Origin: Lachnospiraceae bacterium | GTDB taxonomy: Bacteria; Bacillota; Clostridia; Lachnospirales; Lachnospiraceae | Length of the DNA: 42,154 bases | Direction of reading: 5' to 3' | NCBI GenBank assembly: GCA_016291405.1 | Contig: JAEEXG010000018.1 | Span: 1-42,154, forward strand | Part shown: positions 1 to 42,154 of the stretch, one piece after another | Numbering within the stretch: the stretch's first letter is position 1 | Layout: every line of letters starts with the position of its first letter | Notes under the pieces: generated by a model | The model's input: only the letters and a program-made list of their open reading frames with translations | Database searches by the model: none | Told to the model about the DNA's origin: nothing | Position numbers and translations under genes: made by a program

Positions 1-152
1 AAGATTAACTTTGGCTAATCTTTCCCGTTTACTGTTTCTTGGGTAGTTTGTTTTTTGTCTGTTCTCTCAGACCTCTGAAATTCTCAAAGATTTTCAGGGT
101 TGCATTGTTGTTCGATTGTCAATGTTCTGTGTTGCTCTCTCTTAGCGGCAAC
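1..152 (-). other. Leader region of an rRNA operon (16S gene expected just outside the window)
   Basis: No ORF with a good start lies here. Read on the minus strand, the stretch follows a very strong promoter (159-187). It has the look of a pre-16S leader: a CTGAAA/TTTCAG inverted repeat around 72-97 next to an AATCTTTGAGAA box-A-like segment, then an AT-rich run to the window edge. No 16S sequence is visible, so the rRNA assignment is inference from promoter type and leader composition. Confidence 0.6.
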
Positions 153-158
153 GTTGAT

Positions 159-187
159 ATATTAGCACTCACGCGCAGCCGAGTCAA
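159..187 (-). promoter_or_regulatory. Strong sigma-A promoter, probably for an rRNA operon
   Basis: On the minus strand there is TTGACT (182-187), exactly 17 nt, then TAATAT (159-164). Transcription would start near 152 and run off the left edge. The spacer is GC-rich, as in stringently controlled stable-RNA promoters. No protein gene follows it inside the window. Confidence 0.7.
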
Positions 188-234
188 GCATTATTTTTTC
201 TTTTTTTAAACTTTTTTCTAAGTTTATTTCAGAA

Positions 235-262
235 AAATTCCACCGCCATAGCGGTGGAATTT
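235..262 (-). terminator. Intrinsic terminator of the dnaX-to-carboxypeptidase operon
   Basis: A perfect 12-bp stem (AAATTCCACCGC, 235-246, with 251-262) and a CATA loop are followed on the minus strand by a short T run. It lies about 60 nt after the last gene of the operon and before the rRNA promoter. Confidence 0.85.
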
Positions 263-324
263 AATAATATCTTTATTTAGGGATTTTGTCAACATCTTTT
301 CTTTTAAAAAACGTGATATTTACG

Positions 325-1350
325 CTATTTTAATTCCATATCAATCTTTAAATCGTTTTCCTTGGCAAAGACCTTTGCGAAGCCTCCGCTGACAATTGGT
401 ATCATAGGAGATAAATGTCCTAAATCTACATCCATTATTATAGGTACATTGTACTTTTCCAAAATGCCCGTTACGGCGTCGTGGCAATTGAATCCGTCAA
501 ACTCGTCTTTATAGTTGTAAGGTCTTCCTATTAAAAATCCTTTGACGTATTTAAACCATCCGGCATTCTCCATTTGCCAAAGGGACCTTCTTATGCTCAT
601 TACGTTTAAATCACAGCTTTCCAAAAACCAGATAAAACCGTCTTCTTTATACTTTTCCAAAAAGTCTTTGGTCTTATCAAATTTGGTGCCAAGAAGTACG
701 GAAAGAATGTCCATACAGCCGCCGATTAATCTTCCGGAAAAAGAAGCCTCTTTTTCTTTCCAGCAAACAACCTGCTTGTAAGGCTCGGTGATATTAAAAG
801 GAGCAAGATAATCTCCCTCTTTTTCTACGCCTTCTTCTTCCCATCCGTCATAATTGGTAAAGCTAAGCTTTTCTCCTTTTAATAAAGAAAATGCATCATT
901 TATTGCAGGGTGCCATTTTCTCATGCCAAAGTCAGTAACGCAGGGGCCGTAAATAGCTGCCGTGTCACATAAGGTAGGCAAAAGAAATGATAAGTTTGTA
1001 TTATCGGAATAACCGATAAACCACTTGGGCTTTGCTTTTTTTATAGCCTCAAAGTCAACAAATGGTATATCTTCGCACATAAGCTCACCGCCGCCTACAG
1101 ACATAACAATGTCACTTCTATTATTAATAAAGAAGTCATTTATTTCTTCGGCACACTTTTCGGGAGTGTTGCTCTTTCCGATTCCTTCACTTAGTCTGCA
1201 ATTAGGGCCTTCCACGGTTTTATAGCCTGCTTCTTTAAATATCTTTAAAGCATTGTCAAATCGGGAAGCATAGGGTTCTGTTGCTTCTCCGAAGGAAGGA
1301 GCTATAAATCCTATGGTACCGCCTTCTTTTAAAAATTCAGGATATCTCAT
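325..1350 (-). CDS. LD-carboxypeptidase / MccF-like serine peptidase (family S66)
   Basis: 341 aa. Family S66 enzymes cleave the L,D-bond of muropeptide tetrapeptides during cell-wall recycling, or hydrolyse microcin C-type nucleotide peptides (MccF branch). The Ser-Glu-His triad is visible: Ser115 in GYSDNT, Glu244 in WFLES and His312 in DLGHLSP. An N-terminal GxIGFIAPS strand fits the family. There is no signal peptide, so it should act in the cytoplasm. It is the last gene of the dnaX operon, 1 nt after the CvpA-family gene. The length and the FLES/GHLSP context resemble MccF-type members as much as LdcA, so recycling and peptide-antibiotic resistance are both possible. Confidence 0.85.
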   Translation of the reverse strand: MRYPEFLKEGGTIGFIAPSFGEATEPYASRFDNALKIFKEAGYKTVEGPNCRLSEGIGKSNTPEKCAEEINDFFINNRSDIVMSVGGGELMCEDIPFVDFEAIKKAKPKWFIGYSDNTNLSFLLPTLCDTAAIYGPCVTDFGMRKWHPAINDAFSLLKGEKLSFTNYDGWEEEGVEKEGDYLAPFNITEPYKQVVCWKEKEASFSGRLIGGCMDILSVLLGTKFDKTKDFLEKYKEDGFIWFLESCDLNVMSIRRSLWQMENAGWFKYVKGFLIGRPYNYKDEFDGFNCHDAVTGILEKYNVPIIMDVDLGHLSPMIPIVSGGFAKVFAKENDLKIDMELK

Positions 1351-1351
1351 T

Positions 1352-1891
1352 TTACATTCCCAATTTTTCCCAGATGTTTATATCGCCTAAGGTCTTACTG
1401 AAGTTTGCAACAATTGAAAACATGTAGTTGTATCTGTAAAGGAACTTCATAACAAAGTTACTTCTTACACAATCCATAATCCACTTTTCAAAGGCTCCGA
1501 TATCAAGAACCATGATAAGGCAGTAGATTGCCCATACAAGAATCAAAGTTTCGATAATGGCAAGGGGTATCCCCAAAAGCTTGTTTACAAGGTTTACTCC
1601 GGGAAGCTTTGCAATAATCTTCATTGTTGTGAAAGCAAGGTTGAAAATCTTATAAATAATAACAAGTAAAAGAATAAGAATTATGGTGATGATAAATATT
1701 ACTCTTTGCGAATCAAAGTATTGTCTTACGGCAAAAGCAATAAGCATCACCAAAATTGAAGCAAGTATCATTGATACTACGCCGCATACTTCTTTTACTG
1801 CGCCTTTTCTAACTGCAAATATTATTCTGATTACAAGAAACGCGATCAAAATAAAAAAAGGCAAGTTAACTAAAATCCAGTTCATTTCCAT
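1352..1891 (-). CDS. CvpA-family membrane protein
   Basis: 179 aa with four hydrophobic segments (about 8-30, 36-56, 63-88 and 108-130) and an amphipathic tail. The RKGAVKEVCG stretch after the first segment and the PGVNLVNKLLGIPLA stretch before the last match the CvpA (colicin V production) family, which is a small integral membrane protein of poorly defined function. It sits 9 nt after the DUF5711-like gene and 1 nt before the carboxypeptidase gene, so it is co-transcribed with them. The family call is moderately secure and no function can be claimed. Confidence 0.7.
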   Translation of the reverse strand: MEMNWILVNLPFFILIAFLVIRIIFAVRKGAVKEVCGVVSMILASILVMLIAFAVRQYFDSQRVIFIITIILILLLVIIYKIFNLAFTTMKIIAKLPGVNLVNKLLGIPLAIIETLILVWAIYCLIMVLDIGAFEKWIMDCVRSNFVMKFLYRYNYMFSIVANFSKTLGDINIWEKLGM

Positions 1892-1900
1892 TTCCCCTTT

Positions 1901-3118
1901 TTATTTAAATTCCACCGTGTCGATGGTATCTTGTGTAACACACACAAATCTGTTTGAAACAGTTGTGGGAAGCACCAGCACTACGGGCTTTTCGTATTGT
2001 CCTTCATACTTTGGCGCTCCGTTATATGTTCCTATATATAAATTGGTGTCTCCGTAAAGCATCACCATTCCGTTTCCCAAAGAAACATTTGAGTAGTCAA
2101 AATCAAATTCTTTTTCAGATTTCTTCTGACCCTTATTATCATATAGCTCAAGGCGATACTTTGATGAGTGGTCTGAATCCCTGTAAATAACTGCAAAAGC
2201 ATCCTTTGCAGTATACACGGAAACTATCTCATCGTTTACTATCATTTCGGAAATACTTACAGGCTTATGTGCTCCCGAATACACGCTTATTCTTTCATTA
2301 GAAACAGCAATTGCAGTTTCATCATTAAGAAAATGCACGCTTGGAACAAGGCAGTTTGTGTAATTGTATCCGCTTACGTAATTATCGATGTTATTCTGAC
2401 CTACGGGGCCAAAGTTATAAAAGGCCACGCTGCTTTTTACATCATCACAATCTACATAATAATAAGAAACGCACACAAGCTCTCCGTTTGGAGAAATATC
2501 CAAAGTCAAAGGATAGCCGCTTTTTTCCATGGTGGTTCTAAAATATGCGATTGTGGTGCCGTTTAAGTCGTATAAATAAATCCATGTAACAGATGTATCT
2601 TCAAGCACTGCTGCCACGTATCCTTTTGAAGAAGTGGCAATTTTTCTTATTGGCATATCCGTTTTTACAGATCCCACTTCACCGCTTGATTTCTGCACAT
2701 AAATTACATTTCCGCCGTAGTCTGCAAATGCAACTGTATCATCGCACTTTGCTATCATGGGGCTTTGCATATCAAAGGTCTGGTTCCAAAGCAGATTTCC
2801 GCTTCCGTCAATGGCATTGGCTCCATCCTTACTGTAAGTTAATATGCTGTCACCGAAGGTTTTGGTAACCGTAGCATCCAAAGTTTCATGCTTTACGCTT
2901 CCGACTATTGTATATGTGGAATAGGTCTTTGTCTGTACGTAGATGTAATACGCAAGTCCCAAAGCCGCCACAACAACAACGGAAAGAAGGATTCTGTAAA
3001 GGCGCCCAAACTTTTTCTTTCTGTCAAAGCGCCTTATTTTTTCCATGCCGGTTTCTTCTTTTGCACCGCCGAAATAAACTATTTTATTGTCCTTAGGGTT
3101 TACAGGTTTATTTCTCAA
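1901..3118 (-). CDS. Membrane-anchored beta-propeller-like protein (DUF5711-like)
   Basis: 405 aa. A basic cytoplasmic N-terminus (about 40 aa rich in Lys/Arg) is followed by one transmembrane helix at about 40-62. A long extracytoplasmic domain then carries repeated short strands ending in ILTYSKDG, VAFADYGG, VAAVLED and VCVSYYY, as in WD40/quinoprotein-like propellers. I recognise this as resembling the Lachnospiraceae family DUF5711, whose function is unknown. The start overlaps the galM stop by 4 nt (ATGA), which indicates translational coupling. Confidence 0.65.
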   Translation of the reverse strand: MRNKPVNPKDNKIVYFGGAKEETGMEKIRRFDRKKKFGRLYRILLSVVVVAALGLAYYIYVQTKTYSTYTIVGSVKHETLDATVTKTFGDSILTYSKDGANAIDGSGNLLWNQTFDMQSPMIAKCDDTVAFADYGGNVIYVQKSSGEVGSVKTDMPIRKIATSSKGYVAAVLEDTSVTWIYLYDLNGTTIAYFRTTMEKSGYPLTLDISPNGELVCVSYYYVDCDDVKSSVAFYNFGPVGQNNIDNYVSGYNYTNCLVPSVHFLNDETAIAVSNERISVYSGAHKPVSISEMIVNDEIVSVYTAKDAFAVIYRDSDHSSKYRLELYDNKGQKKSEKEFDFDYSNVSLGNGMVMLYGDTNLYIGTYNGAPKYEGQYEKPVVLVLPTTVSNRFVCVTQDTIDTVEFK

Positions 3119-4149
3119 AACTTATATATTGTCTCCGAATCATAATCATTTCCGGGTCCGAATACGCATGAAGGGAAGTTTGCGTTGTGGATGGTATCCG
3201 GATAGAACTGAGTCTCTAAGCAAAGAGCGCTTCTCTTTGTGTACTTAGCGCCTTCCTTACCTTCCTGGTCTGCAATAAAGTTTCCTGCGTAGAACTGAAC
3301 GCCGGGAAGATTTGAATAAACATCCATCTGTCTCTTTGCTTCGGGAGTTGTAACCGTAGCAATGTGTCTTAAGCTCTTATCATAACCGTCAACTACAAAG
3401 TTGTGGTCGTATCCGCCTGTAAGAACAAGCTGCTCAAAGTTATCATCGATGTTATCGCCCACTCTTCTTCCGTTTGTGAAATCCATTACGGTTCCTTTAA
3501 CGGTTGCGATTTCACCTGTGGGAATAGCGCCCGCAACAACAGGTGTGTAGTTTGAAGCATCAAGCTTAAGCACATGGTTTAAAATGCTCTTTCCGCTCTT
3601 TGCGCCCGCAAGGTTAAAGTATGAATGATTTGTAGGGTTAATCAAAGCATTTTTATCACTTACAGCGTTGTAATGAAGGATGAGCTCATTCTTATCTGTA
3701 AGAGTGTAAGTCATTGTAAACTTAATGTTTCCGGGAAATCCTAATTCTTTATCTTTGTATTCGTATGTAAATTTAACGGAATTGTTTCCTTCTTCGTAGT
3801 CCCAAACCTGCTTATGTGCGCCCTTGTCAACATGGCTGTGAAGGTTATTGGGGCCATCGTTAACATCAACTTTGTATTCCACTCCGTCGATTGTAAACTT
3901 AGCATCTTTAATTCTGTTTGCGCTTGGTGCGATTACTGCGCCAAAGAAACTGGGATTAACTTCATAGGGTGCAAGTGTGTCAAATCCCAAAACAACGTCA
4001 TCAACTTTTCCGTCCGCATCGGGAACCAAAAGCTTTGTAAGAATGCATCCGTAGTTAATAACTTCCGCCTGCATTTTGTTTGCATTTATCAAAGTAAATG
4101 CGTATACTTCTTTTCCGTCTTTTGTGGTACCAAATAATCTTTTGCTCAT
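3115..4149 (-). CDS. galM: Aldose 1-epimerase (mutarotase)
   Basis: 344 aa. It interconverts alpha and beta anomers of galactose and glucose in the cytoplasm and feeds the Leloir pathway. Family residues are present: His104 in NNLHSH, His175 in NPTNHSYFNL (general acid) and Glu312 in ALCLETQFYPD (general base). The length is normal and there is no signal peptide. It sits 13 nt after recR and overlaps the next gene by 4 nt. Being carried in a DNA replication/repair operon rather than with gal genes suggests housekeeping expression. Confidence 0.93.
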   Translation of the reverse strand: MSKRLFGTTKDGKEVYAFTLINANKMQAEVINYGCILTKLLVPDADGKVDDVVLGFDTLAPYEVNPSFFGAVIAPSANRIKDAKFTIDGVEYKVDVNDGPNNLHSHVDKGAHKQVWDYEEGNNSVKFTYEYKDKELGFPGNIKFTMTYTLTDKNELILHYNAVSDKNALINPTNHSYFNLAGAKSGKSILNHVLKLDASNYTPVVAGAIPTGEIATVKGTVMDFTNGRRVGDNIDDNFEQLVLTGGYDHNFVVDGYDKSLRHIATVTTPEAKRQMDVYSNLPGVQFYAGNFIADQEGKEGAKYTKRSALCLETQFYPDTIHNANFPSCVFGPGNDYDSETIYKF

Positions 4150-4162
4150 GCTATCCTCCGTT

Positions 4163-4759
4163 TTATAATTCTACGCGCCCTTCCAAAGCACGAAGAAGGG
4201 TTACTTCGTCAATGTACTCTAAGTCTCCTCCTACAGGAACGCCGCTTGCAATTCTTGAAACTTTGATTCCCGAAGGCTTTATTAGTTTGCTTATGTACAT
4301 GGCTGTCGTCTCGCCCTCTAAGCTTGAATTTGTGGCAATGATAACTTCTTTAACATCGCCCTCTAAGCGCTTAATCAATTCTTTTAATTTAATGTCTCCC
4401 GGGCCTATTCCAAGCATTGGTGAAATAGCTCCGTGAAGCACATGATACACTCCGTTAAACCTGCCTGTTTTTTCGTAGGCCGCAAGGTCTCTTGGAGTCT
4501 CCACCACCATGATTACCGATTGATCTCTGTTGGGATTTGAACAAATAGGGCAAATTTCTTTATCCGTAAGTGTGTAACAGCACTTACAATAACGTACATT
4601 TTTCCTTGCCTCTATCATGGTGTTTGCAAGGCGCTCCACCTTTTCTTCGGGAATTCCGATTAAGTGAAAAGCAAGCCTTTGCGCGGATTTTGAGCCTATG
4701 CCCGGAAGCTGCGACAATTCTTCGATTAACTTGTTAATCTGTCCGCCGTAAAGATTCAT
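4163..4759 (-). CDS. recR: Recombination mediator RecR
   Basis: 198 aa, the usual length. RecR acts with RecO (and RecF) to load RecA on gapped DNA. Visible elements are the N-terminal helix-hairpin-helix ([16 protein letters not shown], about 18-33), a four-Cys zinc finger (Cys58, Cys61, Cys70, Cys73) and a Toprim domain starting VVETPRD (Glu87) with the conserved [12 protein letters not shown] stretch. Its ATG overlaps the ybaB stop by one base (TAATG), so it is translationally coupled. Confidence 0.97.
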
Positions 4760-5103
4760 TAGAATCCAAAACCTCCGAGACCGCCGGTCATTTTACCCAT
4801 AACCTTTGAGTTTTCTTCATCAACCTGTGAAAGAGCTTCATTGGTTGCTGCAACGATAAGATCCTGAAGCATTTCAACATCATCGGGATCTACCACTTCT
4901 TTTGAAATTTCTACGCTCTTAATAACCTTGGCACCTGTAACGGTTACAGAAACCGCACCGCCTCCTGCCTTAGCTGTAAATTCCTTTGTCTCAAGTTCTT
5001 TCTGGCTTTCTTCCATCTGACGCTGCATTCTCTGAGCCTGCTTCATCAAATTATTCATATTGCCGGGCATTCCGCCTCCCGGAAATCCACCTCTTTTTGC
5101 CAT
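4759..5103 (-). CDS. ybaB: YbaB/EbfC-family nucleoid-associated protein
   Basis: 114 aa. This small dimeric DNA-binding protein is almost always encoded between dnaX and recR. It has a Gly/Met-rich N-terminus, a Gln-rich helix ([18 protein letters not shown], about 20-37) and the conserved [15 protein letters not shown] strand pair. It lies 12 nt after dnaX, with a good ribosome site (AGGAGG) in front. The exact role is not settled; DNA bridging or help to RecR is proposed for the family. Confidence 0.93.
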
Positions 5104-5115
5104 TTTATTTTCCTC

Positions 5116-6699
5116 CTAGTCTTCTTCTTCTATTAAAACACCATCAAACATGGATAACAGATTGGGATATGATGATTCAAAATGAACCTCATCTTTTGCA
5201 AGTTCAACCTTTACCTCAATTTGTTTTCCGGCGATTCTTTCTATTGTTTCTTTTAAGTCTCTGAAGTTTTCTTCCGCATGAGCCTTTGTTGTTTCGTTGG
5301 TGGTATCAAAGTATTCTTTGCAGATCTGATTTGAAAATACCAAAAGCAATTCTCCTTCCGCTCCAAGTGAAGGTTTCGCGTTCTTTATAAATGAGCGGTG
5401 TGAAGAATCAAGCTCTGCGATTATTTTTCTCCAGTTTGAAACTACAAGCTTAATGTCTTCCGGAACGGATTTTGGAAGCTCTGCAGGCTTAACGGTTTCT
5501 TTAACCGGAGCACTTTCCGTAGGTGCGGCAGAAGAAACCATAACGCCTTTTTCAAGCTTTTCTTCAAGACTTCTGATTCTTGGAACGATAGAATCTTCTT
5601 TAGCCTCCATCTGAGGGCAACAAAGCTTTACAAGTGCCACTTCCACCAAAACACGTTTGTTTGACGCATAACGGATTTGGTTTGTAAGTTCTCCGAATAC
5701 TCTTATATATCTTATTATGGCCGCAGGGTCCACAATTCTTGCTTCATCTTCAAGTTTCTTTAAGGCTTCTTTTGACATGTCTGCAATTACCGAAATATCG
5801 TCTGAAGTCTTTGCTAAAAGAAGATTTCTTAAATACCAGGTTAAATCCGATACAAATTGAGAAATCTCTCTTCCTTCCATGATTGCGTTTTCCAAAAGCT
5901 TTATGGCACTTGATACGTCTCCTGCAATAATGGCTCTTGTAAGGTTACTGAATGCTTCGCTATCCGATGCGCCAAGCACATCAAACACCATTTCATAGGT
6001 AAGCTTTTTACCAAAGTTAAATGCCAAGCACTGGTCTAAAATACTTAAGGCATCACGCATGGCTCCGTCTGCGGATTTTGCGATATAGCGAATTGCGTCA
6101 TCTTCAGCTTCCAAGCCTTCAACTTTTAAAAGCTCTGTTATTCTTCCCACAATGTCATCAACGCCGATTCTCTTAAAATCGTATCTTTGACATCTTGAAA
6201 GAATGGTGACGGGAAGCTTGTGAACTTCCGTTGTAGCCAAAATAAACACTACGTATGACGGCGGCTCTTCCAATGTTTTTAAAAGCGCATTAAAAGCACC
6301 GATGGAGAGCATGTGCACTTCATCGATGATGTAAACTTTATATCTTCCTTCTGTAGGGGGATATTGAACTTCTTCGACTATCTGACGAATGTTATCTACA
6401 CCGTTATTTGAAGCCGCATCGATTTCGATTACGTTCATGCTTGAATCCGATTGAATCGCTTTACAGGAAGCACACTCCATGCAAGGATCTTCGCCGTTTC
6501 TGTGCTCACAGTTAATTGCCTTTGCAAAAAGCTTGGCAACGGAAGTTTTACCCGTTCCTCTTGTGCCGCAGAAAAGATAAGCGTGGCCTATCCTGTCTGA
6601 TTTAATCTGATTTCTTAATGTAGTAACAATATGATCTTGTCCCTTCACATCTTCAAACCGTGATGGCCTGAATTTACGATACATCGCTGTGTAAGACAT
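5116..6699 (-). CDS. dnaX: DNA polymerase III subunit gamma/tau
   Basis: 527 aa. It is the ATPase of the clamp loader. It shows Walker A GTRGTGKTS (45-53), four zinc-binding Cys (64, 73, 76, 79), Walker B DEVH (126-129) and the SRC sensor motif (168-170). These are followed by the clamp-loader helical region and a C-terminal tau-like part from about 380 that contacts the polymerase. It is the first gene of a seven-gene operon. A good promoter lies 77 nt upstream. No 4.5S RNA gene is visible between promoter and gene, although many Firmicutes carry one near dnaX. Confidence 0.96.
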   Translation of the reverse strand: MSYTAMYRKFRPSRFEDVKGQDHIVTTLRNQIKSDRIGHAYLFCGTRGTGKTSVAKLFAKAINCEHRNGEDPCMECASCKAIQSDSSMNVIEIDAASNNGVDNIRQIVEEVQYPPTEGRYKVYIIDEVHMLSIGAFNALLKTLEEPPSYVVFILATTEVHKLPVTILSRCQRYDFKRIGVDDIVGRITELLKVEGLEAEDDAIRYIAKSADGAMRDALSILDQCLAFNFGKKLTYEMVFDVLGASDSEAFSNLTRAIIAGDVSSAIKLLENAIMEGREISQFVSDLTWYLRNLLLAKTSDDISVIADMSKEALKKLEDEARIVDPAAIIRYIRVFGELTNQIRYASNKRVLVEVALVKLCCPQMEAKEDSIVPRIRSLEEKLEKGVMVSSAAPTESAPVKETVKPAELPKSVPEDIKLVVSNWRKIIAELDSSHRSFIKNAKPSLGAEGELLLVFSNQICKEYFDTTNETTKAHAEENFRDLKETIERIAGKQIEVKVELAKDEVHFESSYPNLLSMFDGVLIEEED

Positions 6700-6775
6700 T
6701 TAGAATACCCCTGTCTTTTTATTCTAAGAAAATGATTCCCTTGTCTAGGCTTGCATAGTAGCCCATTCTTTTATG

Positions 6776-6804
6776 ATTATACTTTATTTTTTGGTCTATC
6801 TCAA
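6776..6804 (-). promoter_or_regulatory. Promoter of the dnaX operon
   Basis: On the minus strand TTGAGA (6799-6804), 17 nt, TATAAT (6776-6781). The expected start near 6769 gives a leader of about 70 nt before dnaX. It is back to back with the tRNA-Ser promoter, about 40 nt apart. Confidence 0.8.
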
Positions 6805-6843
6805 CCTAAATAAAGCTTAAAGAAACTGTCTCCTACAATACGG

Positions 6844-6873
6844 TTGACATTGCATTTTGAGCTGGCTTATAAT
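6844..6873 (+). promoter_or_regulatory. Consensus promoter of the tRNA-Ser gene
   Basis: TTGACA (6844-6849), 18 nt, TATAAT (6868-6873). Both hexamers match the sigma-A consensus exactly. The expected start near 6880 leaves a 5' leader of about 18 nt before the mature tRNA. Confidence 0.85.
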
Positions 6874-6898
6874 TACGTAGTTGAAAAAATAAACACTT

Positions 6899-6985
6899 GG
6901 AGTCGTATCGAAGCGGTCATAACGGGGCGCACTCGAAATGCGTTTGCCCTTTTTGGGCACGAGGGTTCGAATCCCTCCGACTCCG
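6899..6985 (+). tRNA. tRNA-Ser, anticodon CGA
   Basis: Acceptor stem GGAGTCG/CGACTCC, with a D-arm of three pairs. The anticodon arm is GCGCA-CTCGAAA-TGCGT, so the anticodon is CGA and reads UCG. The long variable arm TTGCCC-TTTTT-GGGCA marks class II tRNAs. The T-arm is GAGGG-TTCGAAT-CCCTC and the discriminator base is G, as expected for Ser. CCA is not encoded. It stands alone with its own promoter and terminator and diverges from dnaX. Confidence 0.95.
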
Positions 6986-6989
6986 CTAA

Positions 6990-7024
6990 AAAAACCTCTC
7001 AAGAATTTATCTTGAGAGGTTTTT
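6990..7024. terminator. Two-way terminator between tRNA-Ser and the antiporter operon
   Basis: A 14-bp stem (AAAAACCTCTCAAG, 6990-7003, with 7011-7024) and a 7-nt loop. Outer A and T runs make U-tracts in both directions, so it should end the tRNA transcript on plus and the antiporter operon on minus. Confidence 0.9.
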
Positions 7025-7026
7025 AT

Positions 7027-8838
7027 TTATCTTAAATATACTATGTAAAGAATGAAGAAAAGCATTAAGAATACTCCGAGGCAAGCTAGTATCAATCCAA
7101 AGGATAGGCTTCTTTTTGCCAAAGAAACATTTTCCTGTCTTTCCATTGATTTAAGCGCCATCTTGTGTTCGTAGTCGTACTTGACTTCTTCGTGCTTTAG
7201 CTTTGCATTCACCACATCAACCGTATGTCCGAAAAGATGCGTAAATATGGTGCCTTCATAGTTCTTTTCTTTTAAAGGAAGGTCTTTATACATAGTCTTT
7301 CTTAAGAACACAACGGTTGAATCAATCATATTGTCTAAGATTCTCATTTCAAATCCAAGCACATGAGTCGAAAATGTTCCAAAGAAAGGCTTATAAACCT
7401 TTTCTTCCAAATCAAGCCACTTAGGCCACATATCAAGGTATCTTTTATCCATTAACAAAAGCCTTACCATTGCAAAGTAAAGGAAAATTCCTATCGCAAT
7501 TGATATAAAGCTTCCTTTTAAAACATGCAAAGCATAGAAAGTGTACTCATCTTTTATAGAAATTATTATTCCCAAAGCAAGTACACATATTGAAGGAATG
7601 ATGACTGCTGCCCTTTGAAGCATTCCCATGTAGGGCTTTTTCTCTAAGTATCCGGCCATCACTTTTTCATCTTCGTTTCTTTCAACAAACACGCACACAA
7701 AGAGCTTTAGCATGTAGCAAAGGGTGCATCCACCTGAGAACAAGAATAAGCACTCAACGCTCTTAAGCAAAAGCTTGCTTCCCAACACGCCTCCGATTTC
7801 AAGTAAAGCTTCGTGCATTCCTGTCTTTGATAAGAATCCCAAAAATCCCGGCACACCTGCCAAAGATAATGCTCCCAAGGCAAAAGAAACCGCAAGGAAA
7901 GGCTTGTTTTTACCAAAGCCCCTAATGGAATTTAGGTCAAGCTTATGTACATTTTGATATATTACGCCTGCTACCAGGAATACGCAGATCTTTACAAAGG
8001 TGTGGTTAACCATGTGAAGAAGTGTTCCGTATCTTGCCATCTTACCTTCTTCGCTAAGTAAAACAGAAACTGCAATTCCCACAATTATAAACCCAATCTG
8101 AGATACCGATGAGCAGGCAAGAGTTCTCTTTATATCTATGCTAAATAATGCCAAAAGTGCGCCAAGCACCATGGTGGTAAGTCCGATTGCAAGCACAAAG
8201 CAGCCCCAAAGAGCGTCCCCTTCAAATATATAGAAGCTTACAATCATGATTCCGTAGATACCTGTCTTTGTAAGGACACCTGAAAGAAGTGCAGACGCGG
8301 GAGCGGGAGCTACGGGGTGAGCCTTCGGAAGCCAGATGTGGATAGGGAAGGCACCGGCCTTTGCGGAAAATCCAAAGAACATGCAAAATGCCGCCGCATA
8401 CAATCTTCCTTTTCCGTACTTTCCGCCTGTAGCGCAGGCTTCTTTTAAAGATGCTAAGTCAAGGGTTCCAACATTTGTATAAAGTAAAAGTATGCCCATT
8501 AAGAGCACAAGTCCTCCGATTACAGCAACCGCCATGTAGGTATCGGCAGCTTTAAGGGCTTTTTCGTTTTCTTCCTGAGCCACCCACACATAAGAGGCAA
8601 AAGACATGGTTTCAAAGAACATAAAGAGTGTAAACAAATCACCTGCCGCAAACACTCCGAGGGTTGCAATCAAAGTGATTATGCTAAATACATAGAATCT
8701 TCCTTGGTGCTTTTCTTTTCCAAGATATCTTGGTGCGAAAATTAAGCACATAGTCCATGCGAACAAAGAAACCGCCATGTATAAAATTTTAAATCCATCA
8801 AGTGCGAAGGATACGCCAAATCCGAATAAAGAATTCAT
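7027..8838 (-). CDS. NuoL/MrpA-type proton-conducting antiporter subunit (terminal, with C-terminal extension)
   Basis: 603 aa, the longest of four paralogous antiporter-like subunits in this operon. The core (about 1-410) is the proton-conducting transporter fold of complex I NuoL/M/N and MrpA/D. Channel residues are Glu76 (FFETMSF), Lys160 with FPIHIWLPKAH, Lys191, and His279/Lys283 (NHTFVK), plus Lys in GFLGFLSK. Beyond the core are extra hydrophobic segments, a charged cytoplasmic stretch (about 540-575) and a last transmembrane helix, resembling the NuoL lateral helix that clamps neighbouring subunits. Its ATG overlaps the previous stop by one base (TAATG). It is the last gene before the terminator. 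The distal position suggests the outer end of the complex. Confidence 0.85.
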   Translation of the reverse strand: MNSLFGFGVSFALDGFKILYMAVSLFAWTMCLIFAPRYLGKEKHQGRFYVFSIITLIATLGVFAAGDLFTLFMFFETMSFASYVWVAQEENEKALKAADTYMAVAVIGGLVLLMGILLLYTNVGTLDLASLKEACATGGKYGKGRLYAAAFCMFFGFSAKAGAFPIHIWLPKAHPVAPAPASALLSGVLTKTGIYGIMIVSFYIFEGDALWGCFVLAIGLTTMVLGALLALFSIDIKRTLACSSVSQIGFIIVGIAVSVLLSEEGKMARYGTLLHMVNHTFVKICVFLVAGVIYQNVHKLDLNSIRGFGKNKPFLAVSFALGALSLAGVPGFLGFLSKTGMHEALLEIGGVLGSKLLLKSVECLFLFSGGCTLCYMLKLFVCVFVERNEDEKVMAGYLEKKPYMGMLQRAAVIIPSICVLALGIIISIKDEYTFYALHVLKGSFISIAIGIFLYFAMVRLLLMDKRYLDMWPKWLDLEEKVYKPFFGTFSTHVLGFEMRILDNMIDSTVVFLRKTMYKDLPLKEKNYEGTIFTHLFGHTVDVVNAKLKHEEVKYDYEHKMALKSMERQENVSLAKRSLSFGLILACLGVFLMLFFILYIVYLR

Positions 8839-10319
8839 TACATCATACCTCCCGCCACTTTTTCAAAGAAGGATACAAGGGGTGTTGAGTAAGCTCCTAG
8901 CACCACCATCGCGATTGTGAATGCATATAAAGGAACCAGCATCCTAAAGGAAGGGTCGCATTTTTCGACTTTAATTTCTTTTTCCGTAGGGAAATATGCT
9001 CTAATTAAAATCTGGAGCATATAGATCGCTGTAAGAAGTGCAGAAATCAAAAGCGCCGCAAGGCCTATATATCCTCCAACCGTGGCAGAATCTATAGATG
9101 CTTTTGCTATCTGCCACTTACTTATAAATCCGCAAAGCCCCGGGACGCCCATTAGGGCAAGGGCTGAAACCGTCATTACAAAGAAGGTCTTTGGCATCTT
9201 CTTTCCAAATCCTTCAAGCTCGTATACGTATGTCTTGTGGGCCTTAACAATAACAGCGCCGGCACAGAAGAAAGAAGCTATTTTCATGACACCGTGAAAT
9301 ACCATGTGAGTTAAGGCACCGGTCATTCCTAGTGGCGTCATAAGCAAAGCCGCAAACAAAACGTATGAAAGGTTTGAAATTGTTGAATAAGCAAACCTTC
9401 TTTTAATATGTCTTTCCTTTACGGCCATGGAGCAGCCGTAAACTATTGTAAATATGGCAAATGCCATGGGTATGTACTGAGCAAAGGTGCCTTTAAGTAT
9501 TCTTACGCCAAAGCTATAATATGTAAGTCTGATGATTGCAAAGGCACCTGACTTAACAACCGCTACCGCATGAAGCAAAGCCGTTACTGGAGTGGGTGCA
9601 ACGCCTGCCTTTGGAAGCCATGAGCAAACAGGGAAAATCGCTGCCTTAACACCGAATCCAAAGAAAGCAAGAATGTATACAACTCTAAGCACATCTTCTC
9701 TTCCCGCTATCTTTTCTAAGTTAAGCACTCCTCCAAGTGAAAAATCTATTGTGTTTGCATAAGCGGTTAAGAAAATAAATGCGATAAATGCAAATGCCGC
9801 GCCGCCAAGAGAATAGATTATGTATAATCTTGTGGCCTTAATTGCTTCTTTTGTCATGGTAAACAAAATAAGCGGAATTGTGACAAGGGTGAGCATTTCA
9901 TAAAAGCAATACATAGTAAGCATGTTTGCAGACATTGAAATTGCAAGTGTCACACCAAAGGTGATAACGTAGCCTCCAAAGAAAGTTTTTTCTTTAAGAG
10001 TGTTTTCATTTGCCTCATGCTCCATGTATTCAAAGGAATATAAAACAGCAAAAGGCCAAAGGGATGAAATGAGACCCGCAAATACTCTGGACATTCCATC
10101 GATTTTAAATGCAATTGAGAATCTGTCTATAAACCTAAATAAAATAACTGCGTTTGTGGGCGGATTTAAGATTAGAGTCCAAGCCAAAATCGCCGCAATA
10201 ACCGTAATCGAAAGGGATAAACCAAGCACAACTTTTCTTGATTTTATCGGAGTAAGTACGATTACAAATCCTCCAAAGAGAGGTAAGAAAATTGTAAGTA
10301 ACATTAAAAATCCACTCAT
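8838..10319 (-). CDS. NuoM/N-like proton-conducting antiporter subunit
   Basis: 493 aa from the ATG at 10319. An ATG at 10352 would add 12 residues inside the previous gene, but the inner ATG has GGGAGGTGG just before it and forms a TAATG overlap with that gene, so I prefer it. About 14 hydrophobic segments. Channel residues: Glu141 (FYEMLTL), Lys225, Lys256 (AVVKSG), His342/Lys346 and Lys in GFISKW. Oddly the usual FPxHSWLP.AH motif reads FPVCSWLPKAG, so two conserved His are replaced by Cys and Gly. It is part of the ten-gene Mrp/Mbh-like operon. Which of NuoM or NuoN it matches best cannot be said by eye. Confidence 0.85.
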   Translation of the reverse strand: MSGFLMLLTIFLPLFGGFVIVLTPIKSRKVVLGLSLSITVIAAILAWTLILNPPTNAVILFRFIDRFSIAFKIDGMSRVFAGLISSLWPFAVLYSFEYMEHEANENTLKEKTFFGGYVITFGVTLAISMSANMLTMYCFYEMLTLVTIPLILFTMTKEAIKATRLYIIYSLGGAAFAFIAFIFLTAYANTIDFSLGGVLNLEKIAGREDVLRVVYILAFFGFGVKAAIFPVCSWLPKAGVAPTPVTALLHAVAVVKSGAFAIIRLTYYSFGVRILKGTFAQYIPMAFAIFTIVYGCSMAVKERHIKRRFAYSTISNLSYVLFAALLMTPLGMTGALTHMVFHGVMKIASFFCAGAVIVKAHKTYVYELEGFGKKMPKTFFVMTVSALALMGVPGLCGFISKWQIAKASIDSATVGGYIGLAALLISALLTAIYMLQILIRAYFPTEKEIKVEKCDPSFRMLVPLYAFTIAMVVLGAYSTPLVSFFEKVAGGMM

Positions 10320-11614
10320 TACATTCCACCTCCCACAAAAATACCGGGGCAAATGCCGACCAAAACAGCCATAGCTGTAAGCACTATAACAGAAACATAG
10401 ACATATGCCGGAATCTTTATTTTTTCTATATTGTTATCTTCAAATTCTTCTCCCGGGAAGAAACCTCTAAGCACTATGGGGAGTAAATATCCCGCAGTCA
10501 AAAGCGCCGACAAAAGAAGGAACATAGGTCCCGACCAGGGGAAGTTATAATAGTCTGAATTTAAGGATCCCTCAATTAAATACCACTTTGCTATAAAGCC
10601 GCCTGTGGGAGGAATACCTATCATTGAAAGGGAACAAATGGTAAAGCACCATAAAAGCAAGGGGTACTTTCTTCCGATTCCCTTTAAATCTTTAACGTAT
10701 ACAGAGCCTGAAATCTTAATCATAAGGCCCGCCATCAGGAAAAGCGCACACTTAGCAAAAGCGTGGGCAATAAATTGAAGCATGGCGCCTTTATATGCCA
10801 CATCCGTCATTGTCACAAGTCCGAAAAGAATATAAGAAACCTGACTGATTGTTGAATAAGCAAGGCGCTTCTTAAGTACAGGTTCAAAGAAAGCAAGGGT
10901 CGAGCCCATTAAAATGGTGAGTAAAATAAGCACCATCCATGCCATCTTTACCCAGGTGCCATCTATAAAGTCTTTACCTGCAAGGAAGAATACCACTCTT
11001 ATAATTCCTACGGCTCCGGCCTTAACTATAACGCCCGATAAAACCGCACTTGCGGGAGATACCGCAATGGGGTGGGCACTTGTAAGCCATGAGTGAAATG
11101 GCCACATGCCGGCTTTTACGCCAAATCCCAAAATCATCAAGAAAACAGCGGTAAGCACCAATCCCTGATGCTCAGAAACAGCTGCCATATTTAGGGTGCC
11201 ACCGTAAGTAAAGTCTAATGACACGCAATACTTATTTAAAACATAAAAGCCAAAGAGCACACAATAAGCTCCCATGAGGGAATATATCAAATACTTAAAT
11301 CCCGCAAGCCTTGCTTCTATAGTCTGTTCATGCATAACCAAGGGTGCTGAAGTAAGAGTCATAAGCTCGTAGTTTAAGTAAAAAGTAAACAAGTTTCCCG
11401 CACAAGACATTGCACAAAGCACAAAGAAAAGGAGCATGTATACAATGTAGTATCTCTTTAAGTTTTCTTTTTCCTTCATATAGTAAATCGAGTACACTCC
11501 GGAACATGCAAAGAGCACCACAATCGCTATAAGGAAAACTATGCTTACACTGTCGATTTTATAAGACAGGGAGAGCACATCATTAAATTTCCACAACGTT
11601 ATCATTTTGTCCAA
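10319..11614 (-). CDS. Antiporter-like membrane subunit (MrpD/NuoN-like, short N-terminus)
   Basis: 431 aa. The start is a TTG at 11614, chosen because GAAGGAGA (11623-11630) lies 8 nt before it; an ATG three codons later is too far away. It has the proton-conducting transporter fold with Glu83 (NYELMTL), Lys167 with MWPFHSWLTSAH, Lys198 (VIVKAG), Lys288 (AHAFAK) and Lys in GFIAKW. It is about 60 residues shorter at the N-terminus than its neighbours, so it may lack the first helices. It sits between the MnhD-like gene (17-nt gap) and the next subunit (1-base overlap). Confidence 0.83.
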   Translation of the reverse strand: MDKMITLWKFNDVLSLSYKIDSVSIVFLIAIVVLFACSGVYSIYYMKEKENLKRYYIVYMLLFFVLCAMSCAGNLFTFYLNYELMTLTSAPLVMHEQTIEARLAGFKYLIYSLMGAYCVLFGFYVLNKYCVSLDFTYGGTLNMAAVSEHQGLVLTAVFLMILGFGVKAGMWPFHSWLTSAHPIAVSPASAVLSGVIVKAGAVGIIRVVFFLAGKDFIDGTWVKMAWMVLILLTILMGSTLAFFEPVLKKRLAYSTISQVSYILFGLVTMTDVAYKGAMLQFIAHAFAKCALFLMAGLMIKISGSVYVKDLKGIGRKYPLLLWCFTICSLSMIGIPPTGGFIAKWYLIEGSLNSDYYNFPWSGPMFLLLSALLTAGYLLPIVLRGFFPGEEFEDNNIEKIKIPAYVYVSVIVLTAMAVLVGICPGIFVGGGM

Positions 11615-11631
11615 ATCGGATTTCTCCTTCT

Positions 11632-13140
11632 TTATGCAAACATATCAAGACCTTTGGAAATAAGGTCAAGTATCGGGTCTGAGCAAAGTCCCAATGCTAC
11701 GTTTAAAGCAATAAATATAATAACCGTAATCGTGTAAAAGACCTGATCCTTTGTATGGATTTTTACAAATCCCTCCCTGCCTTCATAAAGGTTTCTTTCG
11801 GGAGAATAGATTCTGACAACGGTCTTCATAAAGTAAATGGCATTTAAAATCGTGCTGATTGCAAGCACTATCATGGTGGGCATCATTTTGCCGTAATTGT
11901 TTACAGCAGCCCTCATAAACAAAAGCTTACTGATAAATCCTGAAAACAGCGGAATACCGACCATTGAAAGGCTTCCTGCAGCAAATCCCATTCCTGCGAT
12001 TTTATTTCTGTAGGCAGAGCCTGTTAAATCCGTAAACTTTCTGCTTGTATTTGAAGCATCCGTTAAGCCTATGGCGCTTATAAAAAGCATAGACTTTGTT
12101 GCGGCATGAGCTAAAATCTGGAAAACGGCCGCCACCATTCCTTCCTTGGTGCCAAGGCTTATTCCAAGGTAAATGTATCCAATCTGTGCAACGGAAGAAT
12201 AAGAAACCATTCTTCTTATATCGTCTTCCTTCATGGCGCTCACACTTCCGAATATGATTCCTAAAGCCGAAAATCCAAACACCACATTTAAAAGCAATGA
12301 ATCATGAACAATGTCAAATCCGATTACTCTGTAAATAATCTTTATAAGTAAGAAAATGTATCCCTTAGATACTAAGCTAGATAATATGGCCGCACTTGAA
12401 ATTGTTGAATATCCGTATGCGTCCGGAAGCCATGCATGGAAAGGAAAAAGCGCGCTCTTAATTGCAAGGCCCATTGTGATAAATGCAATGGTGATAAGTA
12501 GCGGCTCTCTAAACTCTCCGCTTGCAGAAAGTAACGCTACACTTTCTTTAATATTGCTCATTAAAAGATGGCCCGTAAGGTCGTATAACATACATACGCC
12601 AACTAAGAAAAGACCGGAGCCCAAAAGGCTCATAATCATATATCTTACGGCAGCTTCAATGGTGCGTCCTATCTGTCTTATGGCGATAAGTCCGCAGGCT
12701 GAAATTGTGTTTATTTCAACAAATACATAGGCTGTAAATAAGTCGTTTGTGTATACAAGAGCTATTAAAGAACAAAGCATCAAATTTACAAGTATGTAAT
12801 AAAGGTTTTGCTTTGTATCTTCGATTTCTTCCAAAATCTTTTTTCTTCCGCCCATCATGGATAAAAGCATGATGGAAGAAAAGAAAAGTCCCATGCCACC
12901 TTCAAGCACACCGCCCCTTACTTCATTTCCCCAGGGTGCGGGAACATGGCCCATGATATAAACAAAGGGGCCGTTTTTAAGGCAGTAAATCATGACGCAT
13001 AAGCTCATTGCGCCAACAAGCATTATTAAAATCGTGTTTACCCACTTTGCCGCTCTTCCCTTTAACAAAGAACTTGTTGAAGAAGAAAGAAGGCATCCCA
13101 CAATTGAAAAGAGGGGAAAGTTTTGCACAAAATCTCGCAT
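11632..13140 (-). CDS. mnhD: MrpD/MnhD-type cation/proton antiporter subunit
   Basis: 502 aa with about 14 hydrophobic segments. This is the best match to classical MrpD. It follows the MrpC-like gene with a TAATG overlap and carries Glu142 (FVEINTISACG), Lys228 in AIKSALFPFHAWLPDAY, Lys259 (SLVSKG), His345/Lys349 (AHAATK) and Lys in GFISK. In Mrp systems these residues form the proton path of the Na+/H+ antiporter. In Mbh-type complexes the same subunit (MbhH) faces the hydrogenase module, which is absent here. Confidence 0.87.
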   Translation of the reverse strand: MRDFVQNFPLFSIVGCLLSSSTSSLLKGRAAKWVNTILIMLVGAMSLCVMIYCLKNGPFVYIMGHVPAPWGNEVRGGVLEGGMGLFFSSIMLLSMMGGRKKILEEIEDTKQNLYYILVNLMLCSLIALVYTNDLFTAYVFVEINTISACGLIAIRQIGRTIEAAVRYMIMSLLGSGLFLVGVCMLYDLTGHLLMSNIKESVALLSASGEFREPLLITIAFITMGLAIKSALFPFHAWLPDAYGYSTISSAAILSSLVSKGYIFLLIKIIYRVIGFDIVHDSLLLNVVFGFSALGIIFGSVSAMKEDDIRRMVSYSSVAQIGYIYLGISLGTKEGMVAAVFQILAHAATKSMLFISAIGLTDASNTSRKFTDLTGSAYRNKIAGMGFAAGSLSMVGIPLFSGFISKLLFMRAAVNNYGKMMPTMIVLAISTILNAIYFMKTVVRIYSPERNLYEGREGFVKIHTKDQVFYTITVIIFIALNVALGLCSDPILDLISKGLDMFA

Positions 13141-13517
13141 TATCTACCCTCCTTTCTTAATCTGAATGAAATCTCGTCCAAATCAAGGGTGTGATATCTT
13201 TTATAAAGTCTTATGGTTAAAGCAAGCATAAGAGCGGTTACTGAAACAGAAACCACAATACCTGTAAGCACCAATCCACTTGGAATAGGGTTAATGTATT
13301 TATCCGCTTCTATAACACCATTTGAAATAATGGGAGCGGTTCTTCCCTTTATATATCCCTTTAAGGCTAAGAATAAATAAACCGCTGTATCCATTATGTT
13401 TAAACCGATAATTTTCTTTATAAGGTTCTTATGTAAAAGCAGGTTTGTAAATCCGATTGCAAATATAATCATGGAAACCGCTTCCGCATAGTTATTAAGG
13501 AGATTTTCACCAAACAT
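13140..13517 (-). CDS. mnhC: MrpC/NuoK-type subunit
   Basis: 125 aa from the ATG at 13517, which has AAAGGGGGA 7 nt ahead and begins 1 nt after the preceding stop. An ATG at 13571 would add 18 poorly fitting residues inside the neighbouring gene. Three transmembrane helices. The LLHKNLIKKIIGLNIMDTAV and PSGLVLTGIVVSVSVTALML stretches are typical of MrpC/NuoK, a small subunit next to the first antiporter subunit in Mrp, Mbh and complex I. Confidence 0.88.
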   Translation of the reverse strand: MFGENLLNNYAEAVSMIIFAIGFTNLLLHKNLIKKIIGLNIMDTAVYLFLALKGYIKGRTAPIISNGVIEADKYINPIPSGLVLTGIVVSVSVTALMLALTIRLYKRYHTLDLDEISFRLRKEGR

Positions 13518-13518
13518 C

Positions 13519-14490
13519 TTAAAATCCCCCTTTCCTAAACATTGCGTAGAATCCATACATTGTGCAGGCAACCACGCAACCTACGGCTATATCCAAAGGT
13601 AAGATAAGGCCGGCACTTAAAATGTGGCCCGCAATTCCCTTTGAAATATGCGAATCCAAATGGTTTGCTCCGCAAAAGAAAGCATAGCATTTTGCCAAAG
13701 CATAAAAAGCAAGGCCTGAAAAGCACACTGTCTTATAGACCTTTTCATTAAAGAACTTACCTGTCTTTTCAAATCCGAAAGCATTTAAGTACATAATGAG
13801 TGCGGCACCTATAATGGCTCCCCCCGAAAATCCACCGCCGGGAGAAAGGTGGCCGTTTAAAATAACGTAAATACCAAATATAATTATTACAGGCACAAAG
13901 ATTAAGCTTACCTTTTGTAAGATTGTGTCATTCTTAGGTTCAAAAATCTTATCGTCTTTTTCGGCTTCACCGATTGTCTCAATAATGCTTGTGTTGATTC
14001 CGTCTTTTTCTTTCTTATCAAGTCTTAAAAGAATGGTCACAACAATTGCAGCCACAAACAAAACGTGAGATTCGCCAAGGGTATCAAAAGCTCTGTAGTC
14101 TAAGATCATGCCCGCCACTATATTTGTGGCACCTGTTTCTTTAAGGCCTTCTTTTATATATCTTTCAGCTACTTCGTTATTTGCAGGATTGTTTATATCT
14201 CCTGTCTTTGGCATATGAGATACCGTAACAATCAAAACAAAGGTAAAGAAACAAGCAAACAGAACCGCAAACCATCTGTAGAGAGCTTCCATTCGCCTCA
14301 TGCTCTTATTTTCTTTTTCGCTGTAAACCTTTCTTCTTACCATTTCAAGGTTCTCGGCGTGAGTGGTTTTATCTACCACACCAAATCTCTCGTTTTCATC
14401 CACGTCCTGAATGGTCATATCTTCATCAAAGGATTCGGAGCTTTCTCTTATCCAGGAAAGAAGACGTTTAAATAAAGAATCACTGTTCAT
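13519..14490 (-). CDS. Fused MbhE-like (MrpA C-terminal) and MrpB subunit
   Basis: 323 aa. Residues 1-70 are hydrophilic and unlike known Mrp parts. One helix (72-92) follows. Then comes NIVAGMILDYRAFDTLGE (123-140), the signature of the MrpA C-terminal/MbhE domain, and after a charged linker an MrpB domain with ILNGHLSPGGGFSGG (210-224) and four helices. In Mbh operons these two are separate genes (MbhE, MbhF); here they are one polypeptide. The start overlaps the DUF4040 gene by 11 nt with AAAGGAGG in front. Role: structural and ion-path subunit of the antiporter complex. Confidence 0.85.
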   Translation of the reverse strand: MNSDSLFKRLLSWIRESSESFDEDMTIQDVDENERFGVVDKTTHAENLEMVRRKVYSEKENKSMRRMEALYRWFAVLFACFFTFVLIVTVSHMPKTGDINNPANNEVAERYIKEGLKETGATNIVAGMILDYRAFDTLGESHVLFVAAIVVTILLRLDKKEKDGINTSIIETIGEAEKDDKIFEPKNDTILQKVSLIFVPVIIIFGIYVILNGHLSPGGGFSGGAIIGAALIMYLNAFGFEKTGKFFNEKVYKTVCFSGLAFYALAKCYAFFCGANHLDSHISKGIAGHILSAGLILPLDIAVGCVVACTMYGFYAMFRKGGF

Positions 14491-14767
14491 TGCCTTCCTC
14501 CTTTATATCCTCTTTCTTTTTTCCCGCACTCTTAAAGATTGCATGGATTCTGTTTAATGTTACAAAGAAAAGCACGCTTGTGATTCCCGCACCTACCGCA
14601 GCTTCCGTTATTGCAAGGTCGGGGGATTCAAGCAGCATCCATACAATTGACATTATTACGCTGTAAGACATAAATATTAAAACCGAGTTAAGCAGGTTCT
14701 TTGAAAAGCTTACAGCTATAGCACAAACAAGCAAAAAGAAAAGTAAAATACATTGAAAAATTGTCAT
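14480..14767 (-). CDS. DUF4040 / MbhD-like subunit (MrpA C-terminal piece)
   Basis: 95 aa, three hydrophobic segments and a charged tail. SPDLAITEAAVGAGITSVLF (about 48-67) is the conserved DUF4040 motif, found either inside the long MrpA C-terminus or as a stand-alone MbhD. Having it separate from the NuoL-like gene is the Mbh type of arrangement. It lies 12 nt after mnhG and overlaps the next gene by 11 nt. Confidence 0.87.
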   Translation of the reverse strand: MTIFQCILLFFLLVCAIAVSFSKNLLNSVLIFMSYSVIMSIVWMLLESPDLAITEAAVGAGITSVLFFVTLNRIHAIFKSAGKKKEDIKEEGNEQ

Positions 14768-14779
14768 GGTTTCTTTCCT

Positions 14780-15136
14780 TTATTCTTCTATGAATCTCTT
14801 GGATTCTTCTTCATCGTAAACCTTAACGTGTTCTTCCATCTTAGGGTCCGTTTTCATAACGGCTCTTGAAATAAGATGGCTTGATACAGGGGATGCAAAC
14901 CAGAAAAAGGTAAGCACCAGCACAAGCTTTAAGCTTGAAAAATCAATTCCGTTTATAATGATGCATCCAAGTATCGTAAATGCAAAAGCAAGTGTGTCTC
15001 CCGTTCCCGCAAAGTGCATTCTGTCTAAAACGTAGTGAAGCTTACTTACACAAAAGATTTCTATAAAGAAAATGATTATTCCAAGGGTTATAAATCCGCA
15101 GCCAAAGATGTGTCTGATTAGATTAATTGTTTCCAT
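14780..15136 (-). CDS. mnhG: MrpG/MnhG subunit
   Basis: 118 aa, three transmembrane segments. LDRMHFAGTGDTLAFAFTIL and FFWFASPVSSHLISRAVM match MrpG (usual form RlHAatkadTLG and tsPvaaHllaRAA). MrpG is a small membrane subunit required for assembly of Mrp antiporters. It overlaps mnhF by 14 nt, with AAGGAGG before its ATG inside mnhF, so translation is coupled. Confidence 0.88.
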   Translation of the reverse strand: METINLIRHIFGCGFITLGIIIFFIEIFCVSKLHYVLDRMHFAGTGDTLAFAFTILGCIIINGIDFSSLKLVLVLTFFWFASPVSSHLISRAVMKTDPKMEEHVKVYDEEESKRFIEE

Positions 15137-15452
15137 TCTCTTTTTCCTCCTTGGCCTTTTTCTTTTCTTTGTAAGCTCCGACGTAAACCTTACTTAATAC
15201 AATTACAGCAAGGAAAGAAATCATTGCATAGATTAAGCAAATGTCTGCAAGATAACCTTCTCTTAATTTAACAAACAAAACGGCGATTATAGCCATTGCC
15301 ACTGTTCCAAGCATGTTGATGGCCACCACTCTGTCTGCGGTTCGGGGGCCGATTATTGCTCTAAGCAGGCAAAGAACCGCGATAATTCCAAGCAAAATAA
15401 AAGCTATGATTGCAAAATTTGAATATGCATTCCAAAAGGCTTCAATAGTCAT
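15123..15452 (-). CDS. mnhF: MrpF/MnhF subunit
   Basis: 109 aa, three transmembrane segments and a strongly charged C-terminus. LLRAIIGPRTADRVVAINML (about 29-48) is the MrpF signature. It overlaps mnhE by 4 nt and mnhG by 14 nt. Confidence 0.9.
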   Translation of the reverse strand: MTIEAFWNAYSNFAIIAFILLGIIAVLCLLRAIIGPRTADRVVAINMLGTVAMAIIAVLFVKLREGYLADICLIYAMISFLAVIVLSKVYVGAYKEKKKAKEEKENGNN

Positions 15453-15922
15453 GCGTCAAATCCCTCCTCAAGCTTTTTTAGTTTCTTTTCAAACACTGTT
15501 TCATTAAGCCCCTTTGCAAGAGATTTATCAAAGCAGTGAATCATATATGTATCTTCTTTTAAACTGACTGTAATGGTGCCGGGTGTAAGTGTGATTGAAT
15601 TAGCCAAAAGCATTCTTGCCATCTTTGTCTTTAAAGATGTTTTAAATGTCACAATCACAGGCTCTCTTGAAACTTTACCCTCTCTAAAGAAAAACTTGAT
15701 AATGGTAACGTTTGCCTTAAAAACCTCCACCAAAATGGTGCCTATATAAGCCAAAATCAAAGGAATCTTCTTTGCAATAAATAAGTCTTTCTTTATGCTA
15801 AATCCCATAAATTTACAGCAGAAAAGATAAAGCGCTGCGCTTATCACAATTCCGAATATGGCTATTTCAAGAGTGAAGGCCTGGTTAAAAATAACCCAGC
15901 ACAGAAAAAACATTATAAACAT
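15449..15922 (-). CDS. mnhE: MrpE/MnhE subunit
   Basis: 157 aa. Two or three helices in the first half and a soluble C-terminal part with ARMLLANSITLTPGTITV (about 101-118), the hallmark of MrpE. It is the first gene of the antiporter operon, as in Mbh (MbhA). AGGAG precedes the ATG by 9 nt, and a promoter lies about 30 nt upstream. Confidence 0.9.
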   Translation of the reverse strand: MFIMFFLCWVIFNQAFTLEIAIFGIVISAALYLFCCKFMGFSIKKDLFIAKKIPLILAYIGTILVEVFKANVTIIKFFFREGKVSREPVIVTFKTSLKTKMARMLLANSITLTPGTITVSLKEDTYMIHCFDKSLAKGLNETVFEKKLKKLEEGFDA

Positions 15923-15954
15923 GCAGTTTTTCTCCTATTTTTATAACATTTTAA

Positions 15955-15983
15955 GTTATATCACCCGAACTGGATTTTTGCAA
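15955..15983 (-). promoter_or_regulatory. Promoter of the Mrp/Mbh-like operon
   Basis: On the minus strand TTGCAA (15978-15983), 17 nt, TATAAC (15955-15960) preceded by TGA. A start near 15948 gives a short leader to mnhE. Confidence 0.65.
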
Positions 15984-16104
15984 TTAAATATGTTACAGTT
16001 TTCGCAAATATCTCTTCTTATTTATTATATATTTTGTAGTTAACGATTTTTTACCTAAGTTGTGCTATTGTAAATACAGTAATGTTTCTTAATATGGAGG
16101 AAAT

Positions 16105-17400
16105 ATGAAGAAAACCGGTATTTATAAAAGACTTTTATATGTTGCCGTTTTCCCGGTATTGGTGTTTGGGCTATTAATCACGATTTTTTCTTATATTCGC
16201 TTTAAAAAAAGCATATATACGGAAGCAAGAACCGATATGAGAGATGTGGCGCAAAGTATGCTTTTAGCCTATGACATTGCATACCCCGGCGACTTTTCTT
16301 TGGTTAAAAATGAAGAAGAAACCTACGACCTTTATAAGGGCGATGAAAATATAGTGGACGACTATTCAATCATCGATAAGCTTTCTGAAAAGACCGGCAC
16401 TCAGCTATCGATTCTTTATCTAAACACAAGAGTCCACACCACTTTTAAGTCAGCCTCAGGGAATCGCCTAAACGGACTGCTTGCAAATTCAGATACGGTA
16501 GACAAGGTTTTATACAATCAAAAGGAAGCCTTTTATGAAGATATAGACGTTTTGGGAACAGAATACATTGTCTTATACGTTCCCATTTACTCTTCAAACG
16601 GAAACGTCTTAGGCATTGCAGAAGTGGCCAAAGAAACTGCTTCTTTAAAGAAAAACGTATTAAGAGCCGTCTGGCCCATTTTGGCTCTTTCAATTCCCGG
16701 TATGATTTTAGCTGCGTTTATAGCCTTTGAAACCACAAAGCATATAACGGACGTGCTTAGAGCAATTCAGGTATTCTTAAATCACGTAGCAACAGGAAAC
16801 CTTCAGGCAGAGCTAAATACCAAGTATTTAAGGCGTGAAGATGAACTTGGTGAAATATCAAGAAGCTCTGTGCTTATGCAAAAAAGCATCCGCGCTTCCG
16901 TTGAAACAGATCCTTTAACAGGGCTCTTTAACAGGCGTTACTTACTCGGCGCCGTTCCAAAGATTACAGAAAGAGCCAAAGAAACCGGCGAACCTTACTG
17001 CGTTGCTATCTGCGATATCGACTTCTTTAAAAAAGTTAACGATACCTACGGCCACAACTGTGGCGACGATGTATTAAAAGAAGTTGCAAAGGCCTTAAAG
17101 CAATTCATGGAAAGAAAAGGCTTTGCAAGCCGCTGGGGCGGTGAAGAATTTGTGCTTATATTCACAAAGTTCACTGCTTCGGAAGCATTTTCTTCACTAG
17201 ATACCTTAATGGATACAATTAGAAACATGACCATACATTCCGAAGGAAACGATATCCGCGTAACCCTTACCATTGGCCTTGCAGACGGCGATAACAGCGA
17301 CATTAGCCGCATCGTCGAAAAAGCCGATGAAAAGCTCTACTACGGAAAAGAACACGGCCGAAATCAGATTGTATATGAGATACCAAAAAAGGATGACTAA
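16105..17400 (+). CDS. Membrane diguanylate cyclase with extracytoplasmic sensor (GGDEF)
   Basis: 431 aa. Transmembrane helix 1 (about 10-31), an extracytoplasmic Cache-like sensor (about 35-185), helix 2 (about 189-210), a HAMP-like linker (about 211-265) and a GGDEF domain. The domain starts ETDPLTGLFNRR and has Asp304/Asp306 for metal and GGEEF at 345-349, so it should make cyclic di-GMP from two GTP. The inhibitory I-site (RxxD at 336-339) reads ERKG and is therefore missing, which suggests no product inhibition. GGAGG lies 4 nt before the ATG. It diverges from the antiporter operon. I see no convincing promoter, only AT-rich -10-like sites around 16060-16075. Confidence 0.9.
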   Translation: MKKTGIYKRLLYVAVFPVLVFGLLITIFSYIRFKKSIYTEARTDMRDVAQSMLLAYDIAYPGDFSLVKNEEETYDLYKGDENIVDDYSIIDKLSEKTGTQLSILYLNTRVHTTFKSASGNRLNGLLANSDTVDKVLYNQKEAFYEDIDVLGTEYIVLYVPIYSSNGNVLGIAEVAKETASLKKNVLRAVWPILALSIPGMILAAFIAFETTKHITDVLRAIQVFLNHVATGNLQAELNTKYLRREDELGEISRSSVLMQKSIRASVETDPLTGLFNRRYLLGAVPKITERAKETGEPYCVAICDIDFFKKVNDTYGHNCGDDVLKEVAKALKQFMERKGFASRWGGEEFVLIFTKFTASEAFSSLDTLMDTIRNMTIHSEGNDIRVTLTIGLADGDNSDISRIVEKADEKLYYGKEHGRNQIVYEIPKKDD

Positions 17401-17414
17401 CGTCATCCTTTTTT
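17385..17414 (+). terminator. Terminator overlapping the GGDEF stop codon
   Basis: A 13-bp stem AAAAAAGGATGAC (17385-17397) with 17402-17414. The loop TAAC contains the stop codon itself (17398-17400), and a T run closes it. The last codons of the cyclase therefore form the hairpin. Confidence 0.85.
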
Positions 17415-17447
17415 GCGTATCCTTTTATTTTTCTTATAATCCTTTTG

Positions 17448-18034
17448 CTATTCTTCAACCACATATTTGTCTAGTTCGTCGTCCCATTTGTAATGTGTTT
17501 CAGATTTCAGAATGAATTCACCATCCTCATATGCATATTTTGCCTCATACTCATATGAATGGCCATCCGTTATGAAACCAACAATAGTCTTGTCTGCGTA
17601 ATCAACATGATCAAACGAGATACTTTCAAAAGTATTCTTGTAGCTGAATTCACCATTCTCATATACGTATGCACAAAAAACTCTATTGGGGCCGGCATCA
17701 CCTAGTGAAATGAGCACATCTTCATTCCCGTCGAAAGTCACATCCTCATACAACACGTTAAAATCGCATCCCGAATTAACATATCTATCCGGGTCACTAA
17801 AATCTAGCTTTGAGGGATATTCTACCTCGAACCACTTAATACCTTCTTTTTTTACAAAAATGTAATCCCGTAAGTGAAGATATTCATGAGGAACTTATTC
17901 TGTTCTTTCAACCGCTACTCTAAACACAATTCCTTCCTCAATCCACTATTTGTTTCATCTTTAGCTTTTGCATTCGTACAACACACAAACATTAATGCAC
18001 AAAGAAGCGCAGTAACAACAATTTTTTTCTTCAT
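17448..18034 (-). pseudogene. Broken secreted/lipoprotein gene (XAC2610-like C-terminus)
   Basis: An ATG at 18034 (GGAG 5 nt before it) opens a 39-codon frame. It encodes a signal peptide with LMFVCC, then stops at 17915-17917. The rest of the protein continues in another frame (GIVFRVAVERTE), meets a TAA at 17895-17897, and then runs open to 17448. The last 102 codons contain LYEDVTFDGNEDVLISLG and CAYVYENGEF, like XAC2610-type calcium-binding-like repeats. One frameshift plus one stop indicate decay. Sequencing error could explain one defect but not easily both. It lies in an accessory patch between the cyclase and the ORF6N gene. Confidence 0.75.
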
Positions 18035-18074
18035 CATATCTCCACTGTAATCTTATTTGCACTAACTTACCGCC

Positions 18075-19181
18075 CTATTGCGGAAGCTTAAGTATCGGAT
18101 TGCCCAATAAAGACTGCACAACCGGTTTATATTTCTGAATTCCAAAGTCTTCAACTATACTTGTTATTCTGGCTCCTGCATCTTTAGAAGATGCACCACA
18201 AAGGAATACTCTTTCATTCTTGGTTCCATAATCCAAGACTATAAACCTATCATGAAAGATTCCTCCTGTTTTTTGAATAGAAATTTTAATTCCCGGATAT
18301 TCTCTGCAAAAATCATTGTATTCGATATTGTGTAGCCTATTCACCCCTACATTGTCACTGAAAACTTTTACATCAACACCCGGCGCGGTATTCTTCAGTA
18401 ATACCAATGTGCGGAGCCCAATATAATTATCTACAAGATATATCGTTTTCTTAGCCTGTCCATAGATAGCAGAATAAGCCACATCAGCACTGGAATACTT
18501 TGTATTAAACATGAGCCATCCATTGTCTTCATCATTTACAAAGCTGTTCATCATGTCTGCCAAATCAGATTTTGTCACGACCTCACCAAGTTGGTCCATG
18601 ACATCAGACATCTGCTTCTCAACAGAGCCGAGATCCATTCGAAGTTTCTTAATCTCAAAAGTGTTGTCAGAAGTCTGCATTGAAAGTTGCATAACCTCGC
18701 GCTGTCCAATAAGTTCCTTATTACTCAGTATATAATCCTTCATCTTTTTAAACGTACTAACCAAATCCCTACTTTGCTTAATTGCAAGGTCACCCCTCAG
18801 CACTGTCATCAGCATGTATATACCTTGCTCAGTAAATACATGTGGATTGTACTTTATGTTTGTTCCTCTCCCGTTTTGGATGTTCAAGGTGAATTTTTTG
18901 CACCTTGAAAGTTCTTTGGTTTCTTCGTCTGTAAGTTCAAACATGAAATCATCACCCTGAAACTTCTTACTATTATTCTTTACTTGCCTGTTGAAATTTT
19001 TTGTTTCATAGCCATAGATGTCAGCAAGATCCGAGTCAAGCATAACCTTTCTTCCACGAAACTCATACAACCTCTCTCTTAGTAAATCCTCCGTAATATC
19101 AACCACCGAAACTTCAGTGTTGTTATCTACTTCGTTGTTTTTCTTTATTGCCAAATTAAACACCTTCCCGCCATTATCCAT
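18075..19181 (-). CDS. ORF6N-domain protein with C-terminal PLD-like domain
   Basis: 368 aa. Residues about 25-155 are an ORF6N domain (LYEFRGRKVMLDSDLADIYG, then FNRQVKNN, then VFTEQGIYMLMTVLRG). This is a DNA-binding module of phage and mobile-element regulators. A coiled region (about 160-215) follows. A PLD-like domain (about 225-368) has the single motif HDRFIVLD (His310, Arg312, Asp317) and CGASSKDAG, where Arg replaces the usual Lys. It could be a nuclease or only a DNA-binding dimer. No Shine-Dalgarno precedes the ATG; a TTG nine codons later has GGGAAGG in front, so the start is uncertain. It is 85 nt downstream of an XRE regulator. Confidence 0.8.
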   Translation of the reverse strand: MDNGGKVFNLAIKKNNEVDNNTEVSVVDITEDLLRERLYEFRGRKVMLDSDLADIYGYETKNFNRQVKNNSKKFQGDDFMFELTDEETKELSRCKKFTLNIQNGRGTNIKYNPHVFTEQGIYMLMTVLRGDLAIKQSRDLVSTFKKMKDYILSNKELIGQREVMQLSMQTSDNTFEIKKLRMDLGSVEKQMSDVMDQLGEVVTKSDLADMMNSFVNDEDNGWLMFNTKYSSADVAYSAIYGQAKKTIYLVDNYIGLRTLVLLKNTAPGVDVKVFSDNVGVNRLHNIEYNDFCREYPGIKISIQKTGGIFHDRFIVLDYGTKNERVFLCGASSKDAGARITSIVEDFGIQKYKPVVQSLLGNPILKLPQ

Positions 19182-19266
19182 TAACTTAAGGTTGATTTCT
19201 TCGGCCTTAAGTTTTTTATATTTAATTCATTTTTACCCACAGATTGTGACTGCAATAATAGCAAAA

Positions 19267-19620
19267 TTAGAGATTCTCCAAATCCTCCAGTTTTCTCAGA
19301 GTCTTCAAATAAGCCAATGCTCTCTTCTGCTGTTCCTCTCCAAGCTCATGATATTCCACAAGGATTTCTTTATCCTTAAAGCTAACCTCCATATCAGTAT
19401 GCCTGGTATAGTCATCATCTATTCCATTACCGGTAAGAAGCTGCTCGGGGGCTATATCGAGAGCATTACAGATGTCCATTATCTTATCCGCTGATGGATT
19501 AGTCTTTTTGGTTTTCCAATCACTTACAGTACTTCCTGAAAGGCCTACCATCTTACAGAAAGACGCCTGTGAAATCTCTCTTTCCTCAAGTATTTTGAAT
19601 ATTCTCTCACTTATAGTCAT
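19267..19620 (-). CDS. XRE-family transcriptional regulator
   Basis: 117 aa. The N-terminal HTH (about 5-60) shows SQASFCKMVGLSGSTVSDWK and PSADKIMDICNALDIAPEQLL. The C-terminus is acidic and helical. GGAGG lies before the ATG. A promoter with palindromes lies directly upstream, so it is probably self-regulated. It precedes the ORF6N/PLD gene on the same strand and may control it. Confidence 0.88.
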   Translation of the reverse strand: MTISERIFKILEEREISQASFCKMVGLSGSTVSDWKTKKTNPSADKIMDICNALDIAPEQLLTGNGIDDDYTRHTDMEVSFKDKEILVEYHELGEEQQKRALAYLKTLRKLEDLENL

Positions 19621-19628
19621 ATAGCCTC

Positions 19629-19694
19629 CGTATATACGAACATTTTCAAATTCGCTACTACGTTTATAATATCATCACACAAAAGTATATTCAA
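19629..19694 (-). promoter_or_regulatory. Promoter and candidate operator of the XRE gene
   Basis: On the minus strand TTGAAT (19689-19694), 17 nt, TATTAT (19666-19671). Just downstream are CGAA-N10-TTCG (19637-19654) and the perfect palindrome CGTATATACG (19629-19638), which abuts the ribosome site. These sit where a repressor would block initiation or elongation. Confidence 0.6.
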
Positions 19695-19751
19695 TGGGAT
19701 TATTATCTTTTTCATAGGTCAGTTGCTGCACTTATGATGCAACATTTGCAC

Positions 19752-19780
19752 AAAAAAGACCGATGATTTCTCATCGGTCT
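19752..19780 (-). terminator. Terminator of bioY
   Basis: A 10-bp stem AGACCGATGA (19757-19766) with 19771-19780 and a TTTC loop. It is followed on the minus strand by T6 (19752-19757). Confidence 0.85.
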
Positions 19781-19806
19781 AAATCCTTTAATATTATAAA
19801 TTAATT

Positions 19807-20346
19807 TTATCTTCTCATAAGCTTCTTGAATGCCGGAATAATCTGCGCTGCGATAACTGCCTTTAAAAGATCTAAAGGAATGAAGGGTAAGAAACCGAGC
19901 GTAAAACCGGTTACCAAATCATACTTCATTGAATACATAAGGTAGAACATTCCAACCAAATCTATAATGCACACACCAAGAATTGCTGTAAGTGTGTATC
20001 TAAGTCTATTATATTCTTTTCCTCTTACAAAAGGTAAAACAAGGGCAACAATAGGGAATGCCCATGTATATGCTCCGTAAGGCGCCACCAAATATCCTAC
20101 TCCTGCTCCGCCTCCGATAAATACGGGGATTCCGACAACTCCGAGTAAAAACCATACTAAAACAATGATTACAGACTGTCCAACGGGGAACAACAAAGCT
20201 ATTAAGAAAAGCACAAAGTTAATCATTGTAATCTTAGGTGCCATAGGAAGCGGTGTGGGAATGCTAAGGTAAGCGCTAATGCATAAAAGTGCTGTAAAGA
20301 GGGCGCACATCACCATTTCCTGTGTTGATAATTTCTTCTTTTCCAT
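19807..20346 (-). CDS. bioY: Biotin transporter S component BioY
   Basis: 179 aa with six hydrophobic segments. It binds biotin in the membrane as the substrate subunit of an ECF transporter; the energizing EcfA/EcfT genes are not in this window. IGGGAGVGYLVAPYGAYTWA (about 77-96) and the FLPFIPLDLLKAVIAA end (about 152-167) are BioY signatures. It is single-gene, terminated right after, and controlled by the BirA operator it shares with bioB. Confidence 0.95.
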   Translation of the reverse strand: MEKKKLSTQEMVMCALFTALLCISAYLSIPTPLPMAPKITMINFVLFLIALLFPVGQSVIIVLVWFLLGVVGIPVFIGGGAGVGYLVAPYGAYTWAFPIVALVLPFVRGKEYNRLRYTLTAILGVCIIDLVGMFYLMYSMKYDLVTGFTLGFLPFIPLDLLKAVIAAQIIPAFKKLMRR

Positions 20347-20374
20347 AATCTTTCAAACCATCCTTTCCTGCGAA

Positions 20375-20403
20375 AGTATATGATATGAAACTTGTATTGT
20401 CAA
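20375..20403 (-). promoter_or_regulatory. bioY promoter
   Basis: TTGACA (20398-20403), 17 nt, TATACT (20375-20380), read on the minus strand. The -35 box is inside the left arm of the BirA operator. Confidence 0.8.
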
Positions 20404-20428
20404 CCACAAATTTATTTTGGGTTGACAA
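20397..20428. promoter_or_regulatory. BirA operator between bioY and bioB
   Basis: A perfect inverted repeat TTGTCAACC-N14-GGTTGACAA, the form and spacing of the bacterial BirA (biotin repressor) site. Each arm supplies the -35 box of one of the two divergent genes, so biotinyl-AMP-loaded BirA should shut both at once. Confidence 0.9.
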
Positions 20429-20450
20429 TTATCTTTCTTTGAGTGATTAT
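20422..20450 (+). promoter_or_regulatory. bioB promoter
   Basis: TTGACA (20422-20427) lies in the right arm of the BirA operator. The -10 is less certain: GATTAT at 20445-20450 after 17 nt is the best candidate in an AT-rich stretch. Confidence 0.65.
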
Positions 20451-20484
20451 ATTTCTTTGTAAGCTCATTTTTTGGAGGAAGAAA

Positions 20485-21450
20485 ATGGATTTAGGATTAA
20501 TTAAAGAAAAAGTTTTAAGCGGTGGCTTTATTACTAAGGCTGAAGCTTTATATCTAACTACCGTTGACATTAATAAATTAGGTAAAGCCGCTGATGTAAT
20601 AAGAAACCACTTTTGTGGCAATAAATTCGACATGTGCGCAGTTATGAGTGTTAAAGGCGGAAGGTGCTCAGAAAACTGTAAGTTCTGCTCTCAGTCCTGC
20701 GTTTCAAAGGCTGAAATACCTTCTTTTAAAGTAAGAGAAACTGAATTCGTCAAAGAAGATGCCATGGCTCATTCAGGCCTTGGAATATCCCACTACTGCC
20801 AGGTGGCAAGCGGAAGAAAAATGAATGATGAAGGCATAGAAATTATATGTAAGAATACGGAAGCTATTGTTGAAAATACAGATTTAACCCCTTGCGTTTC
20901 TTTAGGGTTATTAACTAAAGATGACCTTATTAAATTAAAGAAAAGCGGAGTAAAAAGAGTCCATAATAATTTAGAGACAGGCCCCGCATACTTTTCCAAG
21001 GTCTGCACCTCTCATACTTACGAAGAAAAACTTAATACAATTAGATTAATAAGAGAATGCGGTTTAGAGCTTTGCAGCGGAGGAATCTTTGGAATAGGTG
21101 AATCCTGGAGCGATAGAATCGATATGGCTTTTATTTTAAGAGAGTTTAAACCTGAATCCGTGCCCATTAACATGCTAAATCCCGTTAAAGGCACTCCCAT
21201 GGGGGATAGGCCCGTGCTTACTGAAGAAGAAGTTATGCGAATAATCTGCGTATACAGATTCATCCTCCCTTCTTCTTTTATCAGGCTTGCGGCAGGAAGA
21301 GACTACCTTGAAGACGGAGGAAATCTTCTTTTTACAAACGGATGTAACGCCACCATTACAGGTGACATGGTGACCGTTAAGGGCATTTCCATAGAGGAAG
21401 ATTTATCTTCTATAGAAAATATGGGCTTTGATTTAAATTGTGCCGGTTAA
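20485..21450 (+). CDS. bioB: Biotin synthase BioB
   Basis: 321 aa from the ATG at 20485, which has GGAGG 6 nt ahead. An upstream ATG at 20443 lies at the promoter and is rejected. This radical SAM enzyme inserts sulfur into dethiobiotin. The [4Fe-4S] motif is Cys61, Cys65, Cys68 (GRCSENCKFCSQS), and the GGIFGIGESW and RLAAGRDYLEDGG stretches fit the family. No bioA, bioD or bioF is nearby. Together with BioY this suggests partial synthesis or salvage of precursors. Its last 18 bases overlap the 3' end of birA on the other strand. Confidence 0.93.
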   Translation: MDLGLIKEKVLSGGFITKAEALYLTTVDINKLGKAADVIRNHFCGNKFDMCAVMSVKGGRCSENCKFCSQSCVSKAEIPSFKVRETEFVKEDAMAHSGLGISHYCQVASGRKMNDEGIEIICKNTEAIVENTDLTPCVSLGLLTKDDLIKLKKSGVKRVHNNLETGPAYFSKVCTSHTYEEKLNTIRLIRECGLELCSGGIFGIGESWSDRIDMAFILREFKPESVPINMLNPVKGTPMGDRPVLTEEEVMRIICVYRFILPSSFIRLAAGRDYLEDGGNLLFTNGCNATITGDMVTVKGISIEEDLSSIENMGFDLNCAG

Positions 21451-22218
21451 AATGTTTTCAAGAATCTTTGCAATAAGTTGATTCTTTGTAATTGAGGCCT
21501 TTCCAGGCTTAAAAAGTGATCCTACAATTTCCTTTAATTCCTTTGGAAAGCTTTTTAAATCAGAATCAAAGTTAATGCCGATTCCCACAACAATCCACTG
21601 CACTAAGCCTGTTTCGAATTCGCTTCCGGATTCTGTTAAGATTCCACAGATCTTTTTGGAATCCACAAAGAGGTCATTAACAGGCTTTATGTATGGAGAT
21701 ATTCCCGTAAGTTCATTTATTGCTTTGCATACGCAATTTCCGATAAAAGTTGTAATCTTATCAGGCTCTAAGGTAGATAATTTCTTTGGATCAAGCACAA
21801 GGCTTAAATATATTCCGCCCTTTGGAGAAAAGAAGGAATGGTCTTTTCTTCCTCTTCCACCTGTCTGCTCTTTTGAAATCACAACGGTTCCGTGCTTTAA
21901 AGAAAGGATTGCAAATTCTTTGGCCTTTTGATTGGTGGATTCAAGAGTGTCATACACAAAAATATCTGCTATGTCAGAAAGGGTTTCTTTATTTAGGCAA
22001 GCTTCAATTCCTGCTTTAGAAATAATGTCGCTTGTGTTTGAAAGCATATAACCTTTGTTTGTCACAGCCGTTACTTCATAGCCCGCCTTCTTAAGCTCGT
22101 TTATCGCTTTCCAAACAGCATTTCTGCTTATGTTTAGGGCATTTGCAATCTCTTCTCCGGATGTGTAGGTTTCTTTATTCTCTTCTAATATCTTTAAAAC
22201 TTTTTCTTTTGACGTCAT
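21433..22218 (-). CDS. birA: Bifunctional biotin-protein ligase / biotin operon repressor
   Basis: 261 aa. The N-terminal winged HTH (SGEEIANALNISRNAVWKAI, about 20-39) identifies the class II repressor form. The catalytic core has GGRGRKD (120-126) and SPKGGIYLSL, and the loop NDLFVDSKKICGILTES is preceded by IKPV instead of the common KWP. It attaches biotin to carboxylase subunits and, as the biotinyl-AMP complex, binds the operator at 20397-20428. It is convergent with bioB with an 18-bp antisense overlap and no visible terminator between them. Confidence 0.93.
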   Translation of the reverse strand: MTSKEKVLKILEENKETYTSGEEIANALNISRNAVWKAINELKKAGYEVTAVTNKGYMLSNTSDIISKAGIEACLNKETLSDIADIFVYDTLESTNQKAKEFAILSLKHGTVVISKEQTGGRGRKDHSFFSPKGGIYLSLVLDPKKLSTLEPDKITTFIGNCVCKAINELTGISPYIKPVNDLFVDSKKICGILTESGSEFETGLVQWIVVGIGINFDSDLKSFPKELKEIVGSLFKPGKASITKNQLIAKILENILTGTI

Positions 22219-22289
22219 ATAATGATTCCTTTTTCTTTATTTATAGTATCACATCATAAAAAATTTAGTTATTTAATTTGTCCATATCC

Positions 22290-22318
22290 TTGACGATTTG
22301 GCGTGGGTTTGTTAATCT
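22290..22318 (+). promoter_or_regulatory. Enolase promoter
   Basis: TTGACG (22290-22295), 17 nt, TAATCT (22313-22318). The start is expected near 22325, at the left edge of the palindrome that follows. Confidence 0.65.
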
Positions 22319-22323
22319 ACACT

Positions 22324-23674
<1,351 letters not shown>

Positions 23675-23684
23675 TCTTTAATGT

Positions 23685-23718
23685 AAAATCCTCCAAAAGA
23701 AACCTTTTGGAGGATTTT
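23685..23718. terminator. Enolase terminator, probably two-way
   Basis: A 15-bp stem AAAATCCTCCAAAAG (23685-23699) with 23704-23718, an AAAC loop and a T run. The A run on the other side lets it serve the convergent gene ending at 23720. Confidence 0.9.
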
Positions 23719-23719
23719 T

Positions 23720-24922
23720 TTATGCTTCTTTCTGAATTTGTAATCCGCTTGAAATATTTTTAATATGTGCTATATCGTTAAATAGCTCAACCCTGGGATG
23801 TACGTATTTACCGGGCTTTACAGGAAATTCAAGCACTATTATCGATGTATATTCATAAGGAAAAACTGTGCAAACATAAGGAAATGGTAACGATAAAATG
23901 TGCGAAAGAGCACATCCGCCGGATCCTCCGTGGCTAAAGAGCGCTACTGTCTTAGATTCTGTAACATTGCATAAATATCTGTTTCCCTCATGCTTAAAGC
24001 CCTGATTATCAAGAAATTTGTCCATTTCTTTACAAATCAAATTGTAATAATCCATGACACTGTTTTCTTTAAAATCAGGATGCTCTTTCCAATCCTGCTT
24101 ATAAAAATCAAAGTTTTCATGGTCTATCATGTGAGATCCAAGGGTCCAGGGATGACCGCCGTCACTTACATTCTCTCCGCCCCATCTGATTTCTCTCATG
24201 AAATCAAGCTTAGTGATAGGCTTATTTAAAAGGTCTGCTGTAAAGGATGCTGTCCTATAAGCTCTTCCCATTGACGAAGCATATATTTCATCAATGCCCT
24301 CATCCTTTAATCTGTAAGCCGCAGCTTCAGCCTGCTTATCTCCTGTGCCAGTTAAGGTGTCGTTTTTATAATCGGGCTCTCCGTGACGCACAAAGATAAA
24401 CCTGAATTTGTCGTCTTTGTACTTATCAATGCGGAAATAAAACTTTTCATCGTCATGCCCAACAGAGTACCCGCCGTTTTTTTCTATCACTTTCATGGAA
24501 GCTGCGTTGTCTTTATTAACTCTAAAATAGATTTCCTCTTCAGAAACTTTCTTCTTTGCTTCTTTCAAAGTTAATTTAAGACCTTCGGTTCCATAGCCCT
24601 TTCCTCTGAATTCTTTCTTTATAAAGTATCCGATGTGGCCGGCCCCTTTCCTAAGAGCTTCGTTTAAAAAATGCCTTATTCTAAACTGGCCCACGATTGT
24701 ATCATCGTCCCAAAGAAAATAAAAGGTTTCCGGCACTTTCCAATCAGGAAGGTCCTCTCCCTTAGAATCCTTTATCATTCGGGGTAATGCGGTGTTCTCA
24801 AAGTCTTCCTTTGATATGCCGTGCCATGAATTTGTAAGACCGTTCTCATCCTCAGGCATATCTCTTACAAATTCCCACTCTTTTTCAAAATCTTCGAAAT
24901 TAGTTTCGATAAGTTTAATCAT
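23720..24922 (-). CDS. Fusion of a GNAT acetyltransferase and a histidine phosphatase
   Basis: 400 aa. Residues 1-168 form a GNAT N-acetyltransferase (acetyl-CoA loop EFRGKGYGTEGL at 104-115, then NKDNAASMKVIEKNGG). Residues about 173-390 form a histidine phosphatase/phosphoglycerate-mutase-like domain with FVRHGEPD (Arg179, His180), Arg220 and a second His331 in LFSHGGSGG. Both active sites look intact. The substrate is unknown. It is monocistronic, with its own promoter, and convergent with eno. The GNAT half resembles the acetyltransferases encoded at 33031 and 35085. Confidence 0.88.
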   Translation of the reverse strand: MIKLIETNFEDFEKEWEFVRDMPEDENGLTNSWHGISKEDFENTALPRMIKDSKGEDLPDWKVPETFYFLWDDDTIVGQFRIRHFLNEALRKGAGHIGYFIKKEFRGKGYGTEGLKLTLKEAKKKVSEEEIYFRVNKDNAASMKVIEKNGGYSVGHDDEKFYFRIDKYKDDKFRFIFVRHGEPDYKNDTLTGTGDKQAEAAAYRLKDEGIDEIYASSMGRAYRTASFTADLLNKPITKLDFMREIRWGGENVSDGGHPWTLGSHMIDHENFDFYKQDWKEHPDFKENSVMDYYNLICKEMDKFLDNQGFKHEGNRYLCNVTESKTVALFSHGGSGGCALSHILSLPFPYVCTVFPYEYTSIIVLEFPVKPGKYVHPRVELFNDIAHIKNISSGLQIQKEA

Positions 24923-24953
24923 TTTTATTCGCCTTCCTGTTTCAATATTAAGA

Positions 24954-24982
24954 ATTCTATCAAATATACTTCATATATTCAA
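24954..24982 (-). promoter_or_regulatory. Promoter of the GNAT/phosphatase gene
   Basis: TTGAAT (24977-24982), 17 nt, TAGAAT (24954-24959) on the minus strand, about 25 nt before the ribosome site. Confidence 0.7.
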
Positions 24983-25056
24983 TATCTTAAACTTAGGTGT
25001 ATAATTGTTTCATAAGAATATCAAGAATTTTCGCCGTTTCGTTAATACTTATTCGC

Positions 25057-25062
25057 TATAAT
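25057..25062 (+). promoter_or_regulatory. Likely -10 box of the hybrid kinase gene
   Basis: A perfect TATAAT 28 nt before the ATG at 25090, but no acceptable -35 box at 16-19 nt. This may mean an activator is needed, or that the call is wrong. Confidence 0.4.
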
Positions 25063-25089
25063 ACGCATACAGACTAAAGGGGAAGTTAG

Positions 25090-27315
25090 ATGTACAATAA
25101 AGCGATATACGTAATAGTAGATTCTCTTGCTATTATTATCATGTTAATAACGATGCACGCTCTTGGCCGTATCAAAGAAGCCTACGGAAAATGGCTTAAA
25201 TTTGCCATGCTCTTTGGTATTTTTGCTATCACGGCCAATATTTTTGTCGCTGTTTCCGTAAACGAAACCATGGCGGCAGTTTCTTACTGTGCTTATTTTT
25301 CATCCATAGACTGGGTGATTCTTTTCCTTTTTGGCTTCTGCGTGCTATACACAAATCACGACGTTATCTATAAAAAGACCAGGCACTTTTTCGCCGTATT
25401 AATGCTTTTTGACACGATTTCCATTTTCTTAAACTTCCTGTTTAATCACCAATTCTACATTTATACATCCCAAAACGAATACGGAGTAACTTTCTTTAAA
25501 ACAGGCTTTTATTCATTTTATTACCTGCACTTAGCCTTAGACTATTTGCTCATTTTGCTTTCTTTAATACTTATCATTTATCGCATAAAGAAAAGTTACA
25601 GCGTATACAGAATTAAGTACCTCCTGATTCTGTTTGTGCTGATATTTGTAATTTTATTAAACCTTGCATATATGGCGTTCTCCCTTGCCCTTGATGCTTC
25701 GGTTGTTTTTTACGGTGTTGCCGGCGTTCTTATTTTCTTTAGCATCACCATTTTTGAGCCAAGAAGCCTTATGCTCATTTCGGTCACTCGCGCCGTTGAC
25801 GACATGAACGAAGGCTTGGTGCTTTTTGACATTACCGATACATGCATATATGCAAACTCATTTGCCAAAGAGCGTTTCTCAATGGATGTTTCGGATTTTA
25901 GCTTTTCTTCAGAGCCGATTTCTTCGATTTTAAAAAGAATGGGTAAGACCGGTAATGTTTACGGAGATGTTTCTTTCAATCAAAAGGTATTAAAAGGAAA
26001 GAAAGAAATTAACGTTTACTACAGAGTAAAGTATTGTCCGCTTCTTGACAGACGGGACCGCCACATAGGCTCATATTTTCTTTTTGAAGATACTACAGAA
26101 GAAACCAGATATCTTGATGCTTTGACGGAGGCAAGAACCAATGCCGATAAAGCAAATCAGGCAAAGAGCGCCTTCCTTGCAAATATGTCTCATGAAATAA
26201 GAACACCTCTTAACTCGGTTTTAGGGTTAAACGAGATGATTCTTAGAAACAGTGAGGATAAAGAAATAATCGACTATGCCAACAACATAAAGCAATCAGG
26301 CGCCGTTCTTTTATCCTTAATAAACGACATTCTCGATTTTTCAAAGATAGAGGCAAACAAGATGGAGGTTATCAATGTAGAATACAATCTCCACGCCCTT
26401 TTAAGAGATATAAAGCAATATTTCGAGCAGCTTTCTTTGGAAAAGAATTTATACGTAAATATTTCCTGCGACGAAAATCTTCCCACCACTTTGTATGGTG
26501 ACGAAAAGCATCTTCGCCAGGTGCTTTCAAACATTACATCAAATGCCGTTAAGTACACTAAAGAAGGCGGCGTCTCCATAAGCGTTCGAAGCAAAAGAAG
26601 AACCGACAAAAAGCTTGTGCTTGTTTTTGACATTTCCGATACGGGAATCGGTATTGCCGATGAGGACTTAAAGCATATCTTTGATGCTTTCAGACGTGTA
26701 AACGAAGCGCAAAACGCCACTATCCAAGGAACAGGTTTGGGCCTTACCATCACAAAGGAATTAATCGGTTTACTTAAAGGCACCATCAATGTTTCAAGTA
26801 AGCAAAACGTGGGCACCACCTTTACTATCGAAATTCCTCAGGAAATCGCCGATAACACGCCGATAGGAAGCTTTATATATAAGCCCATATCTCAATCCAC
26901 TCCGTACAAAGAAAGCTTCCATGCTCCAAACGCCCACATACTGGTGGTGGACGATGTAATGGTAAATCTTAAGGTTGTTGAAGCGCTTCTTAAGAGAACT
27001 CTTCTTAAAATCGATAAGGCAACGGGCGGTGATGAAGCAATCGCCATGTGCAAAGAAAAGAAGTACGACGTTATCTTGCTTGACCACAGAATGCCTGCTC
27101 CCGACGGAATAGAAACCTTTAAAGTGATTTCAAAAGAAGGTCTTAACACAGACACTCCTATAATCGCTCTTACAGCAAATGCTTTAAGCGGTGCTGAGGC
27201 TGAGTATAAAGAAATAGGCTTTACGGATTATCTTTCAAAGCCAATTAAGAGTGATGTTTTGGAAGAGCTCTTGATTAAGTATCTTCCCAAAGAAAAAGTT
27301 GAATTAAATAAATAA
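25090..27315 (+). CDS. Hybrid sensor histidine kinase with 7TM sensor, PAS and receiver domain
   Basis: 741 aa. Residues 1-225 hold about seven hydrophobic helices of the histidine kinase 7TM N-terminal type. A PAS-like domain follows (about 230-335). The HisKA domain has the phospho-accepting His368 (NMSHEIRTPLNSV). The ATPase domain has NITSNAVKYT (481-490), DTGIGI and GTGLGL. The C-terminal receiver (about 615-735) has Asp621/622, phospho-acceptor Asp665 (VILLDHRMP), Thr695 and Lys717. No output domain is attached and no DNA-binding regulator or phosphotransfer gene is adjacent, so the partner is unknown. AAGGGGAAG precedes the ATG. Confidence 0.92.
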   Translation: MYNKAIYVIVDSLAIIIMLITMHALGRIKEAYGKWLKFAMLFGIFAITANIFVAVSVNETMAAVSYCAYFSSIDWVILFLFGFCVLYTNHDVIYKKTRHFFAVLMLFDTISIFLNFLFNHQFYIYTSQNEYGVTFFKTGFYSFYYLHLALDYLLILLSLILIIYRIKKSYSVYRIKYLLILFVLIFVILLNLAYMAFSLALDASVVFYGVAGVLIFFSITIFEPRSLMLISVTRAVDDMNEGLVLFDITDTCIYANSFAKERFSMDVSDFSFSSEPISSILKRMGKTGNVYGDVSFNQKVLKGKKEINVYYRVKYCPLLDRRDRHIGSYFLFEDTTEETRYLDALTEARTNADKANQAKSAFLANMSHEIRTPLNSVLGLNEMILRNSEDKEIIDYANNIKQSGAVLLSLINDILDFSKIEANKMEVINVEYNLHALLRDIKQYFEQLSLEKNLYVNISCDENLPTTLYGDEKHLRQVLSNITSNAVKYTKEGGVSISVRSKRRTDKKLVLVFDISDTGIGIADEDLKHIFDAFRRVNEAQNATIQGTGLGLTITKELIGLLKGTINVSSKQNVGTTFTIEIPQEIADNTPIGSFIYKPISQSTPYKESFHAPNAHILVVDDVMVNLKVVEALLKRTLLKIDKATGGDEAIAMCKEKKYDVILLDHRMPAPDGIETFKVISKEGLNTDTPIIALTANALSGAEAEYKEIGFTDYLSKPIKSDVLEELLIKYLPKEKVELNK

Positions 27316-27319
27316 TAAA

Positions 27320-27345
27320 AAACCGGTAGATTTCTCTACCGGTTT
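27320..27345. terminator. Two-way terminator between the kinase and phosphoketolase genes
   Basis: An 11-bp stem AAACCGGTAGA (27320-27330) with 27335-27345 and a TTTC loop. An A run on the left and T-rich sequence on the right suit both directions. Confidence 0.85.
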
Positions 27346-27367
27346 CTTTTATCTAAAAAATCTTAAA

Positions 27368-29758
27368 TTACTTTTCCCACTTCCAACCTGCAACTTCAGG
27401 AAGGTCTTCACCGTACTGGTGAATGTACTGCTTATGCTCAACAAGCTTGTCGCTCATCTTCTGGTAGAGGTATGCGCCTCTGTTACCAAGCTGAGGAAGA
27501 TACTTGATAGCATCCTGTACAAGGTGGAATCTGTCAACGTTGTTCTGAACACGTACATCAAAAGGTGTAGTGATGGTACCTTCTTCTTTGTATCCGCGAA
27601 CGTGCATCAAACGGTTGTTGTGACGTCTGTAGGTAAGTTCGTGTACCAAAGATGAGTATCCGTGGAATGCGAAGATTACAGGCTTATCCTGAGTGAAGAG
27701 AATATCATACTCAGAATCTGTAAGTCCGTGAGGATGCTCTGTTGAAGGCTGAAGCTTAAACAAGTCAACTACGTTAATGAAACGAATCTTAATTTCAGGA
27801 AGTTCGCTCTTTAAAATTGATACTGCTGCAAGTGCTTCAAGAGTAGGTGTTTCACCTGCACAAGCAAATACGATATCGGGTTCCTGACCCTGATCGTTTG
27901 AAGCCCAATCCCAGATGCCGATACCCTGTGTGCAGTGTTTAACTGCTTCAGGCATTGAAAGCCACTGGGGTCTGGGATGCTTGGAAGCCACAATTACGTT
28001 TACATAGTTTCTTGAACGTATGCAGTGGTCGAAGCATGAAAGCAAGCAGTTTGCATCGGGAGGAAGGTAAAGACGTACAACGTCTGCCTTCTTGTTAGCG
28101 ATGTGATCCATAAATCCGGGATCCTGGTGTGTAAATCCGTTGTGGTCCTGCTGCCATACTGTGGAAGCCATGATCAAGTTAAGAGAAGCAATTTCTTCTC
28201 TCCAAGGAAGCTGGTTACAAACCTTAAGCCACTTAGCGTGCTGAGCTGCCATTGAGTCGATGATACGAGCAAATGCTTCGTATGTAGCAAAGAAACCGTG
28301 ACGACCTGTAAGAAGGTATCCTTCAAGCCATCCTTCACACATATGCTCTGAAAGCATTGAGTCCATAACACGTCCGTCTGCAGCAAGGTTGTCATCTGAA
28401 TCAAGATGAGCTGCGTTCCAGTCGCGGTTTTCTGTCTCAAATACTGCGTTAAGTCTGTTTGAATTTGTTTCATCGGGTCCGAAGATACGGAAGTTCTTAG
28501 CTTCTTTGTTAAGCTTAAAGATATCACGAACAAACTTACCAAGTTCGATCATATCCTGGCCTTCTTTTTCTCCGTGGCCTTCTGTATCAAATGCATAATC
28601 GCGGAAGTCGGGAAGTCTTAAGTCTCTTAAGAGCAATCCGCCGTTTCCGTGAGGGTTGGCACCGATTCTTGCATTTCCTTCGGGAGCAAGTGATCTGATG
28701 TCTTCGAAAGCACGTCCGTTTTCATCGAAGAGTTCTTCAGGCTTGTAAGAGCGAAGCCACTCTTCCAAAATCTTTAAGTGCTCTTCAGGCTTAGCCATTG
28801 AAATGGGTACCTGGTGAGCCAAGTAGTTTCCTTCAATCTTCTGTCCGTCAACGTACTTAGGGCCTGTCCATCCCTTAGGAGTTCTAAGCACGATCATAGG
28901 CCATACAGGGCGAGTGGAATCGCCTGTTTCTCTTGCGTGCTTCTGGATTTCTTTGATTCTTTCAATAACTGTATCCATTGTTTCAGCCATGAGCTTGTGC
29001 ATTGTCATGGGGTCGTCACCTTCAACAAAGTAAGGTTCCCATCCGCATCCATGGAAGAAATCAACGATTTCTTCGTGGCTCATTCTTGCGAACAATGTAG
29101 GGTTAGCAATCTTATATCCATTTAAGTGCATGATGGGAAGAACCGCACCGTCGCTTATAGGATTTAAGAACTTGTTTGACTGCCATGAAGTAGCCAAAGG
29201 TCCTGTTTCTGCTTCACCGTCTCCGACAGTAACAGCAGCGATTAAATCGGGGTTATCAAATACTGCACCGAAAGCATGGGCGATACCGTATCCAAGCTCA
29301 CCACCTTCGTTTATTGAACCGGGTGTTTCGGGTGCACAGTGAGAAGGCATTCCACCGGGGAAAGAAAACTGCTTAAAGAGTTTCTGCATTCCGGCTTCAT
29401 CCTCTGAAATATTAGGATAAATCTCAGAATAAGTTCCATCCAAATAATCGTTAGCAATGTAGAAGTTTCCGCCGTGACCGGGGCCTGAAAGCAAAATCAA
29501 GTCCAAATCATAACGCTTGATTGCACGATTTAAGTGTACAAATACAAAGTTCTGTCCGGGAACAGTTCCCCAGTGACCAACAATTTTCTTCTTAACCATA
29601 TCAATAGTCAACGGTCTTCTAAGAAGAGGGTTCTCCAAAAGGTACAACTGTCCTGCTGAAAGGTAATTGGCTGCACGGAACCATCTGTCCATGCGGTTTA
29701 ACAATTCATCGGTAATAGGTCCCTTTTCCGGAGAGATTGTATGTGATGTTTCGTTCAT
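27368..29758 (-). CDS. xfp: Xylulose-5-phosphate/fructose-6-phosphate phosphoketolase
   Basis: 796 aa, the usual length. This thiamine-diphosphate enzyme splits xylulose-5-P or fructose-6-P with phosphate to acetyl-phosphate plus glyceraldehyde-3-P or erythrose-4-[12 protein letters not shown] (61-71), SGPGHGG (91-97), [15 protein letters not shown] and the cofactor motif GDGEAETG (179-186) are present. AAGGAG lies 7 nt before the ATG. Single gene with its own promoter, a 5' inverted repeat and a terminator. It gives a pentose and acetate route alongside glycolysis. By eye the sequence does not tell whether fructose-6-P is used. Confidence 0.96.
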
Positions 29759-29778
29759 AAAATGACTCCTTTCCTTGT

Positions 29779-29816
29779 TGCGTTATGTCACACTGCGTCT
29801 TTTAATACATAACACA
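29779..29816 (-). repeat. Inverted repeat in the phosphoketolase 5' leader
   Basis: TGTGTTATGT-N18-ACATAACGCA on the minus strand: ten RNA pairs including one G-U, ending 8 nt before the ribosome site. It could be a repressor site or an mRNA hairpin affecting translation. Confidence 0.5.
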
Positions 29817-29838
29817 GTTTCGTTAACACAACGTTATA

Positions 29839-29867
29839 ACTATATCTTTGACTAAATCCACAGTCAA
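29839..29867 (-). promoter_or_regulatory. Phosphoketolase promoter
   Basis: TTGACT (29862-29867), 17 nt, TATAGT (29839-29844) on the minus strand, giving a leader of about 75 nt. Confidence 0.8.
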
Positions 29868-29888
29868 TGAGAACATTTGCTAATTTAT

Positions 29889-29918
29889 TTGTGCTTTCAT
29901 ACTGTTTTATGCTACACT
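29889..29918 (+). promoter_or_regulatory. Candidate promoter of the DUF1189-like gene
   Basis: TTGTGC (29889-29894), 18 nt, TACACT (29913-29918) with an extended TGC before the -10. Moderate match only. It is divergent from the phosphoketolase promoter. Confidence 0.45.
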
Positions 29919-29963
29919 TTTTTCTGTTATTGTACTTTTACTAATCTTTTAAGGGAGAGATAT

Positions 29964-30785
29964 ATGGAAGAAAAGAAACTAAATCTATTTGAAATACCTG
30001 CTTTTAGCTTTATACCTCCAAAGTATAAAGAAACTGTCAAAGAGCGTGCCGGTAAGATTTTTGGCGCCATTCTCATCTGCTTTATTATCTTAGCAGCCAT
30101 CAATGCTATTCGAACCGGCGTTGTTATGAAAGAAGCTGCAAATGAGATCGTTAAAAACTGTCCTGAGTTTAGCCTTAAAGGCGGACATTTTGAAATTGCC
30201 AAGCCTTTTTCGTTTGACGACGGTAAACAGCTACTTCTAATTGACGACTCATATGAAACCGTCTCTGAAGAAGACCTTAAATATCTTCTCTATGAAGAAA
30301 ACTACAACACCGTACTTATAGTATGTAGAAATGCTTTCGGCATTTGCAGTAACGGAAGAATCAGGGTTTACAATTACTCAGACTTTGGAGACTTTACATT
30401 CTCTAAGGATTCCCTTACAAACAAAATCATGCCAACGATTACAACAATTGCTGTCATTGGCATCTTATGCTTCTCAATTGTGCAAGTTGGCTTCTTCTAC
30501 TTAATGGCATGCATTATGCAGTTGTTTGTAATGATGTTTGCAAGCATCTTTAAGAGAGATATTCCGGCCGAATATCGTTTTAAAATGACAGTATTGGCCA
30601 AATTACCTGTTCATGTTTTTGTATTTCTCATTGGTTTATTTAGTATTCACATTAATATGTGGATTAACCTTCTTCTTCAGATTCTATACATCGGTCTGGT
30701 CGTTTACTTCTATGATAAAGACAAAGAAATTGCTGAAGAAACCACAGAAACTGAAATACCTGAAAATTACACTACAGAAGTTTAA
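29964..30785 (+). CDS. DUF1189-like membrane protein
   Basis: 273 aa from the ATG at 29964 (AAGGGAGAG 6 nt before it). An earlier in-frame ATG at 29877 falls in the promoter region. One helix (about 29-46), an extracytoplasmic part (about 47-150) and three or more further helices (about 155-245), then an acidic tail. The layout and the FxxIPPKYKETVKERAG start resemble DUF1189, a membrane family of unknown function in Firmicutes that includes maltodextrin-uptake accessory proteins. Stands alone with its own terminator. Confidence 0.6.
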   Translation: MEEKKLNLFEIPAFSFIPPKYKETVKERAGKIFGAILICFIILAAINAIRTGVVMKEAANEIVKNCPEFSLKGGHFEIAKPFSFDDGKQLLLIDDSYETVSEEDLKYLLYEENYNTVLIVCRNAFGICSNGRIRVYNYSDFGDFTFSKDSLTNKIMPTITTIAVIGILCFSIVQVGFFYLMACIMQLFVMMFASIFKRDIPAEYRFKMTVLAKLPVHVFVFLIGLFSIHINMWINLLLQILYIGLVVYFYDKDKEIAEETTETEIPENYTTEV

Positions 30786-30791
30786 AAAAAT

Positions 30792-30819
30792 AAAAGCCGA
30801 AGAGAATTCTTCGGCTTTT
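30792..30819. terminator. Two-way terminator between DUF1189-like gene and GNAT operon
   Basis: A 12-bp stem AAAAGCCGAAGA (30792-30803) with 30808-30819 and a GAAT loop, with A and T runs on either side. It also ends the acetyltransferase operon coming from the right. Confidence 0.9.
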
Positions 30820-30822
30820 TTA

Positions 30823-31374
30823 TTATAGTTCTTTTAACATGATGTACTCGTCTAGAAACGTACCATCTTTTAAGCGAACCGCTCTCGGACGCATGCCAAC
30901 TATCTTAAATCCAATCTTTTCATAAAGTGCTCTGGCTCTTGAGTTTCCTTCAAGGAATTCAAGTTCCAGCTGAACTATATTCGGATTGCTCTTTGCAATC
31001 TTTATCATTTCCTCAAAGAACTTGGTTCCGATTCCCAAGTTCCAGTATTCTTTAAGTAATCCAATTGCTATCCTGGCTTCATGGCCTATCTTTATGCCTT
31101 TTCTCCAACTTACCATGCATGTGCCAACAATCACTCCGTCTACTTCACAAAGAAGCATCGTTTCACAATCGGATTTTTCCCATCCTTCGATGAGTTCTCT
31201 TTCTTTTTCAATGGGAAGATTTTTCCACTCTTCCGGATATCTTAAAAGAAAATCGGTCTCGCCCGCAGATTTAATTAAATACGCAAGAGTTCCTTCAGCA
31301 TCCTCTACTCTGGGCGATCTTATAATCGCATCCCTTGAATCTTTTAGTTTAAAATGCATATCTTCTATTTTCAT
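30823..31374 (-). CDS. GNAT acetyltransferase, downstream tandem copy
   Basis: 183 aa. GNAT fold with the acetyl-CoA loop region LLKEYWNLGIGTKFFEEMI (about 106-124) and the closing NSRARALYEKIGFKIVG. It is 137/183 identical (75 percent) to the next gene upstream, with no gaps, and even the ribosome site context (GGAGG-N7-ATG) is shared. The pair is therefore a recent tandem duplication. The substrate is unknown; small-molecule or ribosomal-protein acetylation are both possible. It is the last gene of the operon that starts at the attenuator near 33627. Confidence 0.88.
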   Translation of the reverse strand: MKIEDMHFKLKDSRDAIIRSPRVEDAEGTLAYLIKSAGETDFLLRYPEEWKNLPIEKERELIEGWEKSDCETMLLCEVDGVIVGTCMVSWRKGIKIGHEARIAIGLLKEYWNLGIGTKFFEEMIKIAKSNPNIVQLELEFLEGNSRARALYEKIGFKIVGMRPRAVRLKDGTFLDEYIMLKEL

Positions 31375-31410
31375 CTCTATTCCTCCTGGAAAGTGTTGCT
31401 ATCCCCGTGG

Positions 31411-31962
31411 CTAAAACTCTTTTATCATCAAGTACTCATTTAAGAACTTACCGCTTTTTAAACGAATAGCATTTAAAGCAACTCCTGTTATCCTAAATCC
31501 CATTTTTTCATATAAAGCTCTTGCCCTAGAATTTCCTTCCATAAACTCTAGTTCCATTTGAGTTATTCTAGGATTGCTCTTAGCAATCTTAATCATTTCC
31601 TCAAAGAACTTAGTTCCTATTCCGAGATTCCAGTAGTCTTTAAGCAACCCGATTGCAACTCTCGCTCTATGCCCGGTTTTAATATTATTACTCCAAGTTA
31701 CCATTGAAGTTCCAACTACTACACCGTCAACTTCACAAAGAAGCATTGTTTCACAATCTGACTTCTCCCACGATTCAAACAATTCCCTCTCTCCTTCAGG
31801 CGTAAACTTTGCACATTCCTCCGGATATCTTAAAAGGAATTCGGTTTCTCCTGAGGACTTTACCAAATAATCAAGGGTGCCCTGAACATCCTCTTCCCTC
31901 GGCGATCTTATGATCGCATCCCTTGAATCTTTTAGTTTAAAATGCATATCATCTACTTTCAT
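31411..31962 (-). CDS. GNAT acetyltransferase, upstream tandem copy
   Basis: 183 aa, a paralogue of the gene ending at 30823. The first 20 residues and the core WNLGIGTKFFEEMIKIAKSN are almost unchanged. Differences cluster at 51-56, 91-100 and 161-174, the loops likely to contact the acceptor substrate, so the copies may have diverged in substrate. GGGAGGG precedes the ATG. It lies 12 nt after the kinase-like/GNAT fusion and 36 nt before its copy. Confidence 0.88.
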   Translation of the reverse strand: MKVDDMHFKLKDSRDAIIRSPREEDVQGTLDYLVKSSGETEFLLRYPEECAKFTPEGERELFESWEKSDCETMLLCEVDGVVVGTSMVTWSNNIKTGHRARVAIGLLKDYWNLGIGTKFFEEMIKIAKSNPRITQMELEFMEGNSRARALYEKMGFRITGVALNAIRLKSGKFLNEYLMIKEF

Positions 31963-31974
31963 CTCTATCCCTCC

Positions 31975-33030
31975 CTATTTTTTTAATTCATAATCAATAA
32001 GTGTCATATTCTCGTTCACAACATGTTCTTCTCCGACTCGCTTGAAGCCGCATTTTTCGTATAGGTGGCAGTTACCCTTCTCCTGAAGAATAGTGTCAAG
32101 TTTCCATGTCTTAGCCTCAGGATACTGCTCAAATGCTTTCTGAATTGCCACATAACCGATGCCTTGGTTTTGATATCTTGGAAGAATAAATATTGGACTG
32201 ATATACATAGTCGACGGATCGTTTTCGCTTTCTTTGCACCCGATATTTATGGCCCCCACTCTTGCTCCGTCCTTAACAATAAAGTAATACTTCCGATTCT
32301 TTGCTTTTGCACGAGCCTTTACTCTTTCTAAACTTTCAATCGCAGGCGAACCTTCATCATGATACTTTTCATATAACGGCATAAAGCTTTCAATCTGCAT
32401 TGAGTGTAACTGCTCAATCTCATCTTCCCTTGCTTCCTCGATTTTAACCTTGCTAAACATCTCTATATTCTCCTTATCCGGAAGGTTAAAACGCTCTTTT
32501 ATAATATTAGCCACAACGTCTGGTTCTAAGTTTGTGTTGTCAATCCTAATGTAGTTTTTGAAACGGATCTCACCCTCGTTGCTTACCACTCGATATTTGG
32601 TTTCTTCCCTTAACATCCTGTCTTCAGACACCGCTAAATCACGCTTAGACTCTTTGTTGTTTAGTCTGTTTTCAGTCTTGTTTCTTTCAAGCCTTACATC
32701 CCTGTCTGCAACAAGCTCGACGTAATAGACCGTCCCTCCCGTTTTTTCAAACTTATCCGTTACGTTCTTTATGTAGTCCCAATCACTTTGCAGATCAAAG
32801 GCCCACATGTAAGTGTAAATCATTCCGGGATAAGGTGTCTCCATGAATGCATCAAAGATGTCTCCTCTAAGCTTTTCAATAACTTTCCCATCAAATTTAC
32901 CAAATATTTTTATAACCGGCTCAATCATCATGTGGTTGTGAAAGAGTCTGTAGTCAGTTATTTTCATAAGCTCCTGCCCGACCGTCATCTTTCCTACAGC
33001 CCCACTTCCGATTAATACTATTAAATTCAT
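31975..33030 (-). CDS. Fusion of a P-loop kinase-like domain and a GNAT acetyltransferase
   Basis: 351 aa. Residues 1-185 are a small P-loop NTPase with GSGAVGKMT (8-16), a shikimate-kinase/AAA-like fold with a Met after the Lys, as in a known subgroup of uncharacterised nucleotide-binding proteins. Residues about 195-351 are a GNAT domain (LPRYQNQGIGYVAIQKAF and NCHLYEKCGFKRVG). The C-terminal part starts at MFSKVKIEEARE and looks like a once-separate gene. It begins immediately after the previous stop with no gap. The two activities could act on one substrate, as in bifunctional aminoglycoside-modifying enzymes, but no direct similarity to those is seen. Confidence 0.82.
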   Translation of the reverse strand: MNLIVLIGSGAVGKMTVGQELMKITDYRLFHNHMMIEPVIKIFGKFDGKVIEKLRGDIFDAFMETPYPGMIYTYMWAFDLQSDWDYIKNVTDKFEKTGGTVYYVELVADRDVRLERNKTENRLNNKESKRDLAVSEDRMLREETKYRVVSNEGEIRFKNYIRIDNTNLEPDVVANIIKERFNLPDKENIEMFSKVKIEEAREDEIEQLHSMQIESFMPLYEKYHDEGSPAIESLERVKARAKAKNRKYYFIVKDGARVGAINIGCKESENDPSTMYISPIFILPRYQNQGIGYVAIQKAFEQYPEAKTWKLDTILQEKGNCHLYEKCGFKRVGEEHVVNENMTLIDYELKK

Positions 33031-33606
33031 CTATCTTCCCTCTTTTTTTAATTCTTTATCAATATCAATCCAGTATCTTTCAAGGTTTTCATTGTCAGGT
33101 TCAAAATAAACCGTCGCATCATACACTCCGCCGTTTTTAAGAATTGTCCTTCTGCTTCCTTCGTTTGTGTCGACGCAACACACCATTACGTTGTCTACTC
33201 CGATGCTTTTATAAAAAGGCAATGAGTTGTGAAGCATCCATGATGCGTATCCCTTTCTTCTTTCCGAAGGCCTTACTGAATATCCGATGTGACCTGCGTA
33301 CTTTTCCAGAAATTCATTGAAATAATGCCTTGCCTGGAGCATTCCCACAAGCTTATTGTCGCTCTTTCTTACACAAAGAAACTGTGTTGCAACAACCATC
33401 TTTTCAGGAAGGGTATCTTTGCTTAAATAGCTTTGCGCTATTTTATAATACTCTTCCTCACTTTCCGCCCTTCTTAAAGGTCCCGTACCATCCATTGAAT
33501 CGCCGTTTTCGAGGAATTCTTTCTTGTATTCCCAGATTTGCGACAAATACTCGGGGGAAAGCTTAATTAACATCAAGTCTTCATTTTCCCAAAAATCCTT
33601 TTTCAT
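33031..33606 (-). CDS. GNAT acetyltransferase, first gene of the operon
   Basis: 191 aa. GNAT fold with GHIGYSVRPSERRKGYASWM (about 105-124), CVDTNEGSRRTILKNGG and a YWIDID end, resembling the C-terminal half of the ASCH/GNAT protein at 35085. The ATG at 33606 has AAGGAG 7 nt before it and lies only 20 nt after the U-tract of a terminator-like hairpin. No promoter fits between them, so expression should depend on read-through. Confidence 0.88.
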   Translation of the reverse strand: MKKDFWENEDLMLIKLSPEYLSQIWEYKKEFLENGDSMDGTGPLRRAESEEEYYKIAQSYLSKDTLPEKMVVATQFLCVRKSDNKLVGMLQARHYFNEFLEKYAGHIGYSVRPSERRKGYASWMLHNSLPFYKSIGVDNVMVCCVDTNEGSRRTILKNGGVYDATVYFEPDNENLERYWIDIDKELKKEGR

Positions 33607-33626
33607 ACCTTTTCTCCTTTATGATT

Positions 33627-33658
33627 AAAAAAACCGCTTATCCAAAGAAGATAAGCGG
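33627..33658 (-). terminator. Terminator/attenuator before the acetyltransferase operon
   Basis: On the minus strand a 9-bp stem CCGCTTATC/GATAAGCGG (33634-33642 with 33650-33658), a loop of 7 and a run of seven T (33627-33633). The loop side (33643-33651) is complementary over 9 bases to RNA from the last codons of the preceding short ORF (33696-33704), a candidate antiterminator pairing. Confidence 0.8.
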
Positions 33659-33691
33659 CTTAAGTAGCTTTATTGTACTTTGCTTAGTCTT

Positions 33692-33802
33692 TTACTCTTC
33701 TTTGAGTCGAATATTTTTGTATGCGAAATTAAAACCATACACCTTAGAAAGCTGCACAGTTGTAAAAATCACATGCTGTTTTTCGACTTCAAAAAATCTC
33801 AT
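33692..33802 (-). CDS. Short leader ORF (36 aa) before the acetyltransferase operon
   Basis: 36 codons beginning MRFFEVEKQHVIF and ending IRLKEE. AAAGGA lies 8 nt before the ATG. A consensus promoter lies 26 nt upstream of the expected start, and a terminator follows 33 nt after the stop. I recognise no family. Promoter, tiny ORF, hairpin and then an operon without its own promoter is the layout of a leader peptide controlling attenuation. It could instead be a stand-alone microprotein. Its codons for LKEE encode the RNA that can pair with the terminator loop. Confidence 0.6.
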   Translation of the reverse strand: MRFFEVEKQHVIFTTVQLSKVYGFNFAYKNIRLKEE

Positions 33803-33834
33803 GAGTAAAATCCTTTCTCAAAAATATTGTTATT

Positions 33835-33863
33835 AAATTACTACGATTAAAATAATCTGTCAA
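33835..33863 (-). promoter_or_regulatory. Promoter of the short leader ORF and acetyltransferase operon
   Basis: TTGACA (33858-33863), 17 nt, TAATTT (33835-33840) on the minus strand. It starts about 27 nt after the MFS gene stop. Confidence 0.8.
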
Positions 33864-33889
33864 TAAAAAGATTCAAGTTTTTTAAATTA

Positions 33890-35080
33890 TCACACAGTTT
33901 TCTTTTTGCCTGCATTTCCGATAATGACAGTCATAACGATTAAAACCGCCGGGAATATAAGCCCCACTCCCATTCCGGCTCTTATGTTATCGCCCGCATT
34001 CTGAGCCACTCTTCCTACAATCGCAGGTCCGATGCTTCCCCCCAAATCTCCCGCCATTGCTAAAAGTGCAAACATAGCTGTTCCGCCCAAGGGAAACTTC
34101 TTAGAAGATATGCTTAATGTTCCGGGCCACATGATTCCTACAGAAAAACCACAAATAATACAACCTATAAGCCCAATAATCGGATTTCCTGATAAAGAAG
34201 CAAGAAGATATGCAACAACACACAAAGCTCCCGAGCCTATCATAAAGCCCGTTAGCTTAATCTTTTCTCCGTATTTACCGTATATCACTCTGCTTATTCC
34301 CATAGTGATTGCAAACATGCAAGGGCCGGCCAAATCTCCTGCCGATTTAGAAAGCTTAAGAGCTGCCTCTGCGTAAGCTGAAGCCCACTGCGCCATTGAT
34401 ATTTCCGACGCCCCTGCGCATATCATTAAAATAATTGCCACTATGAATAAAGGCGTCTTTATAAGCTTCCTTATTCCCATTCCCGTTCCTTCATCCACAA
34501 TGGGGACGATGGGGCATGTGGCAAAGTTATATATGTTTACTGCCGGCACAAGAGCCCATAAAACCGCAAGCCATTTCCAACTGTCCATTCCAAAAAGGGC
34601 AAAGAAAGCGGTAGAAATCAGTATTGTTCCTACAGAGCCCCAGCAATAAAAGGAATGAAGCAAGCTCATAGTGGCTTCTTTGTTTTCAAAGGGACACGCC
34701 TCAATTATGGGGCTGCACAGCACTTCGATAAGTCCACTACCTATTGCATAAATCACTACGCTTACTAAAATTCCCGCAAAGTGGTTTGTAAAAAGCTCCG
34801 GCAAAAACGCTAATCCCATTAGGCCTACCGCAGAACAGATTTCAGACACCACAATCGAAATCCTGTATCCGATTCTGTCCACAAATTTTGCGCAAAACAA
34901 ATCAACCAAAAGCTGCGTGAAAAAGAAGGTCGTGGAAATAAGAGCGATATTTCCAAGTGAAATGCTATAGTCATTATGAAATTTTAGAAACAAAAGCGGT
35001 GCAAAATTGGCCATTATGGCCTGTGTCACAAACCCAAGATAACAGGCTATTTTTGTTCTTCTAAAGTTTTCTTTTTTCAT
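33890..35080 (-). CDS. MFS transporter
   Basis: 396 aa with about 12 transmembrane helices. The RIGYR loop after helix 2 and the GISRVIYGKYGEKI loop between helices 8 and 9 are major-facilitator features. The second half has an FSVGIMWPGTLSISSKKFP stretch like sugar/proton symporters of the FucP-like group, but the substrate cannot be read from sequence. It is the third gene of the rsgA operon, 4 nt after the ASCH/GNAT gene. Confidence 0.85.
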   Translation of the reverse strand: MKKENFRRTKIACYLGFVTQAIMANFAPLLFLKFHNDYSISLGNIALISTTFFFTQLLVDLFCAKFVDRIGYRISIVVSEICSAVGLMGLAFLPELFTNHFAGILVSVVIYAIGSGLIEVLCSPIIEACPFENKEATMSLLHSFYCWGSVGTILISTAFFALFGMDSWKWLAVLWALVPAVNIYNFATCPIVPIVDEGTGMGIRKLIKTPLFIVAIILMICAGASEISMAQWASAYAEAALKLSKSAGDLAGPCMFAITMGISRVIYGKYGEKIKLTGFMIGSGALCVVAYLLASLSGNPIIGLIGCIICGFSVGIMWPGTLSISSKKFPLGGTAMFALLAMAGDLGGSIGPAIVGRVAQNAGDNIRAGMGVGLIFPAVLIVMTVIIGNAGKKKTV

Positions 35081-35084
35081 AGTA

Positions 35085-36107
35085 TTACTTTCCGGTTTCT
35101 TTTAAATCGATCTTATATCTTTCAAGCTCTATACCGTCGCTTTCCAAGAAAACAGTTTCAATATATTCTCCGCCGTTTGCAAGTATCACGCGTCTGCTTC
35201 CCTCATTTTGGGGCATACAGCTGACATTTATTGTATCAAATCCGAATGATAATAAATAGTCTTTTGCCTTTGCAAGCATTCTTGTTGCATACCCTTTTCT
35301 TCGCTCCGAAGGGCGTACCGAATATCCCACATGGCCTGTGTAATTCTTCATTCTTTCGGAAAGCACGTTGTGAACCTGCATACATCCGACCATCTTTCCA
35401 TCAGACTCTCTTATGCAAAGAATAACTGTGCCCCATGCTCCGTGAGCGTCGGCTTCTCTTGAAGGATTTGTCCAACCGATACAATAGTCTACATACTCTT
35501 TCATGTCGGGCATTCGCTTAAGTGAAAAGCAACCGTCAAAGCCTGAATTAGCATCAAGCATTTCCTGCCTGTATGCAGCTATTTCATCCGCATAATCCAT
35601 GGTTGCTTCGCAAAAAAGAAGCCTTTCTTCCTCCTTGGATTCTTTCTCTCCCGCCACATATTCAAGGGTGAACTTTTCGCATATAACTAAGGAATCTTCG
35701 GTAAAGGGAATTCCGCTTTCTTCTGAGCATTCAATAAAGAATTCCTCATGAACCTTTCTCCAATAAGCTAAAGAACGGTCACCTTCCCCTTCCGCATAAG
35801 CGTGAAAGGGAGGCACTTCCTTAAAGGGACGGATGTATACGTCATAATCTTTTATAACGCAGACCGCCTCGTCTTTACCGTTTAAAATAACGCTGTAATC
35901 TCCGGGCTTTGGTATTTCATCAAGGGCATCCTCGCTCACATAATCATCGTAAGCGCTGGCTGTTCCAAACTTGATTCCTTTAATCACAAGGTCTGATAAT
36001 TTATCCGCTGTTTGGGCATCGCTGCCAAATCCCCATGCTTCATAGGGCGTATTAATATCTACGTTTTTCTTTTTACAAAACTCTTCCCATAATTTTTCTG
36101 CATTCAT
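35085..36107 (-). CDS. Fusion of an ASCH domain and a GNAT acetyltransferase
   Basis: 340 aa from the ATG at 36107. AAGGAG lies 10 nt before it but only 1 nt before the alternative ATG at 36116. The N-terminal half (about 1-150) is ASCH-like: EAWGFGSDAQTADKLSDLV, GKFGTASA-type and VCVIKDYDVYIRPF elements of an RNA-binding, PUA-related fold. The C-terminal half (about 165-340) is a GNAT with GHVGYSVRPSERRKGYATRM and NEGSRRVILANGG. The combination suggests acetylation linked to RNA or a nucleotide, but this is inference. It lies between rsgA and the MFS gene in one operon. Confidence 0.8.
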   Translation of the reverse strand: MNAEKLWEEFCKKKNVDINTPYEAWGFGSDAQTADKLSDLVIKGIKFGTASAYDDYVSEDALDEIPKPGDYSVILNGKDEAVCVIKDYDVYIRPFKEVPPFHAYAEGEGDRSLAYWRKVHEEFFIECSEESGIPFTEDSLVICEKFTLEYVAGEKESKEEERLLFCEATMDYADEIAAYRQEMLDANSGFDGCFSLKRMPDMKEYVDYCIGWTNPSREADAHGAWGTVILCIRESDGKMVGCMQVHNVLSERMKNYTGHVGYSVRPSERRKGYATRMLAKAKDYLLSFGFDTINVSCMPQNEGSRRVILANGGEYIETVFLESDGIELERYKIDLKETGK

Positions 36108-36137
36108 ACTGTACATTCTCCTTTTTAGTAAAAAATT

Positions 36138-37115
36138 TTAGTCCCACGCACTTTTCCTGTTACTTTTCTTCATGGCTTTAGCCCACTTTGAAATCTCTTT
36201 TTTCTTTGCGTAGTTTTTGGTGTTTTCTTTTCCTAAATTTTTAAAAAGCTCATATCTTTCTTTAGATAATTCTCCGCTTTTTATGGCTGCTTTTATGGCG
36301 CATCCGGGCTCTGTCTCGTGCCTGCAGTTACTGAATTTGCACCTGCATTCAAGCTCTATGATGTCTGAAAATGTTTCATCAATTCCGGCTTGCACATTTG
36401 CCATTCCGATTTCACGCATACCGGGAGTATCAATGATACTTACGCCGTTTTTAAGTTTAATCAGCTTTCTGTGAGTGGTGGTGTGTCGGCCTTCGCCATC
36501 GTCTTCTCTGATTTCTGAAGTCTTCATGACTTCTTCACCGCAAAGGGCATTTATAAGCGTAGATTTTCCTGCGCCGGAAGACCCCATTAGGCATATGGTA
36601 GCGCCTTCCTTCATATATTCGCTAAGTTCTTCAAGACCTATACCTAAAAGCGCCGATATAGCATGCACGCGCACTTTCTCTGAGATAGTCTCTACCTCTC
36701 TTACGTATCTTCCCACATTGTTACAAAGATCCGATTTTGTGAGGACCACAACAGGTGTCGCACCGCCTTGCATGGCAACGCTTACATATCTTGCAATTCG
36801 ATTAAAGCTATAGTCTTCATTTAAAGATGTGACTATAAAGCAGTAATCCACATTTGCAACCATGTACTGCATTACTCCGGTTTTTGATTGATCCGGCCTT
36901 TGCAAAAAGCTCTTTCTTTCGCAAACCGAAAGAATCATAGACTCTCCCTGCGTATTTTTAATAAAATTCACATAGTCGCCTACAACAGGCAATTTGTCCG
37001 CATCAATCTCATAAAAGCTACCCTTCAACTTTGCAGGATATTCCTCTCCTTCAAAGCTTACGGTAAAACTGTTTTTTCTAACTTCCGTTATTCTTCCTAA
37101 ATTTGTAGTATTCAA
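36138..37115 (-). CDS. rsgA: Ribosome small-subunit-dependent GTPase RsgA
   Basis: 325 aa. It is a circularly permuted GTPase that checks late 30S subunit maturation. An OB fold (about 1-75) precedes the G domain in permuted order: TKSD (126-129), GSSGAGKST (178-186), then DTPG (229-232). A zinc site follows at Cys259, Cys264, His266, Cys272. The start is TTG at 37115, with AAGGAGA 7 nt before it and no nearer ATG. It is the first gene of rsgA-ASCH/GNAT-MFS. A terminator and a 21-codon ORF lie upstream. Confidence 0.94.
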   Translation of the reverse strand: MNTTNLGRITEVRKNSFTVSFEGEEYPAKLKGSFYEIDADKLPVVGDYVNFIKNTQGESMILSVCERKSFLQRPDQSKTGVMQYMVANVDYCFIVTSLNEDYSFNRIARYVSVAMQGGATPVVVLTKSDLCNNVGRYVREVETISEKVRVHAISALLGIGLEELSEYMKEGATICLMGSSGAGKSTLINALCGEEVMKTSEIREDDGEGRHTTTHRKLIKLKNGVSIIDTPGMREIGMANVQAGIDETFSDIIELECRCKFSNCRHETEPGCAIKAAIKSGELSKERYELFKNLGKENTKNYAKKKEISKWAKAMKKSNRKSAWD

Positions 37116-37217
37116 TTCTTTGTCTCCTTATTTGTTCGTTTAGTAATAGCTTTAAATAATAACTTTTCCTGTATGGAGACCTTTAGAATGGAATGTTTTA
37201 AAAAAAGGTAAAAGAAA

Positions 37218-37239
37218 ACCGTGACAAATATGCCACGGT
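37218..37239 (-). terminator. Terminator/attenuator upstream of rsgA
   Basis: ACCGTGGCA-TATT-TGTCACGGT on the minus strand: nine pairs with one G-U, then TTTTCTTTT. It lies about 100 nt before the rsgA start codon, with no good promoter in between. Eight bases of its 3' arm (37221-37228) are complementary to the expected extreme 5' end of the same transcript (37364-37371). Confidence 0.75.
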
Positions 37240-37269
37240 CTAAAATCAATAATATTATCTAAAAAGAAT

Positions 37270-37335
37270 TTATCTTAAAGAAACCGAGGTCACCATACAA
37301 TATTCATTTACAATCTCTCTTTTTTCTACACGCAT
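37270..37335 (-). CDS. Short leader ORF (21 aa) upstream of rsgA
   Basis: 21 codons starting MRVEKREIVNEYC and ending SVSLR. AGAGG lies before the ATG, a promoter lies about 36 nt upstream, and a terminator follows within 31 nt of the stop. Like the 36-codon ORF at 33692 it starts with Met-Arg followed soon by VEK, and both sit alone between a promoter and an intrinsic terminator ahead of an operon. No family is recognised. Confidence 0.55.
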   Translation of the reverse strand: MRVEKREIVNEYCMVTSVSLR

Positions 37336-37377
37336 TTATGATTACCTCTCTTTCTTTTATATTTTTGTCACATGAAA

Positions 37378-37406
37378 AAGTTACCAAATTTAGAGCGATA
37401 CGTCAA
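37378..37406 (-). promoter_or_regulatory. Promoter of the 21-codon leader ORF / rsgA
   Basis: TTGACG (37401-37406), 17 nt, TAACTT (37378-37383) on the minus strand. The -35 box lies 4 nt after the sfsA stop. Confidence 0.65.
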
Positions 37407-37410
37407 TACA

Positions 37411-38061
37411 TTAAATTATTTCTAATGTATCGGGTTCAACATGACACTTTAAAAATAAGATCTCCACGCCCGCATCTTTTGCTTCTTGTAAAGCAACTCC
37501 AAATTCAGGATGTGTGTCAACATTCGGCCTTACTTCATCCACTCCCGCCATTTGAATTACAAAAGCAAGGCTTGCTTTTATTCCCTTTTTTGCAGCTTTC
37601 ACAAGCTCTCTTAAATGTTTAACGCCTCTTTCTGTAGGAGCATCTGGGAAGTACCCCATCCCGTCGATTTCAAGGGTGCAGCCCTTTACTTCCATTAGGT
37701 GTTTTTCATTTTCTTTTTCCATATAGAAGTCTATTCTTGAATCCCCGTATGTATACTCAGGAATCACTTTGTCATAGCCTTGTTTACTAAGCCATTCTTT
37801 TACAACTTTATTCGGGGCCTGGCTATCGATATTAAACAAAACTCCCGTGCTTTTTCTTACAGCCACTAGGTCGTACTTTGTTTTTCTTCCTTCACTCCCC
37901 GGAGCCGTGAGCCACACTTCGCATCCGGGTATCAATAGTTCTTTACAACGTCCCGTATTTTTCACGTGAACGGTTTCTTTGTGCCCGTCTATGTCGACTT
38001 CTGCTATAAATCGGTTGGGCCTTTTTATGAAAGTTGCTTTTGTAATGTTTTCGTATTTCAT
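37411..38061 (-). CDS. sfsA: SfsA-family protein (putative nuclease)
   Basis: 216 aa. Named after sugar fermentation stimulation in E. coli. The family has an OB-like N-terminal half and a nuclease-like C-terminal half. The GRCKELLIPGCEVWL and SRIDFYME...MEVKGCTL stretches are diagnostic. Asp111, Glu124 and Lys126 give a D...ExK nuclease-type site. It lies 3 nt after the DUF1848 gene and is the last gene of the marR operon. No terminator is visible after it. Confidence 0.92.
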   Translation of the reverse strand: MKYENITKATFIKRPNRFIAEVDIDGHKETVHVKNTGRCKELLIPGCEVWLTAPGSEGRKTKYDLVAVRKSTGVLFNIDSQAPNKVVKEWLSKQGYDKVIPEYTYGDSRIDFYMEKENEKHLMEVKGCTLEIDGMGYFPDAPTERGVKHLRELVKAAKKGIKASLAFVIQMAGVDEVRPNVDTHPEFGVALQEAKDAGVEILFLKCHVEPDTLEII

Positions 38062-38064
38062 CTA

Positions 38065-38997
38065 TTATAGTCCACCGATTCTTTCTTGATTATCTATCCA
38101 GGATTTTTGAGGTACCTCATGGATAATGTCCCCTTCCATGTAGTTTCCTATCAGGAAAGGAGAATTAGGGTCATGCAATTTGTTTTGAGCGTATATAACC
38201 GATGGCTCGGAATTTGCGTAGCAGTATCTGCAAAGGTGCATGCAGGTATTATATGCTCCTATATCGCAGGATAGGTAGCATGCGCACTCTGCTCTTGCGC
38301 CTTTCTTTTTAGGCACAATCAGTCTTTTCCCTATTGCTTTTTCATAGTCACTTACCTTCATGCATCCGCTGCAATCAGCACCGAATTCAGAAAGCTCATC
38401 TCCTTCTGCACAAGGCTTAACCGTCATTCCGCATTCGGTTGCAATCTTTATTATTTCTTTTCCAAGAAACAATCTGTCTTCTTTTGACACTTCCCTTGCT
38501 TCGGGGAAGTTTTTCTTTACCTTAGGGTACAGGTCAATAAAGCTTATAACGGCCGTCTTTGTGTATCCTTTTAAGCTTTCCGCAATCTGCCTAAACGCCT
38601 GCAAATGGTACTCTTTTGTGTATTTATCGGATAAAAGAATGGGGTCATATCTCCATCCGATGGAATCTACGCCCACTATATCAGACAAGGTTTTAAAATC
38701 TTCAATCAGCTTATGCTTATTTGGAACATTTGGCTCAATGTCTTTACCGTAAGAAGTTAGAGTCATAAACCAATACTGCCCGAAATCCTTTATTAAATCC
38801 ATGTATGGAAACATAGGAGCAGGGTTCTTTGTGCAAAATCCGATTACATCAACTACTGAAGGATCTAACCTGTATTTGCTTACCTGCTTAGGATTGTAAG
38901 GGTTTCTTACGCACACAAATCCTTCTTTTATTCTGTTTGCAAACCACTTGGCATAAAATGCCGGTATGTCGGTTCTTTGGCCTGTATTAATAATCAT
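38065..38997 (-). CDS. DUF1848 family protein with Cys-rich C-terminus
   Basis: 310 aa. Typical DUF1848 features are the start INTGQRTDIPAFY, GFCTKNPAPM, FTLTSYG-like WFMTLTSYGKDIEP and the Cys-rich end. Cys238, 240 and 244 are followed by Cys252, Cys256 and Cys259 spaced CxxxCxxC (TCMHLCRYCYAN), the iron-sulfur spacing used by radical SAM enzymes, here near the C-terminus. The function is unknown. It is encoded between a flavodoxin and sfsA; a flavodoxin could be its electron donor, which is inference. Confidence 0.85.
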   Translation of the reverse strand: MIINTGQRTDIPAFYAKWFANRIKEGFVCVRNPYNPKQVSKYRLDPSVVDVIGFCTKNPAPMFPYMDLIKDFGQYWFMTLTSYGKDIEPNVPNKHKLIEDFKTLSDIVGVDSIGWRYDPILLSDKYTKEYHLQAFRQIAESLKGYTKTAVISFIDLYPKVKKNFPEAREVSKEDRLFLGKEIIKIATECGMTVKPCAEGDELSEFGADCSGCMKVSDYEKAIGKRLIVPKKKGARAECACYLSCDIGAYNTCMHLCRYCYANSEPSVIYAQNKLHDPNSPFLIGNYMEGDIIHEVPQKSWIDNQERIGGL

Positions 38998-39008
38998 TTA
39001 CTATCCGT

Positions 39009-39539
39009 TCATCCCTTTAGATACTCTACGATGGGATCTGTGAAACTTATATCTGAAATATCATAAGAAGAAGATATCAGCTCAACCATCTTCTTTTCGT
39101 CTTCGGTTGCATCTTTCTTTTTCTTAATTGTACCTATAAACATCTTTAGTGCAAGCTTTGATGCAGCATTCATCTTATCGTAGTTAAATCCTCCTTGGCA
39201 ATAAAAGGCTTGCATATACTGCTTTTGCTCCTCTGAAAGCAAATTTTGAAGCATTACATCAACTTCTTTACCTGCATTAGGGCATCCACCCACGCAGAAA
39301 AGTGCCAATCGCTTACCTTTCCATGCAGTAGCTTTATCCAGAAACCACTTAGATTTTACCACGTTTCCGGCCATTGCCCATCCGCCGTAAGCAATCGCAT
39401 CATATTCTTCAAAGAAGCTTGCATCCTTCTTTTGCGCTGCTTTGAGCTCAAGTAAATCCCCCTCTGTTCTTTCTTTAAGCCACTCAGCATATTTCTTTGT
39501 AAAACCGGTCTGTGATGTATAGATTATTAATGTTTTCAT
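39009..39539 (-). CDS. Flavodoxin-domain protein
   Basis: 176 aa. The FMN phosphate loop is TSQTGFTKKYAEWL (about 8-21). AIAYGGWAMAGNV and FCVGGCPNAG fit further loops of the flavodoxin fold, close to HemG/flavodoxin-like redox proteins. It overlaps marR by 4 nt (ATGA), so its expression should follow that repressor. It lies 11 nt before the DUF1848 gene. Confidence 0.85.
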   Translation of the reverse strand: MKTLIIYTSQTGFTKKYAEWLKERTEGDLLELKAAQKKDASFFEEYDAIAYGGWAMAGNVVKSKWFLDKATAWKGKRLALFCVGGCPNAGKEVDVMLQNLLSEEQKQYMQAFYCQGGFNYDKMNAASKLALKMFIGTIKKKKDATEDEKKMVELISSSYDISDISFTDPIVEYLKG

Positions 39540-40015
39540 ATTTTACTTAAATTCCTTTCCATTTTCATGATTGTTTGTATGGTGTTAATCAGGCTCTTTT
39601 CATCAATTCCATCAAATATGCGCCCAATCACGTACTTACTGTGCTTCCCGTTATTATCATTTGATTCTAAGAACTCCCTTGCGGCATCCGTAACGACGAT
39701 TCGCTGTTTTCTTTTATCTTTCTCATCCGGAACTGTCGCAATAAATCCCTTTTTCTCAAGTCTTAGAAGAATCTGTTTTACGTTTTGATGGGAGCTTCCC
39801 ATTACATCGGACAGTTCATTTAAAGTCGGCGCTTCCTTGCAAAGGTTTATGCATATAATTGCAAAGAACTGCTTCCAAGTAATTTCTTTGAAATAAGCAT
39901 CTGCCGCTGCCTGATACCTATTATCAAATGCACTCAAAAGTCCCAAAAGAAACGCTTGCGGAGGCATATCCCCAAAGTCAACATTGTCCATTTTCATCTC
40001 TTCGCTATAGTCCAT
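39536..40015 (-). CDS. MarR-family transcriptional regulator
   Basis: 159 aa from the ATG at 40015, which has AGAGGGC 5 nt before it; the upstream ATG at 40081 lies within the operator region. The winged helix (about 45-105) shows LNELSDVMGSSHQNVKQILL and VPDEKDKRKQRIVVT. It is the first gene of marR-flavodoxin-DUF1848-sfsA. Two palindromic sites in its promoter indicate self-repression. Confidence 0.9.
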   Translation of the reverse strand: MDYSEEMKMDNVDFGDMPPQAFLLGLLSAFDNRYQAAADAYFKEITWKQFFAIICINLCKEAPTLNELSDVMGSSHQNVKQILLRLEKKGFIATVPDEKDKRKQRIVVTDAAREFLESNDNNGKHSKYVIGRIFDGIDEKSLINTIQTIMKMERNLSKI

Positions 40016-40045
40016 ATATCGCCCTCTATTCATCTTTACAAAAAT

Positions 40046-40061
40046 AGGTAATGCATTACCT
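40046..40061. promoter_or_regulatory. MarR operator, site 1
   Basis: AGGTAATGCATTACCT, a perfect 16-bp palindrome about 10-25 nt downstream of the expected start of the marR transcript. It shares both half-sites with site 2. Confidence 0.8.
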
Positions 40062-40071
40062 TGTTTAAATA

Positions 40072-40100
40072 AAGGTAACACATTACCTATTATGTGTCAA
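40072..40100 (-). promoter_or_regulatory. Promoter of the marR operon
   Basis: TTGACA (40095-40100), 17 nt, TACCTT (40072-40077) on the minus strand. Operator site 2 fills the -10 box and half of the spacer. Confidence 0.7.
40073..40088. promoter_or_regulatory. MarR operator, site 2
   Basis: AGGTAACACATTACCT with 6-bp arms identical to site 1. The centres are 27 bp apart. It overlaps the promoter, so binding should block RNA polymerase. Confidence 0.8.
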
Positions 40101-40213
40101 ATACATTTTTGTCCTCTAACCGTCCCCCTAGGGTCAAAAGTCTGGCGGTTTCGACAGTAGTTTCGTTGAGCAACACCTTGCCACATTCTTCAGCGTCATA
40201 ATCTACGCGGAAT
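40090..40213 (-). other. Open frame without a clear start, after the KilA-N gene
   Basis: On the minus strand a frame stays open from inside the end of the KilA-N gene to TAA at 40090-40092, about 41 codons beyond it. It encodes KFRVDYDAEECGKVLL and then TARLLTLGGRLED. GGGAGG lies before a possible CTG, but no ATG/GTG/TTG start is seen. It may be the 3' remnant of a deleted gene, or chance. Confidence 0.3.
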
Positions 40214-41059
40214 TTAATCAGAATCGCCTCCCGGTAGTTGTTTTATACCATCCAGACTTACCATGGACAGTGTCTTCATCTGCTTAACAGCAAGTTCTCT
40301 AAGCAACACTATCCTTTCTGACATTGTTTTGCCCTGTCCAATCAGGATTGCGTTATAGCTTTCCATATTTGCCAGAACAAGAAGCTGGTTCAACTCCGCT
40401 TCATCGCGAATATTCCCCTTCCTTCCGGGACTCTCATCTCTCCACTGCTTTGCAGTTTTGCCGAAAAGAACGACATTAAGCATATCCGCTTCATTGGCAT
40501 ACTTGTATGAAATCTGTTCCGGTGTCAGTTCCGGCGGTATCAGATAATCCTTGATCGCGTCGGTATGGATACGATAATTCAGTTTGGCTATCTCACGATT
40601 CAGATTCCAGTTAAGGGATAGGCGGCTGTTTTCATCCTTCTTAAGCCTCTGATAATCTTCAATAATATACAGTTTAAACTCCGAGGATATCCAAGAAGCA
40701 AACTCAAACGCAATATCTCGGTGAGCATAGGTGGCTGCATATCTCCCCTGTTTACTGACAATTCCTTTCGCTCCAGTTACTTCTATCCATCGTTTTGGAG
40801 TCATTACAAATCCATTATCACCCGCTTCATTTTTAATTGCCTCGAATTCGAGGCAATTAAAGCTTGGATTATGTAATATTTCCCATAGCCCAATGAATGA
40901 TATTGTGCTTCGATTCCTCATCCAGTTTTGAATAACATATCCAGGATACTCTCCCTCTCGCTTCTTTGCGATATCGGTCAGGGAAATATACTCGTTTTCA
41001 TAATCACTTGTATAAATCCCAATATCTATACCATCGGCATGTATAATCGTCTTCGGCAT
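40214..41059 (-). CDS. KilA-N domain protein
   Basis: 281 aa. The KilA-N DNA-binding domain occupies about 15-135: YISLTDIAKKREGEYPGYVI, NWMRNRSTISFIGLWE, then GRYAATYAHRDIAFEFASWI and FKLYIIEDYQRLK. This family is common in phages, plasmids and genomic islands. The C-terminal half (about 150-281) is helical with GKTAKQWRDESPGRKGNIRD. GGAGGTG lies 7 nt before the ATG, 1 nt after the preceding gene, so they form a unit. The actual role is unknown. Confidence 0.88.
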   Translation of the reverse strand: MPKTIIHADGIDIGIYTSDYENEYISLTDIAKKREGEYPGYVIQNWMRNRSTISFIGLWEILHNPSFNCLEFEAIKNEAGDNGFVMTPKRWIEVTGAKGIVSKQGRYAATYAHRDIAFEFASWISSEFKLYIIEDYQRLKKDENSRLSLNWNLNREIAKLNYRIHTDAIKDYLIPPELTPEQISYKYANEADMLNVVLFGKTAKQWRDESPGRKGNIRDEAELNQLLVLANMESYNAILIGQGKTMSERIVLLRELAVKQMKTLSMVSLDGIKQLPGGDSD

Positions 41060-41060
41060 A

Positions 41061-41441
41061 TTATTTCACCTCCCCGATCAGGTAATCATATAGCTTTTCA
41101 GCAGAACTGAAGTCGATATCATGGCCATTCTCGTCTGTGATCATGCCTGACTCATACTTTCGACCGTAGTCCAATTCATATATGAAATAGTCGATGTTTT
41201 CAACTTCATCCTTCAACAGTTTCCGAAGCAAAAACACCACCGTACTTTCATGAGAAATCTGAAGTGAAGCTCCGTTGCAAAAATCACATTCCACATTCTC
41301 CCTGCTATTCCGGAATAATTCATCGACTTTACTGACAAGATCTGAAGAATCCCTTAATCGATTCAGTATCTCAATAAATTCTTCTTTACTGACACTTGTA
41401 CTGAATTCCTTTGCAGTTTCGTGCAAAACTCTGTGAATCAT
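41061..41441 (-). CDS. Hypothetical protein in the KilA-N module
   Basis: 126 aa from the ATG at 41441 (GGAGG 6 nt before it); a GTG at 41444 is only 3 nt from that site. No family recognised. A helical N-terminal half is followed by ECDFCNGASL with two Cys (CxxC, possibly metal-binding) and a C-terminal GMITDENGHDIDFSSAEKLY stretch. It is preceded by its own promoter with an inverted repeat in the spacer and is coupled to the KilA-N gene. Confidence 0.7.
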   Translation of the reverse strand: MIHRVLHETAKEFSTSVSKEEFIEILNRLRDSSDLVSKVDELFRNSRENVECDFCNGASLQISHESTVVFLLRKLLKDEVENIDYFIYELDYGRKYESGMITDENGHDIDFSSAEKLYDYLIGEVK

Positions 41442-41466
41442 CACGCACCTCCGATGTTTTTCTTTT

Positions 41467-41495
41467 ATCTTATGATATGCGTGATATCATGTCAT
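41467..41495 (-). promoter_or_regulatory. Promoter with an operator-like inverted repeat (KilA-N module)
   Basis: ATGACA (41490-41495), 17 nt, TAAGAT (41467-41472) on the minus strand. The spacer is almost entirely the perfect repeat ATGATAT-N5-ATATCAT (41472-41490), a classical repressor position. The XRE protein encoded just upstream is the obvious candidate binder. Confidence 0.65.
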
Positions 41496-41519
41496 TGGAC
41501 GGATAATCCATAATCCTTG

Positions 41520-41846
41520 CTATGCAGCAATCAGCGAATAATACGCCTGTATTCGTTTTATGAAACAAATTGAATTTACTTCTACGGTCGGACAGTATTC
41601 ATAAGCATACTTTGAGTATTGTTTTACTAACAAATCCTCCATATGAACATGGAACAATTCACTAAGGCGAAGAAGATTATCAACCGAGGGCAGTATTATT
41701 CCCTTAAACCATCTGTATACCGGTTGCGGGCATGACAATCCAAGATACTGTTGAATATCCTTTACGCTATATCCTTTCTCATATGCATATTTTCGGAGGT
41801 TGTTTCCGGTCTTCTCCATATCAATTATAGTTTTACTTTCAATCAT
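41520..41846 (-). CDS. XRE-family regulator of the KilA-N module
   Basis: 108 aa. HTH at about 12-68: NNLRKYAYEKGYSVKDIQQY, LSCPQPVYRWFKG and LPSVDNLLRLSELFHVHMED. This is the form often found in Clostridia accessory regions. The ATG at 41846 overlaps the end of the preceding decayed ORF by 8 nt and has AGGGGA in front. A later Met (codon 10) lacks a ribosome site. It probably controls the promoter at 41467-41495. Confidence 0.82.
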   Translation of the reverse strand: MIESKTIIDMEKTGNNLRKYAYEKGYSVKDIQQYLGLSCPQPVYRWFKGIILPSVDNLLRLSELFHVHMEDLLVKQYSKYAYEYCPTVEVNSICFIKRIQAYYSLIAA

Positions 41847-42008
41847 TCGTCCTGTCCCCTTTTATTCTGTAGTAATCCTCCATCTCAACATCCAGAGTGA
41901 TAGCTTTCGGACGGGTGTTGCTCATTTTCTGCAAAAGGCTCACGACTTCAACGTTCTGTTATGTGGGCAAGAAAAATCATCCAACCAGTTCAGCCTTTCT
42001 ATATTCAT
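41839..42008 (-). pseudogene. Probably frameshifted small ORF
   Basis: An ATG at 42008, overlapping the previous stop as ATGA, opens 22 codons (MNIERLNWLDDF...) ending at 41940. A second frame then continues from about 41948 to TGA at 41839-41841, encoding NVEVVSLLQKMSNTRPKAI and DVEMEDYYRIKGD. The two halves lie end to end with a frame change and look like one small gene of about 55 codons broken by a short deletion. Two genuine tiny ORFs cannot be excluded. Confidence 0.45.
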
Positions 42009-42154
42009 ATGACCTCCAACACCCTCCTGATATTTTCTTCATTCGGAATAATGATATTTATATCCACCTGCGGATGTTCCCTAACATATGCAACAAGGAA
42101 GTCCATCAAATTTTCTTTTGTTTCCATATAGTCATCTATGATCACCCGGTCACT
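42005..42154 (-). CDS. C-terminal end of a gene cut by the window edge
   Basis: 49 codons and a TGA are visible, including VIIDDYMETKENLMDFLVAY and VDINIIIPNEENIRRVLEVI. The start lies outside the window. No family can be named from this piece. It is co-directional with, and overlaps by 3 nt, the small ORF that follows. Confidence 0.6.
   Translation of the reverse strand, partial: SDRVIIDDYMETKENLMDFLVAYVREHPQVDINIIIPNEENIRRVLEVI

Follow-up and report, generated by a model that had tools for sequence, protein, structure and literature searches.

A putative uORF-dependent transcription attenuator upstream of a kinase-acetyltransferase operon in Lachnospiraceae

We have identified, on the minus strand of a 42,154-nt contig of a Lachnospiraceae bacterium (JAEEXG010000018.1, assembly GCA_016291405.1; the whole stretch is hereafter called the window), a leader that is very probably a ribosome-mediated transcription attenuator of the bmrB/vmlR type, placed in front of a kinase-acetyltransferase module. 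Lachnospiraceae are common gut bacteria. Attenuators built on an upstream open reading frame (uORF) mark genes that are wanted only when ribosomes are in trouble, and can therefore point to unrecognised resistance functions; here, the leader points to a kinase-acetyltransferase fusion that is named by no curated family model used in this work.

Leader layout

The candidate promoter TTGACA-N17-TAATTT (33835..33863; -35 box at 33863-33858, spacer of 17 nt, -10 box at 33840-33835) lies where the original prediction had placed it. Its -35 box is perfect and its -10 box is weak, with 3/6 positions matching the consensus; because our mechanical scan demanded at least 4/6 in the -10 box, the promoter is missing from its output. 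The uORF (33692..33802) encodes the 36-aa peptide MRFFEVEKQHVIFTTVQLSKVYGFNFAYKNIRLKEE and is preceded by its own Shine-Dalgarno (SD) sequence, GAGAAAGGA (33819-33811). Behind it, the scan detected an intrinsic terminator (33627..33661), also supported by covariation over ten leaders, with a stem of 13 pairs including five G-C (33661-33631), a 5-nt loop and a T run ending at 33627. The first operon gene, coding for a GNAT acetyltransferase, starts 20 nt further on, at 33606, and its SD sequence sits in a loop closed by a weak hairpin stem of 5 bp in the fold predicted for the window. The consensus promoter scan of the window lists no promoter in the 33627-33606 gap. The ORF of 36 codons with its ribosome site, the hairpin with its T run, the short distance to the gene and the lack of an intervening promoter had all been proposed from the sequence and were located as described.

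Operon and its proteins

Four genes, separated by gaps of 0, 12 and 36 nt, follow on the same strand. They encode a GNAT acetyltransferase of 191 aa (P0002, 33031..33606; Pfam PF00583/PF13302), a P-loop kinase/GNAT fusion of 351 aa (P0003, 31975..33030), orthologues of which stand elsewhere directly behind the same kind of leader, and two further Pfam-recognised GNAT acetyltransferases of 183 aa each (31411..31962 and 30823..31374). A terminator-like hairpin found by the scan (30792..30819) closes the operon. It had been described as a set of four acetyltransferase genes, which is correct insofar as all four products carry a GNAT domain, but the second is a fusion with a P-loop kinase.

The N-terminal half of P0003 was modelled as a P-loop kinase (mean pLDDT 76, residues 119-155 with low confidence). 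The top Foldseek match of this domain model was the tunicamycin resistance protein of D. radiodurans (PDB 2vli, E 7e-8), and gluconate and shikimate kinases are also near in fold. With 17-19% identity and TM scores of 0.55-0.62 to these tunicamycin-resistance-like, gluconate-kinase-like and shikimate-kinase-like P-loop kinases, the modelled likeness to 2vli-type enzymes is a resemblance of fold and not a functional assignment. The C-terminal half is a GNAT domain that fits generic Pfam GNAT models; its nearest structures are 4e2a, PaiA, RimL, SpeG and MccE. No Pfam family scored above cut-off for the kinase half, and no NCBIfam model did so for P0003. Among the NCBIfam models of known aminoglycoside and streptothricin acetyltransferases, P0002 had no match and the matches listed for the other three operon proteins stayed below the curated cut-offs. 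No match to any of the four was found in a library of defence systems.

The neighbours upstream of the leader (33890-37115, minus strand) encode the ribosome biogenesis GTPase RsgA, an ASCH-GNAT fusion and an MFS transporter. In the ASCH fusion, the GNAT part shares 40% identity with P0002; counting the operon, the region comprises five GNAT domains. Elsewhere in the window, an Rfam match marks a tRNA gene (6899-6985, plus strand) with flanking genes on the opposite strand.

Alternative pairings in the window leader

The last codons of the ORF had been proposed to pair over nine bases with the terminator loop and one stem edge. This pairing was located and extended by a G-U pair: UCAAAGAAGA (33705-33696), the outer helix of the predicted antiterminator strand, is complementary through nine Watson-Crick pairs and one G-U pair to UCUUCUUUGG (33651-33642), i.e., the loop and the top of the stem of the terminator. 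Two elements were absent from the original prediction. A predicted inner helix, UAAGC (33682..33686) with GCUUA (33656-33652), invades the 5' arm of the terminator, the antiterminator duplex having an energy of -13.6 kcal/mol. Furthermore, the uORF start region (33783..33810), the predicted anti-antiterminator strand, pairs with the uORF end over about 20 bp (-19.5 kcal/mol), competing for the very strand that the antiterminator pairing uses.

At the window locus alone, the antiterminator pairing is only suggestive against shuffled sequences, since a Watson-Crick match of 9 nt to the terminator appeared in 9/500 shuffles, a match of the same length with G-U pairs allowed in 115/500, and a duplex as stable in 62/500. 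Pairing of uORF start to uORF end was as good in 11/500. The whole leader out-folded all of 200 shuffles (z -5.6), and the leader minus its terminator all of 500 (z -4.4). In equilibrium folding, the terminator was favoured at each of the 21 ribosome positions tested, which implies that any switch must act kinetically; in growing-chain folds, the antiterminator was the best structure only for transcripts that extend no more than a few nucleotides into the 3' arm.

Recurrence of the leader before P0003 orthologues

A DNA search matched the terminator region of another genome (G006), where the same layout precedes an orthologue of P0003. Searches for P0003 orthologues gave matches in 8/18 genomes of the genus, 49/299 of the family, and 1/1 and 7/35 in two other genera, with thresholds that differed between these genome sets. 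Of 37 loci inspected in one set, 22 contained the gene start and 15 had no match to it. Among 15 assessable near-full-length orthologues from this and a second set, a uORF and terminator lie directly upstream in nine (L099, L100, L101, L106, L107, L108, L133, L135 and L137) and are absent in six (L097, L098, L105, L109, L110 and L134). Left out of these 15 were the gene of the window itself (L096), two loci whose match was incomplete or reached no more than 45% over the length (L102, L111), eight relatives of the N-terminal part only (L114-L118, L120, L128, L129), and two in which the gene start was off the contig or unmatched (L136, L138); the layout was seen in none of L102, L111 and the N-terminal-only relatives. 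A promoter could be assigned in eight of the nine leader-bearing orthologues (not in L107), with TTGTTT as the -35 box of L108. All 11 leaders compared have a uORF with a ribosome-binding site.

The leader is also present, 96% identical, in a sister genome (G012), whose contig is probably the near-identical record L008 (JAILCK010000130.1, a Lachnospiraceae metagenome-assembled genome); L008 is the only one of 19 loci with P0002 relatives (L005-L023) to show the layout. It is absent before the P0002 orthologue (79%) of genome G001.

An automatic screen for genes preceded by a promoter, an SD-led uORF and a terminator was run as a local control on 324 genes of the window, L162-L173 and L005-L023, that is, on material fetched around these loci. 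At least 180 nt of upstream sequence were available for 84 genes, 18 of which had a terminator and seven the full layout. All seven are known leaders, and four of the 11 known leaders in that material were missed; for three of these hits, the screen took a promoter string (window, L008) or a uORF frame (L168) other than the one named here.

Gene neighbourhoods vary among the leader-bearing loci. P0003 was placed in 10 of the 12 stretches compared (not in L162 and L164). GNAT or GNAT-like genes lie downstream in L165, L168, L169 and L170, those of L168 and L170 having been assigned by eye, and an ABC exporter pair follows in L166 (2795-6468), a company reminiscent of bmrCD. No such run of GNAT or exporter genes was found behind P0003 in the leaderless L171-L173. 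The gene company of leader-bearing P0003 resembles drug-response genes. In L168 (3938-7905), the genes in one run behind P0003 look by eye like an isochorismatase-like/GNAT fusion plus additional GNAT-like genes.

Structure across leaders

Ten leaders were aligned for covariation; L106, with its unalignable terminator, was excluded. In the terminator, 94.6% of the alignment cells are paired and 6/13 pairs have changed on both sides, and none of 500 shuffles was as high on either measure. The antiterminator of the window, taken as fixed columns, showed no covariation (61.7% paired vs 62.2% in shuffles), and its register varies between leaders. When 11 leaders were assessed one at a time, single-leader p values for the antiterminator ranged from 0.001 to 0.43 (window, 0.066) and combined by Fisher's method to 3.0e-5 over nine leaders and 9.4e-5 over six less related ones. 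For the anti-antiterminator duplex, single-leader values were 0.009-0.42. Pre-terminator folds have z scores from -1.1 in L107 to -5.6 in L108 (window, -3.8). In each of 11 such folds, the antiterminator strand finds its partner within nt -20 to +36 of the uORF.

The effect of ribosome position was modelled in ten leaders with the transcript ended at the terminator loop. With a ribosome at codons 3-20, predicted antiterminator formation was 0.45-0.88 in nine of the ten, the exception being L100 (0.19-0.33 at codons 11-17); with a ribosome at the stop codon, it fell to 0.06-0.34 in all ten. In free RNA, it ranged from 0.02 (L133) to 0.61 (L107), with 0.60 in L106; the last two leaders permit the antiterminator even with no ribosome bound, which speaks against the model. 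Compared with shuffles, a score for the three states gave single p values of 0.005-0.36 (window, 0.07; L107 and L137, about 0.35). With each cluster represented by one leader, the combined value was 2.8e-5 or 3.2e-3, depending on which of two sets of representatives was taken. As the leaders share ancestry, all combined p values are generous. Two mutually exclusive structures, for which folding had been suggested at the outset, are predicted as an antiterminator versus terminator logic in most relatives, but in the window itself the terminator is always favoured at equilibrium.

These comparisons bear on two other readings of the leader. It may be argued that 33627..33661 is the ordinary terminator of the upstream RsgA/ASCH-GNAT/MFS operon, that the ORF is there by chance and that the GNAT genes are transcribed by polymerases that read past this terminator. 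Between the leader and the MFS gene, which ends at 33890 in the same orientation, the scan reports no terminator, and transcripts coming from upstream would hence stop at 33627 as well; the poor -10 box of the window also fits this reading. It leaves unexplained a perfect -35 box, an SD sequence and an open frame between the MFS gene and the terminator, the recurrence of uORF and terminator in front of P0003 orthologues whose upstream neighbours are different, and alternative pairings that beat shuffles in the combined leaders, and we consider it unlikely. A ligand riboswitch or T-box with an incidental uORF would likewise show a structured leader and a terminator, and Rfam holds described families only. 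No Rfam family reached its gathering score for the window leader and nine related loci, the weak matches staying far below; moreover, the highest-ranking antiterminator strand and the uORF stop overlap in 7/9 distinct leaders, compared with 14-22% in shuffles, a tracking of the stop codon that leaves very little probability for a riboswitch.

uORF peptides

The peptide itself is poorly conserved. It occurs in 2/18 genomes of the genus, its own and G012 (94% identical), and this restriction to one sister genome argues against a strictly peptide-specific sensor. Codon differences between related uORFs are mostly non-synonymous (12-15, with 3-4 synonymous, among L133, L135 and L137; 11 and 2 between L099 and L100), and since the sequences change fast in this manner, codon conservation gives no proof of translation. 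The dimensions vary less: uORFs have 27-39 codons, the terminator lies 25-47 nt behind them, and the distance from the -35 box to the uORF is 58-67 nt in those 10 of 11 leaders that have an assigned promoter. Because peptides diverge while lengths and distances stay, the comparison fits a sensor that would read the position of the ribosome more than a fixed peptide. As to the conservation of the ORF and of the complementary segments, on which the original prediction made its reading depend, the layout recurs before P0003 orthologues and the terminator covaries, but the peptide is confined to two genomes of the genus and the fixed antiterminator columns do not covary.

Searches for homologues of the peptide in 397 family genomes returned, beyond its own genome, four weak matches in longer frames (69-148 aa) that are chance-like and were rejected. 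A model built from the peptides of three related uORFs yielded 23 weak matches in the 397 genomes, none of which combined promoter, uORF, terminator and gene. Weak matches to related uORF peptides in L142, L152 and L155 have a similar T-x-x-Y-G core and may be further leaders or chance. The window peptide had no plasmid or phage match, a related uORF peptide no match in plasmids, and the L137 leader no match in either. A second terminator match in the genome of the window (contig C99, L052) was discarded, being by eye the ordinary end of another gene. In L133, L135 and L137, the uORF stop and another start codon overlap (ATGA); the latter opens a short basic frame, MRKKR..., possibly a second, coupled uORF.

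Residues 32-34 of the uORF (R-L-K) form a +x+ motif, a type linked to macrolide arrest. This is unlikely to be the inducing site, as a ribosome stalled there would cover the antiterminator strand. A published account mentions Arg-Leu-Arg as a motif of resistance leader peptides (PMC8632094).

An amino-acid-starvation attenuator of the trp/his type, reading a charged tRNA, perhaps that of tyrosine, would use the same three-strand logic, and tyrosine makes up 12% of the uORF residues in nine leaders (34/282). Tyrosine codons, however, reach 9% in one other frame (25/273), no run of one codon is common to the leaders, and the downstream genes identified are not those of amino-acid biosynthesis; we regard such an attenuator as quite improbable. 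It is hardly credible that the uORF instead encodes a small functional protein, or is what remains of the 3' end of an ImmA/IrrE-type peptidase gene, with its own terminator. That idea arose because the peptide weakly matched the C-terminal end of an ImmA/IrrE-like protein (L024), for which a 23-column profile score was equalled by 164/100,000 shuffles. The match had been picked out of 397 genomes and loses significance once this selection is allowed for; the full profile HMM scored 3.8 bits at a different place in the protein, a score equalled by 49/4762 scored shuffles, and the peptides of other leaders differ while the layout is kept. An origin from the ImmA/IrrE C-terminus was dropped after these profile and shuffle tests.

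Proposed mechanism

Sequence and its comparison establish the layout, its repeated occurrence in front of P0003 orthologues and the covariation of the terminator, and show that alternative pairings are possible; uORF translation and kinetic switching are what we infer from them. RNA polymerase would start at the promoter at 33863-33835 and a ribosome would load on the uORF. During free translation, the ribosome would reach the stop codon and cover the antiterminator strand, so that the terminator would fold and the operon stay silent. With no ribosome on the RNA, the uORF start region would pair with the antiterminator strand, again leaving the terminator to form and the operon off. If the ribosome stalled or slowed early in the uORF, its footprint would remove the anti-antiterminator strand, and the freed uORF end could pair with the emerging terminator loop and 5' arm; the resulting read-through would transcribe the GNAT, kinase-GNAT, GNAT and GNAT genes in this order. 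The attenuator reading that had been put forward gains partial support from the recurrent layout, the covarying terminator and the three-strand logic predicted for most relatives; the lack of column-wise covariation in the antiterminator, the mostly weak single-leader statistics, the poor -10 box of the window and the orthologues that have no leader count against it.

The signal may be translation stress, or a ribosome-targeting compound that the kinase and GNAT enzymes would detoxify; for any specific named inducer, our confidence is much lower than that for the attenuator as such. Tentatively, the system could represent an uncharacterised form of inducible self-protection, in which the kinase-GNAT fusion and its accessory GNATs phosphorylate and acetylate a ribosome-targeting natural product, while the uORFs sense any early block of translation by the position of the ribosome and not by the sequence of the peptide. 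If true, such position sensing would explain why peptides differ under a constant three-strand architecture, and leaders that combine one architecture with diverse peptides form a natural series in which to ask whether peptide or ribosome position is sensed.

Comparison with known systems

In bmrB-bmrCD and in vmlR, ribosomes that antibiotics have stalled on a uORF permit antitermination. The bmrB leader of the Bacillus subtilis multidrug ABC transporter genes bmrCD is among the closest known systems: drug induction has been shown and translation of the uORF is needed (PMC4191407). It shares with the window leader a uORF of tens of codons, a predicted terminator, antiterminator and anti-antiterminator, and an antiterminator that is less stable than the terminator (PMC4191407); an ABC exporter pair behind P0003 in one related locus (L166) adds to the likeness. 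Differences are also evident. The bmrB terminator is inside the uORF coding region, whereas that of the window lies about 30 nt behind the uORF stop; bmrB, which is also AbrB-controlled, regulates an ABC transporter (PMC4191407), and the window leader precedes kinase/GNAT genes. The drug induction of bmrB is experimental, while the window leader is known from sequence and comparison.

The anti-antiterminator of the B. subtilis vmlR leader contains the uORF, and stalling on it lets the antiterminator form; natural variants of the uORF sequence keep function (PMC9226507). The same position of the uORF, and the same consequence of a stall, are proposed for the window leader. The vmlR uORF has three codons and precedes a gene for an ABC-F protein, in contrast to 36 codons and a kinase/GNAT operon here. 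An SD-sequestering hairpin and NusG-dependent pausing have been shown for vmlR; in the window, the SD sequence of the first gene lies in the loop of the weak predicted 5-bp hairpin. The toiL uORF of the Escherichia coli topAI-yjhQ-yjhP operon senses several classes of ribosome inhibitors, which cause stalls at different codons (PMC12121999); it acts on translation and Rho-dependent termination, unlike the window leader with its intrinsic terminator.

Our literature search, which covered titles and the beginnings of abstracts in a partial library, retrieved no report of such a leader before kinase-GNAT genes. The logic of attenuation is already known from bmrB-bmrCD and vmlR, and the kinase-GNAT operon is very probably a new instance of it.
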